Positions 1 through 64,000 of a stretch of 64,000 nt of DNA are shown here, in pieces; position 1 is the stretch's first letter, and every line of letters starts with the position of its first letter. The notes beneath the pieces were generated by a model. That model did not search any database. It saw only the letters and a program-made list of their open reading frames with translations, and was not told where the DNA came from. Source of the stretch: Saccharothrix australiensis (lineage in GTDB: Bacteria > Actinomycetota > Actinomycetes > Mycobacteriales > Pseudonocardiaceae); assembly GCF_003634935.1 (NCBI RefSeq), contig NZ_RBXO01000001.1, positions 434,001 to 498,000 of the forward strand. Reading direction: 5' to 3'. Made by a program: the position numbers and the translations under genes.

Positions 1-1
1 C

Positions 2-124
2 TGCGTCGAGGTCGCGGTTGTCGGCTCGGCGGTGGGTGTGCGGGATTCCAAGAGCCCCGGTGCGGGTGTGCTGGCGTTCCCGGCCGCGCGGTGGGCTTCC
101 TTCGTGCGGCGCATGGGTTCCTGA
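2..124 (+). CDS. DUF397 protein, C-terminal part (cut by window start)
   Basis: The last 40 codons of a DUF397-family protein run in from the left edge and stop with TGA at 122-124. The reading frame matches, almost residue for residue, the C-termini of the two complete DUF397 genes that follow (motifs NCVEV, VRDSKSP and FPAARWASFV). DUF397 proteins are small actinobacterial proteins that usually sit beside XRE-type regulators. No biochemical function can be read from the sequence. This is the first of three tandem copies. Confidence 0.85.
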   Translation, partial: CVEVAVVGSAVGVRDSKSPGAGVLAFPAARWASFVRRMGS

Positions 125-408
125 TCCGGGGTGTCGGACGCCCGCATGTCCGCACCTCGGTAGACGGGCACTTCACGTCGATCGGGTTGGGGAATCCGGC
201 ATTCGGATGTTCCCGTCGGTGTTCCGGAACTTCCCCGATCCGGCGGATTCCCCGATGAGCTACGCCGAGCACCCGTTCGGAGTCGTCCGGATGGGGGAGA
301 AACACCGGTCATCGAAGCTAGACTGGCGTTCGAGCACTTGGTGGTTCAGGCGTCGCAGTCGAGGAATCGGTTGCTCCGCCGACGCGTCGTAGCCGGGTGG
401 AAGAGGCG

Positions 409-600
409 ATGACTGTGGAGTTCTCGGGCACCATGTGGCGCAAGAGCAGCCGTAGTGGCGGTGGCGGCAACGCCAACTGCGTCGAGGTCGCGGTCGCCGG
501 GTCGGCCGTCGGTGTGCGGGATTCCAAGAGCCCCGGCGCGGGGGTGCTGGCATTTCCTGCCGCGCGGTGGGCGTCCTTCGTACGGTGTCTGGGTTCCTGA
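409..600 (+). CDS. DUF397 domain protein, copy 2
   Basis: This is a complete DUF397 protein of 63 residues. I chose the ATG at 409 because GGAAGAGG lies just upstream (399-406); an in-frame GTG at 397 would overlap that site. The N-terminal WRKSSRS and the central NCVEVAVAGSAVGVRDSKSP are hallmarks of the family. The second half of the gene is nearly identical in DNA to copies 1 and 3, including synonymous positions, which suggests recent duplication or gene conversion. DUF397 genes often pair with helix-turn-helix regulators in Streptomyces and Saccharothrix relatives, but no such regulator is seen here. It may be just outside the window. Confidence 0.85.
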   Translation: MTVEFSGTMWRKSSRSGGGGNANCVEVAVAGSAVGVRDSKSPGAGVLAFPAARWASFVRCLGS

Positions 601-703
601 CCTCCGGTTGCCGGACTTTCGAGTTCAGGTGCACCCATACTCCGGAGCGCGGGGTCGGCGGCTCTGATCGAGCGGGTCTTGCGGGGTGAAAGAGGGGATA
701 GCA

Positions 704-898
704 GTGTCCACAGTAGACCTCGGTGGTGCCGTGTGGCGCAAGAGCAGCCGTAGCGGTGGCGCGAGCAACGCCAACTGCGTCGAGGTCGCGGTCGCCGGGT
801 CGGCCGTCGGTGTGCGGGATTCCAAGAGCCCCGGCGCGGGTGTGCTGGCGTTCCCGGCCGCGCGGTGGGCGTCCTTCGTGCGGCGCATGGCTTCCTGA
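704..898 (+). CDS. DUF397 domain protein, copy 3
   Basis: This is a complete DUF397 protein of 64 residues. The GTG at 704 is preferred because GAAAGAGGGG lies 7-8 bases upstream; the GTG at 686 overlaps that ribosome-binding site. It has the order WRKSSRSGG, NCVEVAV, VRDSKSP, FPAARWASFV and differs from copy 2 mainly at its N-terminus. The three copies are separated by about 285 and 103 bases of non-coding DNA with no clear terminator, so they may be transcribed separately. Function is unknown. Confidence 0.85.
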   Translation: MSTVDLGGAVWRKSSRSGGASNANCVEVAVAGSAVGVRDSKSPGAGVLAFPAARWASFVRRMAS

Positions 899-968
899 CT
901 CGTTGTTCAACTCGCGTACTCCCGATGGGGCTTGGGGCGGGCACCGGCGTCTGACAGCGTGAGGTGCC

Positions 969-1985
969 ATGCGGGCACTTGTCGTCGCGGTGGTGTTGTC
1001 GTTGCTGGTGCCGGAGGTCGCGGACGCGCGTCCCAAGCGCGCGTTCGACCTCCAGGCGCATCGGGGCGGTATCGGGCTGACGGTGGAGAGCACGTTGGCC
1101 GCGTTCGCCAAGGCGCTGGAAGTGGGCGTCACGACGCTCGAACTCGACGTGCAGATCACCAAGGACGGCCGCGAGGTCGTCACCCACGACCGCAAGACCA
1201 ATCCCGCCAAGTGCCTCGACACGGCGCCCGCGTTCCCCGGCGACCCGGCCTTCCCGTACGCGGGCAAGTACGTCAAAGACCTGACCTTCGCGCAGGTGCG
1301 CACCCTGGACTGCGGGTCGCGCCGCTGGTCGCAGTACCCGGACCAGGAGCTGTCGCCGGGCGCGCGGATGCCGACGCTCGCCGAGGTGTTCGCGCTCGCG
1401 CGGAAGTACCGGGCGCACGGCGTGAAGTTCAACATCGAGACCAAGGTCGAGGCCGCCGCGCCGCACGAGACCGCGCCGCGCGAGCAGTTCGTGGAGGTCA
1501 CCGCGCGGGAGGTCCGCCGCTCCGGCTTCCAGCGCGACGTCACGATCCAGTCGTTCGACTGGGGGACGCTCATGCTGTGGCGCGCCAAGGAACCTCGCCT
1601 GCCGCTGGTCGCGTTGACGCAGCCCGAGTTCCTGCGCCCCGGCTCGCCGTGGACGGGCGGGCTGGAGCTGGCGGACTTCGACGGGAGCGTCGTGCGGGCG
1701 GTGCGCAGCTTCGGCGCGTCCGCGTTGTCGCCGGTGCACGGCAACCCGCAGAACGGCAAGGTCGGCGACCCCGGCTACACGCCCTTCACCACCAAGGCGC
1801 TGGTGGACGAGGCGCACGCGCACGGCATCGAGGTCGTGCCGTGGACCGTCAACGACCCGGCCACCATGCACAAGCTCATCGACGACGGGGTGGACGGCAT
1901 CATCACCGACTACCCGGACCGGCTGCGGGAGGTGCTGGCGGAGCGCGGGTTCAAGCTGCCCAAGCGGTACCGCGCGCACCGCTGA
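969..1985 (+). CDS. secreted glycerophosphodiester phosphodiesterase
   Basis: Hydrolyses glycerophosphodiesters (deacylated phospholipids) to glycerol-3-phosphate and an alcohol; this copy is exported. Of its 338 residues, 1-20 form a hydrophobic signal peptide ending in ADA, followed by the TIM-barrel GDPD domain. Family active-site elements are visible: H31-R32 in AHRGG, E40-S41-T42, E58 and D60 in LELDV, and H73-D74. The C-terminal PWTVND and DGIITDYP strands close the barrel. It converges on the P450 gene with a 13-base gap. A second, cytosolic GDPD lies at 3316, so the locus has an outside/inside pair for scavenging phosphodiester head groups. That division of labour is inferred from the signal peptide. 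Confidence 0.9.
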   Translation: MRALVVAVVLSLLVPEVADARPKRAFDLQAHRGGIGLTVESTLAAFAKALEVGVTTLELDVQITKDGREVVTHDRKTNPAKCLDTAPAFPGDPAFPYAGKYVKDLTFAQVRTLDCGSRRWSQYPDQELSPGARMPTLAEVFALARKYRAHGVKFNIETKVEAAAPHETAPREQFVEVTAREVRRSGFQRDVTIQSFDWGTLMLWRAKEPRLPLVALTQPEFLRPGSPWTGGLELADFDGSVVRAVRSFGASALSPVHGNPQNGKVGDPGYTPFTTKALVDEAHAHGIEVVPWTVNDPATMHKLIDDGVDGIITDYPDRLREVLAERGFKLPKRYRAHR

Positions 1986-1998
1986 GAGCGGGCGCGGC

Positions 1999-3228
1999 TC
2001 AGGACGTGAGCGGCAGCTCGCGCAGGCCCCGGATGACGAACTCCGCCCGGCGGCGCGGTTCGGCGGCGAGCCGGGCCGTCGGCAGCTTGCGCGTCAGCGC
2101 CGACAGGGCCGCCTGTACCTCGATGCGCGCCAGCGGCGCGCCCAGGCAGTAGTGGATGCCCATGCCGAAACCCAGGTGGGCGTTCGGCGTGCGGCCCACG
2201 TCGAAGGTGTCCGGCCGGTCGAACACCAGGGGGTCGCGGGCGGCCGAGCCGAGCAGCGCGGCGATCTTGTGCCCCGGTTCGACGGTGTGGCCGGCGATCT
2301 CGACGCGTTCGGTGGCGGTCCGCTCGAAGAGCTGGAGCGGGGAGTCGTAGCGGATCAGTTCCTCGACCGCCGTGGAGAGGAGGGACTGATCCGCTACGAG
2401 GCGTTGCCACTGCTCGGGGTGGGTCAGGAGGGCGTTCACGCCGTTGCCGATGACGTTCACCGTCGCCTCGTGACCGGCCATGAGCAGGAGGACCGCGGTG
2501 GCGACCAGCTCGTCCTCGGTGAGCTTGCCGCCGTCGGTGTCGGTGACGGCCACCAGGTCCGTCACCAGGTCGTCGCCGGGCGACCTGCGCCGCAGCGCCA
2601 CGAGGTCGCGCAGGTAGGCGACGAACTCGGTGGCCGCGCGCTCGGCCGCGTCCTTCTTCTCCGGCGCGAGGTCGTACTCGTACATCTTCACGATGGCGTT
2701 CGACCACGGTTGGAGCAGCGCGCGGTCGGCGGCGGGCACGCCCAGCAGCTCGGCGATGACCTCCACCGGGAGCGGCGCGGCCACGTGGGTCAGCAGGTCG
2801 GCCTGCCCGTGGTCGGCGATGCCGGCGACGAGCCCGTCGACCAGCTCGTCGGCGAGGTCGGAGATCCACGGGCGGAGGCGCTCGACGTGGCCCCGGCCGA
2901 AGGCGGCGGCGACCAGGCGGCGCAGGCGGCCGTGGGTGGGCGGCTCGTTCTCCAACAGGGAGTTGCGGTGCAGGAGGTTGAAGCCGGTGAACCGCTCGAC
3001 GGGCGCGACGTCGGTCCAGACGCGACCCAGCGAGCGGTGCCGCAGCACGGCCGAGGCCGCCGCGTGCGACACGGCCAGGGCGACGCCCATCTCCTCGTGC
3101 CAGTGCACCTCGCCCCCGGCGCGCAGGGCGGCGAAGGTCGGGTAGGGGTCGGCGAGGAAGGCCGGGTCGTGCTGGTCGAAGGGCGCCACGGTGACGGACG
3201 GTAGGTCGTGGGGTGGTGGCAAGTCCAT
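1999..3228 (-). CDS. cytochrome P450
   Basis: A soluble class I bacterial P450 of 409 residues, normal for the CYP105/107-like actinobacterial families. The I-helix oxygen-activation motif AGHEAT is at 251-256, the K-helix E290-x-x-R293 is present, and the haem-binding loop FGMGIHYCLG puts the thiolate cysteine at 361. Substrate is not predictable. It stands alone, with no ferredoxin or reductase gene beside it, and is transcribed divergently from glpQ1 across an 87-base gap. No strong ribosome-binding site precedes the ATG at 3228; upstream is an A/T-rich patch (AATATTTG) that may hold its promoter. Confidence 0.93.
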   Translation of the reverse strand: MDLPPPHDLPSVTVAPFDQHDPAFLADPYPTFAALRAGGEVHWHEEMGVALAVSHAAASAVLRHRSLGRVWTDVAPVERFTGFNLLHRNSLLENEPPTHGRLRRLVAAAFGRGHVERLRPWISDLADELVDGLVAGIADHGQADLLTHVAAPLPVEVIAELLGVPAADRALLQPWSNAIVKMYEYDLAPEKKDAAERAATEFVAYLRDLVALRRRSPGDDLVTDLVAVTDTDGGKLTEDELVATAVLLLMAGHEATVNVIGNGVNALLTHPEQWQRLVADQSLLSTAVEELIRYDSPLQLFERTATERVEIAGHTVEPGHKIAALLGSAARDPLVFDRPDTFDVGRTPNAHLGFGMGIHYCLGAPLARIEVQAALSALTRKLPTARLAAEPRRRAEFVIRGLRELPLTS

Positions 3229-3315
3229 TCGTGTGTGGTTGTTGTTTCAAATATTCAGCGGGCCGTGACCATCGTTGGCCGAGTTGACCCGTTCGGTACT
3301 CCACCAGGAGCATTC

Positions 3316-4029
3316 GTGCTTGTGCCACCGGAACTCGTCGCCCACCGCGGGGCGTCCCACGCGCGACCCGAACACACCCTCGCCGCCTACGAGCTGGCGA
3401 TCGCCGAGGGCGCGGACGGCGTGGAGTGCGACGTCCGGCTCACCAGGGACGGCCACCTGGTGTGCGTCCACGACCGGTCCATCGACCGGACCAGCGGCGG
3501 CAGCGGCGTCGTCAGCGCGCTGACCCTGGCGGAGCTGCGCCGGCACGACTTCGGCAGCTGGCACGGCGGCGAGCCCGCCTCGGTGCTGACGTTCGACGAG
3601 CTGCTGGGGCTGGTCGCGGACAGCGGCGTGCGGCTGTTCGTGGAGACGAAGCACCCCGTCCGGTACGGGGGCGCGGTGGAGCGGCGGGTGGCCGCGGCGC
3701 TGGCGGCGCACCCGGTGGACGCGGTGATGATGTCGTTCTCGGCGGCGGCGGTCCGCCGGTTCAAGGCGCTGGCCCCGGCGACGCCCACCGTGCTGCTGTT
3801 CGGCCGGGCCTGGCCGGAGCGGCTGCCCCCGTTCGCGGACTTCGCGGGTCCGGGCGTGCACCTGCTGCGCAAGCACCCGGCGCGCGGGGCGGGCACCTAC
3901 TGCTGGACGGTGGACGAGGCCGACGACATCGCGTTGTGCGTCGAACGGGGTGTCCGGTTCCTCGCGACGAACAACCCGGCGCAGACGCGCGGAGTGCTAG
4001 CGGATAGCTTGACGCCCGACCAGCTCTGA
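3316..4029 (+). CDS. glpQ1: cytosolic glycerophosphodiester phosphodiesterase (GlpQ1-like)
   Basis: A 237-residue GDPD without signal peptide. The GTG at 3316 follows CAGGAG by 5 bases. The open frame runs back to 3208, but that part overlaps the P450 start and has no ribosome-binding site. Catalytic positions H10-R11, E19-H20-T21, E37, D39 and H52-D53 are in place. The stretches around AHRGASHARPEHTLAAY and ECDVRLTRDGHLVCVHDR match my memory of M. tuberculosis GlpQ1 (Rv3842c) very closely. In that genome glpQ1 is also next to ferritin bfrB, as here (2-3 kb away). Likely role: phospholipid turnover yielding glycerol-3-phosphate. Confidence 0.9.
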   Translation: MLVPPELVAHRGASHARPEHTLAAYELAIAEGADGVECDVRLTRDGHLVCVHDRSIDRTSGGSGVVSALTLAELRRHDFGSWHGGEPASVLTFDELLGLVADSGVRLFVETKHPVRYGGAVERRVAAALAAHPVDAVMMSFSAAAVRRFKALAPATPTVLLFGRAWPERLPPFADFAGPGVHLLRKHPARGAGTYCWTVDEADDIALCVERGVRFLATNNPAQTRGVLADSLTPDQL

Positions 4030-4045
4030 CCCCAAGGAGGCGGCG

Positions 4046-4990
4046 GTGGCGAAGCGGACGGCCGTGAAGAGCAAGCCCGCCGACGGCGGCAACCCGCGTC
4101 GGCCGTGCCCGTGCGGTTCCGGCAAGCGCTACAAGGCGTGCCACGGCGCGGCGGGTGGCGCGGCGGACGTCATCGTGGCCCGCCCGTTCCAGGGGCTCGC
4201 GGCCGAGACCGAGTTGATCGCGCTGCGCGAGTTCGTGCCGTCCGCGACGGTGCGGCTGCCGCTGGCGGACGCGCCGCGCGAGGTGGTGCTGGCGTCGGTG
4301 CTGCCGATGGCCGCCGCCGCGCTGGTCCGGGCCGACGGCACCGCGTTCGTCGGGCTCCAGGTGCAGACCCGGTCGGGTGACCTGAGCCGCGACCTGGCGC
4401 GGGCCGTGCGGTGGGCGCTGACGGCCCCGACCGGCGAGGCGCTGCCGGTGGTCGGCCCGGACGACGGCAGCGAGCCCGGCCGCCTCCAGGACCTGCTCGA
4501 CGTGGACGCGACCGTGGAGCCCGAGCTGCACGCGGACTTCGCGTGGTGGCTGCCGCCGGACCAGGAGCCCGCGGGCGAGGTGGCGCTGTCGCTGGAGCGT
4601 GCCAACGCGGCGATCCTGCCCACCGAGCGCGTGGACGCGCCCGGCGTGCGGGCCGCGTACTGGGTGGACGCCGGTGACAAGGCGCACCTGCGGTGGGTCC
4701 GGCCGGAGCCGGAGGAGGCGCTGCTGGCGGCGCTCGCGCGACTGTCCGTGCGCGGTGAGCTGGACCTGGGCGAGGGCTCGCGGTACGCGGGGTCGTTCCG
4801 GGCGCACGGGCTGCTGGTGCCGGTGTGGGACCTCGACCGGGAACTGCACTCCAGCGAGTGGGCCGGTCCGGCCGAGGCGCTGGGGAAGCGTTTGCGGGAT
4901 GCGCTGACCAGCCTGGACGCCGAGCCGTTGACCGAGGCCGAGCGGCGTGCTCGGGACGGGCTGCGGGGGCGGCAGATCACCCTGCGCTGA
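4046..4990 (+). CDS. SEC-C zinc-motif protein (DUF5926 family)
   Basis: A 314-residue protein starting at a GTG preceded by AAGGAGGCGG. The N-terminus carries a SEC-C zinc-binding motif, CPCGSGKRYKACH (C21, C23, C32, H33), the same ligand arrangement found at the C-terminus of SecA. The remainder matches the actinobacterial DUF5926 family, which has no known function. It follows glpQ1 by 16 bases and is probably cotranscribed. The zinc motif suggests binding to protein or the ribosome/translocon, but this is inference only. Confidence 0.8.
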   Translation: MAKRTAVKSKPADGGNPRRPCPCGSGKRYKACHGAAGGAADVIVARPFQGLAAETELIALREFVPSATVRLPLADAPREVVLASVLPMAAAALVRADGTAFVGLQVQTRSGDLSRDLARAVRWALTAPTGEALPVVGPDDGSEPGRLQDLLDVDATVEPELHADFAWWLPPDQEPAGEVALSLERANAAILPTERVDAPGVRAAYWVDAGDKAHLRWVRPEPEEALLAALARLSVRGELDLGEGSRYAGSFRAHGLLVPVWDLDRELHSSEWAGPAEALGKRLRDALTSLDAEPLTEAERRARDGLRGRQITLR

Positions 4991-4992
4991 GT

Positions 4993-5038
4993 TGTCCACA
5001 GTTGTCCCCAGGGCTGTCCACAGGTGCCTGTGGACAAC
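4993..5038 (+). promoter_or_regulatory. cluster of four DnaA-box-like sites
   Basis: Four 9-mers matching or nearly matching the actinobacterial DnaA box TTGTCCACA fall within 46 bases: 4993-5001 (exact), 5003-5011 (one mismatch, TTGTCCCCA), 5015-5023 (one mismatch, CTGTCCACA) and 5030-5038 (exact, on the minus strand). Starts are 10-15 bases apart, about one helical turn. The cluster sits between the SEC-C gene and the DUF952 gene. There is no dnaA or dnaN nearby, so this is not oriC itself; it could titrate DnaA or regulate the DUF952 gene. Confidence 0.55.
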
Positions 5039-5061
5039 TCGACGGCCACTAGGGAGCGAAG

Positions 5062-5388
5062 ATGCTGCTCCGGATCGCGTCCAGGGCGGAGTGGGCCGGC
5101 GCGAGGGAGTCGGGCGCGATCCCGCTCGACCCGGACGGGTTCGTGCACTGCTCGGACCCCGGCACCGTGCACCTGGCGGCGAACCTCCGGTTCCGGGGTC
5201 GGCACGACCTGGTCGTGCTGATCATCGACCCGGAGGGGCTGCCCGTGCTGTGGGAGCCGGGCGACGGCGACGAGGCCGGGCCGTGGTTCCCGCACGTCTA
5301 CGGGCCCATCCCGGCGGACGCGGTGGTCGGCGTGCAGGAGTTCACGCCCGACGCCGACGGGGTGTTCCGGCCGTTGCCCGTCCTGTGA
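5062..5388 (+). CDS. DUF952 domain protein
   Basis: A 108-residue protein whose whole length fits the DUF952 family: the GFVHCS motif near residue 30, a VHLAANLRF helix, and FPHVYGPIP near the C-terminus. Members are small, probably soluble proteins related to the ADP-ribosyltransferase-like fold; no reaction has been established for this one. The ATG at 5062 follows GGGAGCGAAG. Its upstream region holds the DnaA-box-like cluster. Confidence 0.8.
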   Translation: MLLRIASRAEWAGARESGAIPLDPDGFVHCSDPGTVHLAANLRFRGRHDLVVLIIDPEGLPVLWEPGDGDEAGPWFPHVYGPIPADAVVGVQEFTPDADGVFRPLPVL

Positions 5389-5453
5389 CCTCCGCCTGAG
5401 GGGAGGCGGGCGGTGGGCCGCGCGCCACCGCGTCCGACGCGGCGAAGACCGCC

Positions 5454-5724
5454 GTGGCGACGGTGGTGGTGGGCGACGTGCCGGAACTGCGCCCGGAGGG
5501 ATGTGCCCGGAAAGATATGCCCGGAGGGATGCGCCCGGAGGGGATCGGGCGGGTGCGGCTGGGTGTGGCGCTGGACGAGCCGCGGGCCACCGGCGAGATC
5601 GGGGACGCCTTGGACATGCCCACGGCGTCGGCCGGAAATGACCTGCGGTGCGAGTTCTACTTCCAGGAAGCCGGTGACACGCTGACCGGGATCGGCGTCA
5701 GCCGACCCGCGCGGCCGCGCGGTG
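5454..5724 (+). other. doubtful ORF / gene remnant between DUF952 and ferritin genes
   Basis: The stretch 5389-5796 has no convincing gene. One plus-strand frame reads as protein-like from the GTG at 5454 (TVVVGDVPELRPEG, then LRCEFYFQEAGDTLTGIGV) and stays open into the 3' end of the ferritin gene on the other strand, which a real gene would not be expected to do. It contains a 14-base tandem repeat, whose unit is not a multiple of three and so shifts frame. I recognise no family. It may be a decayed gene, or non-coding DNA that happens to be open because of high GC. Confidence 0.2.
5491..5543 (+). repeat. 14-base tandem repeat, 3.8 copies
   Basis: Consecutive units GCCCGGAGGGATGT, GCCCGGAAAGATAT, GCCCGGAGGGATGC and a partial GCCCGGAGGGG. 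Each unit resembles a ribosome-binding site followed by ATG. Because the unit is 14 bases, copy-number change would shift any reading frame across it. Confidence 0.8.
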
Positions 5725-5796
5725 CGACGGCCGCCCGGAAAGCGCGCCGGGCGGCCGCGTGGAACGGTCCGCCCGGCGTGCGGCGGTTTCCGGTGA

Positions 5797-6354
5797 TCAG
5801 AGCGCACCGCCCGCGGCGTGGGGCGCGAAGTCGTCGCCCGAATCGCCCAGCGACTCGCGGGCCAGGTAGTCCTCCACGTGGAAGAGATTGCCCTCCGCGC
5901 GGTCGATCACCCCGAGCAGGGTGATCATGGACGCCTCTTCCTCCACCTGTTCCTTGAGGAACCACTGGAGGAACTGCTCGCCGAGGAAATCGCCCTCCTC
6001 GCGCGCCGTGCGGGCCAGGACGACGAACTGCTCGGTGACCCTCCGCTCCTGCTGGAGGGCCAGTTCGACCGGCTCGCGGGCGTTGGCGAAGTCGTTGCGC
6101 ACCGACTCGACGCCCGGAATGCCGACCGGCAGGTTGCGGTCGAGGAAGTACTGCACGATCATCATGCCGTGGTTGCGCTCCTCCAGCGACTGCCGGTAGA
6201 AGTGCGCCGCCAGCCGCTGCAGGTCCCGGTCGTCGAACCACACCGCGATGGCCAGGTACTGCTGGGACGCGGCGAGTTCGTGGCCGATCTGCGCGCGGAG
6301 CAGGTCGACGAATTTGGACGTGCGGGTTGGAATGTTCTTCACGTTGTCGGCCAT
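5797..6354 (-). CDS. bfrB: ferritin (BfrB-like)
   Basis: A 185-residue four-helix ferritin that oxidises Fe2+ and stores the iron in a 24-mer shell. Ferroxidase-centre residues are visible: E26, E59 and H62 in EERNH, E103 in QQER, and Q136 in LKEQVEEE. The sequence matches M. tuberculosis BfrB (Rv3841) along its length, including GIPGVESVRN, EGDFLGEQF and the C-terminal PHAAGG. The ATG at 6354 gives the family's usual length; an upstream ATG at 6390 would add 12 residues and abut the iron boxes. An inverted repeat (CGCCGAG...CTCGGCG) with a GGTTAACC core lies just before the start. In mycobacteria bfrB is activated by IdeR with iron, and tandem iron boxes are present here too. Confidence 0.93.
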   Translation of the reverse strand: MADNVKNIPTRTSKFVDLLRAQIGHELAASQQYLAIAVWFDDRDLQRLAAHFYRQSLEERNHGMMIVQYFLDRNLPVGIPGVESVRNDFANAREPVELALQQERRVTEQFVVLARTAREEGDFLGEQFLQWFLKEQVEEEASMITLLGVIDRAEGNLFHVEDYLARESLGDSGDDFAPHAAGGAL

Positions 6355-6391
6355 GTCGCCGAGGTTAACCCACTCGGCGAATAATTTCATC

Positions 6392-6430
6392 GCAGGTGAG
6401 GCTAATATTGGTTTGGTTCGCCTAAGCTTT
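6392..6430 (-). promoter_or_regulatory. tandem iron boxes (IdeR/DtxR-type) upstream of ferritin
   Basis: Two adjacent 19-base sites, 6392-6410 (GCAGGTGAGGCTAATATTG) and 6412-6430 (TTTGGTTCGCCTAAGCTTT), match the mycobacterial IdeR consensus TTAGGTTAGGCTAACCTAA at 12 and 13 positions by my count. They lie 38-76 bases upstream of the ferritin ATG. A 10-base inverted repeat (GCAGGTGAGG at 6392, CCTCACCTGC at 6441) flanks the pair. In M. tuberculosis two tandem IdeR boxes activate bfrB; the same arrangement is inferred here. Confidence 0.65.
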
Positions 6431-6449
6431 CTTCGGTAATCCTCACCTG

Positions 6450-7697
6450 CTATTTCAACGCGGCGCGGTCGATCGGGCACGACAGGCAACGCGGCCCTCC
6501 GCGACCGGAGCCCAGCTCCGATCCGCTGATCCGCAGGACCTCGACGCCGGCGTCCTCCAGCCGCGCGTTGGTCTCCACGTTGCGCTCGTAGGCGACCACC
6601 AGGCCGGGCCCGAGGGCGAGGGTGTTGTTGCCGTCGTCCCACTGCTCGCGCTCGGCGGTCACCGGGTCCAGCCCGGTGTCGATGACCCGGAGCCGGTCGA
6701 TGCCCATCGCGTCCGCCGCCGCCTCCAGGAACGGGGCGCGGTCCTCCACCACCACGCCGCCGTCGCCGTCGGGGCGCACCGGGTAGGCGAAGAGGTTGTC
6801 GCGCACCGCCGGGTACATCACCACCGCGTCGCGGTCGACCATCGTGCACACCGTGTCCAGGTGCATGGTGGCGCGCTCCTGGGTGATCGGCACCGCGAGG
6901 ACCGTGTGCGCCAGGCCGTCGCTGAGCGCCGAGCGGGCGAACGACTCCGCGCCCGCAGGCGTGGTGCGCTCGCCGACGCCGATCGCGAGCACGCCGGGCG
7001 CCAGCAGCAGGACGTCGCCGCCCTCCACGGGCGCGGAGTGCGCGCCGTAGGCGCGACCGGTCCGCCGGAACCTCGGGTGGTAGGCGTAGATGAGGTCGGT
7101 GAGCGCCGTCTCCCGGTCGCGGGCGGGCAGCGCGAGCGACGTGATGGCCACCCGGTCGCCCACCCAGACCGACGAGTCGCGGGTGAACAGCAGGTTCGGC
7201 AGCGGGTCGACGGCGAAGTCGTTCGGGTGGTGCATCTTGCGCACCAGGGACGCGCCCTCGGCGGCGGGCAGCTCCTCGAACGTCATGCCGGTCATCAGGG
7301 CCGTGGCGAGCTGCTCCGGCCCGATGGTCGACAGGTGCGAGCGCAGCGCGTCGGCCAGGTCGATGCCGAGGCGGCGCTCGTTGACGGCGCTGTGGATGCC
7401 GGCGATCCGGGCGCGGTCGTCGTGCAGCGCGGCCACCAGCAGGTCGGACAGGAGCAGGACCTCCGTGCCCCGGCCGCGGAGCACCTCGGCGAACGCGTCG
7501 TGCTCCTCCTGCGCGCGGTCCACCCACGGCACGCCGTCGAACAGGAGCTGGTCGTTGTTGCGCGGGGTCAGGCGCTTCAACTCCGCGCCCGGCCGGTGCA
7601 ACAGCACCGTGCGCAGGGGGCCGACCTCGCTGTCCACGCGGGGCGCCGGGTCCGGCGCGGCGTCCGGGGACTCCGTTCGGGCGATGTGCGCAGTCAC
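6450..7697 (-). CDS. arcA: arginine deiminase
   Basis: Converts L-arginine to citrulline and ammonia, the first step of the ADI pathway. The product is 415 residues if translation starts at the GTG at 7697, which places [15 protein letters not shown] at the N-terminus as in mycobacterial ArcA; the open frame extends 31 codons further upstream without a ribosome-binding site. Family motifs seen: [30 protein letters not shown] with the catalytic histidine, WDDGNN, and GGPRC with the nucleophile C404. No arcB or arcC is adjacent, so it may serve nitrogen release or pH defence rather than ATP generation. It is followed 96 bases later by ferritin on the same strand, but the iron boxes in the gap argue for a separate ferritin promoter. 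Confidence 0.92.
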
Positions 7698-7892
7698 GTC
7701 AGCGAGGGTAACCCGACGACGGAGGAACTCGCAGCTCAGAGCGGGGTGAATCAGTGGAGTTCGATCGTATGAAGGGCCTAATGCGGTCAATCGTTAAACG
7801 CGAAGGGGTCAACGGGTGGGAAACGTTGCGTGGTGAGGTGGACCCCCTTGCCGGCGCTGGGATGATCGAAGCTCAACCGGGGAGGGTTCTTG

Positions 7893-8252
7893 GTGCACTT
7901 GACGGTCGACGCGCCGGGTGGCGCCGCCGCCGCGACGGACATGCTGATCGGGGAACTGGTGCGAGGGGCGCGGGTGGACGCCCGGCGCGCACCGGCGACC
8001 CTGCCGGACGGCGCGAAGAGCGGCACGGGCCTGGCGGTGTCCGAGCTCCTGCTCAACGGCGCGGTGCCCGCCGCCGTCGCCGCGGCCGTGGCGTCGATCG
8101 TCACGGCCTTCGTGCAGCGCGGCAGCGCGCGCAAGGTGGTGATCAGGTCGGGCGAGGAGTCCATCACCGTGCAGGGCGCGGACGCCCGGACGCAGCGCGC
8201 GCTGGTGGAGGACTGGCTGAAGAAGCACGGCTCGCCCGCCGACGAGGGCTGA
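7893..8252 (+). CDS. effector-associated constant component 1 (EACC1)-like protein
   Basis: A 119-residue protein starting at the GTG 6 bases after GGGGAGG. Residues 18-50 are polar, 53-75 are a hydrophobic Ala/Val-rich helix that could span or touch the membrane, then come KVVIRSGEESITVQGAD and a C-terminal helix ending VEDWLKKHG. This layout, and its position directly before an effector gene, fit EACC1, a family named by the Aravind group as the invariant partner of variable effectors in actinobacterial conflict systems. The stop is one base before the start of the caspase-chaperonin gene, so the two are cotranslated. Likely role: tether or regulator of the effector (inference). Confidence 0.72.
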   Translation: MHLTVDAPGGAAAATDMLIGELVRGARVDARRAPATLPDGAKSGTGLAVSELLLNGAVPAAVAAAVASIVTAFVQRGSARKVVIRSGEESITVQGADARTQRALVEDWLKKHGSPADEG

Positions 8253-8253
8253 G

Positions 8254-10470
8254 GTGGGCCGGTACGCGCTGCTCGTCGCCACCGGCGAGTACGCCGACGT
8301 CCGGCTGAGCCGGCTGCGCGCGCCGTCGCAGGACGTGGAGCGGCTGGCGGCGCTGCTGGAGGACCCCGGGGTCGGCGGGTTCGCCGGGGTGCGGGTGCTG
8401 CGGGACGCCGCCGACCACGAGATCCGGCGCGCGGTGGAGGACGTGCTGGCGGCGCGCACGCCGGACGACCTGGTGCTGCTGTACTTCTCGTGCCACGGCC
8501 TGACCACGGCGGCGCGGCGGCTGTACTTCGCGGCGGCCAACACCGTGCAGGACCGGCCCGCCGGCACGGCGATACCCCGGTCGTTCCTCAACGAGCAGCT
8601 GGAGGACTGCCGGGCCTCCGGGCGCGTGCTGATGCTGGACTGCTGCTTCAGCGGCGCGTACGTGGAGGGGTTCAAGGACGCCTCGTCGGCGGTGCTGGAC
8701 GGCGGCGGCGAGGGGTACGTGGTGCTGACCGCGTCCAACGCCTACGAGTACGCGTTCGAAGAGGACACGGTGTCGTTGGAGGCGCCGCGGGCGTCGCTGT
8801 TCACCGACGTGGTGATCGAGGGGCTGTCGAGCGGCGCGGCCGACCTCGACGGCGACGGGTGGGTCGACGTCAACGAGCTGTTCTCGTACGCGTTCCGGGA
8901 GGTGCGCGGGCGGCGGCCGGACCAGACGCCGCAGTTCTTCGCCCAGTCCGCCGGTCCGCCGCTGCGGATCGCCCGCGCCGGCGGTGCGGTGCCGTCGGTG
9001 GTGCGGCGGTCCGCGTCCTACACGTCCGGCCAGCTGCTGGTGGCGCGCGGGTTCCGGGCCGCGGCGGAACCGGTGTGCCGGACGCTGGGGCCGTGGGGCA
9101 GGCGGTCGGTCGTGCTGGTGGACGGTCGACCGGTGGAGCTGGCGGACTCGGCGGCCATCGCGTCGGCGTTCCAGCCGGACGACCCGCGTGACTCGCTGGG
9201 CGCGTCCTACGTGCGCGAGCTGATCTCCGAGGTGCACGCCACGTGCGGTGACGGCGGCGCGTCGGCGGTGGCCGTGGCGCGCGGCGCGATCACGCGGCTG
9301 GTGGAGGCCATGCGCGACGGGCACGACCCCGTCCGGCTCCTGCACGGCGTGCGGGCGGCGGCCGACGCGGCGGACCGGCTCATCCGGTCGGTGGCGGAGC
9401 CGCTGGAGCGGGGTGACGTGGCGCGGCTGGCGGCGGCGTCGGCCGCGAGCGACCGGATCGGCGCCGTGGTGGGCGAGGTGGTGGCGGTGACCGGGCGGTT
9501 CGGCGCGGTGCTGGTCGAGCCGGGGCTGCGGGCCGGTGTCGACCACGAGGTCGTGCCGGGGCTGCGGTTGGAGAGCGGGTACGTGACGGCGCTGTGCGTG
9601 ACGGACCCGGTGCGGCGGGAGGCCGTGCTGGCGGACGCGCGGGTGCTGCTGTTCGCCGGGCGGTTGCCGGACCGCGCGCTGGCGCTCGTGGACCTGATGG
9701 GCCGCGGTTCGCCGCTGCTCGTGGTGTGCGCCGAGGTGCCAGAGTCCGTGCTGGGCGCGCTGCTGCGGTCCGACCGGCCGGTGGTCGTGGTGTGCGCCGA
9801 GGTGACGGAGCGGCTGTCGGCCGTGGTGGGCGGCGAGGTGCTGGACGACGACCTGCTCTACCGGGCGGACGCCCATTCGCTGGGGCACGCGGCGAAGGTC
9901 GTGGTGACCGAGTGGGACACGACGGTGATCGGGTCGGCGCGGCCGTCGGCGGGTGACGCCGGCCAGGACGTGGCCGGGGTCATCCGCGCGCCCGCCGACG
10001 CCCTGGCGCGGACCGAGCGGGCGGTGCGGGCGGTGCGGAGCGCGGCGCGGGACGGCGTGCTGCGCGGCGCGGGCGTGGGGCTGGGTGAGATCGGGGCGCG
10101 ACTCGCCGACGAGGCGCCGGTCGCCGGGGGCCCGGTCGCGCCGGCGGGGCTCACGCGCCTGGCCGGGTCGGCGGGTGCCGCGGGCTCGGCCGGGCAGGCG
10201 GACCCTGCGGTCGCGGGTCCGGTGGGGTCGGGTCCGGTGGGGTCGGGCTCGGTGGGGTCGGGCTCGGTGGCGGCGGCGCGGGTGGCGGCCGAGGCCGCGG
10301 GGTGGCGGGCGCTCGCGGGTGCGCTGGGTGAGCCGGCCCGGTGCATCGCCGAGAACTCGGCCGTGGAGCCGCACGACCTCGACCCGGCGCTGATCGACTC
10401 GGCGGGGACGGCCCGCGCCGTGGTGGCCGCCGCCGCGCGGACCGCCGCCCGGTTCCTGCTGGTGGCGTAG
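8254..10470 (+). CDS. caspase (peptidase C14) fused to a GroEL-like chaperonin
   Basis: A 738-residue, two-part protein. Residues 1-240 are a caspase-fold peptidase with catalytic H81 (YFSCHG) and C131 (LDCCFSG), plus a canonical EF-hand-type loop at 197-208 (DLDGDGWVDVNE), as in other actinobacterial C14 peptidases. Residues 255-735 align in order with GroEL: TLGPWGRR (278-285), D298, GDGGAS with D333, LRLESGYVT (437-445), VVVTEWDTTVIG (549-560), ADALARTERAV (581-591), GAGVGL and DLDPALI with D710. The aspartates equivalent to GroEL D52, D87, D398 and D495 are all kept, so ATP hydrolysis is plausible. A 15-base repeat encodes a GPVGS linker near residue 660. With EACC1 it forms a probable two-gene defence or programmed-death module: chaperonin as sensor or switch, caspase as effector (inference). 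Confidence 0.82.
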   Translation: MGRYALLVATGEYADVRLSRLRAPSQDVERLAALLEDPGVGGFAGVRVLRDAADHEIRRAVEDVLAARTPDDLVLLYFSCHGLTTAARRLYFAAANTVQDRPAGTAIPRSFLNEQLEDCRASGRVLMLDCCFSGAYVEGFKDASSAVLDGGGEGYVVLTASNAYEYAFEEDTVSLEAPRASLFTDVVIEGLSSGAADLDGDGWVDVNELFSYAFREVRGRRPDQTPQFFAQSAGPPLRIARAGGAVPSVVRRSASYTSGQLLVARGFRAAAEPVCRTLGPWGRRSVVLVDGRPVELADSAAIASAFQPDDPRDSLGASYVRELISEVHATCGDGGASAVAVARGAITRLVEAMRDGHDPVRLLHGVRAAADAADRLIRSVAEPLERGDVARLAAASAASDRIGAVVGEVVAVTGRFGAVLVEPGLRAGVDHEVVPGLRLESGYVTALCVTDPVRREAVLADARVLLFAGRLPDRALALVDLMGRGSPLLVVCAEVPESVLGALLRSDRPVVVVCAEVTERLSAVVGGEVLDDDLLYRADAHSLGHAAKVVVTEWDTTVIGSARPSAGDAGQDVAGVIRAPADALARTERAVRAVRSAARDGVLRGAGVGLGEIGARLADEAPVAGGPVAPAGLTRLAGSAGAAGSAGQADPAVAGPVGSGPVGSGSVGSGSVAAARVAAEAAGWRALAGALGEPARCIAENSAVEPHDLDPALIDSAGTARAVVAAAARTAARFLLVA
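10216..10270 (+). repeat. 15-base in-frame repeat encoding a Gly-Pro-Val-Gly-Ser linker
   Basis: Three full units (GGTCCGGTGGGGTCG, the same again, GGCTCGGTGGGGTCG) and a partial fourth lie in the 3' part of the caspase-chaperonin gene. In protein this is a flexible GPVGS/GSVGS segment between the chaperonin's GAGVGL element and its last helices, where GroEL has an equatorial loop. The in-frame unit allows length change without loss of the gene. Confidence 0.8.
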
Positions 10471-10598
10471 CCGGCGGTGGCTCGTCCGAGCGAACCGCTC
10501 CACACGTTCGTAGTCCCGGTCGAGGGGTGCCGCGCCGCCCTGGCGGATAGTCGGGTGCGGACGGCGGAGTGCGGCCGGGGACGACGCGGAGGTGCGCG

Positions 10599-11372
10599 AT
10601 GCGGGGCAGGTCGAGTCTGATCGCGGCGGTGGTCGCCGTGCTGGTGGCGACGGCCGCGCCGGCGGCGGCCGGGCCGCGCATCGTCGGCGGCGGTGTGGCG
10701 ACCGGCGACTACCCGTGGATCGTCGCGATCTACGACGGTGGCGGCGTGCACTACTGCGGGGGCTCGCTCTTCCGGGCGCGGTGGGTGATCACGGCCGCGC
10801 ACTGCGTCGACACGCCCGAGCCGACCGGCGGACCCGGTGACATGAAGCTGCGCGTGGGGTCCAAGGACCTGCGGCGGGGTGGTGTGACCGTCGGGTGGGA
10901 GCGCGCGATCCGGCACCCGCGGTACGACGGCGACAAGTACGTGCACGACATCGCGCTGATCAAGCTGGCGCGGCCGGTGGCGGAGCGGCGCTCCGTCGAC
11001 CTCGCGCCGAACCGGGACTGGGACGGCGAGGTGCTCACGCTGCTCGGCTGGGGCCAGACCTGCCCCGCGTACCAGTGCGACCGGGGATCACGCGTGCTCA
11101 AGGCGTTGGAGGCGCGGGCGCTGTCACCCGGCGCCTGCCACTCGCGGGCGACGGGGTTCGAGCCGGACACCGAGCTGTGCCTGGACTCCACACCGCAGGC
11201 CACCGCGTGCTACGGCGACTCGGGCGGCCCGGCGCTGTGGCGCGGCGACGGGACGTGGCGACTGGTAGGCGTGACCACGCACGGCAGCGAGTCGTGCGGC
11301 GACGAGGACACCATCCACACGAAGGTCCCCGCCTACCGCAACTGGCTGAACGCAACCACCGAAGGCCACTAG
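10599..11372 (+). CDS. secreted trypsin-fold serine protease
   Basis: A 257-residue S1-family protease. The ATG at 10599 follows CGGAGG. A signal peptide covers about residues 1-24 and the mature chain would begin at I28 in IVGG after a very short propeptide. The catalytic triad is complete: H68 (TAAHC), D117 (HDIAL) and S208 (GDSGGP). Six residues before the serine, where trypsin has the aspartate that selects Arg/Lys, this enzyme has T202, so trypsin-like specificity is not expected. Several cysteines are positioned for disulphides. It lies 128 bases after the caspase-chaperonin gene; export makes a shared function unlikely. Confidence 0.9.
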   Translation: MRGRSSLIAAVVAVLVATAAPAAAGPRIVGGGVATGDYPWIVAIYDGGGVHYCGGSLFRARWVITAAHCVDTPEPTGGPGDMKLRVGSKDLRRGGVTVGWERAIRHPRYDGDKYVHDIALIKLARPVAERRSVDLAPNRDWDGEVLTLLGWGQTCPAYQCDRGSRVLKALEARALSPGACHSRATGFEPDTELCLDSTPQATACYGDSGGPALWRGDGTWRLVGVTTHGSESCGDEDTIHTKVPAYRNWLNATTEGH

Positions 11373-11466
11373 CCCACACCCCCTCCAGCCTCCCCTCCCC
11401 TCCTGCTCCCCCCACTCGCTCCCCCCTCGCTCGCTCCCCCGCGAGGCCGCGTCGGTGGTTCACGGC

Positions 11467-11507
11467 GCGAGTCCTGCCGATCACGCTTTTCGATCGGCAG
11501 GACTCGC
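11467..11507 (+). terminator. strong bidirectional hairpin terminator
   Basis: A perfect 15-base stem, GCGAGTCCTGCCGAT (11467-11481) with ATCGGCAGGACTCGC (11493-11507), closes an 11-base loop containing CGCTTTTCG. It lies between the convergent protease and hydrolase genes and could stop transcription from both sides. There is no downstream U-run, as is usual for actinobacterial hairpins. Confidence 0.75.
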
Positions 11508-11534
11508 CCCGTGTGCCGCCGACTAAAAGGCGGC

Positions 11535-11615
11535 CGAGCCGCCCGACGGAGTCGGGCCATTCAACACCGAGCCGCCCGACGAAGTCGGGCCATTCAACAC
11601 CGAGCCATTCAACAC
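11535..11615 (-). repeat. 33-base tandem repeat with embedded hairpins, 3' of the hydrolase gene
   Basis: Two 33-base units (11535-11567 and 11568-11600) differ at one base. A third copy at 11601-11615 has lost its middle 18 bases. Each full unit contains GCCCGAC-GNA-GTCGGGC, a 7-base stem with a three-base loop. Read on the minus strand they follow the hydrolase stop codon directly and lead into CCTTTTAG, so they probably form a serial terminator. The missing 18 bases in copy 3 span exactly one hairpin. Confidence 0.7.
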
Positions 11616-11618
11616 CGT

Positions 11619-12896
11619 TCAGCTCACGAACCGGGTGTCCGGGTGCCGGGCCGGGCCGTGGTCGAACAGGCGGCCGTCGCGGTGCTTCAGGTGCACGTCG
11701 AAGAACCGGGCGACGTAGTCGTGCTGGGCGTCGAGCGACTTCTTCGCGTCGATCGCGCCGACCAGCTCCTCCTGCTTGCCCGGCTTGAGCAGCGACGCGA
11801 CCTGCGGCGTGACGAACTGGAGGTCGGTGAAGCTGTAGTGCGTGGACCGGTCGAAGTGCAGGTCGCGCTTCCACCCGCGCTGCACCTCCCAGAACTTCGC
11901 CCACGTCGGCCCGAGCCGGGTGTCGACGTGCGAGTGCTCCCACCGCTCGCCGGTCTCCGGGTCGACGAAGTCACCACCGACCAGCAGGAACGGGCGGTCC
12001 AAGCCGTGCTTCACGACGTCGCCGAACTGGCCGTCGTCCCAGCCCATCGAGCCGTCGATGTTGATGCCCGCGTCGAACCGGCGGTCTTGGAACATCGTCT
12101 CGCCGGTCGTGTAGCCGCCGTAGGAGTGGCCGAACATACCGACCTCCGTCAGGTCGAGCGAGCCCGCCAGGCCGCGTGGCAGCGGGTCGCGCTCGGCGTC
12201 CGGGTTGTCGCCCCGGTCCAGGCGGGCGAGTTGGTCCAGCACGAACCGGGAGTCCGCGACGCGGGTGTCGATCGCGGTCTTGCGGACCGCCGGGTCGAGC
12301 TGGTCGACGGTGCCGGGCACGACGCGCCCGCCCGGAAACTCCACGACGGCCGCCTCGTGGGTGTGCGAGACGGACGCGACGACGTAACCCCGGCTGGCGA
12401 GGTCGTCGGTGAGGCCGGTGTTCAGCTCCTTGGCGCTGCCGAACCCGTGCGAGAACACGACGACCGGCCAGCCGCCGCGGGTGCGGTCGGCGGTGGCGCC
12501 GGTGCGGGCGTGGCGCTTGGCCGAGCCCCAGTCGATCGAACCGGCCGGTAGCTCCAACAGGTACGGGCCGGCGGCGACCTCGTCCAGGACGCCCCGGATG
12601 CCCGGTGGTATCCAGGTCGCGCGCTCGCCGCCGCGGTGCGCCGGGTAGGTCAGGGTGACCATCAGCTCGCGCTTCTCGGCCGGTCGCCACGGGTCCGGGC
12701 GGTTGTCGACCAGGTGCAGGTCGGTGGTGCCGACCGGGTACCGGCCGCTCAGCGGCGGCATGGTGAGCTTCGCACCGGCGGCTGTCGTGGTGGTGGTCCC
12801 GGTCGTGGGGTCGGCTGACGCGGGTGGGGCGAACAGGGTGGCGGCCACCGCGAGACCCGCGGTCAGGCCGAGTGCGCGGACGCGTTTCGAGGACAC
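11619..12896 (-). CDS. secreted alpha/beta hydrolase (chlorophyllase/PAF-acetylhydrolase-like lipase)
   Basis: A 425-residue exported esterase. GTG at 12896 follows GAAGGAGGGG. Residues 1-28 are a signal peptide (PPASA cleavage region), followed by a Thr-rich spacer. Core motifs are the oxyanion loop SHGFG (149-153), the nucleophile elbow GHSYGG with S258, a following INIDG with D281, and STHYSF supplying the likely catalytic histidine. Platelet-activating-factor acetylhydrolase-like and chlorophyllase-like enzymes share this pattern; the substrate is unknown, probably an ester or lipid outside the cell. Transcribed toward the secreted protease, with two terminator structures between them. 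Confidence 0.87.
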   Translation of the reverse strand: MSSKRVRALGLTAGLAVAATLFAPPASADPTTGTTTTTAAGAKLTMPPLSGRYPVGTTDLHLVDNRPDPWRPAEKRELMVTLTYPAHRGGERATWIPPGIRGVLDEVAAGPYLLELPAGSIDWGSAKRHARTGATADRTRGGWPVVVFSHGFGSAKELNTGLTDDLASRGYVVASVSHTHEAAVVEFPGGRVVPGTVDQLDPAVRKTAIDTRVADSRFVLDQLARLDRGDNPDAERDPLPRGLAGSLDLTEVGMFGHSYGGYTTGETMFQDRRFDAGINIDGSMGWDDGQFGDVVKHGLDRPFLLVGGDFVDPETGERWEHSHVDTRLGPTWAKFWEVQRGWKRDLHFDRSTHYSFTDLQFVTPQVASLLKPGKQEELVGAIDAKKSLDAQHDYVARFFDVHLKHRDGRLFDHGPARHPDTRFVS

Positions 12897-13002
12897 TGGA
12901 TGAACCCCTCCTTCGCCGTGTGTCGGCGAAGATCATGCTGGCAAGGGGTGGCTTGCACGCGCGTCAGCCTGTCGGTTGAGCCGTGGTCCGCCGCGAGGGT
13001 GA

Positions 13003-13758
13003 TCACGGCAGCCAGGACACGTGCCCCCGCAAGACCGTGTAGCCGACGAAGGCCACCACGTCCAGCAGGGTGTGCGCGACGACCAGCACCCACAACCGGT
13101 TCGTGCGCTGCCAGACCTTGCCGAACACCAGGCCCATGACCACGTTGCCGACGAACCCGCCGAACCCCTGGTACAGGTGGTAGGAGCCACGCAGGACGGC
13201 GCTCGCCAGCAGGGCGGTGTGGTCGCGCCAGCCGAGCTGCCGGAGCCGGGTCAGCAGGTAGCCGACCACCAGGACCTCCTCGGCCCAGGCGTTGCCCGCG
13301 GCCAACAGGATGAGCACGGCGCTCCGCCACCACGACTCGTCCAGGGTGGACGGCTGGACGGCGAGGTTCAGCCCGAGCTGCCAGGCGACCAGGTAGAAGA
13401 CCAGTCCGGGTATGCCGATGACGGCGGCCAGGCCGAGGCTGCCCAGGGCGTCCGGGCCGATCCGCGTGCGGTCCAGGCCGAGCGCCTTGAGCCGGGTGCC
13501 GCCGCGCCACAGGAGGTACAGGCCCAGGCCGCCCCACGCGGCCAGCTGCACCACGCCGAGCAGTTGCGCGAGCAGGTCGAGCAGGTCGAAGCGGGCCTGC
13601 GGGGCGTTGATCGCCACGGACTGCTGGTTGAGCGGCTGCGGCTTGAGCAGGCTGTCCAGCAGCCGGACCAGGCTGCGCAGCCCGGACAGGCCCAGCGTGA
13701 CGGCGAAGACCAGCAGGATCTCGACCTGGTAGCCGCGGCGGGCCTGTTCCTCGATCAC
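13003..13758 (-). CDS. CPBP-family intramembrane metalloprotease
   Basis: A 251-residue polytopic membrane protein of the CPBP/Abi family (related to type II CAAX prenyl proteases). The conserved motifs are EEVLVVGYLLTR (EExxxR-like), RGSYHLYQG supplying a histidine, and HTLLDVVAF near the C-terminus. About six hydrophobic helices are visible. Bacterial members act in protein processing, bacteriocin self-immunity or unknown pathways; no bacteriocin gene is adjacent. It lies 106 bases upstream of the secreted hydrolase on the same strand, and that hydrolase has its own ribosome-binding site. Confidence 0.85.
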   Translation of the reverse strand: MIEEQARRGYQVEILLVFAVTLGLSGLRSLVRLLDSLLKPQPLNQQSVAINAPQARFDLLDLLAQLLGVVQLAAWGGLGLYLLWRGGTRLKALGLDRTRIGPDALGSLGLAAVIGIPGLVFYLVAWQLGLNLAVQPSTLDESWWRSAVLILLAAGNAWAEEVLVVGYLLTRLRQLGWRDHTALLASAVLRGSYHLYQGFGGFVGNVVMGLVFGKVWQRTNRLWVLVVAHTLLDVVAFVGYTVLRGHVSWLP

Positions 13759-13948
13759 CCGTGCAGGTTAACCGCGCCGCGTGGGCAGCCGCGCCGCTCG
13801 GGCCGGGACCGCCGCGCCACGTGGGTCGGGCTCGGCGGAGCGGTGGGGTGGGGTGGCGCGGCCCGGCGCGGCGATGCGGCGGCGCGGCGCGGCTGTGCGG
13901 CTGTGCGCGGCTGGTGGCGATGTGCGGTTGTGCGGCGATGCGGTGCGG
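13759..13948. other. low-complexity intergenic DNA
   Basis: About 190 bases with strong strand bias for G and T and many short GTGCGG/GGCGCGG runs, between the stop of the DUF2470 gene and the start of the CPBP protease. No gene, hairpin terminator or promoter motif stands out. Confidence 0.5.
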
Positions 13949-14707
13949 TCAGCCGCGTTGGGCCAGGAAGGGGCAGCCCATCAGCCTGCGCAGCTCGACC
14001 GCCAGTTCACCCGACGTCGCCACCGGCCGCGAGAACGCGATCCGCACGTCGTGGTCCTCGTCCGACGTCTCGACCCGCAGCCGCAGCCCGAACCGGTCGA
14101 GCCCGAGCGGTCGGACGTGGCCGCCGCGCAGGCCCTCCGGCAGGTGCTGGGAGAGCAGGCCGACGACGTCGCGGTGCGACAGCTCCAGGTGCCGCAGCCA
14201 GTGGTCCTCGTGCTGGTGGAACGGGTCCGGGGTGGCCTGCGCGAACAGCTCCGGCCGCAGCGACGTGGTGCCCTCCGCGTCCGCCACCACGAGCGACGCG
14301 GGCGACAGCCGCAGCACCGCCGCGCCGTGGCCCACGTCCAGCAGGCGCGGGTCGGGGCGGTGCTCCGCGACCTCGATGCTCGCGGCGCGGGCCTCCGCCG
14401 GGGCCAGGGTGCGCAGCCAGCCGGTGATCCAGAGCAGGCCGCGCACCGGCTCGCGCAACTGCACGGGCGCGTGGTCGGCGACCTCCAGCATGGCGGTGAC
14501 CTCGGTGCCCCGCGCCGCCTCGGTGAGCGGGTGGCCGTCGGGCAGCAGGATCGTGGTGTCACCGGAGGCGTGCACGTGGTGCAGCACGGGGACGACGCGG
14601 TTCTCCGCGCCGTCCGACGGCAGCAGCGCGGCCCGCCCGCCCCTGGCGGCGATGGTCCGGGCCCGCTCCGCGGGGCGCGGAGCGGGCGGTCGACGGGTCT
14701 GGGTCAC
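13949..14707 (-). CDS. DUF2470-domain protein, iron-regulated (haem-utilisation HugZ-like C-terminus)
   Basis: A 252-residue protein starting at GTG 14707 after GGAGGTGAGC. The C-terminal third, from HWLRHLELSHRDV to RRLMGCP, matches DUF2470, found at the C-terminus of HugZ/HutZ haem-degrading proteins. The N-terminal two thirds resemble the FMN-binding-split-barrel-like half of that family but I see no firm haem-ligand motif. A perfect iron-box palindrome lies 14 bases upstream, so the gene is probably repressed by IdeR/DtxR when iron is plentiful, which fits haem or iron acquisition. Confidence 0.78.
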   Translation of the reverse strand: MTQTRRPPAPRPAERARTIAARGGRAALLPSDGAENRVVPVLHHVHASGDTTILLPDGHPLTEAARGTEVTAMLEVADHAPVQLREPVRGLLWITGWLRTLAPAEARAASIEVAEHRPDPRLLDVGHGAAVLRLSPASLVVADAEGTTSLRPELFAQATPDPFHQHEDHWLRHLELSHRDVVGLLSQHLPEGLRGGHVRPLGLDRFGLRLRVETSDEDHDVRIAFSRPVATSGELAVELRRLMGCPFLAQRG

Positions 14708-14720
14708 CGCTCACCTCCGT

Positions 14721-14738
14721 AGTTAGGCAAGCCTAACT
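14721..14738 (-). promoter_or_regulatory. iron box (IdeR/DtxR operator)
   Basis: The 18-base AGTTAGGCAAGCCTAACT is a perfect palindrome with the TTAGGC/GCCTAA half-sites of IdeR/DtxR operators. It ends 14 bases before the GTG of the DUF2470 gene, a position where binding would block transcription. It also lies about 110 bases upstream of the plus-strand gene at 14850, so could affect that gene too. Confidence 0.85.
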
Positions 14739-14849
14739 TGGAGACGGGTGCGGAAGGAAGTCCCACAATCGGTTTATCGGTTCGTGGTTGCCCGCTGACG
14801 GGTGGGCGCGGGGGCCCTAGCCTGGGTGCCGCCTTGGCGGAGGTGGGCC

Positions 14850-15323
14850 GTGGTGGTGCCGAACAAGCCGTCCACCGGACGTGCGGCTCTCGATGACCCG
14901 TGGACCAGGCACTGCCTGGAGATCGCCGGTCGGCGGGCGTTCTGCTGGGTGGTGGTCGGCGTGCTCGCGTTCTGCGGGCAGTTGGCGCTGGTGTTCCTCG
15001 CCGGCGCGTCGTCCGACCTGCCCGTGGTGCTGCTGGTGCTGTCGGTCGCCGTGTTCGGGTTCGCGTCGTACCGGCGTCGGCCGATCGCGCACCTCATGGC
15101 CGATCGCGAGTGGCGGTACGTGCGGGTGCACTGGCGCAACGGGCTCCTCGTCGTGCACGGCGCGCGGTCGGCGGTGCTGGACGTCAGCGCCGGTCCGCTC
15201 GCGCGCGGGCGGATCACCCGGCACCGCCGGGCGTGGCTGGTCGTGCCCGACCGGGAGGGCAACACGGTGGTCACGTTCCGGGGCGTGCCGAGGTTGTTCC
15301 CGGCCCGCGTGCGGCGGCGGTGA
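14850..15323 (+). CDS. small membrane protein, paralogue 1
   Basis: A 157-residue protein of no recognised family. GGCGGAGG precedes the GTG at 14850; an adjacent GTG at 14853 is equally possible. The N-terminus has DPWTRHCLEIAGRRAF, then two hydrophobic helices (about residues 31-54 and 56-68), then a basic C-terminal domain of beta-like character (WRYVRVHWRNGLLVVHG). The next gene has the same architecture and shares the W-T-(R/K)-x-C-L motif before its membrane helices, so the two are probable paralogues. Topology is a short cytoplasmic N-terminus, helical hairpin and cytoplasmic C-domain (inference). Confidence 0.6.
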   Translation: MVVPNKPSTGRAALDDPWTRHCLEIAGRRAFCWVVVGVLAFCGQLALVFLAGASSDLPVVLLVLSVAVFGFASYRRRPIAHLMADREWRYVRVHWRNGLLVVHGARSAVLDVSAGPLARGRITRHRRAWLVVPDREGNTVVTFRGVPRLFPARVRRR

Positions 15324-15405
15324 GTTTTCTCTCCACCCGTTTCGGTGATCGTCTTTTCGGGTAATCCCGTCGGTGGCGACCCTTTCTGGTTGTGTGGGAG
15401 CAGTG

Positions 15406-15870
15406 GTGGGCGAGGAGTGGACGAAGCGGTGCCTGACCCGCGCGGACCAGCGCGCGGTGGGGTTCATCGGGCTCGCGCTGCTGTCGTTCGTCGTGCTGTG
15501 GCTGGTGTCCCTCTGGGTCGGGTCGCGCTGGGTCTTCGTGCTCGTCCCGCTGTGCGTCGAGTTCGCGGTGCCCGGCTTGCGGCACTTCTTCAGCCGGCAC
15601 GTGATGCGCCGCATCGTGAAGGCTTTCCCGTGGCACCAGGTGGCCGTGTCGTTCGTGCCCGGTCGGGCGCGGGTGGGGCGGCAGGCGTACCTGGAGACCG
15701 CCGGGTCGGACCGGACGTTCCTGCGGCTGCCCGAGATGCCGGAACGCGTGCGCGAGCAGGTGCGGCGCTCCGGGCGGCTGTGGCTGGCGGGGCCGGACGC
15801 GCGCGGGCGGACCGCCGTGCTGACCCCGGACACGCCGTTCGTGACGCTGGGCCGGGTCGTGATCCGCTGA
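15406..15870 (+). CDS. small membrane protein, paralogue 2
   Basis: A 154-residue protein with no recognised family. The open frame extends back to a GTG at 15373 without a ribosome-binding site; GGGAG at 15396-15400 favours GTG 15406. GEEWTKRCLTRADQRAV precedes two hydrophobic helices (about residues 20-55), followed by a soluble domain (WHQVAVSFVPGRARVGRQ). It resembles the preceding gene in layout and in its W-T-K-R-C-L motif. The 82-base gap suggests cotranscription. Confidence 0.55.
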   Translation: MGEEWTKRCLTRADQRAVGFIGLALLSFVVLWLVSLWVGSRWVFVLVPLCVEFAVPGLRHFFSRHVMRRIVKAFPWHQVAVSFVPGRARVGRQAYLETAGSDRTFLRLPEMPERVREQVRRSGRLWLAGPDARGRTAVLTPDTPFVTLGRVVIR

Positions 15871-15987
15871 CGCACCGCCCGGCTGCCGCGAACCGCGCCC
15901 CGCCCCCGCTCCGAACCGCGTCCTGCCCCGAATCGCGCCGGGCCCCGAACCGCCGCCGGGCGCTGATCCGCACCGGGCCGGCACGGG

Positions 15988-17295
15988 TCAGCGGCCCACC
16001 GGCAGGTCGTGCTGCTCCGCCCAGGCCGCGACGTCCTCCCTGCGCAGCGCCGTCGCCAGCAGGTCCGGGAAGCGGTCCGGCGTGCACGCGAACGCGGGTG
16101 CGCCCAGCTCGGACAGCCGGGCCGCCAGCTCGTGGTCGTAGGACGGCGTGCCGCTGTCCGACAGCGCCAGCAGCACGACCACCACCACCCCGCTCTGCAC
16201 CAGCTCGCGGACCCGCCGCTGGAGTTCCCGCGCCACACCGCCCTCGTACAGGTCGCTGATCAGCACCAGCACCGTGTCCGTGGGGCGGCGCACCAGCGAC
16301 TGCCCGTAGGCGACCGCGCGGTTGATGTCCGTGCCGCCGCCGAGCTGCGTGGCGAACAGCAGGTCGACCGGGTCCTTCAGGTCGTCGGTCAGGTCGACCA
16401 CCTCGGTGTCGAACACGACCAGCCGCGTCTCGACCGCGCGCAGCGACGCCAGGCTCGCGCCGAGCACCGCCGAGTACACGACCGACTCGGCCATCGACCC
16501 CGACTGGTCGACCAGCAGGATCACGTCCTTGAGCGCGGCGGCCCGGCTGCGGCGGGTGTGGCCGACCAGCCGCTGGACGACGACCGTGCCCTGGTCCGGC
16601 TGGTAGTGCTTGAGGTTGGCGCGGATCGTGCGCGCCCAGTCGACGTCGGCCAGGCGGGGCCTGCTGGTGCGCTTGGCGTGGTCGAGCGCGCCGTGGACGG
16701 CCGCCAGCAGCCGGTCGGCGAGTTTGCGCTCGATGTCCTCCACGACCTTGCGGACGACGGCGCGGGCCGTCTCCCTGGTGCGGGCCGGGATGGCGGAGGA
16801 CAGCGACACCAGCGTGCCGACCAGGCTGACGTCGGGTTCGACGCCGGACAGCAGCTCGGGTTCGAGGAGGAGCTGCCGCAGGCCCAGGCGGTCGACGGCG
16901 TCGCGCTGCATGACCTGGACGACGGACGTCGGGAAGTACGTGCGGATGTCGCCGAGCCACCGGTGCAGCACCGGTGACGAACCGCCGAGCCCGGCGGCGC
17001 GCTTGCCGCCCGCGTCAGGGGCGTCCGCCACCGCGCCGCCGCCGTAGAGGCCGGTGAGGGCGGCGTCGCGGCGGCGGTCGTGCTCGTCCAGCGCGCCCAG
17101 GTCACCGGCCGCGCCGCCGAGCAGGAGCCGCCACCGGCGCAGGCGTTCGGCTTCCCCCGACCCGCCCTCGCCGGCCGCGACCGGCGACGCCCCGTCCCCG
17201 GTCACGGCGCCCCCTGGCACGGCGTCCCCTGGCACGGCTCCCGCCGGCACGGATTCCCCTGGCACGGCGTTCATCGGCACGGCGTCTCCGGTCAC
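15988..17295 (-). CDS. vWA-domain protein (YehP-like), last gene of the MoxR-vWA operon
   Basis: A 435-residue protein with a C-terminal von Willebrand A domain whose metal site is intact: DQSGS at 263-267, a later GGGTD threonine and ISDLYEGG aspartate. It partners MoxR-type AAA ATPases in many bacteria; E. coli yehP beside yehL (MoxR) is the closest pairing I know. The first 40 residues are a low-complexity AVPGxxVPxGAV repeat unlike the rest. It starts 31 bases after the DUF5682 stop. Likely role: metal-dependent adaptor that lets the ATPase remodel a target. Confidence 0.85.
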   Translation of the reverse strand: MTGDAVPMNAVPGESVPAGAVPGDAVPGGAVTGDGASPVAAGEGGSGEAERLRRWRLLLGGAAGDLGALDEHDRRRDAALTGLYGGGAVADAPDAGGKRAAGLGGSSPVLHRWLGDIRTYFPTSVVQVMQRDAVDRLGLRQLLLEPELLSGVEPDVSLVGTLVSLSSAIPARTRETARAVVRKVVEDIERKLADRLLAAVHGALDHAKRTSRPRLADVDWARTIRANLKHYQPDQGTVVVQRLVGHTRRSRAAALKDVILLVDQSGSMAESVVYSAVLGASLASLRAVETRLVVFDTEVVDLTDDLKDPVDLLFATQLGGGTDINRAVAYGQSLVRRPTDTVLVLISDLYEGGVARELQRRVRELVQSGVVVVVLLALSDSGTPSYDHELAARLSELGAPAFACTPDRFPDLLATALRREDVAAWAEQHDLPVGR

Positions 17296-17326
17296 GACTC
17301 CTCCTCGGTGGCGGACCGGCCGCCGG

Positions 17327-19513
17327 TCACGGTGCGGCTCCCGCCAGGAGGCCGCGCACGTGCGCGGCGAGGCGGGTCGCCAGGTCTTCGTCCCACTCGA
17401 CGCCGGCGGCTCCGGGCGCGTTCCGGGTCGTGCCGCGGACGCGGTCGCCCAGCATCCGGCGCTCGGCCGGGCTGAACTCGGTGATCGCCCGCCTCAGCAG
17501 CGGCAGCGCACCCGCGAAGTCGTCCGCCCGCAGGCCGGACAGCCAGTCGTCCACCACGCCGAACAGCCGCTGGTCCGCCGTGAGCAGGGCCGCCGAGCCG
17601 CGCAGGAAGCCCGCCACGAACGCCGTCGCGCCTGCCGCCGCCGACACCGCCCGGTGCAGCCTGGCCGCGACCGCGTCGGAGTCGAGCGCGCCCGCCTCCC
17701 ACAGCAGCCTGGTCGCGCGGCCGGTCGGCAGGCCGTGCGCGCCCGGCATGGCCACCAGCGACTCCAGGGCGGTGCGCCAGGCGTCCCGGTGCGCGTCGTC
17801 GGCGGCCAGGCGCACCGCGTCGTCCGCGCCCTCCACGGCCGCGACGGCGCGCTCCGCCGTGTCGTCGTCCACGCCCCGGCACGCCAGCGGCAGCCCCACC
17901 GCGCCCCTGGTCAGCAGGCCGTGCAGGGCGACCCGCAGCAGCTCCGGGTCGGTGCCCCGCACCGAGCCGTAGCGGACCGTCGTCGCCAGGTCGGGCAGGG
18001 CCGCCAGCAGTTCCAGGGCGTCCGTCGCCGCCGCCGCGCAGCGGTCCAGGGCGGCGCGCGCGGCCGCGACCGCCGCGGGCACCTCGCAGCCGACGGCGTC
18101 GCCCAGCACCTCCGCCGCGCCGACCACGCGGGTCGCGTCGGCCGCGCGCCGGGCCAGCACCTGGCCGGCCGCCGCCGCCACCGTCGTGCCGTGGCGGGCG
18201 GCGGTGGCCAGGGCCACCGCGAACTCCGGCCGCCAGTGCAGGTGCCACGCCTCGGCGAACGTGCCCAGCGTCCTGGTCGTGTCCGGCACGCCCCACGGCA
18301 CGTCCAGCACGGCCAGCCGGCGCAGCAGCTTCGAGCGCTCCCGGTCGGTGTCCTTGCGCAGGTCGAGGCGGACCTGCTTGGGCGTCGCGTTCAGCGGCAG
18401 GCGCAGCCGCCTGGTCAGGCGGTTCAGGTCGGCCGCGAGCGGCGACGTCGGGACGCTCGCGCCCACCTCGCCGAGCCGTTCCCCGACCACCAGCCGGTCG
18501 TGGACGAGGGCCAGCGGCACCTGGTCGCCGTCGCACAGCACGGCCTTCGCCGCCTCCATGACCTCCGACAGGCCGGGCGACGGCCGGCCGCGCAGGGCGG
18601 CGAGGGTGTCGGCCAGGCGCACCGCCTCCACGGCGCTCGCGGTCGACGCCGGTAGGTCCTCGGCGCGCAGCACGGCGCACGCGCGGGAGAACCAGCGGGC
18701 CACCGCGTCGCCGCGCGGCGCGCACTCCCACAGGTGCGCGTACCAGCCCGGCGAGCCGATGCCCGCGCCGTAGCCGGACGCCGTCGCCAGCTTCCCGTGG
18801 CTCCAGGGCACCCACGTCCCGGAGACCTTCCGCTTCGGCAGGCCGCGCAGCAGCGCCGCGTCGGCCGACGCGGGCGGCAGGGTGCGCAGCGCGGGCACGT
18901 GCCACGCGCCGCAGACGACCGCGATCGGGCCGTCGGTGTCCTTGAGCGCCTGCCGCAGGTGCTGCCGCATGGCGGCCTCGCGGCGCAGCGTCCGGTCGTC
19001 CACCTCGTCGGCGAACTCCTCGCGCAGCGCCGTCATCGCCTCCGCGACCGCCTCCGCCAGGTCCGCCGGGTCGGTGTGGTGCTCGACGACGTCCTCCCAC
19101 CAGCGCTCCGGGTCGTCGAACCCGGCCGCCTCGGCGAGCGTGCCCAGCGGGTCGAGCGACGCCCCGCCGCCCTCGGCCGGCTCCTCCGCCAGGGACGCGG
19201 CGGCGGTCAGGTCGAAGAAGCGCACCGGCACCGCGTTGGCGTCCGCCCACACCAGCGCGCGCCACTCCGGGGAGAACGCGGCGAACGGCCAGAACGCCGC
19301 GCTCGCCGGCTCCGCCTCGTCGTGCAGCAGCAGGGCCACCGGCGGCGTCAGGTCGGGCACGTGGCGCAGCAGCGCGTCGCCCTCCGGCGGGCCCTCGACG
19401 AGGACGACCGCCGGCCGCAGGCGTCCCAGCGCCTCCTCGACCATGCGGGCCGAGCCGGGGCCGTGGTGGCGGATGCCGAGCAGGGTCACCCGCGCGGGCA
19501 GCTCGCCCGCCAT
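17327..19513 (-). CDS. DUF5682 family protein (YehM-like)
   Basis: A 728-residue protein that starts ATG at 19513, overlapping the stop of the MoxR gene by one base. The N-terminus VTLLGIRHHGPGSARMVEEAL followed by LVEGPPEGD is the signature of DUF5682; it resembles the His/Glu-bearing start of EreA/ChaN-like hydrolase folds, as does the later VVCGAWHVPAL. The C-terminal half is alpha-helical and leucine/alanine rich. E. coli YehM is the same family and size class and is likewise next to a MoxR ATPase. No activity is established. Confidence 0.82.
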   Translation of the reverse strand: MAGELPARVTLLGIRHHGPGSARMVEEALGRLRPAVVLVEGPPEGDALLRHVPDLTPPVALLLHDEAEPASAAFWPFAAFSPEWRALVWADANAVPVRFFDLTAAASLAEEPAEGGGASLDPLGTLAEAAGFDDPERWWEDVVEHHTDPADLAEAVAEAMTALREEFADEVDDRTLRREAAMRQHLRQALKDTDGPIAVVCGAWHVPALRTLPPASADAALLRGLPKRKVSGTWVPWSHGKLATASGYGAGIGSPGWYAHLWECAPRGDAVARWFSRACAVLRAEDLPASTASAVEAVRLADTLAALRGRPSPGLSEVMEAAKAVLCDGDQVPLALVHDRLVVGERLGEVGASVPTSPLAADLNRLTRRLRLPLNATPKQVRLDLRKDTDRERSKLLRRLAVLDVPWGVPDTTRTLGTFAEAWHLHWRPEFAVALATAARHGTTVAAAAGQVLARRAADATRVVGAAEVLGDAVGCEVPAAVAAARAALDRCAAAATDALELLAALPDLATTVRYGSVRGTDPELLRVALHGLLTRGAVGLPLACRGVDDDTAERAVAAVEGADDAVRLAADDAHRDAWRTALESLVAMPGAHGLPTGRATRLLWEAGALDSDAVAARLHRAVSAAAGATAFVAGFLRGSAALLTADQRLFGVVDDWLSGLRADDFAGALPLLRRAITEFSPAERRMLGDRVRGTTRNAPGAAGVEWDEDLATRLAAHVRGLLAGAAP

Positions 19514-20595
19514 CAGCGGTCCCGGCACGCGCGGTAGAGGTCGCGCCAGTCGGGGCGCTCCTTGACCACGGCCTCCAGGTACTCCTGCCACGCGGCGGTG
19601 TCGGAGACCCGGTCCTTGACCACCGCGCCGAGCAGGCCGGACGCCAGCTCGTCGGCGGTGATGGAGCCGTCGCCGAAGTGGCCGGCCAGCGCCATGCCGC
19701 TGGTGACCACCGAGATCGCCTCGGCGGTGGACAGGCTGCCGCTGGGCCGCTTCAGCTGCGTGCGACCGTCCACTGTGGACCCGTTGCGCAGCTCGCGGAA
19801 GATGCGCACCACGCGCCGCACCTCCTCCAGCGCGGGCGGCTCGGCGGGCAGCTCCAGGGCGCGGCCGAGCTGGGCGGCGCGCGACGAGACGATCGCCACC
19901 TCGTCGTCCTCGGTCGCGGGCGGCGGCAGGACGACCGTGTTGAAGCGGCGGGCGAGCGCCGAGGACATCTGGTTGACGCCCCGGTCGCGGTCGTTGGCGG
20001 TCGCGATGACCGTGAAGCCCGGCACCGCCTGCACCTGGGTGCCCAGCTCCGGCACCGGCAGCGACTTCTCCGACAGGATCGTGATGAACGAGTCCTGCAC
20101 CTCGGCGGGCATCCGGGTCAGCTCCTCGATGCGCGCCACCGCGCCCAGCCGCATCGCCGTCATGACCGGGCTCGGCACGATCGCCGCCTCGCTCGGGCCC
20201 TCCGCGATGAGGCGGGCGTAGTTCCAGCCGTAGCGCACGGCGTCCTCGCCGGTGCCCGCCGTGCCCTGGACGACCCGCGTCGAATCGCCGCTGACCGCCG
20301 CCGCGATGTGCTCCGACAGCCACGACTTGGCGGTGCCCGGCACACCCACCAGGAGCAGGGCGCGGTCCGTGACCAGGGTGCCGACGGCGACTTCGACCAG
20401 GCGGCGGTCGCCCACGTACTTGGGCGTGATCACCGTGCCGTCCGGCAGCGTGCCGCCGAGCACGTAGCGGACCACCGCCTGCGGCGACAGGCGCCACCGC
20501 GGCGGGCGCGGGCGGTCGTCCGCCTTCGCCAGGGCGGCCAGTTCGGTGGCGTACTGCCGCTCCGCGGCGGGGCGCAGCACGGTCTCGGTGGTCAC
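19513..20595 (-). CDS. MoxR-type AAA+ ATPase (YehL-like)
   Basis: A 360-residue ATPase. GTG at 20595 overlaps the DUF5691 stop (GTGA). Walker A GVPGTAKS is at 84-91 with K90; the Walker B/sensor segment is GAVARIEELTRMP and the conserved ATANDRDRGV and ALARRF (arginine-finger region) follow. MoxR ATPases act as chaperone-like remodelers with vWA partners, and the vWA protein of this operon is the obvious partner. Its stop overlaps the ATG of DUF5682 by one base (TGATG), so expression is coupled. Confidence 0.93.
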   Translation of the reverse strand: MTTETVLRPAAERQYATELAALAKADDRPRPPRWRLSPQAVVRYVLGGTLPDGTVITPKYVGDRRLVEVAVGTLVTDRALLLVGVPGTAKSWLSEHIAAAVSGDSTRVVQGTAGTGEDAVRYGWNYARLIAEGPSEAAIVPSPVMTAMRLGAVARIEELTRMPAEVQDSFITILSEKSLPVPELGTQVQAVPGFTVIATANDRDRGVNQMSSALARRFNTVVLPPPATEDDEVAIVSSRAAQLGRALELPAEPPALEEVRRVVRIFRELRNGSTVDGRTQLKRPSGSLSTAEAISVVTSGMALAGHFGDGSITADELASGLLGAVVKDRVSDTAAWQEYLEAVVKERPDWRDLYRACRDR

Positions 20596-22025
20596 GGTCG
20601 GAGTCCTTCCGGTCGGGTGGCGAAGGCGTCGCGGAGCTGCATCCGCAGGCGGAGCACGTCGAGGTCGGCGGTGTGCTCGGGCCAGCGCTCGGTGATCCGG
20701 TCCCAGTGCGCGCCGAGCACCTCGGCGTCGCCGCGGGCCAGCAGCACGGCGGGCGGGCGGCCTGCCCGCCACCGCGGGTCGCGGACGTGGGCGTAGCGGT
20801 CGAGGAGGGCTTCCGTCGCCCGCGCCGGCCACGGGCCGGGCAGCTGCGAGCAGGCGTGGTCGAGCAGGTCGTAGTTCCAGCCGCGGGACACGTCGACGAT
20901 GGTGCGGGCGGCCAGGTCCGGCGGGAGCGCGGCCAGCATCTCGAGCTGCTCCATGCCGGTGAGCGCGCGGGTGGCGGCCACGGCCCACGGCGTGGCGTCC
21001 GCGGCCAGCCGCAGGCGCTGCGCCACGCCGCGCAGCAGGGCCGCCGCCCACGGACCGCGGGCCAGCTCGCGCGCCGCGCCCGCGTCGTCGGCGGCCAGGC
21101 GGCTCGTCCAGTGCGCGGGCGGGACGCTGGCCGCCGCACCGCGCAGCCGGCCCGCCACACCCGTCTCCGAGCCGTCGCGCAGCAGGTCGCGGGCCTCCTC
21201 CGGCGACGGCTCGGCCTCGGTCCACAGCTCGCCGCCGCGCACGTCGAACCCGTCGGCGGTCGGCAGCAGGCCGCGGTGCAGGCGCTCGGCGGCGCGCTCG
21301 GCGAGGCGGGAGCCGGGCAGGGCGCGCAGGAGGCGCAGCGCCTCGTCGTGCACGCCGATCGCGCGGTCGTCCAGCGCTCGTTCGAGCAGCGGCTCGTCGG
21401 CCGCGGACAGGCCCGCCTCCAGCGCGGCGACCAGCGCCTGCCGGTCGGTGGCCCGCCGCTGGACGGCGAACTGCTCGGCCAGGAACGCCCGCGTGCCGTC
21501 CGGGTCGGCGAGGCGGGCGCGGCGCAGGGCGGCGACCCGGCTCGCGCCGGGCAGGTCCAGCGCCTCGGCCAAGTCGACCTCGTCGGCGACGCCCGCGCCG
21601 GACGCCCACGACCAGCCGGGGCGCACGGCCGCCAACCACCGGCCGCGCGCGCCCAGCACCGTGCCGACGGCCTGGCGCAGGCCGGGGTGGGTGGTGGCCA
21701 GGCCGAGCAGCGCCGGCAGGTCCTTGGCGGCGGCGACCACGCCCGCGCCGGACGCCAGGCCGCACCACTCGGTGAGCACGATCTGGTCGTCCAGGGCGAG
21801 GATCTGCGCCAGCACGGCACGCGCGCGGTCGCCCGCCACGCGGTCCGCCGAGGCGGGCGCGGGCGCGAGGGGCGGTGTCGCGACCGGGGCGGGCAGCCGG
21901 GCGGCGTGCGCCGCGACGCCGAGGGCCGCGCAGCGGTCGAGCAGGTCGGCGGGCGTCGTGCCCGCGCGGTGCGCGCCGAGGAGCAGCGCCTGGACCGCCT
22001 CGTCCCACTCGGTGCGGGTGGTCAT
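20592..22025 (-). CDS. DUF5691 family protein
   Basis: A 477-residue, largely helical protein beginning MTTRTEWDEAVQALLLGAHR. It matches the DUF5691 family that sits between SWIM-finger and MoxR genes in actinobacterial operons of this type. The pattern of Leu/Ala/Arg-rich helices (LLRALPGSRLAERAAERLH, LLDRYAHVRDPRW) looks like a HEAT-type solenoid, suggesting a scaffold. Its ATG overlaps the stop of the upstream small ORF (ATGA), and its own stop overlaps the MoxR start (GTGA). Confidence 0.75.
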   Translation of the reverse strand: MTTRTEWDEAVQALLLGAHRAGTTPADLLDRCAALGVAAHAARLPAPVATPPLAPAPASADRVAGDRARAVLAQILALDDQIVLTEWCGLASGAGVVAAAKDLPALLGLATTHPGLRQAVGTVLGARGRWLAAVRPGWSWASGAGVADEVDLAEALDLPGASRVAALRRARLADPDGTRAFLAEQFAVQRRATDRQALVAALEAGLSAADEPLLERALDDRAIGVHDEALRLLRALPGSRLAERAAERLHRGLLPTADGFDVRGGELWTEAEPSPEEARDLLRDGSETGVAGRLRGAAASVPPAHWTSRLAADDAGAARELARGPWAAALLRGVAQRLRLAADATPWAVAATRALTGMEQLEMLAALPPDLAARTIVDVSRGWNYDLLDHACSQLPGPWPARATEALLDRYAHVRDPRWRAGRPPAVLLARGDAEVLGAHWDRITERWPEHTADLDVLRLRMQLRDAFATRPEGLRP

Positions 22026-22342
22026 GCGGGCACCTCCGGTGCGGGGTGCGGCCGGGTCGCCGCGTCGGGGTGCGGTGCTCGGGTTGGCGCGTCCCGTGTG
22101 GTGCGGGTGCTCGTGCGGGCGCCGTCGGTGCCGCGTTCGGCGGTGGTGCCGGGCTGTGGTGCTCGGGTTGGTGCGTCCGGTGTGGTGCGGGTGCTCGTGC
22201 GCGCGCCGTCGGCGCCGCGTTCGGCGGCGGGGTGCGGGATCCGGGCTGCTCCGGCCGGCCGCGCGTGGGTGTTCATCCCGCCGCACCGGGTGCCGGTCCG
22301 GCTCGGTGACCGCGTCGGGGTGCGGGGTCCGGTGCGCCTCAT
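22022..22342 (-). CDS. unrecognised 106-residue Arg/Thr/Pro-rich linker ORF, coupled at both ends
   Basis: An ATG at 22342 overlaps the SWIM gene's stop (ATGA), and this ORF's own stop at 22022-22024 overlaps the ATG of the DUF5691 gene (again ATGA). It therefore exactly fills the gap between two genes of a fully coupled operon. The product is basic and low in complexity, with two 28-residue repeats (GARTSTRTTPDAPTRAP type) encoded by an 84-base DNA duplication. A second in-frame ATG is at 22276. No family is recognised. The double overlap is the main evidence for translation; codon use alone would not convince. Confidence 0.5.
   Translation of the reverse strand: MRRTGPRTPTRSPSRTGTRCGGMNTHARPAGAARIPHPAAERGADGARTSTRTTPDAPTRAPQPGTTAERGTDGARTSTRTTRDAPTRAPHPDAATRPHPAPEVPA
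22075..22242 (-). repeat. 84-base direct repeat, two copies, in frame with the linker ORF
   Basis: Units 22075-22158 and 22159-22242 match closely, each running from GTGCTCGGGTTGG through GTGCCGCGTTCGGCGG-type sequence (the second copy has a few substitutions). The 84-base period equals 28 codons, so duplication preserves the frame of the 106-residue ORF. Confidence 0.8.
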
Positions 22343-23607
22343 CCGACGACCTCCGGCGCGCGGCCCGGTCCGGCGACCGCGCCGAGGCGCAGTTCGCGGC
22401 CGTTCCACAGGCCCCACGCGTCGAACGGCTCGCCGCCGGTGATCGCGACGGCCTCGTCCAGCGCGAGGTCGCCGCGCACCGGCAGCCCCCGCCCCGTCGC
22501 GTCCAGCAGGTGCCGCGCGTCGGCGGTCAACCGCACCCCGCCGCAGCCGAGCGGGTGCAGCCGCAGCCACGGGTCGGCCGGCAGGCGCTCGGCCGCCGCC
22601 GCCAGCGCCGCCCGCCAGTCCGCGGGCGCGGGCACCGGTTCCGCCGCGTGCTCGGACACCACCTCGCCCACCGCCACGCGGTGCGGTGGCGCGTCGGGGT
22701 ACGGGTGCAGCACGGCCCGCACCTCCACCCCGTGCGGCAGCGGCGGGACCGGGCGCGCGCCGCCGCCGGCGTGGCGGACCGCCACCACCCAGCCGTGCGC
22801 GCGGCCCCACACCCACTGCCGGACGGTGCGCACCAGCCCGTCGTCCGACTCCAGCCGCAGCAGCGGCAACCAGCGGTCCGACCAGCCCTCGCCGGCCAGC
22901 ACCTCCTCCTCGGCGACCGCGAACCCGAGCCGCCGCCGCACGACGGGCGAGTCACCGCCCGCGAGCCGCGTCAGCAGGTGCAGCCCGCCCAGGCGGTCGG
23001 CGGCGTCCTCCGCCCACGTCGGGCCGCCCGCCGCGACCACCGCCCGCAGCTCCGCCACGGCCGACGCCAGGCCCTTCGCCTGCGCGTCGACCATGCGCGC
23101 CCCGATGGCGTGCCACCACGCCGCGTCCCGCGCGGGCAGCCCGGCGATGCCCGCGCCCGCCACGTCGGCCAGCCAGTCCGCCAGGCCGGCCACGCCGCCG
23201 CGCACCGCCTCGGCCCGCTCGCGGGCCGTCTTCTCCTTCGCGCGGGCCCGCCGCAGCTCGGCCTCCGGCGACGCGTCGACGGGCGCGGCGGTCCGCTGCC
23301 GCCGCGCCAGCCACTCGACCACCCAGTCCGGCGGCTCGGCGACGGCCAGCGGCTCGCGGGCGTCACGCAGTTGCAGCGCCAGCGCGTGCTTGCAGGGGAA
23401 CTTCCGGGACGGGCAGGAGCACTTCGTCGCCCGGTCGCCCAGGTCGACGCACACCCGGTACGGGGACTGGCCGCTGCCCGCGCACAGCCCCCAGAGCGCC
23501 TCGGCGCTGCGGCCGGACCCCGTCCAGCCGGACGACCCCGCCAGCCGGGTGGCGCTGCTCGCCACCCTGCTGTCCGGGGCCAGGGCCAGAACCGCTCGTG
23601 CGTCCAT
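22339..23607 (-). CDS. SWIM zinc-finger protein (YehQ-like)
   Basis: A 422-residue protein, first gene of the MoxR-vWA operon. The SWIM motif CxCx(6)CxH is C63, C65, C72, H74 in KCSCPSRKFPCKH, preceded by YRVCVDLGDRATK as in other SWIM proteins. The rest contains an Ala/Arg-rich coiled segment (about residues 115-150) and WWHAIGARMVDAQAKGLA, typical of the YehQ-type family. SWIM fingers bind DNA or protein, so this may be the targeting subunit of the ATPase machine. Its promoter must lie in the 39 bases before it or within hmgA's 3' end. Confidence 0.88.
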   Translation of the reverse strand: MDARAVLALAPDSRVASSATRLAGSSGWTGSGRSAEALWGLCAGSGQSPYRVCVDLGDRATKCSCPSRKFPCKHALALQLRDAREPLAVAEPPDWVVEWLARRQRTAAPVDASPEAELRRARAKEKTARERAEAVRGGVAGLADWLADVAGAGIAGLPARDAAWWHAIGARMVDAQAKGLASAVAELRAVVAAGGPTWAEDAADRLGGLHLLTRLAGGDSPVVRRRLGFAVAEEEVLAGEGWSDRWLPLLRLESDDGLVRTVRQWVWGRAHGWVVAVRHAGGGARPVPPLPHGVEVRAVLHPYPDAPPHRVAVGEVVSEHAAEPVPAPADWRAALAAAAERLPADPWLRLHPLGCGGVRLTADARHLLDATGRGLPVRGDLALDEAVAITGGEPFDAWGLWNGRELRLGAVAGPGRAPEVVG

Positions 23608-23646
23608 GAGCGCAGAAGGTAGCGGCGCCCACCGACAAAATCGCGA

Positions 23647-24822
23647 TCACCCCAGGTCGGGGCCCCGCCGAGCCCAGGACCACGCGTACTCGGGGTCCTC
23701 GGAGGCCAGCGCCGCCTCGCCCAGCTCCAGCGGGCGGAACGTGTCGACCATGACCGCCGTCTCGTCGAAGAACTCCGCGCCCAGCGACGCCTCCACCGCG
23801 CCCGGCTGCGGGCCGTGCGTGCAGCCCGACGGGTGCAGCGACAGCGAGCCGACGCCGATGCCGGAGCCCTTGCGCGCCTCGTAGTTGCCGCCGACGTAGA
23901 ACATCAGCTCGTCGGAGTCGACGTTGGCGTGGTTGTACGGCACGGGGATCGACAGCGGGTGGTAGTCGACCTTGCGCGGCATGAACGAGCACACCACGAA
24001 GTTCGGGCCCTCGAAGGTCTGGTGCACGGGCGGCGGCTGGTGCAGGCGGCCGGTGATGGGCTCGAAGTCGCGGATGTGGAACACCCACGGGTACAGGCAG
24101 CCGTCCCAGCCCACCACGTCGAACGGGTGGTTGGCGTAGGTGAACCGCGTCAGGCCCGCGCGGTGGCGCACCAGGACCTCCACGTCCTCGCCGTCGACCA
24201 GCAGCGGCTCCACCGGGCCGCGGATGTCGCGCTCGCAGTACGGCGAGTGCTCCAGGAACTGGCCCTTGGCCGACAGGTACCGCTTCGGTGGCCCGATGTG
24301 CCCGGTGGCCTCCAGCACGAGGATGTTCATCGGCTTGGCGGGCACCACGCGGTACGTGCAGGACGTCGGCAGCACCACGTAGTCGCCCTCGGCGACCGTG
24401 AGCGCGCCGTAGATGGTCTCCACGACGCCCTCGCCGGTCTGCACGTACAGCAGCTCGTCGCCGGCGGCGTTGCGGTACAGCGGGCTGGGCGCGGTCGCCG
24501 TGACGAAACCGATCGTCACGTCCGCGTTGCCGAACAGCCTGCGGCGGCCGGTGACCGCGTCGACCGCGTCCGGCCAGGTCAGGTCCTGGGTCTTGAAGGC
24601 ACGCGGCTTCAGCGGGAGGTTGGGGGTCAGCGCGCCCCGGTCGTCCTCGACGGTCTCCGCGTTCACGATCGCCGTGGGCAGGTGGCGGTGGTAGAGCAGC
24701 GCCGAATCGGCCGAGAAGCCCTCGACGCCCATCAGCTCCTCCGCGTAGAGGCCGCCTTCCGGTGTGCGGAACTGCGTGTGGCGCTTTCGGGGTATCTCAC
24801 CGACCTGGCGGTAGTACGCCAT
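23647..24822 (-). CDS. hmgA: homogentisate 1,2-dioxygenase
   Basis: Opens the ring of homogentisate to maleylacetoacetate in tyrosine/phenylalanine degradation, using non-haem Fe2+. The 391-residue chain has the family's C-terminal cupin elements HQTFEGPNFVVCSF, YNHANVDSDELMFYVGG and LHPSGCTHGPQPGA, which carry the iron-binding His and Glu. GGAG precedes the ATG at 24822. It is divergent from the fahA operon across a 60-base promoter region containing three GTTC(A/G)(C/T)T-like heptamers (24824, 24837, 24858). Confidence 0.93.
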   Translation of the reverse strand: MAYYRQVGEIPRKRHTQFRTPEGGLYAEELMGVEGFSADSALLYHRHLPTAIVNAETVEDDRGALTPNLPLKPRAFKTQDLTWPDAVDAVTGRRRLFGNADVTIGFVTATAPSPLYRNAAGDELLYVQTGEGVVETIYGALTVAEGDYVVLPTSCTYRVVPAKPMNILVLEATGHIGPPKRYLSAKGQFLEHSPYCERDIRGPVEPLLVDGEDVEVLVRHRAGLTRFTYANHPFDVVGWDGCLYPWVFHIRDFEPITGRLHQPPPVHQTFEGPNFVVCSFMPRKVDYHPLSIPVPYNHANVDSDELMFYVGGNYEARKGSGIGVGSLSLHPSGCTHGPQPGAVEASLGAEFFDETAVMVDTFRPLELGEAALASEDPEYAWSWARRGPDLG

Positions 24823-24882
24823 CGTTCACTCCGGGCGTTCGTTAGTCGGACATCTTTGTTCATTGACCGGTACGCCACTAGC

Positions 24883-25758
24883 GTGTCAGCCGTGTCAAGC
24901 GCCTTCGAACTCCGTGCGCCCGGTCCACGCGGCACTCCGCCCCTGCTCGCGCGGCTAGTCGACGATGCCGCCCTGTTCCCGCCGGGCAACGCGACGATGC
25001 CCGACGCGGTCCGCGGGCACCTCGACGCGCGCGTCGGGGACTGGGCGGGTGCGGTGGGGCTGTTCCTCTGCCCCGCGTCCCGCCTCGCCGAGCTGATCAC
25101 CGAGCTGATCAAGGTGAAGCCGGTCAAGCCCATCGCCCTCTCGCTGGTCATCGACACGGGCCTGGGCGGTGTGCCCAAGGCCGTGTCGATCGTCGAATCG
25201 CGCAGCGAGCTGCTCTCGCTGCGCATGGTCGAGATGCCCGCGCCGTCCGACGTGGACGAGGTGTGGCTGGAACGCGTCTCGGAGTTCGTGCCGGAGGACG
25301 TCATCCGCGTCGTGGAGCCGCGCCGCGGCGGCCCCGAGTGGCTGGACGGCGTCCGCCGGGTCATCGAGCACGGCAGTTGGCCCAAGCTGCGCTGCGGTGG
25401 GCTCTCCAAGGAGAACTTCCCGAGCGTGGACGAGGTCGCCGACTTCCTGTCGGTGGTGTCGGGCGGCGGTGTCGCCTTCAAGGCCACCGCCGGCCTCCAC
25501 CACGCCGTCCGCTACACGGACACCGGGACCGGGTTCACCCACCACGGGTTCCTCAACCTGCTCGTCGCCACCGCACGCGCCCTGTCCGGCGGCGACGTGC
25601 GCGCGGCGCTGTCCTCGTCGGACGCCGAGGCGCTGGCGGCCGAGGCGGACGGGCTGACCGACCAGGCCGCGCACGCCGTGCGCGGGGTGTTCGCGTCCTA
25701 CGGCTCGTGCTCGCTGGACGAACCCATCGCCGACCTAGAGGAACTGGGCCTGCTGTGA
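24883..25758 (+). CDS. conserved protein of unknown function in the homogentisate operon
   Basis: About 291 residues. GTG 24883 or GTG 24892 are both possible; the open frame continues far upstream only as an artefact of hmgA on the other strand. The protein alternates predicted strands and helices (FELRAPGPRGTPPLLARLVDD, IALSLVIDTGLG, VIRVVEPRR, KLRCGGLSKENFPS, GVAFKATAGLHHAVR), with a regular beta/alpha spacing suggestive of a TIM-barrel. No domain name is certain. Its stop overlaps fahA's GTG (GTGA), so it is coupled to homogentisate catabolism. It could supply the missing maleylacetoacetate isomerase step or be regulatory; neither is shown. Confidence 0.6.
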   Translation: MSAVSSAFELRAPGPRGTPPLLARLVDDAALFPPGNATMPDAVRGHLDARVGDWAGAVGLFLCPASRLAELITELIKVKPVKPIALSLVIDTGLGGVPKAVSIVESRSELLSLRMVEMPAPSDVDEVWLERVSEFVPEDVIRVVEPRRGGPEWLDGVRRVIEHGSWPKLRCGGLSKENFPSVDEVADFLSVVSGGGVAFKATAGLHHAVRYTDTGTGFTHHGFLNLLVATARALSGGDVRAALSSSDAEALAAEADGLTDQAAHAVRGVFASYGSCSLDEPIADLEELGLL

Positions 25759-26933
25759 CCTGGATCGAAGACCCGGCGTTCGTCGCCGACGCGCCCTTCG
25801 GGCCGCAGACGCTGCCTTACGGCGTGCTGCCGGACGGTATCGCGGTGCGCGTGGGCGACCAGGCGCTGCCGCTGCGACCCCTCGCCGACCACTTCGGCGG
25901 GCTCGCCGAGCTGGTGGCGGCCGACAACCTCAACCCCCTGCTGGCGGCGGGCCGGCCCGCGTGGAGCGAGCTGCGGGCGCGCCTGGTCGAGCTGGTGTCG
26001 GCCACCTCCGCGCCGCGCGGCGGCGCGCTGGTGCCGATCACCGGCGCGGTGCTGCCGTTCGAGGTCGCCGACTACGTGGACTTCTACTCGTCGCGCCACC
26101 ACGCGGAGAACGTCGGCCGGATCTTCCGCCCCGACGGCGAGCCGCTGCTGCCGAACTGGACGCACCTCCCGGTCGGCTACCACGGCCGCGCGGGCACCGT
26201 GGTCGTCTCCGGCACGCCCGTCGTGCGCCCGCACGGGCAGCGGCGGACGTCCGAAGGCCCGGTGTTCGGGCCGTCGCAGCGGCTCGACATCGAGGCCGAG
26301 GTCGGTTTCGTGTGCGGCGGACCGGTGGCGTCCCGGCTGAGCCCGTCGCGGGCGGTGGACCACGTGTTCGGCGTGGCGCTGGTCAACGACTGGTCGGCGC
26401 GGGACGTGCAGGCGTGGGAGTACCAGCCGCTGGGCCCGTTCCTGGGCAAGTCGTTCGCGACGTCCGTCGCGGCCTGGATCACGCCGCTGGAGGCGTTCGC
26501 GGTCGCCCGCGTGACGCCGCCGCCGCTGGGCAACGACGTCCTGCCCTACCTCGCCGAGGAGCGGCCGTGGGGCCTCGACGTCCGGCTGGAGGTCGAGTGG
26601 AACGGCGAGGTCGTGTCCCGGCCCCCGTTCCGGGAGATGTCGTGGACGTTCGCGCAGCAGCTCGCGCACCTCTCGGCGAACGGCGCTACGGTTCGGCCGG
26701 GCGACCTGATCGCGTCGGGCACCGTGTCCGGCCCGGCCCGCGACGAGCGCGGCTCCTTCCTGGAGCTGAGCTGGGGTGGGAAGGAGCCGGTCGAGGTGGC
26801 GGGCGAGCAGCGGACGTTCCTGGAGGACGGTGACACGGTGCGCATCACCGCGACCGCGCCGGGGGAGAACGGCTCGGTCGTCGGCCTGGCCGAGGTGGTC
26901 GGCACGATCGCGCCCGCCGACGCGGAGGGGTAG
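25755..26933 (+). CDS. fahA: fumarylacetoacetase
   Basis: Cleaves fumarylacetoacetate to fumarate and acetoacetate, the last step of tyrosine degradation. A 392-residue chain with an N-terminal SH3-like part (FGPQTLPYGV) and C-terminal FAH fold. Catalytic and metal-site motifs visible: DFYSSRHHAENVG, LPVGYHGR, IEAEVGFVCG, VNDWSARDVQAWEYQPLG and GTVSGP. It overlaps the preceding gene by four bases and is followed two bases later by an IclR regulator. Confidence 0.93.
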   Translation: MTWIEDPAFVADAPFGPQTLPYGVLPDGIAVRVGDQALPLRPLADHFGGLAELVAADNLNPLLAAGRPAWSELRARLVELVSATSAPRGGALVPITGAVLPFEVADYVDFYSSRHHAENVGRIFRPDGEPLLPNWTHLPVGYHGRAGTVVVSGTPVVRPHGQRRTSEGPVFGPSQRLDIEAEVGFVCGGPVASRLSPSRAVDHVFGVALVNDWSARDVQAWEYQPLGPFLGKSFATSVAAWITPLEAFAVARVTPPPLGNDVLPYLAEERPWGLDVRLEVEWNGEVVSRPPFREMSWTFAQQLAHLSANGATVRPGDLIASGTVSGPARDERGSFLELSWGGKEPVEVAGEQRTFLEDGDTVRITATAPGENGSVVGLAEVVGTIAPADAEG

Positions 26934-26935
26934 GG

Positions 26936-27613
26936 ATGCCGGTGGCCAGGCCCGACCCGCGCGGCCGACTGCCGCTGCCCGCCGGGTCCAAGGAGAGTTC
27001 GCTGACCCTGGAGCGGGGCCTGGCCCTGCTCCAGGCGGTGGCGGACGCCGAGTCCGAGGCGCCCTCGATCAGCGAGCTGGCCTCGGCGATCGGCGCGTCC
27101 CGCGCGGCGGTCTACCGGCTGCTGGTGCCGTTGCAGTCGCGCGGCCTGGTGCGGCGGGAGGGGTCGAAGGTCCGGCTCGGGCTGGGCGTGCTGCGGCTGG
27201 CGGCGAACGTGCTGCCGCAGCTGCGCCTGGCCGCCCAGCCCGCGCTGCGGACGCTGGCCGAGCAGGTGGGCGCGACCGCGCACCTGACCGTGGCGGACGG
27301 GGCGGAGGCGCAGGCCGTGGCGGTCGTCGAGCCGTCCTGGACGGCGTACCACGTGGCCTACCGGGTCGGGTCGCGCCACCCCGTGCACCGGGGCGCGGCG
27401 GGCAAGGCGATCGGGTTGTCGCCGGAGGGCAGGCCGTGGGTGCACTCGACCGGTGAGCTGCAACCGGGCGCGTTCGGGGTGGCCGCGCCCGTGCGCGGGG
27501 TGCCCGGCCTGCGGGCCAGCGTGGGCGTGGTGGCCCTGGAGAAGCTCGACGGCGACGTGGTGGGGCCCCAGGTGGTGCGGGCGGCGCAGGAGGTGTCGGA
27601 AGCGCTGCGCTGA
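26936..27613 (+). CDS. IclR-family transcriptional regulator
   Basis: A 225-residue regulator, slightly shorter than the typical 250. The N-terminal winged helix-turn-helix is at about residues 22-75 (LERGLALLQAV, SISELASAIGASRAAVYRLL) and the C-terminal IclR ligand domain follows (VAYRVGSRHPVHRGAAGKAI). IclR proteins commonly control aromatic catabolism, so the likely targets are its own operon and divergent hmgA, with homogentisate or a later intermediate as effector (inference). The gene abuts fahA. Confidence 0.88.
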   Translation: MPVARPDPRGRLPLPAGSKESSLTLERGLALLQAVADAESEAPSISELASAIGASRAAVYRLLVPLQSRGLVRREGSKVRLGLGVLRLAANVLPQLRLAAQPALRTLAEQVGATAHLTVADGAEAQAVAVVEPSWTAYHVAYRVGSRHPVHRGAAGKAIGLSPEGRPWVHSTGELQPGAFGVAAPVRGVPGLRASVGVVALEKLDGDVVGPQVVRAAQEVSEALR

Positions 27614-27725
27614 GGGCGGGTCGGCGTCGCGGGCCGACTGCCGGGTGCCACACCGGGGGCAGCGGTCCGCGCACCTGCGGCTGCCCGGCTCGCGCCGTCC
27701 GTTCCCGTCGAGCGCCTGCCCGCCG

Positions 27726-28319
27726 TCAGGCGAACACCTGCCACACCGCGATCACGGCGAACACCGCGAAGATCGCCCCGCTGACCCGCTGGATCAGGTG
27801 CGTCGGGATGCGCCCGGCGATCCGGCGACCCACCAGCACGGCGATACCCGCCACCGCCACGAGCGCCAGGAACGCGCCCAACCCCACGGACACCGGAGCG
27901 CCGTACCGGGCCGACAAGGCGGCCGTCGCGAGCTGCGACGCGTCACCCCACTCGGCCGCGAACAGCACGCCGAAGGACGTCAGGGCCGCGCGCGCGAACG
28001 ACACGGCCGGCGCCGCGGCGCCGGCGGCGTCCTCCTCGTCGTCCTTCGCGAAGCTCTCCTTGAGCAGCAGGAACGCGCCCACGCCGAACAGCGCGGCCAC
28101 CACGCCCGCCACCAGGCGGTCCGGCAGCAGGGTCAGCACCCCGCCGAACGTCGCCGCCACCACGCACTGCACGGCGAACGCGACGGTCACGCCGGCGAAC
28201 ACCGGCCAGGCCCGGTAGCGGGTGGTGAGGACGAGGGTGGCGACCATCGTCTTGTCCGGCAGTTCCGCCAGGAAGACGACGCCGAAGGCGGTCGCCAGGG
28301 CGATGAGTTCCGGTGCCAC
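27726..28319 (-). CDS. TMEM165/GDT1 (UPF0016) family cation transporter, probable Mn2+ exporter
   Basis: A 197-residue membrane protein with two homologous three-helix halves, each carrying the family motif: ELPDKT near residue 20 and EWGDASQ near residue 120. A charged cytoplasmic loop (KESFAKDDEEDA) separates the halves. Family members move Mn2+ or Ca2+ against H+. The leader carries a yybP-ykoY manganese riboswitch, which strongly supports Mn2+ export or homeostasis. Convergent with the IclR gene. Confidence 0.9.
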   Translation of the reverse strand: MAPELIALATAFGVVFLAELPDKTMVATLVLTTRYRAWPVFAGVTVAFAVQCVVAATFGGVLTLLPDRLVAGVVAALFGVGAFLLLKESFAKDDEEDAAGAAAPAVSFARAALTSFGVLFAAEWGDASQLATAALSARYGAPVSVGLGAFLALVAVAGIAVLVGRRIAGRIPTHLIQRVSGAIFAVFAVIAVWQVFA

Positions 28320-28388
28320 GAGGTACCTCCACGTCCGTGAACCCGGACGGAGGCAGCACGACCCCGACCGGGCGTGATGCGCTGCCCG

Positions 28389-28518
28389 GCCGGAGGTCTC
28401 GTTCGCCCGTCGCGAAGACGGGTGAGGGACCGGACCCGCTCAAGGGCGGATCAGTGTGTCGATCACCTCGCCGGACCGCTGGAGCACGACGCGGTCGCGG
28501 GAACTACTCCCCTCTGGC
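28389..28518 (-). ncRNA. yybP-ykoY manganese riboswitch
   Basis: Read on the minus strand, the leader begins GCCAGAGGGGAGTAGTT. GGGGAGTAG is the invariant L1 element of yybP-ykoY. The aptamer closes with GCGAACGAGACCTCCGGC, the usual 3' GAGACC element. P1 pairs GCCAGAGG (28511-28518) with CCTCCGGC (28389-28396) over eight positions with one mismatch. An internal ATCGACACACT could be the conserved L3 segment. About 70 bases separate it from the TMEM165/GDT1 gene. This class senses Mn2+ and turns on Mn2+ export genes, including UPF0016 members. Confidence 0.8.
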
Positions 28519-28525
28519 GGAACCG

Positions 28526-28554
28526 ATGGTAGTCGACGCGCCCGCGCCGGTCGA
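28526..28554 (-). promoter_or_regulatory. promoter of the riboswitch-controlled transporter
   Basis: On the minus strand TCGACC (28554-28549) and TACCAT (28531-28526) are 17 bases apart and fit a housekeeping-sigma -35/-10 pair. Transcription would start about seven bases later, near 28519, just where the riboswitch P1 strand begins. The element lies between the DevR boxes of cydA and the aptamer. Confidence 0.55.
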
Positions 28555-28574
28555 CGTGACGCCCGTCGCGGCGG

Positions 28575-28641
28575 GGGACCTTGGTCCCGGACCGGACGGG
28601 ACCGTCGTACCTGCGCCGGGCCCGGTCGCCGGGCCTAGCGT
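28575..28641 (+). promoter_or_regulatory. cydA promoter with two DevR-type boxes and leaderless -10
   Basis: Box 1 at 28575-28588 is GGGACCTTGGTCCC, a perfect palindrome with the GGGAC-N4-GTCCC geometry of the DevR/DosR box. Box 2 at 28598-28611, GGGACCGTCGTACC, differs at one position in its right half. The -10 TAGCGT is at 28636-28641 and the GTG of cydA starts 8 bases after it, so the message is probably leaderless. Box 2 would be centred near -43, the class-II activating position used by DosR. The cydCD promoter has the same elements with identical spacing. Confidence 0.75.
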
Positions 28642-28648
28642 CGTGGCC

Positions 28649-30184
28649 GTGGACGTCCTCGACCTGGCGCGGTGGCAGTTCGGCATCACCACCGTCTACC
28701 ACTTCCTGATGGTGCCGCTGACGATCGGCCTGTCGCTGCTGGTCGCCGGCATGCAGACGGCCTGGGTGCGCACGGGTGACCGCAAGTACCTGGCCATGAC
28801 CAAGTTCTGGGGCAAGCTGCTCCTGATCAACTTCGCGATGGGCGTGGTCACCGGCATCGTGCAGGAGTTCCAGTTCGGCATGACCTGGAGCGCCTACTCG
28901 CGGTTCGTCGGCGACGTGTTCGGCGCGCCGCTCGCGATGGAGGGCCTGGTCGCGTTCTTCGTCGAGTCGACCTTCCTGGGCCTGTGGATCTTCGGGTGGG
29001 ACCGGCTGCCGCGCAAGGCGCACCTGGCGTGCGCCTGGGCGTTCTCGCTGGCCACCATCGCGTCGGCGTACTTCATCCTCGCGGCGAACTCGTGGATGCA
29101 GCACCCGGTCGGCGTGGACCTGGTCGACGGCAGGCCGCGGCTGAACTCGATCTGGGCGGTGCTGACCAACAGCACGGTGCTGGCCGCGTTCCCGCACACG
29201 ATCTTCGGCGCGTTCGCGGTGGCGGCGGCGTTCCTGGTGGGCATCGCGGCCTGGCACCTGTGGCGGCGGACCGCCGACGAGCCGGTGTGGCGGTCGTCGG
29301 TGAAGCTCGGCACGTGGGTCGGCGTGGTGGCGTTCGCGGGCCTCGCGGTCAGCGGCGACCTCCAGAGCAAGCTGATGTTCGAGCAGCAGCCGATGAAGAT
29401 GGCCGCCGCCGAGGCCCTGTGCCACACCGAGGCGCCCGCGTCCTTCTCGGTCTTCGCGGTGGGCGACGTGTCGCGGCCCGACTGCGAGAGCGTCAAGAGC
29501 GTCACCGTGCCCGCGCTGCTGTCGTTCCTCGCGCACGGCGACTTCTCCACCGAGATCAAGGGCGTGCAGGACCTGGTGCCGCTGTACCAGGAGAAGTACG
29601 GCGCGAACTACCCGGTGGACGAGCGGCTGGGCGAGCTGTCGGGTCAGCCGATCGACTACGTGCCGGTGCTCCCCGTGACCTACTGGGGCTTCCGGCTGAT
29701 GATCGGGTTCGGCGCGCTCGCCGCCGGCGCGGGCGTGCTGATCCTGTGGCTGACGCGCGGCGGGCGCACGCCGCGCGGGCGGTGGTTCCGGTGGCTCGCG
29801 CTGGGCAGCATCGCGACGCCGTTCCTGGGCAACAGCTTCGGCTGGATCTTCACCGAGATGGGGCGGCAGCCGTTCGTGGTGGTGCCGAACCCGAGCGGCG
29901 TCGACGGGGTGTGGATGTTCACGGCGCGGGCCGTGTCGAACTCGACGCCGGGCGAGGTGCTGACGTCGTTGGTCGCCTTGACGCTGGTCTACGGGGTGCT
30001 GGCGGGCGTCGAGGTGTTCCTGATCCGGCGGTACGTCCGCGGCGGCGTCGCGGGCGTGCTGCCGGATCAGGGCGCGGGGTCGGGCGGCACGGGACCGGGT
30101 GGCGGCGCGGGGTCGGTCGCGGGGCCGGGTGCGGGTGCGCCTGTCGGGAAGTCCGACGACGACGTCCTGTCGTTCGCGTACTGA
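28649..30184 (+). CDS. cydA: cytochrome bd ubiquinol/menaquinol oxidase subunit I
   Basis: Haem-bearing subunit of the high-affinity, non-proton-pumping bd oxidase. The 511-residue start at GTG 28649 gives LARWQFGITTVYHFLMVPLT at the N-terminus, with H18 equivalent to the haem b595 ligand of the family; the upstream open frame runs through the promoter boxes and is not coding. Quinol-loop and later motifs are visible (GQPIDYVPVLPVTYWGF, GWIFTEMGRQPFVV). The C-terminus ends in a Gly-rich tail. Likely induced at low oxygen by the DevR-like regulator encoded downstream. Confidence 0.95.
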   Translation: MDVLDLARWQFGITTVYHFLMVPLTIGLSLLVAGMQTAWVRTGDRKYLAMTKFWGKLLLINFAMGVVTGIVQEFQFGMTWSAYSRFVGDVFGAPLAMEGLVAFFVESTFLGLWIFGWDRLPRKAHLACAWAFSLATIASAYFILAANSWMQHPVGVDLVDGRPRLNSIWAVLTNSTVLAAFPHTIFGAFAVAAAFLVGIAAWHLWRRTADEPVWRSSVKLGTWVGVVAFAGLAVSGDLQSKLMFEQQPMKMAAAEALCHTEAPASFSVFAVGDVSRPDCESVKSVTVPALLSFLAHGDFSTEIKGVQDLVPLYQEKYGANYPVDERLGELSGQPIDYVPVLPVTYWGFRLMIGFGALAAGAGVLILWLTRGGRTPRGRWFRWLALGSIATPFLGNSFGWIFTEMGRQPFVVVPNPSGVDGVWMFTARAVSNSTPGEVLTSLVALTLVYGVLAGVEVFLIRRYVRGGVAGVLPDQGAGSGGTGPGGGAGSVAGPGAGAPVGKSDDDVLSFAY

Positions 30185-30193
30185 GGGGTAGCG

Positions 30194-31195
30194 GTGGAGA
30201 CGTTCTGGTTCTGCGTGATCGCCCTGCTGTGGCTGGGCTACCTGTTCCTGGAGGGGTTCGACTTCGGCGTCGGGATGCTGCTGCCCGTCCTGGGCCGCGA
30301 CGAGGCCGAGCGGCGGGTGCTGATCAACACCATCGGGCCCGTGTGGGACGGCAACGAGGTGTGGCTGCTGGTCGCGGCCGGCGCCACGTTCGCCGCGTTC
30401 CCCGGCTGGTACGCGTCGCTGTTCAGCTCCGCCTACCTGCCGCTGACGCTGTTCCTGCTGGCGCTGATCGGGCGCGGGGTGGCGTTCGAGTACCGGGGCA
30501 AGGTCGACTCGGCGCGGTGGCGGCGGGTGTGGGACGCGGTGATCGTCGCCGGGTCCTGGGTGGCGGCGCTGGGCGTCGGGCTGGTGCTGAGCACCAACGT
30601 CTTCGGCCTGCCGCTGGACGCCGCGGGCGACCGCGTCGGGTCGCCGTTCGCGGCGTTTACGCTGGAGAGCCTGCTGGGCGCGCTGGCGATCGCCGGGTAC
30701 GCGCTGGTGCACGGCGCGGTGTTCCTGTCGCTGAAGACCGAGGGCGAGGTGCGGGAGCGGGCGCGCGCGCTGGCGTTGCGGACCGCGCCGTTCGCGTTGT
30801 TCCCGCTGGTGGTGCTGCTCCTGCTGGTGCAGCTGCGGTTCGGGTCGGTGTGGACGTACGCGGCGGCGATCGGCGTGGCCCTGGCGGCGTTCGGGGCGTT
30901 CGCCCGGTTGGCGCTGAGGCGCGAGGGGCAGGCGTTCGCCCTGATGGGCGTCGCGGTGGCGGGCACGGTGGTGGCGCTGTTCGGCGCGCTCTACCCGAAC
31001 GTGCTGCCGTCCACCCTGGACCCGGCGTTCACGCTCACCGTGGAGAACACCGCTTCGAGCCCCTACACGTTGACCGTGATGACCTGGGTGGCGGCGTTCG
31101 GCACCCCGGCCGTGCTGATCTACCAGGGGTGGACGTACTGGGTGTTCCGCAAGCGCATCGGAACGCGCCACATCCCTTCCGTGCACGTGCCCTGA
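30194..31195 (+). CDS. cydB: cytochrome bd oxidase subunit II
   Basis: A 333-residue membrane subunit beginning at GTG 30194, nine bases after cydA. The family start FWFCVIALLWLGYLFLEGFD is clear, followed by FGVGMLLP, GPVWDGNEVWLL and FPGWYASLFSSAYLPL. About eight to nine membrane helices. It completes the CydA-CydB oxidase; no CydX-like small subunit was seen downstream. Confidence 0.95.
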   Translation: METFWFCVIALLWLGYLFLEGFDFGVGMLLPVLGRDEAERRVLINTIGPVWDGNEVWLLVAAGATFAAFPGWYASLFSSAYLPLTLFLLALIGRGVAFEYRGKVDSARWRRVWDAVIVAGSWVAALGVGLVLSTNVFGLPLDAAGDRVGSPFAAFTLESLLGALAIAGYALVHGAVFLSLKTEGEVRERARALALRTAPFALFPLVVLLLLVQLRFGSVWTYAAAIGVALAAFGAFARLALRREGQAFALMGVAVAGTVVALFGALYPNVLPSTLDPAFTLTVENTASSPYTLTVMTWVAAFGTPAVLIYQGWTYWVFRKRIGTRHIPSVHVP

Positions 31196-31340
31196 GCCGG
31201 GTCTTCGCCACGTCGGTCCCCGTGCGCCCGTTTCCGGGCGTGCGGGGACTTCGGCGTGTTCGGCGCGCCCGTTCACGGCGGTGCGGTGTTCGGTGCGCCC
31301 GTATCCGGGCGTGTCGCGCCCGGACGGCGGACGGCGGCAC

Positions 31341-31407
31341 GGGACCTAGGTCCCGCCGGGTACGGGACCGTCGTACCTGCGGCGGCGGGGTGGTCGGGGC
31401 ATAACGT
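31341..31407 (+). promoter_or_regulatory. cydCD promoter with two DevR-type boxes and leaderless -10
   Basis: Box 1 at 31341-31354 is GGGACCTAGGTCCC, a perfect DevR-type palindrome; box 2 at 31364-31377 is GGGACCGTCGTACC, identical to box 2 of cydA. Box centres are 23 bases apart and box 2 starts 38 bases before the -10 (TAACGT, 31402-31407), exactly as at cydA. The GTG of cydCD is seven bases after the -10, so this message is probably leaderless. Confidence 0.75.
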
Positions 31408-31413
31408 CGTGCC

Positions 31414-34400
31414 GTGAACGTCCCCGGAGCCCCTTCCGCCAAGAAGCCGGGGAGGGGTCCGCTCGGCGCGCTGCCCGCCCTTTCGCCATCGGCGCGCCGG
31501 GCGTTGGCCCTTTGCGGCGGGTTGGCCGCGCTGTCGGCGGGCGCGCTGGTGTGGCAGGCCGTGGCCCTCGCGTCCGCGCTGGTGGCGGGCGGCTCGCTCG
31601 CGTCGCTGGCGGGCGCGGTGTGCGCGCGGGCGGCGCTGGCGTGGGCCACCGAGACGGTGGCGGCCCGTGCGGCGGCCGGCGCCAAGGAGGAGCTGCGCGC
31701 CGCCGTGCTCGACCGGGCGCTGGGCATGGGACCGGCGTGGATCGTCGCGCGTGGCCCGGCGGAACTCGCGGTCCTGGCGACCAAGGGCCTGGACGCCCTG
31801 GACGCCTACTTCACGCGCTACCTGCCCGCGCTGGTGACGACCGCCGTCGTGCCGGTGCTGGTGGGCGCGTGGATCTTCGCCACCGACCCGACGTCGGCCG
31901 TGCTGATCGCGGTGACGCTGCCCCTGATCCCCGTGTTCGCGGTGCTGATCGGCAGGTTCACCGCGGCGCGGGTGGCCGTGGCGGCGTCGGCGCTGGAGCG
32001 GCTGTCGGGGCGGCTGGCGGAACTCGTGCGGGCGCTGCCGGTGCTGACGGCGTTCGGCCGGGCGGCGGCGCAGGTGACGGCGGTGCGCGCGGTGGGGGAG
32101 CGGTACCGCAAGGCGACGATGGGGACGCTGCGGGTGGCGTTCCTGTCGGCGTTGGTGCTGGAGGTCGTGGCGTCGCTGTCGGTGGCGCTGATCGCGGTCG
32201 GTGTCGGGCTGCGGCTGGTGTCCGGTGAGCTGACCCTGCTGACGGGGCTCGTCGTGCTGATCCTCGCGCCGGAGTGCTACCTGCCGCTGCGGGCGGCCGG
32301 TGCGGCGCACCACGCGTCGGAGGACGGGGTGGAGGCCGTGCGGCGGGTCGCCGAGGTGCCCGAGCCGGGCGGTGCGAACCCATCCGGATCGACCGCGCCC
32401 GGTCCCGTGCCTGGCACTGCGCCGGGTTCCGTGCCCGGCTCTGTGCCCGGCTCTGTGCCTGGCTCTGTGCCCGGCTCCGCGCCGGGTTCGGCCGCGTCGG
32501 CGCGGACGGTGGGGCGGATGACGATCCGCCGGCCGGGCGTCCCCGGCGGGGCGGTGGCCGCGCCGGCCGACGGCGGGGTCGTCGGCGTCGAGGTGCGCAA
32601 CCTCCGGGTGCGGCGGCGGGGCGGGTACGCGCCGGACGGCGTCAGCTTCCTCGTGCGGCCCGGCGAGGTGCACCGGCTCGACGCGCCCAGCGGCGCGGGC
32701 AAGTCGACCCTCTTCGGCGTGCTGCTCGGGTTCGTGCCGCCGGACGGCGGCGAGGTCGTGGTCGACCGCGACGCCATCGCCTGGGTGCCGCAGCGCCCCG
32801 CGTTCGCCGGCCGGACCGTCGCCGACGAGCTCGAACTCACCACCGGCCGGGTCGACCTCGACGTGCTGGCCGAGGTCGCCGCCGACGCCCTCGTGCACCG
32901 GCCCGTCGCCGAGCTGTCCACCGGGGAGCGACAGCGCGTCGCCGTCGCCCGCGCCCTGACCCGCGTGCGGGACGGCGCGGACGTCCTGCTGCTGGACGAG
33001 CCGACCGCCCACCTCGACCCGGCGACCGCCGCCCTGGTCATGGCCGCCGTCCACCGCGCCGCCGACCGCGGTGCGACCGTGCTGCTGGCCACGCACCGGG
33101 TCGTCGAGCACCCCGCCGGCGCGGTCACCGCCGCGCCCGTCGACCGCGGGGCCGGCCGGACGTCGCCGCCGCGGACGCCGAGGCCGACCGCCCGGGTGCT
33201 GGCCGGGGCGGCGCTGGGGGTCGCCGCCTCGGCCGCCGGGGTCGCGTTGACCGCGCTCGCCGCGTACCTGATCGCCAAGGCCGCCACCCAGCCGCCGATC
33301 CTGACGCTGTCCGTGCTGGTCGTCGGGGTGCGCACGTGCGCGCTGGCCAAGGGCATCCTGCGGTACCTGGAGCGGCTGGTGTCGCACGACGCCGCGTTCC
33401 GGTTCGCGGAGCACCTGCGGGTCCGGCTGTGGCGGGGGCTGCGACCGGGCCGGGCCGAGCTGACCCGCCTGGTGGACGACGTGGACGCGGTGCGCGACCT
33501 GGTGCCGCGCGTGCTCCAGCCGCCGCTGGTCGCGGCCGGTGTCGCCGCGGCGGCCGTGGCGCTGTTCGCGGCGATCTCGCCGGCGGCCGGGCTCGCGCTC
33601 GGCGCGGCGGTCGTGGTCGGCGGGACGCTCGCGCCGCTGGTCGCGGTGCTGGTGGAACGCCGGGCGAGCACCGCGCTGGCCCGCGGCAGGCGGCAGGTGT
33701 CCGAGGACGTGCTGACGCTGCTCACGGCCGCGCCCGACCTGATCGCGTTCCGGGCGGACCGGAAGGTGCGCGCGTCGCTGGCGCGGCACGACGCGGAACT
33801 GGCCGGGTTGGCGCGGCGGCAGGCGTTCGGGGCCGGTGCGGCGACCGGTGTCGTGCACCTGGCGCTGGGGATGGCGGTCGTGGCGTGCACGGCGGTGGCG
33901 GCCGGTGTCGACCCGCTGCTGGCGCCGGTGCTGGGGCTGGTGCCGTTGGCGCTGGCGGAGGTGTTGGGCGCGCTGCCGGCGGCGGCGCAGCAGTGGAGGC
34001 CGCTGCGGGAGTCTTATGGTCGGATTGTTGAACAATCCGGAACTGAGCACCCCCCGACTCAATCCAAGCAGGGGGTGCCGACAGGTTCGGGCGGTGCGGC
34101 TGGGAGTGACCGCCGGGTGCCGGTCGGCGGGCCGGGTGGTTCCGGCGACGCGCGACCGGCCGCTGTCGGCGCGCGGTCGGGCACCGGTGACCACGTGCCC
34201 GACCCGACGACCACGGCGTCGGACGCGATCGTGCTGGAGGGGGTTTCCGTCGGGTGGCCCGGCAGCGCTCCCGTGCTGACGGGGGTCGACCTGCGGGTGC
34301 CGTCGGGGGCCGAGGTCGCCCTCGTCGGGCCGTCCGGCGCGGGGAAGTCGACGCTGTTCGCGCTGCTGCTCGGGTTCGTCGAGCCCACCGCCGGGCTCGT

Positions 34401-34815
34401 CCGGCGGCCCGAGCGGGTCGCCTGGTGCCCCCAGGAGCCGATGCTGGTCTCCACCTCGCTCCGCGACAACCTGCGCGTCGGCGACCCCCGCGCCACGGAC
34501 GCCGAGCTGACCGCCGTGCTGGCCCGCGTCGGGCTGCGGATCGACCTGGACGCGCAGGTCGGCCCGTCGCTGCTGTCCGGCGGCGAGGCGCAGCGGGTGG
34601 CGCTGGCGCGGGCGCTGCTGTTCGACGCCGACGTCCTCCTGCTGGACGAGCCGACCGCCCACCTGGACGAGCCGTCCGCCCGCGACCTGCTCGACCTGGT
34701 CCACTCGCTCGACCGGACCGTCCTGCACATCACCCACCGGCCGGACGAGGCCGCGCGGGCCGACCTGGTGGTGGAGGTGTCCGGCGGGCGCGTGGGGGTC
34801 GGGGCCTACCGTTGA
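31414..34815 (+). CDS. cydCD: fused CydC-CydD ABC transporter
   Basis: One 1133-residue chain contains both half-transporters needed for assembly of cytochrome bd (export of glutathione/cysteine-type thiols in E. coli). Order: TMD1 (about 15-320), Pro/Gly linker (331-365), NBD1 with Walker A APSGAGKST near 428 and signature LSTGERQR, TMD2 (about 595-865), linker (867-940), NBD2 with Walker A GPSGAGKST near 972, signature LLSGGEAQR, Walker B VLLLDEP and ITHR switch. Fusion of cydC and cydD is known in Streptomyces. The first linker is encoded by a 12-base repeat. The gene has its own DevR-box promoter. Confidence 0.94.
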   Translation: MNVPGAPSAKKPGRGPLGALPALSPSARRALALCGGLAALSAGALVWQAVALASALVAGGSLASLAGAVCARAALAWATETVAARAAAGAKEELRAAVLDRALGMGPAWIVARGPAELAVLATKGLDALDAYFTRYLPALVTTAVVPVLVGAWIFATDPTSAVLIAVTLPLIPVFAVLIGRFTAARVAVAASALERLSGRLAELVRALPVLTAFGRAAAQVTAVRAVGERYRKATMGTLRVAFLSALVLEVVASLSVALIAVGVGLRLVSGELTLLTGLVVLILAPECYLPLRAAGAAHHASEDGVEAVRRVAEVPEPGGANPSGSTAPGPVPGTAPGSVPGSVPGSVPGSVPGSAPGSAASARTVGRMTIRRPGVPGGAVAAPADGGVVGVEVRNLRVRRRGGYAPDGVSFLVRPGEVHRLDAPSGAGKSTLFGVLLGFVPPDGGEVVVDRDAIAWVPQRPAFAGRTVADELELTTGRVDLDVLAEVAADALVHRPVAELSTGERQRVAVARALTRVRDGADVLLLDEPTAHLDPATAALVMAAVHRAADRGATVLLATHRVVEHPAGAVTAAPVDRGAGRTSPPRTPRPTARVLAGAALGVAASAAGVALTALAAYLIAKAATQPPILTLSVLVVGVRTCALAKGILRYLERLVSHDAAFRFAEHLRVRLWRGLRPGRAELTRLVDDVDAVRDLVPRVLQPPLVAAGVAAAAVALFAAISPAAGLALGAAVVVGGTLAPLVAVLVERRASTALARGRRQVSEDVLTLLTAAPDLIAFRADRKVRASLARHDAELAGLARRQAFGAGAATGVVHLALGMAVVACTAVAAGVDPLLAPVLGLVPLALAEVLGALPAAAQQWRPLRESYGRIVEQSGTEHPPTQSKQGVPTGSGGAAGSDRRVPVGGPGGSGDARPAAVGARSGTGDHVPDPTTTASDAIVLEGVSVGWPGSAPVLTGVDLRVPSGAEVALVGPSGAGKSTLFALLLGFVEPTAGLVRRPERVAWCPQEPMLVSTSLRDNLRVGDPRATDAELTAVLARVGLRIDLDAQVGPSLLSGGEAQRVALARALLFDADVLLLDEPTAHLDEPSARDLLDLVHSLDRTVLHITHRPDEAARADLVVEVSGGRVGVGAYR
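32407..32490 (+). repeat. 12-base in-frame repeat, seven copies, in the CydCD linker
   Basis: Seven 12-base units of the type GTGCCCGGCTCT / GCGCCGGGTTCC encode a (V/A)-P-G-(S/T) tetrapeptide repeat joining TMD1 to NBD1. The units differ by single bases. The repeat makes a flexible, elastin-like tether at a place where unfused transporters have a short connection. Confidence 0.85.
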
Positions 34816-34820
34816 CGGCT

Positions 34821-35930
34821 GTGGACCCCGCCCTGGTGCTCGCCGCGTCGACCGAGATCACCACCGCCGCGCTGGCCGGCGACGACCCGGACGCCGTGCT
34901 GCCGCTCGTGGTGCGCCGCGCGGGCGAGCTGGCCGAGGCCGACCTGGGCCTCGCGATGCTCACCGGCGACGACGGCGCGCTCACCGTGGAGGCGTCCTCC
35001 GGCGGCGACGACCCGGTGGGCATCGTGCTGTCCGACCGCTCGTCGGCCGCGCGGGCCGCCCGCACCGGCGTCCCGGTGGTGGCCGACGACTTCACGACCG
35101 ACCCCCGCACCGCGCCGTTCGTGCCCAAGCCGCTGCGCGGGTACGGGCCGTTCGCGGTCGCGCCGTTCGGCACCAGGGAGCGCCGCCTCGGCGCGCTGGC
35201 CGTCTACCGGCGCAAGGGCGCGGCCCCGTTCAGCACCGACACCGTGGACGTGCTGACGGCGTTCGCCGCGCAGGCCGGGCTCGCCGTGGTGCTCGCGGAG
35301 GGGTTCACCGCGCGGCAGCGGGTCGCCGTGTACCAGGAGCGGGAGCGGATCGCGCGCGACCTGCACGACGTGATCATCCAGCGGCTCTACGCGACGGGCG
35401 TGCAGCTGGAGCTGCTCGACCGGCGGCTCAAGCTGGACGGGCGGGAGGCCAAGCGGCTGGCGGACGTGGTCGACCAGCTCGACCAGACGATGGCGGACGT
35501 GCGGGCCACCGTCCGGGCGCTGCGCAGCGCCGACCCCGGCCGGCCCGGTGACGCCGACCTGCGGAAGTCGGTGCTCGCCGAGGCGCACACGGCGGGTGAG
35601 CTGCTCGGGTTCGACCCGGAGGTGCGGATCGACGGCGAGCTGCGCCGGGTGCCGCCGGAACTGGCCGACCACGCGCGGGCGGCGTTGCGGGAGGCGTTGT
35701 CGAACGTGGTGCGGCACTCCGGGGCGCGGCACGTCGAGATCGGGGTGGCCGAGGACGCGGAGCGCCTGGTGCTGCGGGTCGCCGACGACGGGTGCGGCAT
35801 CCCGCGCGGGGTGGCGCGGCGCGGGCTGCGGCACCTGGAGGAGCGGGCGCTGGCGGCGGGCGGCGGGTGCGAGGTGGCCTCGTCGCCGCGCACGGGCACC
35901 ACGATCACGTGGCACGTGCCGCTGGGGTGA
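34821..35930 (+). CDS. DevS/DosS-like sensor histidine kinase with a single GAF domain
   Basis: A 369-residue kinase starting just after cydCD (GTG 34821; a TTG at 34812 overlapping the cydCD stop is an alternative). Residues 1-160 are one GAF domain; residues 172-250 are the HisKA_3 dimer domain with H182 in ERERIARDLHDVIIQRLY, nearly the mycobacterial DevS/DosT sequence; a HATPase_c domain follows (REALSNVVRH, ADDGCGIP). DosS has two GAF domains and its first binds haem through histidine. Here that domain is absent, and residues 1-181 contain no histidine and no cysteine. Haem ligation or thiol sensing by the usual route is therefore unlikely. Confidence 0.88.
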   Translation: MDPALVLAASTEITTAALAGDDPDAVLPLVVRRAGELAEADLGLAMLTGDDGALTVEASSGGDDPVGIVLSDRSSAARAARTGVPVVADDFTTDPRTAPFVPKPLRGYGPFAVAPFGTRERRLGALAVYRRKGAAPFSTDTVDVLTAFAAQAGLAVVLAEGFTARQRVAVYQERERIARDLHDVIIQRLYATGVQLELLDRRLKLDGREAKRLADVVDQLDQTMADVRATVRALRSADPGRPGDADLRKSVLAEAHTAGELLGFDPEVRIDGELRRVPPELADHARAALREALSNVVRHSGARHVEIGVAEDAERLVLRVADDGCGIPRGVARRGLRHLEERALAAGGGCEVASSPRTGTTITWHVPLG

Positions 35931-36082
35931 GGCGCTGCGGGCCGGCGCGGTGGCGGCGGGCGTCGGCGGGAAGTCGGCGGACCGGTCGCGGCGGGCGTCG
36001 GCGGCGGGTTCCGGCAGCGGGCACCGACAGCGGGCACCGCCACCGGGCACCGACAGCGGGCCCACGACGGATTCCCGGCCGG

Positions 36083-36706
36083 TCAGCGGGAGCGGCGGGC
36101 GACCCAGGCCGCCGCCTGCGTGCGGCGCTCCATGCCCAACTTCGCGAGCACCGACGTGACGTAGTTCTTGACCGTCTTCTCCGCCAGGAACAGCCGTTCC
36201 GCGATCTGCCGGTTCGTCATGCCCTCGCCGATCAGGTCCAGCACCCGCCGCTCCTGCTCGGTCAACGCGTCCAGCACGTCCGCCTCCGGCGGGCGGCGCA
36301 TCCGGTCCAGCACGCGGGCCGTCGTCTGCGGGTCCAGCAGCGAGCGGCCCGCCGCGACCTCCCGCACCGCCACCACCAGGTCCTGGCCGCGCACCTGCTT
36401 GAGCAGGTAGCCCGACGCGCCCGCCATGATCGCCCCGACCAGCGCCTCCTCGTCGTCGAACGCGGTCAGCACCAGGCACCGGACGCCGAAGTCCCGCAAC
36501 CGGCGGCACAGCTCGACACCCGTGCCGTCGGGCAGTCGGACGTCCACCACCGCCACGTCGGGCCTCATGGCGGACGCGCGGACGTACGCCTCGTCCACCC
36601 CGCCCGCCTCGGCGACCACGGTGATGTCGTCCTCGTCGTCCAGCAGTTCACGCAGTCCCCTGCGGACCACCTCGTGGTCGTCGACCAGCAACACGCGCAC
36701 GGGCAC
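36083..36706 (-). CDS. DevR/DosR-like response regulator
   Basis: A 207-residue NarL/LuxR-type regulator. Start GTG 36706 gives VPVRVLLVDDHEVVRRGL; the longer frame to 36844 has no support. Receiver aspartates D9-D10 and phospho-acceptor D55 are present. The C-terminal helix-turn-helix AERLFLAEKTVKNYVTSVL and AKLGMERRTQAA match M. tuberculosis DevR almost exactly, including the DNA-contacting Lys and Asn. It converges on the kinase gene, separated by 152 bases of repeat-rich DNA. The GGGAC-N4-GTCCC boxes before cydA and cydCD are the expected targets. Confidence 0.9.
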   Translation of the reverse strand: MPVRVLLVDDHEVVRRGLRELLDDEDDITVVAEAGGVDEAYVRASAMRPDVAVVDVRLPDGTGVELCRRLRDFGVRCLVLTAFDDEEALVGAIMAGASGYLLKQVRGQDLVVAVREVAAGRSLLDPQTTARVLDRMRRPPEADVLDALTEQERRVLDLIGEGMTNRQIAERLFLAEKTVKNYVTSVLAKLGMERRTQAAAWVARRSR

Positions 36707-36758
36707 GAACCAACCATAGGTCGAATGCCGGTACCGGCCGCACTCGGACGCCAAGACA

Positions 36759-37250
36759 GTGCAAGACATGCTCGTACGCGTGATCGAGGAAGCCGACCGG
36801 ATCGTCGTGGGCCGCCTGGTGCTGGAATTATGGGGCGCGCACACCGCCGTGGCCCACGGACAGGTGTTCTTCCCCGCCAGCCTGCCCGGCTTCCTGGTGG
36901 AACACCAAGACCAGATCGTCGGGCTGCTGACCTACGCCGCCTCGGACGGGCTGCTGGAGATCGTCACCATCGACGCCCTGCGAAGAGGGCGGGGCGTGGG
37001 CAGCTCGCTGGTGGACGCGGCCGTGCAGCGCGCCCGCCAGCTCGGCTGCTCCCGCATCCGGCTCACCACCACCAACGACAACCTCGACGCGTTGCGCTTC
37101 TACCAGCGGCGCGGGTTCCGGCTCACCGCGTTGCGGCCGGACGCGGTGCGCGAGTCGCGCAGGCTCAAGCCCGAGATCCCCTCGGTTGGGGATTACGGCA
37201 TCCCCATCACGGATGAGCTGGACCTGGAACGATGGATCGCGCCGAGGTAG
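36759..37250 (+). CDS. GNAT-family N-acetyltransferase
   Basis: A 160-163 residue acetyltransferase (GTG 36759 or ATG 36768). The GNAT core is visible: a strand-turn-strand ending VEHQDQIVGLLTYAA, the acetyl-CoA pyrophosphate loop RRGRGVGSSLV at about residues 75-85, and IRLTTTNDNLDALRFYQRRGF, the classic motif B. Substrate unknown; the C-terminal KPEIPSVGDYGIPITDELDLE resembles small-molecule N-acetyltransferases. Divergent from the DevR-like gene across about 50 bases. Confidence 0.85.
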   Translation: MQDMLVRVIEEADRIVVGRLVLELWGAHTAVAHGQVFFPASLPGFLVEHQDQIVGLLTYAASDGLLEIVTIDALRRGRGVGSSLVDAAVQRARQLGCSRIRLTTTNDNLDALRFYQRRGFRLTALRPDAVRESRRLKPEIPSVGDYGIPITDELDLERWIAPR

Positions 37251-37391
37251 TTGTCCACAGCTGCTGCGCAGGTTGTCCACAGGGTTGTGCACAGCTCGTG
37301 TGACCTTGGTAACGCTGTTTCACCTGCTGGTCCGGCCCTGGTCGGTGTTGCCTCGACGGCTCGTTGTCCACAGCCGCCGGAGTAGTCCACA
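37251..37391 (+). promoter_or_regulatory. cluster of five DnaA-box-like sites
   Basis: TTGTCCACA occurs exactly at 37251-37259, 37273-37281 and 37364-37372; single-mismatch sites are TTGTGCACA at 37285-37293 and TAGTCCACA at 37383-37391. All point the same way. The cluster fills the 198-base space between the convergent GNAT and macro-domain genes, so it is not a promoter for either. With the cluster at 4993 it suggests DnaA titration or control DNA near the origin. Confidence 0.6.
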
Positions 37392-37448
37392 ACGCCGGCG
37401 CGCCCACCCCGCCGACACCGGGTGCCGGCGCACCGGCGGCCGGTCGCG

Positions 37449-38060
37449 TCACCGGCTGGACAGCGAGCTGAACACCTCGTCCCAGGCGGCTGCGACCTGA
37501 CGCGCGCACGTACCCGGCGCGACACCGCCGACCCCCGTGCCCAGGCCGGGCATGGCGATCGTCCGGACCACCCGCCGCACCGGGCGACCGTCGTCCAGCC
37601 TGCCGTCCCGCCACAGCCGCAGCACGGCACGCGCCGCCAGATACGGGTGCACGGTGTCCGACGGCAGGTGCTCGGCGGGCGTGCGCATGGTCGGCGCGCT
37701 GATCAGCCAGGGCGGCTCGACCTCGCCGGTGGGCACCACCAGCGCCTCGCCGACCGGCAGCTCGCCGCCGTGCAGCGCCAGGATCGCGCTGCGCACGTGC
37801 GCCTCGACGTTGGGGAACGCGCGGGCGTACACGGCGTCGATCCCGCCGCGCATCGAACCCGAGGAATTCGCCGGGCTCACGACGGCGTCGGCCACGATGT
37901 CGAGCACCGAACCCCGGTGCACCTCGACACCGTCCCGGCCGTCGGCGACACCCGACCACGCTGTCGCGAGCGGCTCGTCGACAGCGCAGAGCACCAGACG
38001 GGGCACAGCTGCCGGAGCGTTGATCTCACCCTCCGTATCGGCGGACACGCCCGCAAGCAT
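37449..38060 (-). CDS. macro-domain protein
   Basis: A roughly 203-residue protein (start ATG 38060, or GTG 38048). The macro-domain signature VEVHRGSVLDIVADAVVSPAN is followed by a glycine-rich loop GSMRGGIDAVYARAF and a C-terminal TIAMPGLGTGVGGV phosphate-binding loop. Macro domains bind or hydrolyse ADP-ribose and related nucleotides; this member looks most like single-domain ADP-ribose-1''-phosphate-type proteins. No partner ADP-ribosyltransferase is adjacent. Divergent from pheA. Confidence 0.82.
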   Translation of the reverse strand: MLAGVSADTEGEINAPAAVPRLVLCAVDEPLATAWSGVADGRDGVEVHRGSVLDIVADAVVSPANSSGSMRGGIDAVYARAFPNVEAHVRSAILALHGGELPVGEALVVPTGEVEPPWLISAPTMRTPAEHLPSDTVHPYLAARAVLRLWRDGRLDDGRPVRRVVRTIAMPGLGTGVGGVAPGTCARQVAAAWDEVFSSLSSR

Positions 38061-38163
38061 TCCAGGACACAGGGGTCCGGTGGAACGGGGGCGGGCACCG
38101 CCGCACCGGGTGATCCTCGCCTCAGCGACGGTCACGCGGAGGTGTGCTCGTATCGTTGCGACC

Positions 38164-39054
38164 GTGCTCGCCTACTTCGGACCGCAGGGAACGTTCACGG
38201 AGCAGGCCGCGCGCGCCTTCTCCGCCACCGGGGACCTCGCCCCGTACGACACGGTGCCCGCCACCCTGGCCGCGACCAGGCGCGGCGAGACCGACGCCTC
38301 GTGCGTGCCGGTGGAGAACTCCGTCGAGGGCGCGGTGCCCGCCACGATGGACGCGCTGACCGAGGGCGCGCCGCTGGTCGCGGTCGCCGAGACGGTGCTC
38401 GCGGTGCGGTTCAGCGTGCTCGTGCGGCCCGGCGTGACCGACCCGAAGACCGTCGCCAGCCACCCGCACGCGCTCGCCCAGGTGCGGCACTGGCTCGCCG
38501 CGAACCTGCCGTCCGCGACCGCCGTCGCCACCACCTCGACCGCCGCCGCGGCCCGGTCCGTGCTGGCGGGCGAGTTCGACGCGGCCGTGAGCGCGCCCGT
38601 GGCCGTCCGGCACTACCCGCTGGAGGTGCTGGCGGACGACGTGGCCGACGTGCGCGACGCGAAGACCCGCTTCCTGCTGCTGCGCAGGCCCGGACCGCTG
38701 CCCGAGCCCACCGGGCACGACCGGACGTCCGTCGTGGTGACCGCCACCGACAAGGTGGGGGCGCTGTCGGAGCTGCTGGCCGAACTGGCGCTGCGGCGGA
38801 TCAACCTGACCCGCATCGAGTCGCGCCCCACCAAGGGCAGGCTCGGCGAGTACCGGTTCTACATCGACCTGGACGGGCACGTCGCGGAGCCCCGCGTGGG
38901 CGACGCGCTGGCGGCGCTGCGCAGGCACTGCCCGGACACCCGCTTCCTGGGCTCGTACCCGAAGGCCGCGGCGGGCGGCGCGCGGGTGGACGACGAGGAG
39001 TTCGTGGCCGCCGCCGAGTGGCTGGCGTCGGTGCGGGAGGGGCGGGGCGCGTGA
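38164..39054 (+). CDS. pheA: prephenate dehydratase
   Basis: Converts prephenate to phenylpyruvate for phenylalanine synthesis. A 296-residue monofunctional enzyme with N-terminal FGPQGTFTEQAA, ligand-binding PVENSVEGAV, catalytic DAKTRF, and C-terminal ACT domain carrying the ESRP phenylalanine-binding motif (about residues 195-270). A TATCGT -10 (38151-38156) is eight bases before the GTG, so the transcript is probably leaderless. Its stop overlaps the next gene's GTG. Same order (pheA then phosphoglycerate-mutase-like) as M. tuberculosis Rv3838c-Rv3837c. Confidence 0.95.
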   Translation: MLAYFGPQGTFTEQAARAFSATGDLAPYDTVPATLAATRRGETDASCVPVENSVEGAVPATMDALTEGAPLVAVAETVLAVRFSVLVRPGVTDPKTVASHPHALAQVRHWLAANLPSATAVATTSTAAAARSVLAGEFDAAVSAPVAVRHYPLEVLADDVADVRDAKTRFLLLRRPGPLPEPTGHDRTSVVVTATDKVGALSELLAELALRRINLTRIESRPTKGRLGEYRFYIDLDGHVAEPRVGDALAALRRHCPDTRFLGSYPKAAAGGARVDDEEFVAAAEWLASVREGRGA

Positions 39055-39665
39055 AGCTGATCCTGGTGCGGCACGGCGAGACGGCGTCGAACCTCAGGAT
39101 GGCGCTCGACTCGCGCCCGCCGGGCCCGCCGCTGACGGACGCGGGCGTGGCGCAGGCGGCGGCGCTGGCGGAGTCGCTGGCCGCCACCGAGCGGGTCACC
39201 GCGGTGTACGCGAGCACGGCCGTCCGGGCGCGGCAGACCGCCGAACCGGTCGCCGCCGCGTTCGGGCTCGACGTCGAGGTGCTCGACGGCGTGCACGAGA
39301 TCTTCTGCGGCGACCTGGAGGGCAGGCACGACCGGGAGGCGTTCGAGGTCTTCCTCGCGGCGGCGCGGTCGTGGGCTCAGGGCGACCTGGACGTGGCGAT
39401 CCCCGGCGGCGAGAGCGGGCGGCAGGTGATCGACCGGTTCGTGGCGGCGGTGGACAAGGTGGCCGCGCGCCACGCCGCGGGCGACACGGTCGTGCTGGTC
39501 AGCCACGGCGGCTCGCTGCGGATGGCGGCGCTGGCGCTGGCGACGAACGCGCGGCCGGCGTTCGCCGAGGCGGGCCTGCTGCCGAACACGGGGAGCGTGG
39601 TGCTGGAGGACGCCGGCGACGGCTGGGTGTGCACGTCGTGGACGGGGGTCGACCCGCTCGCCTGA
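39051..39665 (+). CDS. histidine phosphatase / phosphoglycerate-mutase-like protein
   Basis: A 204-residue member of the histidine phosphatase superfamily, overlapping pheA by four bases. Catalytic H8 lies in LVRHGETASN; the later SHGGSLR supplies the second histidine, and YASTAVRARQTAEPV the conserved arginine. Similar proteins (Rv3837c type) are phosphatases rather than true mutases; the substrate is not known. Coupling to pheA is conserved in actinobacteria, hinting at a role linked to aromatic or central carbon metabolites. Confidence 0.87.
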   Translation: MKLILVRHGETASNLRMALDSRPPGPPLTDAGVAQAAALAESLAATERVTAVYASTAVRARQTAEPVAAAFGLDVEVLDGVHEIFCGDLEGRHDREAFEVFLAAARSWAQGDLDVAIPGGESGRQVIDRFVAAVDKVAARHAAGDTVVLVSHGGSLRMAALALATNARPAFAEAGLLPNTGSVVLEDAGDGWVCTSWTGVDPLA

Positions 39666-39727
39666 GCGGTCGCGGGGTGCCGGGGGCATCCCGCGTTCCC
39701 GCGCGTCGAGCGGGCCCGGCCCTGTCG

Positions 39728-40420
39728 CTAGTGGTTGGACGGCGGCACCTCGACCTGCGACTTCGGATTCTCCTCAAGTGCCGCGCGAGTTCCGAGCGAC
39801 AATTCTTCGAGGATCGTGTCGGGGCTCTTCAGGAGGTGCGGGTTCCGGTTGATCAGCGCTGCCTGGTCGGGGGTCAGCACCTGGACCATCACCACGCCCC
39901 GGCTCTTGACCACGAGGATGGAGCTGAGCCGGATGACCGCGCCCTCGGTGTTGTCGAGCGCGCTTATCAAGTTCGAGACGGCATTCGCTTCGCGCTCGTC
40001 GTTCTGCGCGCGCGCCCCGTCGATGTAGTGGAGGCGGGCTGCCTCTTCGAGCTGGCCGGCCAGTTTTTCGAGTTTGGGCAGCACCGATTTCTGCCCGCGG
40101 ATCCGGAACCGCCGGAACCACGAGCCCGTCTCCACCGGGCCGTCGGCGCGGAACTTCAGGCCGAGGCCGTTGACCAGCTTCCGGACCGCGCCCAGCACGG
40201 CCGTGGGGTCGTCCGACGTGGTGTACACGGACGCGACCACCGTGGCGTCGCCGTGCGCGCCCGGGAAGCGCGTGTCGGTGGCCGACCTCCCCCCGCCGCC
40301 GGCGTACCCGTAATCCGGTAGTCCCGACCCGGTGGTCAGGGTGGACGACCGCTCTTTGAGCCGCCGCCTGGGGCGCCCGCCCAGGCCGTTCGGGTTGCCC
40401 CTGTTCCTGCGCAACGGCAT
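39728..40420 (-). CDS. conserved protein of unknown function
   Basis: A 230-residue protein. ATG 40420 follows GGGAGGCGAG. The basic, disordered N-terminus (PLRRNRGNPNGLGGRPRRR) precedes an alpha/beta domain: DATVVASVYTTSDDPTAVLGAVRKLV, then a long amphipathic helix (SVLPKLEKLAGQLEEAARL), SSILVVKSRGVVMVQVLT, and an Asn/Pro-rich tail. It resembles effector-associated or nucleotide-independent accessory domains in its ATVVASVYT start, but I cannot name a family. It stands between the phosphatase gene and the metallopeptidase gene on the opposite strand to pheA. Confidence 0.6.
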   Translation of the reverse strand: MPLRRNRGNPNGLGGRPRRRLKERSSTLTTGSGLPDYGYAGGGGRSATDTRFPGAHGDATVVASVYTTSDDPTAVLGAVRKLVNGLGLKFRADGPVETGSWFRRFRIRGQKSVLPKLEKLAGQLEEAARLHYIDGARAQNDEREANAVSNLISALDNTEGAVIRLSSILVVKSRGVVMVQVLTPDQAALINRNPHLLKSPDTILEELSLGTRAALEENPKSQVEVPPSNH

Positions 40421-40635
40421 CTCGCCTCCCCGGGGTGTGTCGAGAACGTAGCGGCGGTCGGAATGCGCGTAAATAGGTCGAACGGGTGGTCGGAAATCGC
40501 CGCGGAACCCATTCGACATCGGTTTCCCGGCCCGTTCGGGTTAATCCGCGGCGTGCGCGGCGGGGGAGGGCCTACCATGCGCGGGCGACGAACGTGCGGC
40601 GGTGTTCGCCGGGGCCGGTCCGAAGTGACCGCCGG

Positions 40636-40995
40636 TCAGCCCCAGCCCAGTTCGTGCAGCTTGTCGTCGTCGATGCCGAAGTGGTGCGCGATCTCGTGGA
40701 TGACCGTGATCGCGACCTCTTCCACCACGTCGTCCTCGGTGTCGCAGATGTCCAGGATCGCCTCCCGGTAGATCGTCACCCGGTCGGGCAGCACCCCGCC
40801 GTAGTCCGACGTCCGCCTGGTCAGCGCGATCCCGTGGTAGAGCCCCAGGAGGTCCGGTTCCTCCGGGTGGCGGTCCTCGACCAGCACCACCACGTTGTTC
40901 ATCGCCGCCGCGAACTCCGGCGGGACCAGGTCCAGCGCCTCGCCGACCAGCTCCTCGAACCGCTGCCTCGTCATCTCCGCCGGCACGCGCGTCAC
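40636..40995 (-). CDS. zincin-like metallopeptidase (Rv3836-like)
   Basis: A 119-residue PF06262-type zincin. The HEIAHHFGID zinc motif sits close to the C-terminus, as expected for this minimal family. The start GTG 40995 overlaps the stop of the upstream septum-formation gene (GTGA); ATG 40974 is an alternative. Members occur next to Rv3835-like membrane proteins across actinobacteria. Protease activity has not been established to my knowledge. Confidence 0.88.
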   Translation of the reverse strand: MTRVPAEMTRQRFEELVGEALDLVPPEFAAAMNNVVVLVEDRHPEEPDLLGLYHGIALTRRTSDYGGVLPDRVTIYREAILDICDTEDDVVEEVAITVIHEIAHHFGIDDDKLHELGWG

Positions 40996-42053
40996 CTCGA
41001 CGTCGTGGTGGTCTCGGAGGTGGACGTCGTCGTCGGCTTGTCCGACGTCGGCGCGGGCGGCGCGCTGGTGGTCGTGGCCGACCCGGACGACGAGTGCAGC
41101 GGCGCGCCGGTCGGCTCGTCCTGCTGGACGGCGGTCGTCTGGGGCGGGTTGGCGGTGGTCAGCGGCGGCGCGTCCGGGTTGCGCACGCTGCGCTCGAAGG
41201 CCGTCAGGCCCGTGTTGTCCGGCGGGATCGCGCCGACCTTGCAGTTCGCCCGGCGCGAGCCGGCCGCCCAGCTCTCGGGCTTGCGGGTGTCCCACGTCAC
41301 GATCAGGCCCTTGGCCCGGAAGTCCATGCCGCCGCTGTACTCGGCGGCGATCCGCGCGCACTCGGCGGACATGGTCTCGTCCTGCTTCTCCGGCGCGGGG
41401 AACGGCCCGTCCGGCAGCGTCACGATGCCGACGATCTCGAACGCGTGCGGCTGGGCGCAGTCCACCGGGTCGCCGACGCCGCGCGCCTCCGTGATGCCCA
41501 GGCACACGCCGGGGTCGTACACGTCCGACTGGTCCTGCGTGCGAGCGGTCCCGTACGCGGGCAGCAGGCCGCCCGCCGCGCCCGCCACCTGGAGGCCGCA
41601 GCGCACCGTCCGCTTGCCGTCCGCCCACAGGCGCTCGCCGGGGTTGAGCGGGCCGACCGTGTACTTGCCGTACGGGTCGAACCGGCCGCCGAGGTAGTCC
41701 AGCGACGTCTTCGCGCAGTACTCCTCGCTGATCTTCTGCCACTGCTCGTCGGTCGGGAACGGCGCCTGCGGGCCGTACGCCGCGCCGACGTCCGCCACGC
41801 CCGTCACCTCGAACATGTGCTGAGCGGCACAGTCGACCTTCGTCACGTCGGACAGGTTGCGCTTGGTCCAGTTCAGGCAGTCGCCCGCCTCGGCCGTGTA
41901 GACCGGGTTGACCGGCTCCGAGCTGGTCTGGACGATGGGGCCGGCGCCCACCGGCCACGACGTCACCGCGCTCAGCGCGAGCAGCGTGAACGCACCCGCG
42001 AACGCGCCGAGCATGACCAGGTGGTCACCACGGCGAAACCAGCGGGCGCTCAT
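40992..42053 (-). CDS. septum-formation family membrane protein (Rv3835-like)
   Basis: About 353 residues (ATG 42053; ATGs at 42059 and 42068 are also possible). One membrane helix near the N-terminus (about residues 14-35) is followed by an extracellular region with two related Cys-containing repeats (AGDCLNWT...VDCAAQHMFEVTG and PGVCLGIT...VDCAQPHAFEIVG), matching the Septum_form domain. A Thr/Ser/Pro-rich C-terminal tail would extend into the wall. Name derives from the family annotation; role in division is not proven. Translationally coupled to the metallopeptidase. Confidence 0.85.
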   Translation of the reverse strand: MSARWFRRGDHLVMLGAFAGAFTLLALSAVTSWPVGAGPIVQTSSEPVNPVYTAEAGDCLNWTKRNLSDVTKVDCAAQHMFEVTGVADVGAAYGPQAPFPTDEQWQKISEEYCAKTSLDYLGGRFDPYGKYTVGPLNPGERLWADGKRTVRCGLQVAGAAGGLLPAYGTARTQDQSDVYDPGVCLGITEARGVGDPVDCAQPHAFEIVGIVTLPDGPFPAPEKQDETMSAECARIAAEYSGGMDFRAKGLIVTWDTRKPESWAAGSRRANCKVGAIPPDNTGLTAFERSVRNPDAPPLTTANPPQTTAVQQDEPTGAPLHSSSGSATTTSAPPAPTSDKPTTTSTSETTTTSR

Positions 42054-42179
42054 CGACATCGACTCCATGATGCCCGTGCGGGCGCCGGAAGCCATCGGGC
42101 GGGTCGCGTGTGTTGCGTTTGGGACACTCGTCACCCGAATGGCGGCCGGCCTCTGTAGCGTCCCCGCAGGGAGTGGCTG

Positions 42180-42989
42180 ATGACTGAGAACGACCGAAAC
42201 GACCGCGACGACCGGGCCGGCGGCGGTGCCGTGCCCGGTGGACCGACACCGCCCGGCGGCGGCGGCGCGTCCCCGCCGCCGTACGTGCCGCCGCCCGAGC
42301 CGGGCCGGGACGCGCCGGTTCGGGACACGTCGGCTCAGGGCACGCCCGCGCAGAGCACGCCCGGACGCGGCGCGTCGGAGCAGGACCGACCGGCCGCGTC
42401 GGGTGAGCAGGCCGGCGGACAGGGCAGCGGCGGACAGGCCGGCGACGGGCGACCGGACCTGTCCGGTGGCAAGCGCGGCCGGATCCGGCAGCAGCAGCCG
42501 GGCGTCACGCGCCCCCGCCCGCCGACGCTGGCCGAGCAGCGCGCCCGCAACGAGGCCGCCCGGCAGCAGCGGGAAGCCGAGCTGGCGCTGGAGGCCGAGC
42601 AGGCCCGCAAGAAGAAGCTGCGCAAGCGCCTGTTGATCGGCGGCGGCGTGGCCGCCGGCGTCGCGGGCGTGGTCGCCATCTGGTACGCCGCGTCCAGCCC
42701 CGACGAGGTCGAGGCCCAGTGCACCCAGGACGGCGTGGTGGTCGAGGACCGGTACTGCGACGAGAACTACGCGCGCAGCCACGGCGGGTACTACAGCGGC
42801 GGCTTCATCTACATCGGCGGCAGCTCGTACCGCTACCACTACGGCGGCTCCAGCGCGCCCGTCGGCCAGAAGGTCAGCGGCGGCAGCTACACCATCCCCA
42901 AGGGCGCGAACGTGACCACCAAGTCCGGCACGACCATCCAGCGCGGCGGCTTCGGCGTCTCCGGCGGCAGCAAGAGCGGGGGGAGCTGA
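42180..42989 (+). CDS. membrane-anchored YgiB/DUF1190-like protein
   Basis: A 269-residue protein. Residues 1-115 are disordered and Pro/Gly-rich, residues 115-146 a charged coiled region (AARQQREAELALEAEQARKKK), residues 147-168 a membrane helix, and the remainder an external Gly/Ser/Tyr-rich domain with two cysteines (AQCTQDG, RYCDENY) and GGFIYIGGSSYRYHYGG. Such Tyr/Gly-rich domains next to a YgiC-type ligase are characteristic of YgiB/YjfM (DUF1190). First gene of a three-gene operon with the ligase and DUF350 protein. Confidence 0.7.
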   Translation: MTENDRNDRDDRAGGGAVPGGPTPPGGGGASPPPYVPPPEPGRDAPVRDTSAQGTPAQSTPGRGASEQDRPAASGEQAGGQGSGGQAGDGRPDLSGGKRGRIRQQQPGVTRPRPPTLAEQRARNEAARQQREAELALEAEQARKKKLRKRLLIGGGVAAGVAGVVAIWYAASSPDEVEAQCTQDGVVVEDRYCDENYARSHGGYYSGGFIYIGGSSYRYHYGGSSAPVGQKVSGGSYTIPKGANVTTKSGTTIQRGGFGVSGGSKSGGS

Positions 42990-44153
42990 GTGCGCCGGGA
43001 GTCCTCCACGCCCCGGCCGGACTGGCAGCGCGCGGTGTCCGAGCAGGGCCTCGTGTTCGGCGCGCCGGCCAGGTCGGTCGACGGCGGTCCGCGCCCGTAC
43101 TGGGACGAGTCGGTGCACTACGTCTTCGAGATGAGCGACGTCCTGTCGCTGGAGGCGGACGTCGAGCTGCTGCACAGCATGTGCCTGGAAGCGGTCGACA
43201 ACGTCGTGCTGACCGAGCGGTACCGCGACTTCGGCATCCAGGAGTGGCTGTGGCCCGCGATCGCCGAGTCGTGGAAGCGGCGCGACCCGCACGTGTACGG
43301 GCGGTTCGACCTGCGCTACGACGGGCGCGGGCCGGCGAAGCTGCTGGAGTACAACGCGGACACCCCCACGTCGCTGCTGGAGGCGTCGGTCGTCCAGTGG
43401 AACTGGAAGACCGACGTGTTCCCGGACGACGACCAGTGGAACTCCATCCACGAGAAGCTGGTCGAGCGGTGGGCCGAGGTCGGCGAGCGCCTGCCGTCCA
43501 ACGAGCTGCACTTCACCTGGTCCGCGGCCGACCCGTCCGGTGAGGACCACGTCACCGTCGCCTACCTCCAGGAGACGGCGGCCGAGGCGGGCATGAACAC
43601 CGTCGGGCTCGCGATCGAGGAGATCGGCTGGGACTCGCTGCTCAAGCGGTTCGTCGACCTCGAAGAGGCGCCGATGGGCACGGTCGTGAAGCTCTACCCG
43701 TGGGAGTGGGTGGTCGACGAGCAGTTCGGCCGGTTCGCGGTGGAGAGCCTGCCCGGCACGCTGTGGGTCGAGCCGCTGTGGAAGATGCTGCTGTCGAACA
43801 AGGCGCTGCTCGCGGTGCTGTGGGAGATGTACCCGGGGCACCCGAACCTCCTGCCCGCGTTCCTCGACGAACCCGGCCTCCTCACGGAGTACGTGCGCAA
43901 GCCGCGGCTGGGCCGGGAGGGCGCGAACATCCAGATCGTGGCGCCGGGCTACGAGACGCAGACCGGCGGCGTGTACGGCAAGGAAGGCTTCGTCTACCAG
44001 CTGTTCGACCCGCTGCCCGAGTTCGACGGCTACCGGCCCGCCCTGGGCGCGTGGGTGGTCGGCGACGCGGCGGCCGGGCTCGGCATCCGCGAGACGGTCG
44101 GCCTGGTGACCGACGATGGCGCGGCGTTCGTCCCGCATCGGATTGTCGAATGA
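42990..44153 (+). CDS. glutathionylspermidine-synthase-like ATP-grasp ligase (YgiC/YjfC-like)
   Basis: A 387-residue protein, the size of E. coli YjfC/YgiC, starting with the GTG directly after the preceding stop. It has the family's ARPVDGGPRPYWDE-like N-terminal region, FDLRYDGRGPAKLLEYNADTPT (ATP-grasp/substrate motif), and C-terminal LGAWVVGDAAAGLGIRE. The amidase half of true glutathionylspermidine synthase is absent. Family members are predicted to form an amide bond, probably modifying the adjacent YgiB-like protein. The stop overlaps an ATG for the DUF350 frame. Confidence 0.88.
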   Translation: MRRESSTPRPDWQRAVSEQGLVFGAPARSVDGGPRPYWDESVHYVFEMSDVLSLEADVELLHSMCLEAVDNVVLTERYRDFGIQEWLWPAIAESWKRRDPHVYGRFDLRYDGRGPAKLLEYNADTPTSLLEASVVQWNWKTDVFPDDDQWNSIHEKLVERWAEVGERLPSNELHFTWSAADPSGEDHVTVAYLQETAAEAGMNTVGLAIEEIGWDSLLKRFVDLEEAPMGTVVKLYPWEWVVDEQFGRFAVESLPGTLWVEPLWKMLLSNKALLAVLWEMYPGHPNLLPAFLDEPGLLTEYVRKPRLGREGANIQIVAPGYETQTGGVYGKEGFVYQLFDPLPEFDGYRPALGAWVVGDAAAGLGIRETVGLVTDDGAAFVPHRIVE

Positions 44154-44164
44154 ATGGAGTGGCA

Positions 44165-44617
44165 GTGATCAGCGAACTCGCGTTGGACCCGGGCTTCGGC
44201 TCCGCGATCGGCCAGGGCGTCGGCGCGATCGCCCTGTACGCCGTCGTCGGGCTCGTGCTGATGGTCGTCGGCTTCTACGCCATCGACTTCACCACGCCCG
44301 GCAAGCTGTCGAACCTGGTGCGCGCGGGTGCGCCGAACGCGGTCATCGTGACGTCGGCGGGGCTGGTCAGCATGGCGCTGATCGTCGTGGTGGCGATCTA
44401 CAACGCGGCGGGCAAGCTGGACGAGGGCCTGCTGACGGCGCTGATCTTCGGTTTCGTCGGCGTCGTGGTCCAGGTGCTGGCGGTGCGCCTGCTGGAGTGG
44501 GTGACCCGCCTGGACATCGGCTCGCTGATCGGGTCGGACCGGTTCGCGCCCGCGAGCGTCGTGGTGGCCAGCGCGCACGTCGCGCTCGGCCTCGTGGTCG
44601 CGGTCGCCATCAGCTAG
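44165..44617 (+). CDS. DUF350 membrane protein (YjfL-like)
   Basis: About 150 residues with four hydrophobic helices; two DUF350 halves are visible (ALYAVVGLVLMVVGFYAID and the later HVALGLVVAVAIS). GGAG five bases before GTG 44165 supports that start; ATG 44150, overlapping the previous stop, is the alternative. E. coli yjfL encodes the same family in an operon with a YgiB-like protein and a YjfC-type ligase, so this is a conserved envelope module of unknown reaction. Confidence 0.82.
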   Translation: MISELALDPGFGSAIGQGVGAIALYAVVGLVLMVVGFYAIDFTTPGKLSNLVRAGAPNAVIVTSAGLVSMALIVVVAIYNAAGKLDEGLLTALIFGFVGVVVQVLAVRLLEWVTRLDIGSLIGSDRFAPASVVVASAHVALGLVVAVAIS

Positions 44618-44633
44618 CGCGCCGGGTCGCCGC

Positions 44634-44667
44634 GCAGGCCCCGCCCGCACGTCCGGGCGGGGCCTGC
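44634..44667 (+). terminator. hairpin terminator after the DUF350 operon
   Basis: A perfect 14-base stem GCAGGCCCCGCCCG (44634-44647) pairs with CGGGCGGGGCCTGC (44654-44667) around a 6-base loop. There is no U-run, as is usual for actinobacteria. It separates the YgiB/YgiC/DUF350 operon from serS. Confidence 0.8.
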
Positions 44668-44752
44668 GCCGCGTCCGGGTCCACCGCCGCGCCCGCCGGC
44701 GACGGCCGACGACGGGATGGGCGGCGTCGGCGGGTCGCGGCCGGTGGTTGAG

Positions 44753-44764
44753 TACTCTTTGCCC
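44753..44764 (+). promoter_or_regulatory. leaderless -10 promoter of serS
   Basis: TACTCT at 44753-44758 is six bases before the GTG of serS. No ribosome-binding site lies in the gap, so transcription should start at or next to the start codon. No good -35 is seen, which is common for such promoters in actinobacteria. Confidence 0.6.
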
Positions 44765-46015
44765 GTGATTGACCTCAGGGCCTTGCGCGAGAACCCGGAA
44801 GCCGTCCGCGCGTCGCAGCGTGCGCGTGGCGAGGACGAGACCGTGGTCGACGCGCTGCTGTCCGCCGACGAGCGGCGGCGGGCGGCGATCGCCCGCGCGG
44901 ACGCGTTGCGCGGCGAGCAGAAGGCGTTCGGCAAGCAGGTCGGCAAGGCGCGCGGCGAGGAGCGGGAGGCGCTGCTCGCCAAGGGCAAGGAGCTGGCCGC
45001 CGAGGTCAAGGCCGCCGAGGCCGAGCAGGCGCGGGCCGAGGCCGAGCTGGAGGAGCTGCACCGGTCCGTGCCCAACGTGGTGCACCCGGACGCGCCGCAC
45101 GGCGGCGAGGACGACTTCGTGGTGCTCAAGCACGTGGGCGAGCCGCGCGAGTTCGACTTCGAACCCCTGGACCACCTGGACCTGGGCACGCGGCTGCGCG
45201 GCATCGACATGGAGCGCGGCGCGAAGGTGTCCGGCTCGCGGTTCTACTTCCTCACCGGCGTGGTGGCGCGGCTGGAGCTGGCGCTGCTGAACATGGCGGT
45301 CGCGCGGGCCACCGCGGCGGGCTTCACGCTGGTGGTCACGCCCACCCTGGTGCGCCCGGAGATCATGGCGGGCACCGGGTTCCTCGGCGCGCACGCGAGC
45401 GAGGTGTACCGGCTGCGCGACGACGACCTGTACCTGGTCGGCACGTCGGAGGTGCCGCTCGCGGGCTACCACGCGGACGAGATCCTCGACGGCGAGCGCC
45501 GCTACGCGGGCTGGTCGTCGTGCTACCGCCGCGAGGCCGGCTCGTACGGCAAGGACACCCGCGGCATCATCCGCGTGCACCAGTTCAACAAGGTGGAGAT
45601 GTTCTCCTACGTCCGCCCGGAGGACGCCGAGGCCGAGCACGCGCGCCTGCTGGCCTGGGAGGAGGAGATGCTGGCCGCCATCGAGGTGCCCTACCGGGTG
45701 ATCGACACGGCCGCCGGCGACCTCGGCACCAGCGCCGCCCGCAAGTTCGACTGCGAGGCGTGGATCCCGACCCAGCGGGCGTACCGGGAGCTGACCTCCA
45801 CCTCCAACTGCACGACCTTCCAGGCCCGCCGGCTGAACGTGCGCTACCGGGACGAGAACGGCAAGCCGCAGACCGCCGCCACGCTCAACGGCACGCTGGC
45901 CACCACGCGCTGGATCGTCGCGATCCTGGAGAACCACCAGCGGGCGGACGGGTCGGTCGTCGTGCCGGAGGCGCTGCGCCCGTTCCTGGGGCTGGACGTG
46001 CTCACGGCCGGGTGA
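44765..46015 (+). CDS. serS: seryl-tRNA synthetase
   Basis: Charges tRNA-Ser. A 416-residue class II synthetase with an N-terminal coiled-coil arm (about residues 30-100, [17 protein letters not shown] and following) and a catalytic core with motif 2 ([21 protein letters not shown]) and motif 3 ([18 protein letters not shown]). The frame is open upstream to 44717, but the GTG at 44765 matches the conserved start [11 protein letters not shown]. It is the conserved neighbour of pheA and Rv3835/3836-type genes. Confidence 0.97.
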
Positions 46016-46108
46016 GCGGGCCTCCGGTACAGTGGTCCACCGACCCCGTTCCGGCTGTAACCGCTGGTGACGCGGGTGACACACATCATCCACGTGGCAG
46101 GGACGGCA

Positions 46109-46807
46109 GTGGCGAACCGCATTCACCAGACCGCGATCATCGGCGCGGGGGTCGAGCTGGGCGACGACAACGTGATCGGTCCCTACACCGTGATCACCGG
46201 CCCCTGCCGCATCGGTGACGGCAACTACATCGGACCGCACGTGAGCATCGGCGGCCCCGCCGAGTACTTGGGCGCGGACCACCTGGCCGGCTGGGACGGC
46301 GAGACGAGCGGCCCCGGCGTCGTGATCGGCGACCGGAACCGCGTCCGCGAGTTCGTCACGGTCAACCAGGGCGTGACCGAGGCCACGACCATCGGCGACG
46401 ACTGCTACCTGATGGGTCGCGCGCACGTCGCCCACGACTGCCGCCTGGACGACGGCGTGGTCGTCACCAGCGCCGTGCAGATCGCGGGCCACTGCCACGT
46501 GTGGTCGGGCGCGAACCTCGGCCTGGGCACGGTCGTCCACCAGCGGGTCCGGATCGGTCCGGGCGCGATGGTCGGCATGGGCTCGGCGGTGCGCAAGGAG
46601 GTCGGCGCGTTCACCATCACGGTCGGCAACCCGGCCCGCACGACCGGCGTGAACACCATCGGCCTCCAGCGGCGCGGCTGCTCGGAGGAATCGATCGCGG
46701 CCCTCGCGGGTTTCCTCACGGGGAAGGACCCGGAGCCGCCCGCCGACCTGCCCGCGGAGCTGGCCGCCCTGCTCAAGGCGTGGGCGGACCGCGGCCCACA
46801 GCACTGA
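46109..46807 (+). CDS. LpxA-like acyl-ACP:UDP-amino-sugar acyltransferase
   Basis: A 232-residue left-handed beta-helix acyltransferase; GTG 46109 follows CAGGGACGG. It aligns with E. coli LpxA with a constant offset of 16: catalytic H125 is H109 (AHVAHDC), and H122, H144 and H160 are H106, H128 and H144. NPARTTGVNTIGLQRRG near residues 174-190 is the LpxA C-terminal signature. The chain-length position, Gly173 in E. coli, is Met157 here; Pseudomonas LpxA also has Met there and prefers C10. The C-terminal helical domain is short. Finding this with its own acyl carrier protein in a Gram-positive without LPS suggests a different acylated amino sugar. Confidence 0.82.
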   Translation: MANRIHQTAIIGAGVELGDDNVIGPYTVITGPCRIGDGNYIGPHVSIGGPAEYLGADHLAGWDGETSGPGVVIGDRNRVREFVTVNQGVTEATTIGDDCYLMGRAHVAHDCRLDDGVVVTSAVQIAGHCHVWSGANLGLGTVVHQRVRIGPGAMVGMGSAVRKEVGAFTITVGNPARTTGVNTIGLQRRGCSEESIAALAGFLTGKDPEPPADLPAELAALLKAWADRGPQH

Positions 46808-46840
46808 CCCACGGTTTTCCGCCGAGAGAGTGAGAGCAGC

Positions 46841-47080
46841 ATGTCGCTTCACGACCGACTCCGCGCCGTCTTCGTCGACGCCCTGCAACTGGGCGACGAC
46901 GTCGACGTGGCGAACCTGAAGTACCGCGACATCGACGCGTGGGACTCGGTCGGCCACATGGCGCTGGTCGCGGCGATCGAGGACGAGTTCGACGTCCAGT
47001 TCGAGACCGAGCAGGTCATCGACCTGAGCAGCTTCAAGGTCGCGCTCGACATGCTGCGGGGCTTCGGCGTCGGTGAGTAG
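46841..47080 (+). CDS. acyl carrier protein
   Basis: A 79-residue ACP. The phosphopantetheine site is S36 in WDSVGHM, preceded by the YRDIDAWDS segment and followed by the acidic recognition helix (ALVAAIEDEFDVQFE). GAGAG lies upstream of the ATG. It is 33 bases after the LpxA-like gene and overlaps the SDR gene by eight bases, so it is probably dedicated to this pathway rather than general fatty-acid synthesis. Confidence 0.9.
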   Translation: MSLHDRLRAVFVDALQLGDDVDVANLKYRDIDAWDSVGHMALVAAIEDEFDVQFETEQVIDLSSFKVALDMLRGFGVGE

Positions 47081-47807
47081 CCTCGACGGCAGGGTCGCGG
47101 TCGTCACGGGCGGCACGCGCGGCATCGGCCACGCCACGGCCGCCGCGCTGGCCGACGCGGGCGCGACGGTGGTGATCACCGGGCGCGACGCCGGGGTGGC
47201 CGCGAGCAGGGCGGCCGAACTGGGCGAGCGCGTGTCGGGCGTCGCGCTGGACGTGACGGACTCGGCGGCGGTGCGGGACGTGTTCAAGGCCGTCGCCAAG
47301 GAGCACGGCCGGATCGACGCGCTGGTGGCGAGCGCGGGCGTGCTCGAAGGCGGGCTGCTCGGGATGCTCACCGACGACCACATCGGCACCACGCTGGCCA
47401 CGAACGTCGCCGGCGCCATCACCTGCGTGCAGGCGGCGGCGCGGGTCATGATGCGCAAGCGGTCCGGCTCGATCGTGCTGCTCGGGTCCATCGTCGGCGA
47501 GCGCGGCAACGCGGGCCAGACGGTGTACGCGGCGTCCAAGGCGGCGCTGTCCGCGACCGCGAAGTCGGCGGCCAAGGAGCTGGGCAGGCACGGCATCCGC
47601 GTCAACGCGGTCGCGCCGGGCGTGATCGGCACGGACCTGATCGCCGGGCAGTCCGACGAGGTGCTGGCGAAGGTCCGGGCCGACACGGCGCTGGGCAGGC
47701 TGGGCACCCCCGAGGAGGTGGCCGCCGTGATCCGGTTCCTGGTCGGCGACGAGGCGTCGTTCGTGACCGGGCAGGTGCTCGGCATCGACGGGGGTCTGGT
47801 GCTGTGA
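47073..47807 (+). CDS. short-chain dehydrogenase (FabG-like 3-oxoacyl-ACP reductase)
   Basis: A 244-residue SDR. GTG 47073 lies inside the ACP gene. NAD(P) motif TGGTRGIG is at 12-19; the catalytic residues are Ser in LLGSIVG and YAASK; the C-terminus FVTGQVLGIDGGL is typical of FabG. Placed between ACP and ligase, it probably reduces a 3-oxoacyl group on the dedicated ACP. Overlaps the ligase start (GTGA). Confidence 0.9.
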   Translation: MSSLDGRVAVVTGGTRGIGHATAAALADAGATVVITGRDAGVAASRAAELGERVSGVALDVTDSAAVRDVFKAVAKEHGRIDALVASAGVLEGGLLGMLTDDHIGTTLATNVAGAITCVQAAARVMMRKRSGSIVLLGSIVGERGNAGQTVYAASKAALSATAKSAAKELGRHGIRVNAVAPGVIGTDLIAGQSDEVLAKVRADTALGRLGTPEEVAAVIRFLVGDEASFVTGQVLGIDGGLVL

Positions 47808-49213
47808 CCGCCCCGGCGAGCCTGGCGCACCCCGGGGCGCGCCTGCGGGACGCCGCCACCGGCGAGCTGCTCGGCGGCGCGGAGCTGGCCGACCGGGTCG
47901 CGCGGGAGGCGGCGGCGTGCGCGGCGCTCCCGCCCGGCGTGCTGTTCCTGCGCGTCGGGACGGACCTGCCGAGCGTGCTGCGCTACCTGGGCGCGTTCGA
48001 GGCGGGCCGCGCGGTCGCGCTGCTCGACCCGGCGCAGGACCGGGCCGTGCTGGACGACCTGGTGGCGCGGTTCCGGCCGGCGGCGGTGCTCGGCGCGCCC
48101 GTCGACGGCGACCCCGCCCCCGGCTACCGGGCCGGTGCGGACGGGTGGGCGCGCGTGGCCGCCGAGGGCGTCGCGGGCGTCGCGCCGCACCCCGACCTGG
48201 CCGTGCTGCTGCCCACCAGCGGCTCCACCGGCAACCCCAAGTTCGTGCGGCTGTCCCGGCGGGCGCTGCTGGCGAACGCGTCCGCGATCGCCGACGTGCT
48301 GGGCATCGGCCCGGACGAGGTCGCGCCGACGACCCTGCCGCTGCACTACAGCTACGGCATGTCGGTGTTGAACAGCCACCTGCTGCGCGGCGCGACGGTG
48401 CTGGTCGAGGGCTCGGGCGTGGTGGCGCGGCCGTTCTGGGACGCGGTCGCCGAGTACGGCGCCACGTCGCTGGCCGGCGTGCCGTACCACTACGAGATGC
48501 TGCGGCGGCTGCGGTTCGACCCGGCCAAGTACCCGACGCTGCGCACGCTGACGCAGGCGGGCGGGCGGCTGCGGCCCGAACTGGTGGCCGAGTTCAACGA
48601 CCGGATGACGGCGGTGGGCGGCCGGATGTTCGTGATGTACGGGCAGACCGAGGCCGCGCCCCGGATGGCGACCGTGCCCGCCGAGCGGCTGGCGGACAAG
48701 CTCGGCTCGGCCGGGCCGGCGCTGCCCGGCGGCTCGTTCGCCGTCCGGCTGGACGACGGGTCGGAGACGGTCGAGCCGGGTGTCGTCGGCGAGGTCGTCT
48801 ACCGGGGCCCGAACGTCATGATGGGCTACGCCGAGTCCGAGGCGGAGCTGGCCGCCGGCGACGAGCTGGGCGGTGTGCTGGTCACCGGCGACCTGGGCTA
48901 CCTGGACGCCGACGGCTACCTGTTCATCACCGGCCGGCTCAAGCGGATCGGCAAGGTGTTCGGCAACCGGGTCAACCTGGACGACCTGGAGCAGCTGGTG
49001 AAGCACCTGGGCGCGGCGGCGGCGGTGCCGTCGGGCGACAAGGTCGTGGTGTGGCTGGACCAGGCGGGCCGGGACGAGTGCAGGGCGGCGGCCAAGGCGC
49101 TGTCCGAGGCGCTGCGCCTGCACGTGTCCGGGTTCGACGTGCGGCCCGCCGACGGGTTCCCGCTGCTGCCCAGCGGGAAGATCGACTACCGGTCCCTGGA
49201 GGCACAGGTATGA
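47804..49213 (+). CDS. AMP-dependent acyl/aryl ligase
   Basis: A 469-residue adenylate-forming enzyme, somewhat short for the class (the N-terminal domain is trimmed). Core motifs: PTSGSTGNPKFVRLS, HYSYGMSVLN, YGQTEAAPRM, TGDLGYLDADGYL, and the catalytic lysine in PSGKIDY near the C-terminus. It should activate a carboxylic acid and load the ACP or a later acceptor. Overlaps both neighbours by four bases. Confidence 0.9.
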   Translation: MTAPASLAHPGARLRDAATGELLGGAELADRVAREAAACAALPPGVLFLRVGTDLPSVLRYLGAFEAGRAVALLDPAQDRAVLDDLVARFRPAAVLGAPVDGDPAPGYRAGADGWARVAAEGVAGVAPHPDLAVLLPTSGSTGNPKFVRLSRRALLANASAIADVLGIGPDEVAPTTLPLHYSYGMSVLNSHLLRGATVLVEGSGVVARPFWDAVAEYGATSLAGVPYHYEMLRRLRFDPAKYPTLRTLTQAGGRLRPELVAEFNDRMTAVGGRMFVMYGQTEAAPRMATVPAERLADKLGSAGPALPGGSFAVRLDDGSETVEPGVVGEVVYRGPNVMMGYAESEAELAAGDELGGVLVTGDLGYLDADGYLFITGRLKRIGKVFGNRVNLDDLEQLVKHLGAAAAVPSGDKVVVWLDQAGRDECRAAAKALSEALRLHVSGFDVRPADGFPLLPSGKIDYRSLEAQV

Positions 49214-50256
49214 GCGTCTTCGCCCGACCCCAGGCAGAGCGGGAGACCGACCTGCTGGCGGCGCTGACGGAGCTGACCGCGCACCACCGCGAGCGGTGCG
49301 AGCCCTACGACCGCATCCTGTCGTCGCTGGGCGTCGGCTCGTCGTTCGGGTCGACGGCCGAGCTGCCGTGGCTGCCGGTGCGGATGTTCAAGACGCACGA
49401 CCTCAAGAGCGTCCCGGACGACGAGGTGTTCAAGGTCCTGACGTCGTCCGGCACGACCGGCGCGGGCGCGTCGCGGATCCACCTGGACAAGGAGGCCGCC
49501 GCCGTCCAGCCGCGCCAGCTCGGCGCGACGCTGCGCGAGGTGCTCGGCGGCAAGCGGCTCCCGATGCTGATGGTCGACACGATCGGCATCATCAAGAACC
49601 GGCGCTCGTTCTCGGCGCGCGGCGCGGGCGTGCTGGGCATGGCGAACTTCGGCCGCAACCACGTCTACGCCCTGGACGAGCACGACCGGCCGGACGTGCC
49701 GGCGATCAAGGAGTTCCTGGCCAGGCACGGCTCGGAGCCGTTCCTGATCTTCGGCTTCACCTTCATGGTGTGGCAGTACCTCTACGAGGTCGCCCGCGAG
49801 CACGACCTGGACCTGTCCAACGGCATCCTGATCCACTCCGGCGGCTGGAAGAAGCTGGTCGACATCGCGGTGGACAACGCGGAGTTCCGCCGTCGGTTCG
49901 CCGAGGACACCGGGTTGACGAGGATCCACAACTACTACGGGATGATCGAGCAGATCGGCACCGTCTTCCTGGAGGGGCCGTCCGGCAACTCCCTGTACTG
50001 CCCCGACTTCGCGGACGTGATCATCCGCGACCCGGACACGTGGGAGGAGCAGCCCGTGGGTGTGCCGGGCGTCATCGAGGTCCTCTCGACGCTGCCCCGC
50101 TCCTACCCCGGTCACGTGCTGCTGACCGAGGACCTGGGCGTGGTGCACGGCGTCGACGACGGCGACTGGCCGGGCAAGCGGTTCTCCGTGCTGGGGCGGC
50201 TGCCCCGCGCCGAGGCCCGCGGCTGCTCGGACACGTTCTCGGGAGCGGTGGCGTGA
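49210..50256 (+). CDS. LuxE-like acyl-protein synthetase
   Basis: A 348-residue LuxE-family protein. SSGTTGAGASRIHLD is the adenylation P-loop, IIKNRRSFSARGAG and HSGGWKKL follow, and YYGMIEQIG is the family's later motif. C339 in RGCSD, nine residues from the C-terminus, corresponds to the flexible acyl-accepting cysteine of Vibrio LuxE. It should activate a fatty or other acid as acyl-AMP and pass the acyl group to the adjacent LuxC-like reductase. No luxAB luciferase genes are present. ATG overlaps the ligase stop. Confidence 0.9.
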   Translation: MSVFARPQAERETDLLAALTELTAHHRERCEPYDRILSSLGVGSSFGSTAELPWLPVRMFKTHDLKSVPDDEVFKVLTSSGTTGAGASRIHLDKEAAAVQPRQLGATLREVLGGKRLPMLMVDTIGIIKNRRSFSARGAGVLGMANFGRNHVYALDEHDRPDVPAIKEFLARHGSEPFLIFGFTFMVWQYLYEVAREHDLDLSNGILIHSGGWKKLVDIAVDNAEFRRRFAEDTGLTRIHNYYGMIEQIGTVFLEGPSGNSLYCPDFADVIIRDPDTWEEQPVGVPGVIEVLSTLPRSYPGHVLLTEDLGVVHGVDDGDWPGKRFSVLGRLPRAEARGCSDTFSGAVA

Positions 50257-51473
50257 GGCGGCGGTTCCCGGCCGGGCCCGACGTCGAGGTGGCCGAGCTG
50301 CTGGCCGGGCTGGCGGCCGAGCCGGTCGGCGGCCCGCTGCGGGTCGGCGACGAGCGGGTCGTCGACTTCCTGGTGGCGTTCGCCCGCAAGCTGCTGGCGC
50401 CCGCGACGGCCCGCCGCTTCCCGGAGCTGGCGTCGCTCGGGTTCTTCCTGCGGCGCGGCGAGATCGCGAAGGTGCTCGCCGCGCCCGAGCGCGCCGGCGT
50501 GCTGCGGTTCCCGCGCGGCCTGGTGTTCCACGTGCCGCCGGCGAACGTCGACACCATCTTCGTGTACTCGTGGGCGCTGTCCGCGCTGGCCGGCAACCGG
50601 AACGTGGTGCGGATCTCGCCGCGCTCGGCCGGTGCGGCGTCGGCCGTGGTCGACGCGCTGAACGAGGCGCTGGCCTCGGCCGACCCGGTCGTGGCGCGGA
50701 CCCAGGTGATGGTGACCTACGACCGCGACGACGAGGTGACCGCCGCCCTGTCCGCGGCCTGCGACCTGCGGGTGATCTGGGGCGGCGACCGGGCCGTGAC
50801 GGAGGTCCGGCGACTGCCGCTCGCGCCGCACGCGCGGGACGTGACGTTCCCGGACCGGGCGTCGTTCGCGGCGATCTCCGTGGCCGGCTGGGAGGCGGCG
50901 TCGGCCGAGCGGCGGCGCGAGGTCGCGGTCGGCTTCTACAACGACTCGTACTGGTTCGACCAGGCGGCGTGCGCCTCGCCGCGCGCGTTGTTCTGGGTCG
51001 GCGACGAGGCGGGCGCGCGGCGGGGCCGGGAGGAGTTCCTGCGCCTGCTGGGCGAGGTCCTGGTGGGCAAGGGTCACGTGGTGGAGCCCGCGATGGCCGT
51101 GCAGAAGCGGGTGTCGGCCTACGGCGTGGCGGCGGACGGGCACGCGCGGGCCATCCGGTTCGACGGCAACGCGGTGGCGACGCTGGAACTGACCTCGCCC
51201 GCGGACGTGCCGCGCGAGTGGCTGGGCGCGGGCACGTTCCCGCTGGCGACCCTGCCGTCGCTGGCCGACCTCGTGCCGATGGTGCGGCGCAAGGACCAGA
51301 CGCTGTCGGTGTTCGGCTTCGAGCAGGCCGAGCTGGAACGGCTGGCGCACGACCTGGCCGGCCGCGGCATCGACCGCATCGTGCCGTTCGGGTCGGCGCT
51401 GACCTTCTCCGAGCTGTGGGACGGCTACGACCTGCTGTCCGAGTTCACCAGGCTGGTCACCGTCAAGGCGTAG
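50253..51473 (+). CDS. LuxC-like acyl reductase
   Basis: A 406-residue aldehyde-dehydrogenase-fold protein of the LuxC family. The nucleophile is C240 in FDQAACASPR; FHVPPANVDT and WGGDRAV are family motifs for cofactor and fold. LuxC takes the acyl group from LuxE and reduces it with NADPH to an aldehyde. GTG overlaps the LuxE-like stop. It ends the six-gene chain, followed by a hairpin at 51571. The aldehyde's fate is unknown; it could be used in an amine or alcohol-forming step by genes nearby. Confidence 0.9.
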   Translation: MRRRFPAGPDVEVAELLAGLAAEPVGGPLRVGDERVVDFLVAFARKLLAPATARRFPELASLGFFLRRGEIAKVLAAPERAGVLRFPRGLVFHVPPANVDTIFVYSWALSALAGNRNVVRISPRSAGAASAVVDALNEALASADPVVARTQVMVTYDRDDEVTAALSAACDLRVIWGGDRAVTEVRRLPLAPHARDVTFPDRASFAAISVAGWEAASAERRREVAVGFYNDSYWFDQAACASPRALFWVGDEAGARRGREEFLRLLGEVLVGKGHVVEPAMAVQKRVSAYGVAADGHARAIRFDGNAVATLELTSPADVPREWLGAGTFPLATLPSLADLVPMVRRKDQTLSVFGFEQAELERLAHDLAGRGIDRIVPFGSALTFSELWDGYDLLSEFTRLVTVKA

Positions 51474-51570
51474 GGGGCCCGGCGACGCACTCGGTCGCGC
51501 GCCCGCTTTCCGCGACAGGCCAACGGCGGGAACGCCAAGGCCACGACCGCCTGGAGGCTCACCACGGCGG

Positions 51571-51616
51571 GAAAGCGGCCGGGCAGGGAATGAATGATCC
51601 CACCCCGGCCGCTTTC
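51571..51616. terminator. hairpin between luxC-like and Imm1 genes
   Basis: GAAAGCGGCCGGG (51571-51583) pairs with CCCGGCCGCTTTC (51604-51616), a perfect 13-base stem with a 20-base loop. It lies in the 266-base gap between convergent genes and could terminate either transcript. Confidence 0.6.
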
Positions 51617-51653
51617 GTCGTCTCAGGGACGTCGACGCGGTGGCCCGGCCGGG

Positions 51654-51697
51654 TGACGTACCGGTGGCGCGCGTACGTCAACCCGCTGACGTACCGG
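51654..51697. repeat. TGACGTACCGG repeats and palindrome between convergent genes
   Basis: TGACGTACCGG occurs at 51654-51664 and 51687-51697, and the inverted octamer GTACGTCA at 51673-51680 forms a palindrome with the second copy (six-base spacer). No gene starts here, so a promoter role is unlikely. It may be a protein-binding or recombination site. Confidence 0.5.
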
Positions 51698-51739
51698 CCG
51701 GTCCCGGACCTACACGGTGGGCCCGGCCGTGGGCGACGA

Positions 51740-52144
51740 TCAGCGCGATTGCCACTCGATACCGGTCGGCCGTGCGCCCCCGCTGGTCATGTACTCGTGT
51801 GCGGCCCGACGAACCACGTCCAACGGGAGTTCCGCATCCGCCGGGTATTCGGTGTCCGAGCCGGTGAAGTAGTAGATGGGCGGCGGGTCGGACACGTGGG
51901 CCCCTTTACTGGTGACACCGTCAGGCGCGTCGGGACCGGAGTAGTAGAGGACTCCGCGCCCGTATTCGGCATCCAATCCCACGTCCAGGATGGCGTGGCC
52001 GGGATCTTCCGCGATCAGGAGTTGAACCGTATTGGGCCCCGGCCACCCGGCGACGGTGTCCAACACCCCGTCCAGCCCGGCGGGAGTGTCCACGATGGTC
52101 GGTTCGGTCGCGTCCCTGTCGAACCACGCTTCTAGCGCCACCAC
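51740..52144 (-). CDS. Imm1-family immunity protein, copy 2
   Basis: A 134-residue acidic protein with the Imm1 core: TVQLLIAEDPGHAILDVGL, GRGVLYYSGPDAPDG, YYFTGSDTEYPADAELPLDVVRRAAHEYMTSG and GARPTGIEW. GTG 52144 (or 52141) follows AGGAGG. It closely resembles the next gene upstream. Its start region keeps the last codons of the deaminase toxin (GGARPWWR then stop) as its ribosome-binding region, so the duplicated segment included the toxin's 3' end. It may protect against a variant of the toxin. Confidence 0.85.
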   Translation of the reverse strand: MVALEAWFDRDATEPTIVDTPAGLDGVLDTVAGWPGPNTVQLLIAEDPGHAILDVGLDAEYGRGVLYYSGPDAPDGVTSKGAHVSDPPPIYYFTGSDTEYPADAELPLDVVRRAAHEYMTSGGARPTGIEWQSR

Positions 52145-52212
52145 GGGCGGGCCCCTCCTGTGTATCCGTCGCCATCGTCTTATGGCTGCGATGACCACTT
52201 ACAGGACACCGC

Positions 52213-52623
52213 CTAGTTCCAGCTCGGTTGCCACTCGATCCCGGTCGGTCGCGCACCTCCTGTGCTCATGTACTCGTGCGCGGCTCGGCGTGCCTCAGCC
52301 AACGGAATCTCCGCGTCCACCGGAAATTCGGTGTCCGACCCGGTGAAGTAGTAGAGGGGCGGCTGTTCGGCGATGTCGGCCCCTTTGCTGATACAGGCGT
52401 CCGGGGCGTCGGGCCCGGAGTAGTACAGGACTCCGCGGCCGGTTGAGCCGTCCAAGCCCACGTCAAGGATTGCGTGGCCCGGATCGCCGTGGATCAGGAG
52501 TTGGACAGTGGTCGGGTCGTTCCACTCCACTACCGTGTCCAATACCGCGTCCAGCTCGGCGGGTGTCCGCACGGTGGTGGGCCCGTCGGCTTTCCAGTCG
52601 AACCATGCATCTAGCGCCACCAC
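52213..52623 (-). CDS. Imm1-family immunity protein, copy 1
   Basis: A 136-residue Imm1 protein. It begins inside the 3' end of the toxin gene (13-base overlap), the arrangement expected of a toxin-immunity pair that must be co-expressed. Shared motifs with copy 2 are GDPGHAILDVGL, GRGVLYYSGPDAPDA, YYFTGSDTEFPVDAEIPLAEA and TGGARPTGIEW. Imm1 is commonly paired with SCP1.201-type and other deaminase toxins, so it should bind and block the catalytic domain. Confidence 0.88.
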   Translation of the reverse strand: MVALDAWFDWKADGPTTVRTPAELDAVLDTVVEWNDPTTVQLLIHGDPGHAILDVGLDGSTGRGVLYYSGPDAPDACISKGADIAEQPPLYYFTGSDTEFPVDAEIPLAEARRAAHEYMSTGGARPTGIEWQPSWN

Positions 52624-53402
52624 GGGCGGGCACCTCCTGCGTATCGCTTGCGGAATCGTTCGCCGGCCGGGGTGACGCCGTGCACGGTCAGCGTGGCCCC
52701 CTCGGGAAGCAGGATCGGCACGAGGGTGTCACACCCGAACTGGCCCACGCATGGCTTGGCGTTGATCACGACCGTGGCGTGTTGAATACCTTCGGCGATC
52801 ATGCGGGCGGCCAGCTTGATTTCCACGTCCGCCGTCTTGGCCGACTGACGGGGCATCCCCATGTCCCTCAGCGTCGCGTCCGCCGCGTCGGCGTACTCGT
52901 CCCGGCCGCTGACGATCGGCTGGGCTGCGCCGTCCGGCCCGATCCACGAACCACGCGTCTTCTGACGTGGGCCGCCCGGCGCGCGATGCGGAGGCAGTTC
53001 CCGCCGTAGCGCCTCGACCCGTTCCGGCGGGACCACGGGCGGTTGGTCGGGCCCGGACTGGCGGGCCGGGGGTGGCTGTAGCGGGGGCTGTGCGGGCCGC
53101 TGGGCGGCCGGGGCGGGTGCCGGGGCCGCCGGGCCCGTCAACGCGGTCAGGGCGGCTTGCGCGTGGTCCATGCCTGTCCCGAGGGTCTTCCACAGGTCCT
53201 TCACCCCGGTGATCACTTCTTGGAAGCCGGCCAGCGCCTGTTCGGTGTCCGACTCCAGTTCCACGGTCCCGCGCAGGTGCGCCGCCAACAGGTCGTGCGC
53301 CTCTTCCGCCAGGTCCTGAGCCTGTCCCAACGCGTCCCGGCACTGCGACGCCTTGTCGCACGCCTGGGAAACGCTCTTGGCCACTTCCCCGATCGAGGCC
53401 AC
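52611..53402 (-). CDS. WXG-like secreted toxin with SCP1.201-type deaminase domain
   Basis: A 263-residue polymorphic toxin; GTG 53402 follows GAGGAGG. Residues 1-90 are helical with a W71-K-T-L-G turn, resembling ESX/type VII substrates. Residues 91-140 are a Pro/Ala/Gln-rich linker. The C-terminal domain (about 150-260) fits the SCP1.201-like deaminase family: D192-V-E194 followed by PCxxxxxC (C218, C224) and LLPEGATLTV. The usual zinc histidine of HxE is Asp here, a variant known in some deaminase-fold clades. The target is probably cytosine in nucleic acid, by analogy with DddA. Immunity genes follow directly. Confidence 0.82.
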   Translation of the reverse strand: MASIGEVAKSVSQACDKASQCRDALGQAQDLAEEAHDLLAAHLRGTVELESDTEQALAGFQEVITGVKDLWKTLGTGMDHAQAALTALTGPAAPAPAPAAQRPAQPPLQPPPARQSGPDQPPVVPPERVEALRRELPPHRAPGGPRQKTRGSWIGPDGAAQPIVSGRDEYADAADATLRDMGMPRQSAKTADVEIKLAARMIAEGIQHATVVINAKPCVGQFGCDTLVPILLPEGATLTVHGVTPAGERFRKRYAGGARPWWR

Positions 53403-53645
53403 CCCCGCACCTCCTCTCCCGCGCCAGGGTGGCACAGGGGTAGGACAGTGACCGCCCTGCGACTAACCGTGACGAACTCGGCCACTTGTCGAGGTGTGGG
53501 GAGCGTGTGAATCCGCGGCCTTCCGCGTTCGACGCGGGCCGTGGGCCAGGGCGGTACTCGACCTGCCCCCGATTCCCCACACCCGCGCAAGTGGGGCCAT
53601 GCGGGAGGGCACGAAGGCAGCGGTGCGCGGCTGGAACGGGTCGGA

Positions 53646-54743
53646 TCAGCAGTAGCCGAGTTGCGACAGGGTGTCCACGACGATCCGGCTCGGGTGGAAC
53701 TGGTCCATCCGGTTGGGCAGGCGGTAGGCCTCGTAGTCGTCCAGGAACGACTGGAGCTTGTCGCCGTTCATGCCGGTCAGCAGCAGGGTCGTCCCCGGCC
53801 CGTGCCGGTCCTCCGTGCGCTCGCGGTGGATCGCGCACGGCACGCCCAGGTAGTTGCACTCCGCCTGGAGCCCGCCGGAGTCGGTGACCACGAACTTCGC
53901 CCGCGCCATGATCGGCAGGAACGCCAGGTAGCGCAGCTTCGGCTTGAGGATGAAGCGCTCGTCGTCGAACAGGTGCCCGAGCCCGTACTGCTTGATCCGG
54001 TCCTGCTCCGGCGGACCCGCCAGGTACAGGATCGGCATCCGCTCGCTGGCCTTGCGCAGCAGTTCCAGCGCCTCGCGGTACTTGTCCGCCCGCGAGACCA
54101 GTTCGAACCGGTGCAGGGTGGCGAGGCCGAATTCCGCGGGCAGCGGGAAGGTCGGCTCCGCGTCGATGGCCAGGCGCATGGCGTCGATGGCCGTGTTCGC
54201 GCCCGTGTTGACGACCGCGCCGCGCGCGCCGCGCAGGTTGTGCACTTCCTTCGCCGTCGGCGCGAAGTGCAGGTCGACGATCTTCGCCGCCAGCTTGCGG
54301 TTCAGCTCCTCGGGCAGCGGGGACAGCAGGCTGCCCGACCGCGCGCCCGCCTCCACGTGCGCCACGCGCGACTTGAGGATGCGCTTGCCGATCAGCGCGC
54401 CGTACGGCGTGGTGAACGTGTCGCCGTGCACGATGACCAGCGGCGGGCGGCCGTCGTCGGTCAGGATCGAGCGCAGCTCGGCGCGCCGGCCCCACGCGTT
54501 GCGGAGCACGGTGGCCGCCCAGCCGGGGACCTGCGCCGGCCGCTCGATGTGCACGGCCTGCTCCTTCGGCACCAGCCACACGGCGGGTTCCGGCAGCCTC
54601 AGGTCGGCCAGCGTCTCGGCGACGTGGTCGACGTGCTGCGCGGTGAACCAGATCTGCGGTTTCGTGCCCCGGTCGGAGATGGCGTGGAACACCGGGGCGA
54701 TCTTGATCAGTTCCGCGGTGGTGCCGAGGATGAAGGAGATCAC
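53646..54743 (-). CDS. UDP-N-acetylglucosamine 2-epimerase (WecB/WbpI-like)
   Basis: A 365-residue non-hydrolysing 2-epimerase; GTG 54743 gives VISFILGTTAELIKIAPVF at the N-terminus. Family motifs are IVHGDTFTTPYGALIGK, AHVEAGARSG, PEELNRKLAAKIVDLHF and VVTDSGGLQAE. It interconverts UDP-GlcNAc and UDP-ManNAc or a 2,3-diamino analogue. The neighbourhood (DegT aminotransferase and Gfo/Idh dehydrogenase 3-6 kb away) recalls the WbpABEDI pathway for UDP-diNAc-mannuronic acid, but WbpA and an obvious N-acetyltransferase are missing from this window. Confidence 0.87.
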   Translation of the reverse strand: MISFILGTTAELIKIAPVFHAISDRGTKPQIWFTAQHVDHVAETLADLRLPEPAVWLVPKEQAVHIERPAQVPGWAATVLRNAWGRRAELRSILTDDGRPPLVIVHGDTFTTPYGALIGKRILKSRVAHVEAGARSGSLLSPLPEELNRKLAAKIVDLHFAPTAKEVHNLRGARGAVVNTGANTAIDAMRLAIDAEPTFPLPAEFGLATLHRFELVSRADKYREALELLRKASERMPILYLAGPPEQDRIKQYGLGHLFDDERFILKPKLRYLAFLPIMARAKFVVTDSGGLQAECNYLGVPCAIHRERTEDRHGPGTTLLLTGMNGDKLQSFLDDYEAYRLPNRMDQFHPSRIVVDTLSQLGYC

Positions 54744-54772
54744 GGCGGTGAGGATACCGGGGCGAAATCCCC

Positions 54773-55942
54773 TCACTGCCGTCGCGTCAGGTCCGCCACG
54801 TGCTTCGCGATCTCCAGCGACCCGGTCGCGGCCGGCGACGGCGCGTTGAGCACGTGCACCTGGCGCGGCGCGGTCTCGACCAGGAAGTCGTCCACCAGCG
54901 AGCCGTCCGGGCGCATCGCCTGCGCGCGGACGCCCGCCTCGGCGCGCACCAGGTCGTCCTCCCGGACGGCGGGCACGAGCCGGGCGAGGCTCCGCGCGAA
55001 CCGGGCGCGGGAGAACGAGCGCAGCACCTCGTCCAGGCCGGTCCGCGCGTACCGGCGGGCCAGCTGCCACGTGCCGGGGAACGTCGCGACCTCCAGCACG
55101 TCGCGGCCGGAGAAGTCGGTCCAGCGGTAACCCTCGCGGCGCAGCGCCAGCACGGCGTTGGGGCCGCAGTGCACGCTCCCGTCGAGCATCCGGGTCAGGT
55201 GCACGCCCAGGAACGGCAGGGTCGGGTCCGGCACCGGGTAGATGAGGCCGCGCACCAGCTCGCGGCGGCGCAGCTCGAAGTACTCGCCCCGGAACGGCAC
55301 GATCCGCGCGGACGGCGTGACGCCCGCCAGCCGCGCCACCCGGTCGCTGTGCAGGCCGGCGCAGTTGACCAGCGCGTCCGCCCGCACCACGCCGCTCGGG
55401 GTGGCGACCTCGACCTTGGCGCCGCGCGCCCGGATCGCGAGCGCGGGCGAGCGCAGGCGCAGGTCGTGCCCGTCCAGCTCGCGCACCAGGGCGGCGCACA
55501 CGGCGGGGAAGTCGATGATGCCGGTGCTCTCCACGCGCAGCGCCCGGACGCAGGACACCTCGGGCTCGTGCTCGCGCGCCTCTTCGGCGGAGATCAGCTC
55601 GGCGGGCACCCCGTTGGCCTCGGCGCGCTCGGCCAGCGCGCGCAGGCGGGGCAGCTCGTCGGCGGAGGTGGCCACGACGAGCTTGCCGCAGACCTCCACC
55701 GGCACGCCGTGCCGCCGCGCGAAGTCGATCATGGACCGGTTGCCCGCCACGGACATCCGCGCCTTCAGCGAGCCCGGCCGGTAGTAGAGCCCGGCGTGGA
55801 CCACGTTGCTGTTGTGGCCGGTCTGGTGCGCGCCCCAGCGGCCCTCCTTCTCCAGCACCGTGACCCGGTCGCCGCGCGCGGCCAGCTCGCGCGCCACCGC
55901 CAGACCCACGATCCCGCCGCCGATGACCACGATGTGCCGCAC
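54773..55942 (-). CDS. lhgO: FAD-dependent L-2-hydroxyglutarate oxidase
   Basis: A 389-residue DAO-fold flavoenzyme. N-terminal Rossmann motif VIGGGIVGLAVARELAARG; then GHNSNVVHAGLYYRPGS, ESTGIIDFPAV, VNCAGLHSDRVA and PFRGEYFEL, all typical of LhgO. It oxidises L-2-hydroxyglutarate to 2-oxoglutarate, passing electrons to the quinone pool. It lies between the epimerase and the LLM gene; any sugar-related role would be inference. Confidence 0.88.
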   Translation of the reverse strand: MRHIVVIGGGIVGLAVARELAARGDRVTVLEKEGRWGAHQTGHNSNVVHAGLYYRPGSLKARMSVAGNRSMIDFARRHGVPVEVCGKLVVATSADELPRLRALAERAEANGVPAELISAEEAREHEPEVSCVRALRVESTGIIDFPAVCAALVRELDGHDLRLRSPALAIRARGAKVEVATPSGVVRADALVNCAGLHSDRVARLAGVTPSARIVPFRGEYFELRRRELVRGLIYPVPDPTLPFLGVHLTRMLDGSVHCGPNAVLALRREGYRWTDFSGRDVLEVATFPGTWQLARRYARTGLDEVLRSFSRARFARSLARLVPAVREDDLVRAEAGVRAQAMRPDGSLVDDFLVETAPRQVHVLNAPSPAATGSLEIAKHVADLTRRQ

Positions 55943-55963
55943 GGGGCGTGAATCTACGCGGCG

Positions 55964-56830
55964 TCAGCCCAGCGCGGGCAGCACATCGGCGGCGAGCTCC
56001 TCCAGCACCGACTCCCGGCCCGCGTACACGCCGTCGTGGCGCGGCCAGTGCACGACCACGTCGGTGAAGCCCAGCTCCTCGGCCCGGCCAACGGCGTCCC
56101 GGAACGTCTCCACGCTGGTCAGCGAGTACACCGGGGAGGAGTCGAGGTTCAGGTACCGGTCGACGCGGCGGCCCGTCCCGCGCTGGGCCGCGGTGAACCG
56201 CTCCGCGAGGTCGGCGACGCCGCGCCACCACGCGTCGACGTCGTCGGTCCGGGGACCGGTGGTGACCCAGCCCTGGCCGTGGCGCGCGGCGATCCCCAGC
56301 GCCTTCGGGCCGTTGGCCGCGACCAGGAACGGCATCCGGGGCCGCTGCACGCCGCCGGGCGCGCTGCGGGCGTCCACGGCGGCGTAGTGCTCGCCGCGCC
56401 AGGTGGTGCGGTCCTTGGTCAGCAGCTCGTCCAGCAGCTCGACGAACTCGCCGAACCGCGCGGTGCGCTCCGCCTGCGCGGGGGGCGTCGTGCCGAGCAC
56501 CTCGGTGTCGTACCCCTCGCCGCCCGCGCCGACGCCGAGGGTGAACCGGCCGTCGGAGATGTCGTCCAGGGCCAGCAGCTCGCGGGCGAACGGCACGGGG
56601 TGGCGGAAGTTCGGGCTTGCCACGAACGTGCCGAGCCGGATGCGCTCGGTCACCATCGCGGCGGCGGTCAGCGTGGGCACCGCGCCGAACCACGGACCGT
56701 CGACCAGCGTGCGCCAGCCCAGGTGGTCGTAGGTCCAGGCGTGGTGGAAGCCGTACTCCTCGGCGGCCCTCCACTTCGGCTCGGCGATCCACCATCGGTG
56801 CTCGGGAAGGATGACGATGCCGGTGCGCAC
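55964..56830 (-). CDS. LLM-class F420-dependent oxidoreductase
   Basis: A 288-residue luciferase-like TIM barrel. GTG 56830 sits six to seven bases after a TACCGT -10, so it is probably leaderless. Motifs: HHAWTYDHLGW, RIRLGTFVASPNFRHPV, ALDDISDGRFTLGVGAGGEGYD, and FLVAANGPKALGIAARHGQGW. The family uses reduced F420 (or FMN). Substrate unknown. It ends 21 bases before lhgO on the same strand. Confidence 0.85.
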   Translation of the reverse strand: MRTGIVILPEHRWWIAEPKWRAAEEYGFHHAWTYDHLGWRTLVDGPWFGAVPTLTAAAMVTERIRLGTFVASPNFRHPVPFARELLALDDISDGRFTLGVGAGGEGYDTEVLGTTPPAQAERTARFGEFVELLDELLTKDRTTWRGEHYAAVDARSAPGGVQRPRMPFLVAANGPKALGIAARHGQGWVTTGPRTDDVDAWWRGVADLAERFTAAQRGTGRRVDRYLNLDSSPVYSLTSVETFRDAVGRAEELGFTDVVVHWPRHDGVYAGRESVLEELAADVLPALG

Positions 56831-56891
56831 GGACGTACGGTAACGAGGCGCTCGTCTCGCGCAGCCGGCGGGACCAGGCATCATCGGTGGT

Positions 56892-57704
56892 GTGGAAAGA
56901 CCTGGACTCGTGGCCTCGGACGTCGACGGAACCCTGCTCAGCCCCCTGCACGGGGTGACCGCGCGCACGGCGGCGGCGGTCCGGCGGGTGGTGTCGGCCG
57001 GCGTGCCGTTCGTGCTGGCCACCGGTCGACCGCCGCGCTGGGTGCCGGACATCGCCGAGGCCGCCGGCCTCGACGGGTACGCGGTGTGCGCGAACGGCGC
57101 GGTGCTCTACCACCTGGGCCAGGACCGGGTGCTGTGGCAGCGCACCCTGGACCCGGTGCTGCTCCGCGACCTGATGAGCGCGCTGGACGACCTGCTGCCG
57201 GGCGTGGCGTTCGCGGTGGAGCGGACCGGGGAGTCCGCGTTCGACGAGTCCGTGCCGCAGTTCATCGCCGAGGACGGCTACAGGCACCCGTGGCCGGAAG
57301 GCCCGGAACCGGACGGCGACCGCTCCGGGATGCTCACCCGGCCGGCGGTGAAGCTGCTGGTCAGGCACCGCGAGATGACCAGCGAGGACATGGCGCTCGC
57401 GATCGGCGACGTGCTCGACGGCCAGGTGGACGTCACGTTCTCCACCAGCATGGGCCTGGTCGAGCTGGCCGCGCCGGGCGTCACCAAGGCGACCGGGCTG
57501 GCCGACGTCGCCGAGCGGCTGGGCGTGGCGGCGGCGGACGTGGTGGCGTTCGGCGACATGCCCAACGACATCGAGATGCTGACGTGGGCCGGGCACGGCG
57601 TGGCGATGGCGAACGCCCACCCGGACGCGCGGGAGGCCGCCGACGAGGTGACGGGCCCCAACTCCGAGGACGGCGTCGCGATGGTCCTCGAACGCTGGTT
57701 CTAG
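56892..57704 (+). CDS. HAD-superfamily hydrolase (Cof type)
   Basis: A 270-residue sugar-phosphatase-like HAD. Motif I is DVDGTLL near residue 10, motif II LATGRPP, a lysine in VTKATGLADVAERLG, and motif IV GDMPNDIEML. The cap is of the Cof/C2b type. Rv3813c, near serS in M. tuberculosis, is of this family. Divergent from the LLM gene and followed by a strong terminator that overlaps its stop codon. Confidence 0.9.
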   Translation: MERPGLVASDVDGTLLSPLHGVTARTAAAVRRVVSAGVPFVLATGRPPRWVPDIAEAAGLDGYAVCANGAVLYHLGQDRVLWQRTLDPVLLRDLMSALDDLLPGVAFAVERTGESAFDESVPQFIAEDGYRHPWPEGPEPDGDRSGMLTRPAVKLLVRHREMTSEDMALAIGDVLDGQVDVTFSTSMGLVELAAPGVTKATGLADVAERLGVAAADVVAFGDMPNDIEMLTWAGHGVAMANAHPDAREAADEVTGPNSEDGVAMVLERWF

Positions 57705-57734
57705 CGCCCGCTCCGGGCGCCCGGAGCGGGCGCT
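57703..57734 (+). terminator. hairpin terminator of the HAD gene
   Basis: AGCGCCCGCTCCGGG (57703-57717) and CCCGGAGCGGGCGCT (57720-57734) form a perfect 15-base stem with a two-base loop. It begins within the stop codon of the HAD gene. Confidence 0.8.
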
Positions 57735-57889
57735 CCCGACGGCGGCGCGCGGGCCGTCCACGGAGGGTCGCCGACAACCCACGCCGAGTGCGGCGCGTCC
57801 CGGCAGGTAGCGTGGTGCCCCGCGATGCAGACCGATGGCACCGCGCCGGGCGTCGTGCCAGGTGCTTCCGAAGGCGGAGAGACTGCTGA

Positions 57890-58987
57890 ATGATCCCCAT
57901 CACTGTCGTTGACGTCGCGGCGGCCGAGGAGCTGGTGCTCCAGGTGCTGCGCTCCGGAGCGATCGCGCAGGGCCCGATGGTCAAGCGGTTCGAGGATGAG
58001 TTCGGCAAGGTCGCCGGCGTGCCGCACGCGGTGGCCGTGAACAACGGCACGACCGCGCTGGTGGCGTCCCTCCAGGTGCTCGACCTCGAACCCGGCGACG
58101 AGGTGGTGACCTCGCCGTTCACCTTCGTCGCGACGCTGAACGCGATCCTGGAGGCCGGCGCGACGGCCCGGTTCGCGGACATCTCCGAGGACGACTTCAA
58201 CCTCGACCCGGACGCGGTCGCGCAGGCGGTCACGCCGCGGACCAAGGTGCTCATGCCGGTGCACCTGTACGGGCAGATGGCCGACATGGGCCGCCTCGCG
58301 CCGCTCGCCGAGCAGCACGGCCTCGCGCTGGTGGAGGACGCGGCGCAGGCGGTCGGCGCGACGTTCGACGGCCGGCCCGCCGGCAGCTACGGCCTGGGCT
58401 GCTTCTCGCTCTACGCGACCAAGAACATCACCACCGCCGAGGGCGGCGTGATCACCACCTCCGACGACACCCTCGCGGACCGCCTGCGCGTCCTGCGCAA
58501 CCAGGGGATGCGGCAGCGCTACCAGTACGAGGTGGCGGGCCACAACTACCGCATGACCGACGTGCACGCGGCGATCGGCATCCCGCAGCTGGAGCGCCTG
58601 GCCGCCGTCACCGAGGCCCGGCAGCGCAACGCCGAGGCGCTGAGCAAGGGCCTGGCCGACGTCACGGGCCTGAGGACGCCCCGCGTCCTGCCCGGCCGCA
58701 CCCACGTGTGGCACCAGTACACCGTCCTGGTCACCGACGACGCCCCCGTGAGCCGCGACGAGCTGGCCGCCAAGCTCACCGAGAAGGGCATCGGCAACGG
58801 CATCTACTACCCGAAGACGGTCTTCGACTACGACTGCTACCGGGACGACCCGAGGGTCGTGGCCTCCGACGTGCCGGTGGCCGAGCGGGTCGCCCGCCAG
58901 GCGCTGTCGCTGCCGGTGCACCCCAAGCTGACCGACGCGGACCTCGACACCGTCGTCTCCGCCGTCCGCGAGGTGCTGGGCGCATGA
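57890..58987 (+). CDS. DegT/DnrJ/EryC1 sugar aminotransferase
   Basis: A 365-residue PLP-dependent aminotransferase for nucleotide sugars. PLP-binding features: NNGTTALVASL, DAAQAVGA, and the Schiff-base lysine in SLYATKNITTAEGG. GPMVKRFEDEFGK and HNYRMTDVHAAIG are usual for the WbpE/GnnB/WecE group. Preceded by GGCGGAGAG. It overlaps the Gfo/Idh gene (ATGA). An oxidoreductase/aminotransferase pair of this kind (GnnA/GnnB, WbpB/WbpE) converts the 3-OH of UDP-GlcNAc-type sugars to an amine. Confidence 0.92.
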   Translation: MIPITVVDVAAAEELVLQVLRSGAIAQGPMVKRFEDEFGKVAGVPHAVAVNNGTTALVASLQVLDLEPGDEVVTSPFTFVATLNAILEAGATARFADISEDDFNLDPDAVAQAVTPRTKVLMPVHLYGQMADMGRLAPLAEQHGLALVEDAAQAVGATFDGRPAGSYGLGCFSLYATKNITTAEGGVITTSDDTLADRLRVLRNQGMRQRYQYEVAGHNYRMTDVHAAIGIPQLERLAAVTEARQRNAEALSKGLADVTGLRTPRVLPGRTHVWHQYTVLVTDDAPVSRDELAAKLTEKGIGNGIYYPKTVFDYDCYRDDPRVVASDVPVAERVARQALSLPVHPKLTDADLDTVVSAVREVLGA

Positions 58988-59955
58988 CGACCCCGAGGAT
59001 CGCGCTCGTCGGCGTCGGGTCGATGGGTTCCCTGCACGCCCGCGTGACCAGCCAGAACGAGCGCTGCGAGCTGGCGCGGATCGTCGACCCGCGCGAGGAG
59101 GTCGGCAAGCGGGTCGCCGACTCCTACGGCGCGGCGTGGACGCCCGAGATCGGCGACCTGTCCGACGTGGACGCGGTGGTGCTCGCGTCGGCCACCGAGA
59201 CGCACCACGGGCTGGCGCTGGAGGTGCTCCGCCAGGGCAAGCCGCTGTTGGTGGAGAAGCCGGTGTGCGCGGACCTCGCGGAGACCGAGGAGGTGCTCGC
59301 GCTCGCCGAGCGGAGCGGCCTGCCGATCATGTGCGGCCTGCTGGAGCGCTACAACCCGGCCGTGATGACGGCGCTGGAGCTGATCACCGAGCCGGTGTAC
59401 GTGTCGGCCGTGCGGCACTCGCCGTACGCGCCGCGCATCCGCACGGGCGTCGCGTGGGACCTGCTGGTGCACGACGTCGACCTGGCGATCCGCTGCATGG
59501 GCGGCGCGGAGCCGGACCGCTTCTCGGCGGGCATCGGCCAGTTCCACCCCGACTCCGTGCCCGGCGCCGAGGACGTGGTGAACACCCTGATGGGCTTCCC
59601 GTCGGGCGCGCTCGCGTCGGTGTCGGCGAGCCGGATCGGGCAGCGCAAGATCCGCACCCTGTCGATCACCGAGCTGGACCGGCTGATCGAGGTGGACCTG
59701 CTCACCCGGAACATCACGATCTACCACCACGTGTCCCAGGACGCCGCGACGCCCGACGGCCGCGGCTACCGCCAGCAGGCGATCATCGAGATCCCCGAGC
59801 TGGTGACCGCGCGGGAGCCGCTGGCCACCCAGCTGGACCGCTTCCTGGACCTGATCGACGGCCGGGTCGACGCCGACGCCGAGCGCGCGTCCATCCTGCC
59901 CTCCCACCGCGCTGTGGCCGCCGTGCGGGCGCAGTCGGCCGCCGCCGCCCGATGA
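58984..59955 (+). CDS. Gfo/Idh/MocA-family sugar oxidoreductase
   Basis: A 323-residue NAD(P)-dependent dehydrogenase. Rossmann start ALVGVGSMGSLHARV; the catalytic EKP is in LLVEKPV; the C-terminal domain has VAWDLLVHDVDLAIRCMGG with the usual active-site His/Asp. It overlaps the aminotransferase by four bases, so the two probably act in sequence on one nucleotide sugar. Oxidation at C3 followed by transamination is the simplest model (inference). Confidence 0.9.
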   Translation: MTTPRIALVGVGSMGSLHARVTSQNERCELARIVDPREEVGKRVADSYGAAWTPEIGDLSDVDAVVLASATETHHGLALEVLRQGKPLLVEKPVCADLAETEEVLALAERSGLPIMCGLLERYNPAVMTALELITEPVYVSAVRHSPYAPRIRTGVAWDLLVHDVDLAIRCMGGAEPDRFSAGIGQFHPDSVPGAEDVVNTLMGFPSGALASVSASRIGQRKIRTLSITELDRLIEVDLLTRNITIYHHVSQDAATPDGRGYRQQAIIEIPELVTAREPLATQLDRFLDLIDGRVDADAERASILPSHRAVAAVRAQSAAAAR

Positions 59956-60001
59956 CGCGCCGTCCCGCCGCGGACGGACGGAAAGCACTGGGGAACCGAA
60001 G

Positions 60002-61930
60002 ATGATCGCCCTGGTCGTCCTGGCCTACTGGGTGCCCGGTCTCGCGCTGGGACTCGCGTTGCGGCTCAGGGGCTGGACCCTCGCCGCCATCGCGCCCGCG
60101 CTGACGTTCGGCATGGTGTCGCTCGCCGTCGTGGTGCTGCCGCGCGTCGGCGTCACGTGGGACATCCTCACCGCCCTGCTCTGGGCGGCGTTCCTGGTCG
60201 CCCTGGCGGCGCTGGCGTCGTGGCTGGTCAACCGCCGCGCGCCCGCTCCGGTGGAGCAGGTCGACGAGGCCCGCCCGAGCCGCCGGGACCACCTCGTGGT
60301 CGGCGTCGGCGTGGCGCTGGGCATGGCGTGGGCGCTGTTCACGTACCTGCGCGGCGTGAAGACCGTGACGACGGTCAGCCAGGACTGGGACGCGCCGTAC
60401 CACGGCAGCGCGGTCCGCTGGATCGCCGAGCACGGCAACCTGTCGCCCGCCGACCTGGCGGTGCTGGCGAACACGCCAGGCAAGGCCGGCTACTTCTACC
60501 CGAACACGTACCACTCGCTGCTGGCGACCCTGTTCGACACGGGCTCGCTGGACATGGCCGTGCTGCTCAACTACGGCGCGATGATGGTGCTGCTCATGTG
60601 GCCGCTCGGCATCGCGGCGTTCGGGCTGGCGTGGCGGTTGCCGCCGGTCGCCGTGGCCGTGGCGGCGCTGGTGTCGACGTGGTTCGGCACGTTCCCGTAC
60701 GACCTGCTGTGGCGCGGCCCGCTGTGGCCGTTCGTGACGGCGGTGGCCCTGGTGCCCGCGACGCTCGCGCTGCTGCGCAGGCTGCTGGACGGCGAGCGCG
60801 GCATCGGCGCGCCGGTCGCCGTCGCGCTGTCCCTGGCCGGCCTGGTCGGGCTGCACACCAGCCTGGCGTTCGTGGTCGCCATCTACGGCGGGCTGCTGGC
60901 GGTGGCGCTGCTGGTCCGGCTGGAGAAGACGGACTGGCGGCGGTCGTGGCGGCCGATCGCGCTCACGGCGGTGCTGGGCGCCCTGTTCGCGGTGCCGGTC
61001 GTGCTGCCCGCGCTGGTCAACGTCGGCGGCATCACGGGCGCGGAGTGGCCGGTGCTGGGCACGGCGTTCGGGGCGTTCGAGCAGGCCGCGATGTTCTCCT
61101 CCAGCGACCCCCCGCCGTTCTACTGGCTCGGGGTGCCCGCGCTGCTGGGCGCGCTGATCCTGCTGTGGCGCCGCCGGCTGGTGTGGGCGGTCGGCGCCTA
61201 CGCGGTGTTCTCGGCCATGTTCATCTCGGCGGTGTCGCACAAGCTGCCGTTCCTGGGCGTGCTGACCGGGCCGTTCTACAACGACGCCTGGCGGATCGCG
61301 GCCCTGTTCCCGCTGGTCGGGGCGATCGGCGTGGGCGTGTTCGCGGAGACCGTCGGCGCGGGCGCGACGGCGTTGGCCAAGCGGTTCGCGGACCGGCCCT
61401 GGACGCCGGTCGCGGTGCCGGTGGCGACCGCGCTGGTGGTCGTCGCGGTGCTGGCCGCGGGCAGCGGGGGCTACCTGCGGCCGAACACGCAGCGGCTGGC
61501 GTGGCACATGGCGGACAGCCCGGTGGTGAGCAAGGCGGAGGTCGAGGCGTACCGGTGGCTCGGTGAGCACGTCCGGCCCGGCGAGGTCGTGGCGAACGAC
61601 GTCCGCGACGGGGCGGTGTGGATGTACCCGCTGGCCGGTGTCACGCCGCTGAACTGGAGCTACTACGGTCCGCCCGAGCAGAGCGACGCCTGGTGGCTGG
61701 AGGAGAACTTCAACCGCCTGGACACCGACCCCGCGGTGCGCCGGTTGGTGGACCGGATCAACATCCGGTACGCGATCGTCGGCGAGGGCATGGTGCAGCG
61801 CAAGGGCGAGCGCCCGCCGGGCATGCGGGACCTGGACTCCGTGAAGCACCTGCGGAAGGTGTTCCAGAATTCCGACGCCGTGGTGTACGAGGTCCTGCCG
61901 GAGGGTTCGGTCCAGCTCTCGGGGTCGTGA
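60002..61930 (+). CDS. large polytopic membrane protein (DUF6541-like, GT-C-type architecture)
   Basis: A 642-residue protein with about 12-13 hydrophobic helices and a soluble C-terminal domain (from about residue 505, YRWLGEHVRPGEVVANDVRDG onward). An early loop contains SQDWDAPYHGSAVRWIAEHG and YFYPNTYHSLLATL, resembling the D-x-D/H-bearing first loop of GT-C glycosyltransferases and the DUF6541 family of actinobacteria. It probably transfers or flips a lipid-linked sugar at the membrane (inference). It follows the Gfo/Idh gene by 46 bases. Confidence 0.72.
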   Translation: MIALVVLAYWVPGLALGLALRLRGWTLAAIAPALTFGMVSLAVVVLPRVGVTWDILTALLWAAFLVALAALASWLVNRRAPAPVEQVDEARPSRRDHLVVGVGVALGMAWALFTYLRGVKTVTTVSQDWDAPYHGSAVRWIAEHGNLSPADLAVLANTPGKAGYFYPNTYHSLLATLFDTGSLDMAVLLNYGAMMVLLMWPLGIAAFGLAWRLPPVAVAVAALVSTWFGTFPYDLLWRGPLWPFVTAVALVPATLALLRRLLDGERGIGAPVAVALSLAGLVGLHTSLAFVVAIYGGLLAVALLVRLEKTDWRRSWRPIALTAVLGALFAVPVVLPALVNVGGITGAEWPVLGTAFGAFEQAAMFSSSDPPPFYWLGVPALLGALILLWRRRLVWAVGAYAVFSAMFISAVSHKLPFLGVLTGPFYNDAWRIAALFPLVGAIGVGVFAETVGAGATALAKRFADRPWTPVAVPVATALVVVAVLAAGSGGYLRPNTQRLAWHMADSPVVSKAEVEAYRWLGEHVRPGEVVANDVRDGAVWMYPLAGVTPLNWSYYGPPEQSDAWWLEENFNRLDTDPAVRRLVDRINIRYAIVGEGMVQRKGERPPGMRDLDSVKHLRKVFQNSDAVVYEVLPEGSVQLSGS

Positions 61931-62093
61931 GCGGGTCCGGTTCCCGGTGTCGTGAGCGGAGGTCGTGAGCGGGGGTCCGTCGGGTCCGGCCGGGTTCGCG
62001 ACGCGGTCCCGGACGGGTCTTGAGCGGTCCTGACGGCGGCGACACCTGGCCCCTTGTGGCCGGTGGTCATCGGCGCGAGCATCGCTTCCGCCG

Positions 62094-62155
62094 ATGACCC
62101 CGACGCCACCGAGGACCCGATGACCCACCACCTCCACCCGCGGGTCGTCGGGTGA
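62094..62155 (+). other. two overlapping mini-ORFs leading into the last membrane-protein gene
   Basis: ATG 62094 opens a 9-codon ORF (MTPTPPRTR) whose stop overlaps ATG 62120. That ATG, five bases after GAGGA, opens an 11-codon ORF (MTHHLHPRVVG) whose stop overlaps the GTG of the membrane protein at 62152 (GTGA). The second has the better ribosome-binding site, and the downstream GTG has none of its own, so translation may reach the large gene by re-initiation. Chance overlaps are possible in GC-rich DNA. Confidence 0.35.
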
Positions 62156-64000
62156 TCGCCCGCGACCTCGTCGCGCTCCTGGTCGCGCTGCTCGCCGTCG
62201 TGCTGCCCGGAACCGCGCTGCTGCTCGCCCTGGGCGTCCGCCGTCCCGCGTGGCTGGTCGGGCTGTCGCCGGCCGCCTCGGTCGGCGTGGCGACCCTGAC
62301 CGCCGTGGTGTGCGCCGTGCCCGGCGTCCGGTACGGACCGCTGCCGCTGGGCGTCGTGACCGCCGTGCTGCTGGCCGTCGGGGTGGCCCGATTAACCGGG
62401 TGGCGGCGTCGGCTGCCGACGCGGGGGCGTGGCCTCCGGCCCCCGGTTCCATTGTCCCAGGAGGGACCGACAGAACCGTCGGACGATGTATCGGTGTCGC
62501 GCGAGGCATCGGCGGTGTCGAGTGAGACGTCGGCGGTGTCGCATGGGGCGTCGGCGGAACGGCGCGTCGAGCGGGACCCCGGCCACGCGGCCCGACACAC
62601 CGCTCCCGGCGCGGCCGACCGGCGGGTGCGCGTCCCGTGGCGGGGTGGTCGGTCGCCCGCGCCGTGGCGTGCCGGGCGGGTCCTCGGCCTGCTGCTGGTG
62701 CTCGGCGCGGTCGTGGTGAGCGGCTGGACCTGGTGGGCCGGCCTCGGCACGCTGGCCACGGTGGGCCAGGAGCACGACATGATCACCCACCACCTGGTCA
62801 CGGCGTACATCCAGCGCACCGGGCACGGCGCGCCCTGGCAGCTGATGCCGACCGACGTCCTGACCGACTCGGGCGTCGCGTTCTACCCCGCCGGCCTGCA
62901 CCTGCTGATGGCGCCGGTCGCGACCCTCGTCGGTGACACCGTGGTCGGCATGAACGCCGTGACGGTGGTCCTGCTCGGCTTCGGCTGGGCCACCTCCGTC
63001 GCGGTCCTGACGCACGTCGCCGCCCGCCGCGCCCGCCTCGCCCCGTCCGCCGCCGCGCTCGCGGCGGGCATCGCCGCCGTGGTCGCCGTCGGGCTCTACC
63101 GGCCGGTGTTCTCGCTGCTCCACGAGGGCGGCATCCTCCCGAACGCGACCACGCTCGTGCTGACGCCGGGGGTGCTCGCCGCCCTGCTGACGCTGCGGCG
63201 CGGCTGGGCGCCGGCGGTCGGCGCGGGCATCGGGGCCGTCGGCGCGCTGGCCGTGCACCCGAGCGCGCTCGCGTCGGTCGGCGTCAGCCTGCTCGGCTGG
63301 TGGGTCGGCGACGCGCTGACCAGGGGCGGCCCGCGCCGCATCGCCGCCGCGCTGCCCCGGTTGGCGCTGGTGGGCGCGGTGGCCCTGGTGGCGGGCGCGC
63401 CGGTGCTGGCGCAGGTGTTCGGCGTGGCGGGCGGCGCGTCGAGCGCGGGCGCGGACGTCGGGCCTGCCCCGTTCGGCCCGGCGCTGGGCAACGCGGTGGC
63501 GCTGGCCTACAGCGGGTACGTCAAGGACTACGAGGGCCAGGCGCAGGTCTGGGCCGCGGCCCTGGCGCTGCTGGGCGTCGTGGCGGTGCTGGTGACCCGG
63601 CGCGCCCTGGGCACCCTGACCGCGTGGGCGGGCTGGCTCCTGGTCGAGGTCGCGTTCCTGAGCAGTCCGGCGCGCGGCGCGGACGCCCTGGTCACCGGCT
63701 TCTTCTACCACGCCCACCTGCGGGTCTGGTCGCACCTGTCGCTGTTCGCGCCGGTGCTGGCCGGGCTGGGCGTGGTCCTGGCGGCGTCCGGCGTGGCGCT
63801 GTGGTCGGCCCGCCTCGCGCGGGCGGTGCGGCCGGGGGTGCGCTGGGCCGCGGTGGCGCTGGCCGCCGCCGCCGGCGTGGCGTACCTGGTGTGGCCCGCG
63901 TCGGGCTACGCGCGGGTGGAGAGCCGCTACCTGGCCACCCGGTACGCGACGCCGGACTTCGTGCGGGTCGACGGCGACGACGAGAAGGCGATCGACTGGC
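62152..64000 (+). CDS. second DUF6541-like membrane protein (cut by window end)
   Basis: An open frame from GTG 62152 to the window end, at least 616 codons. It parallels the preceding gene: N-terminal helices, then a loop with GQEHDMITHHLVTAYIQRTG and FYPAGLHLLMAPVATL, corresponding to the first gene's SQDWDAPYHGS and FYPNTYHSLLATL. Many further helices follow, and the C-terminal soluble part begins near the end (YLATRYATPDFVRVDGDDEKAIDW). A cytoplasmic loop of about 50 residues between helices carries a 21-base repeat. Tandem paralogues of this type suggest related glycosyl-transfer steps. Confidence 0.75.
   Translation, partial: MIARDLVALLVALLAVVLPGTALLLALGVRRPAWLVGLSPAASVGVATLTAVVCAVPGVRYGPLPLGVVTAVLLAVGVARLTGWRRRLPTRGRGLRPPVPLSQEGPTEPSDDVSVSREASAVSSETSAVSHGASAERRVERDPGHAARHTAPGAADRRVRVPWRGGRSPAPWRAGRVLGLLLVLGAVVVSGWTWWAGLGTLATVGQEHDMITHHLVTAYIQRTGHGAPWQLMPTDVLTDSGVAFYPAGLHLLMAPVATLVGDTVVGMNAVTVVLLGFGWATSVAVLTHVAARRARLAPSAAALAAGIAAVVAVGLYRPVFSLLHEGGILPNATTLVLTPGVLAALLTLRRGWAPAVGAGIGAVGALAVHPSALASVGVSLLGWWVGDALTRGGPRRIAAALPRLALVGAVALVAGAPVLAQVFGVAGGASSAGADVGPAPFGPALGNAVALAYSGYVKDYEGQAQVWAAALALLGVVAVLVTRRALGTLTAWAGWLLVEVAFLSSPARGADALVTGFFYHAHLRVWSHLSLFAPVLAGLGVVLAASGVALWSARLARAVRPGVRWAAVALAAAAGVAYLVWPASGYARVESRYLATRYATPDFVRVDGDDEKAIDW
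62494..62556 (+). repeat. 21-base in-frame tandem repeat, three copies
   Basis: GTGTCGCGCGAGGCATCGGCG and two diverged copies follow head to tail and encode VSREASA, VSSETSA and VSHGASA. They lie in the hydrophilic loop after the first helices of the last membrane protein. Third positions vary and the period is a multiple of three. Confidence 0.75.

Follow-up and report, generated by a model that had tools for sequence, protein, structure and literature searches.

A degenerate group I chaperonin joined to a caspase in Saccharothrix: a possible GroEL-derived decoy in an EACC1 conflict module

We identified, in a stretch of 64,000 nucleotides (contig positions 434,001-498,000; hereafter the window) from the 7.86 Mb genome of Saccharothrix australiensis, an EACC1-family gene directly followed by a gene in which a caspase is fused to a degenerate group I chaperonin. 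We tentatively interpret the pair as an EACC1-caspase conflict module of two genes, in which the variable C-terminal part would be an integrated decoy derived from GroEL, a reading that may well prove right although we would not yet call it probable. A decoy that does not fold proteins is favoured because the counterparts of GroEL D398 and T90 and the NAAT loop are lost while the same genome keeps two full GroEL genes. The chaperonin head is regarded as the candidate recognition surface because its apical part is only 54-78% identical between close relatives, versus 98-100% for true GroEL.

The gene pair and the EACC1-caspase class

The EACC1-family gene (7890-8252, +; 120 aa) begins with a TTG at 7890, which revises the start at 7893 given in the original prediction, and the fusion gene (8254-10470, +; 738 aa) indeed follows it after a single base. 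Overall, what that prediction had observed is partly confirmed and its interpretation partly supported: the two-domain architecture, the coupling to EACC1 and the place among actinobacterial conflict systems all find support in the family matches, the fold and the upstream gene. Chance similarity or a spurious open reading frame is ruled out by the family and fold matches, the existence of relatives and purifying selection.

The caspase domain (residues 1-240; 8254-8973, +) matches NF047832, the EACC1-associated caspase model, with an E of 8.3e-49 (165.9 bits; cut-off 140). For comparison we used 22 sequences, namely 20 from Saccharothrix including that of the window, one from Kutzneria (L064) and one from a Streptosporangiaceae MAG (L065). 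The complete caspase dyad and the EF-hand-type loop that had been described for the window's protein are both present: H81 (8494-8496, +) is found in all 22 sequences and C131 (8644-8646, +) in 21, while D197, D199, D201 and E208 of the loop (residues 197-208; 8842-8877, +) are kept in 22/22. The predicted model of the fusion is poor at residues 80-180 and has a pLDDT < 50 over the linker region 225-255, and a sequence search of solved structures returned a single row, MALT1, at a weak E of 0.9. Between the caspase and the chaperonin lies a variable linker (residues 241-255; 8974-9018, +) with a basic pair, R251-R252 (9004-9009, +). R251 is present in 19/19 Saccharothrix copies that retain C131, and the corresponding residues are K251-R252 in L064 and A251-R252 in L065; a basic residue thus occupies position 251 or 252 in each of the 21 sequences with C131, and neither position in the Cys-less copy (L028). 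Judged from this pattern, the pair is a possible candidate site of self-cleavage.

The Pfam family EACC1 (PF19953) matches 13 of the 18 upstream orthologs scanned, with a best E of 6.9e-5; the window's own EACC1 protein matched no family of Pfam, NCBIfam or PADLOC with an E of 0.1 or less. The latter contains one hydrophobic helix rich in small residues (Kyte-Doolittle 2.06 over 19 residues), as EACC1 proteins are described to do (Kaur et al. 2020, PMC7159879), and values of 1.71-2.07 over 19 residues, by hydropathy alone, were obtained for 19 sequences.

Because of the NF047832 and PF19953 matches and the EACC1 gene directly upstream, we assign the pair to the actinobacterial EACC1-caspase 'System 4', in which a 5' EACC1 gene precedes a 3' gene whose product begins with a caspase and ends in a variable domain (Kaur et al. 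2020, PMC7159879). According to the main text of that study, up to 50 C-terminal domains occur, e.g. STAND, WD-type repeats, Clp, JAB and EF-Tu; inactive versions of cellular enzymes are proposed to be decoys, the caspase is proposed to deploy the C-terminal part through auto-proteolysis, and the defence role of the systems is itself a prediction. The fusion resembles System 4 in its 5' EACC1, its N-terminal NF047832-type caspase with a His-Cys dyad and its variable C-terminal domain, but here that domain is a chaperonin. The class is already known. Its chaperonin variant is not mentioned by Kaur et al. (2020) in their main text, where 'chaperonin', 'GroEL', 'Hsp60' and 'TCP1' do not occur, though the supplements may include it. 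The same genome encodes further EACC1-type caspases (L001, L002 and L004, the last under the family cut-off), which share the caspase class with the fusion but differ in their C-terminal parts: beta-propeller/WD40 models in L002, FGE-sulfatase in L004 and no further Pfam family in L001. Cyanobacterial caspase homologs with prefoldin or AAA domains (Asplund-Samuelsson 2012, PMC3501461) also have a partner annotated as chaperone, but the domains are unrelated to ours, and 'GroEL', 'Cpn60' and 'TCP1' are absent from the main text of that paper. A literature search of the main texts of open-licence PMC papers found no caspase-chaperonin fusion, nor did it find an experimental paper on the EACC1-caspase class.

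Distribution and genomic setting

The fusion occurs as one open frame, from residue 1 to at least 617, in 19 of the 23 other genomes of the genus, and the frame is open in all 20 Saccharothrix copies. Four of the 24 genus genomes (G004, G007, G012 and G014) do not have the locus; in these, both flanking genes lie about 0.8-1.0 kb apart with nothing matching the pair in between. Among 150 genomes of the family, a full-span match was obtained in five, of which four belong to Saccharothrix and the fifth is G058 (the Kutzneria viridogrisea locus L064, at the same coordinates), the remaining matches listed being to the caspase only. Among 200 genomes of the order the whole model was spanned in the own genome only, with the other matches listed confined to the chaperonin part, and among 296 genomes of the class a joint match to caspase and equatorial part at E <= 1e-80 was likewise restricted to the own genome. 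A wide family was thus sought at family, order and class level and not found. Scanning named genome contigs yielded 13 loci (11 from Saccharothrix, one from Kutzneria and one from the Streptosporangiaceae MAG) with two patterns built from the caspase-chaperonin family itself, which unrelated caspase-chaperonin fusions would escape. The architecture, which the original prediction had proposed to look for in other actinobacteria, recurs beside an EACC1 gene in Saccharothrix, Kutzneria and the MAG: EACC1 is 5' of the caspase in 13/13 named loci, a set that overlaps the 20 Saccharothrix loci, of which 19 have it directly 5'.

A phage or plasmid origin finds no support in the corresponding collections: 80% coverage of the query was reached by none of 72,556 plasmid records and none of 50,697 phage records, and no full-length relative was found in viral contigs. 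As a separate observation, the Listeria and Enterococcus 'phage' records H21-H23, H28 and H29 contain GroEL-like sequence, which may be host DNA within phage records; four of the five are under 9 kb.

In 11/11 named Saccharothrix the pair is situated between an adjoining arginine deiminase gene and, further on, a CAAX-protease gene, with no recognised defence island at the locus; at the Kutzneria and Streptosporangiaceae MAG loci, neither of these two neighbours was found. Such a fixed locus, together with the lack of phage, plasmid and viral relatives, also fits an ordinary chromosomal role. The interval between the arginine deiminase and CAAX-protease genes (window 6450-7790, -; loci L082-L085) has gained and lost genes in Saccharothrix, its variants being the presence or absence of the pair and of a PAF-acetylhydrolase-like gene, for which three of the 11 named Saccharothrix gave no match. 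Directly downstream of the fusion, the window contains a trypsin-family protease gene (10569-11372, +; PF00089, 1.2e-39), a lineage-specific addition at this site since no relative was found in any of the 13 named loci.

A degenerate group I chaperonin with a fast-changing head

The predicted chaperonin fold after the caspase is borne out by comparison of the predicted structure with GroEL and by a PF00118 match (E 2.8e-15). All three GroEL domains are present in the same order (equatorial, intermediate, apical) by homology and predicted fold, and the equatorial fold is predicted well. Group II chaperonins rank lower, with a Z of 27.9 and below in the structure comparison and weaker E values in the sequence search. 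In the window, the first equatorial half (residues 256-383; 9019-9402, +) is followed by the first part of the intermediate domain with a shortened apical head (residues 384-572; 9403-9969, +) and by the second intermediate/equatorial half (residues 573-738; 9970-10467, +). The last of these includes a low-complexity, probably disordered insert (residues 627-668; 10132-10257, +; pLDDT < 50) that is longest in the window's copy and shorter or missing in the other aligned copies.

Only part of the nucleotide site is conserved. Besides the fold, domain order and TLGP motif, the fusion shares with GroEL/Cpn60 the counterparts of D52 (D298; 9145-9147, +), D87 (D333; 9250-9252, +), G88 and D495 (D715; 10396-10398, +), which are invariant in 22/22 sequences, and T30 is kept in 21. 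The invariance of these residues suggests continued binding of nucleotide or metal. Of the four aspartates that had been reported as kept, however, the D398 counterpart is an arginine in the window (R589; 10018-10020, +) and in none of the 22 sequences an aspartate (20 have Arg and two have Ala or Gly). In addition, the T89 counterpart is Gly or Ala and that of T90 is Ala in 22/22, the adenine loop NAAT (GroEL 479-482) is absent in 20/20 Saccharothrix and altered in L064 and L065, and all chains compared stop at the helix preceding GroEL's last strand. The GroEL mutant D398A binds ATP normally and has 3% of wild-type ATPase, but still encapsulates and folds proteins (PMC3326522), so that the change at this position alone would not end folding; the fusion has the same residue affected, mostly by Arg, plus the further nucleotide-site changes. 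Loss of the D398 residue argues against cycling, and the T89/T90, NAAT loop and last-strand losses argue against normal folding. An active foldase, and with it the ATP-driven folding switch of the original prediction, is therefore not supported.

At the eight positions that we take to form the GroEL groove (Y199, Y203, F204, L234, L237, L259, V263 and V264), counterparts are mostly kept for Y199, F204, L237, L259 and V263 in 18 sequences, L028 excluded; in the same set the L234 counterpart is hydrophobic in 4/18, the residue at Y203 varies and V264 has no counterpart owing to a deletion. The apical head could possibly bind foreign or unfolded protein, which is a component of the decoy reading.

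Rates of change differ along the gene. In nine close pairs, the caspase had an omega (NG86 counts) of 0.05-0.29, the first equatorial half one of 0.12-0.57 and the C-terminal part of the chaperonin one of 0.14-0.53; the intermediate and apical segment reached 0.56-1.36, calculated with its own or the whole-gene dS. The caspase and the first equatorial half are thus under constraint, next to an intermediate-apical head that changes fast. The apical domain of true GroEL, used as a control in the same nine genome pairs, had a dN <= 0.010. Positive selection on the head is not proved: none of the nine pairs has a 95% interval entirely above 1, and in five of them one or both estimates have an interval entirely below 1, so that some of the change is explained by relaxed constraint.

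Possible roles of the fusion

Under the decoy reading, the chaperonin part would no longer perform protein folding, and the surface of its apical head would resemble, or compete with, the host GroEL used by phages. A protein engaging the head would, together with EACC1 at the membrane, switch the caspase on; the active caspase might then cut cellular targets, perhaps including its own basic linker at R251/R252, and the infected cell would be stopped. GroEL was discovered through its requirement in phage assembly (PMC5143341), and a chaperonin in this position agrees with the decoy proposal of Kaur et al. (PMC7159879). Several observations speak against the reading: besides the fixed chromosomal locus and the relaxed constraint on the head, hydrophobicity is lost at two groove positions (L234 and Y203) and V264 is deleted, and the invariant counterparts of D52, D87, G88 and D495 point to retained nucleotide or metal binding. 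If the reading is true, folding machinery would be linked to programmed death or immunity in bacteria, and the EACC1-caspase class would gain a concrete trigger, as GroEL clients and phage proteins are ligands that can be tried. Plant immune receptors carry integrated decoys, to which the module would be a bacterial parallel.

Alternatively, the chaperonin part may be a released effector: EACC1 would sense the trigger, the caspase would cleave the linker at its basic residues, and the chaperonin part, once free, would be a dominant-negative trap, either retaining unfolded or virion proteins or poisoning host GroEL. Auto-proteolytic release is what has been proposed for EACC1 systems (Kaur et al., PMC7159879), orthocaspases cleave after basic residues (PMC6426788), and the basic residue at 251 or 252 accompanies C131 in 21/21 sequences and is missing from the Cys-less copy. 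Nonetheless, we consider this somewhat unlikely. Basic residues are common in linkers, a free trap needs no fast-changing head unless its targets change, and co-assembly with host rings is doubtful because the chain is without GroEL's last strand. That same truncation, seen in every chain compared, speaks against the equatorial domains forming a ring that gathers caspases in the manner of an apoptosome, with a head of little importance; the equatorial fold is predicted well and its first half is constrained, but we think such a scaffold improbable.

The pair might also serve the cell without any invader, as a proteostasis or developmental death switch: unfolded proteins of the cell itself would be sensed by the head, and the caspase would have its role under stress or during mycelial development. 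The chaperonin origin, the fixed and largely vertically inherited chromosomal locus in Saccharothrix and the failure to find a mobile context when one was looked for are in its favour, yet a sensor of self proteins need not evolve so fast, as true GroEL does not, and the locus is missing from 4/24 genus genomes with its neighbours in place; on balance this is unlikely, if less so than the scaffold. Least credible of all is a decaying relic without present function. A head omega near 1, deletions and a copy in G018 that has lost both the Cys and EACC1 could be read as decay, but the frame is open in 20/20 Saccharothrix copies, the low omega of the caspase and of both outer chaperonin parts indicates constraint, and the nucleotide-site residues are invariant.

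Two unusual copies also speak for the decoy reading. In G018, only 113 nt separate the start of the caspase gene (L028) from the first residue aligned in the arginine deiminase, too little for an EACC1 gene, and a frame resembling EACC1 was not seen there. In this copy C131 is replaced by Arg, the linker Arg is gone and the apical part is reduced. G018 groups with three locus-less genomes in a single-gene, midpoint-rooted tree, at 92/83, which is below the tool's mark for firm support. Since the copy without EACC1 is also without the catalytic Cys and the linker Arg, this one case suggests a functional unit made up of EACC1, the protease and the basic linker.

The second copy, L065 of the Streptosporangiaceae MAG, has its whole gene at 7176-9503, and the host groEL of the same MAG is split across contigs. 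Compared with a Pseudonocardiaceae GroEL, L065 shows the opposite pattern to the Saccharothrix copies, being 72% identical in the first intermediate part and 75% in the apical part, versus 34% and 32% in the equatorial halves, with shifts near GroEL 150 and 380, and 353 nt are 91.8% identical to the partial groEL of the same MAG. We read this single MAG as a head apparently replaced from host groEL on an equatorial base that retains the family's own changes. Domain-exact gene conversion from host groEL to the caspase-chaperonin gene is possible, and a chimeric assembly is unlikely because the frame is open across both junctions. The pair could accordingly be an immune receptor made of a non-cycling chaperonin and a caspase, with an integrated GroEL decoy as its evolvable and replaceable head, which would have diversified in Saccharothrix and been renewed from host groEL in the Streptosporangiaceae lineage; this fuller version is possible, though we regard it as doubtful. 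Finally, the Streptosporangiaceae MAG also encodes a stand-alone GroEL paralog (L088; G607:C71:2120-3634), whose apical domain is 41-47% identical to those of the three other GroELs compared.
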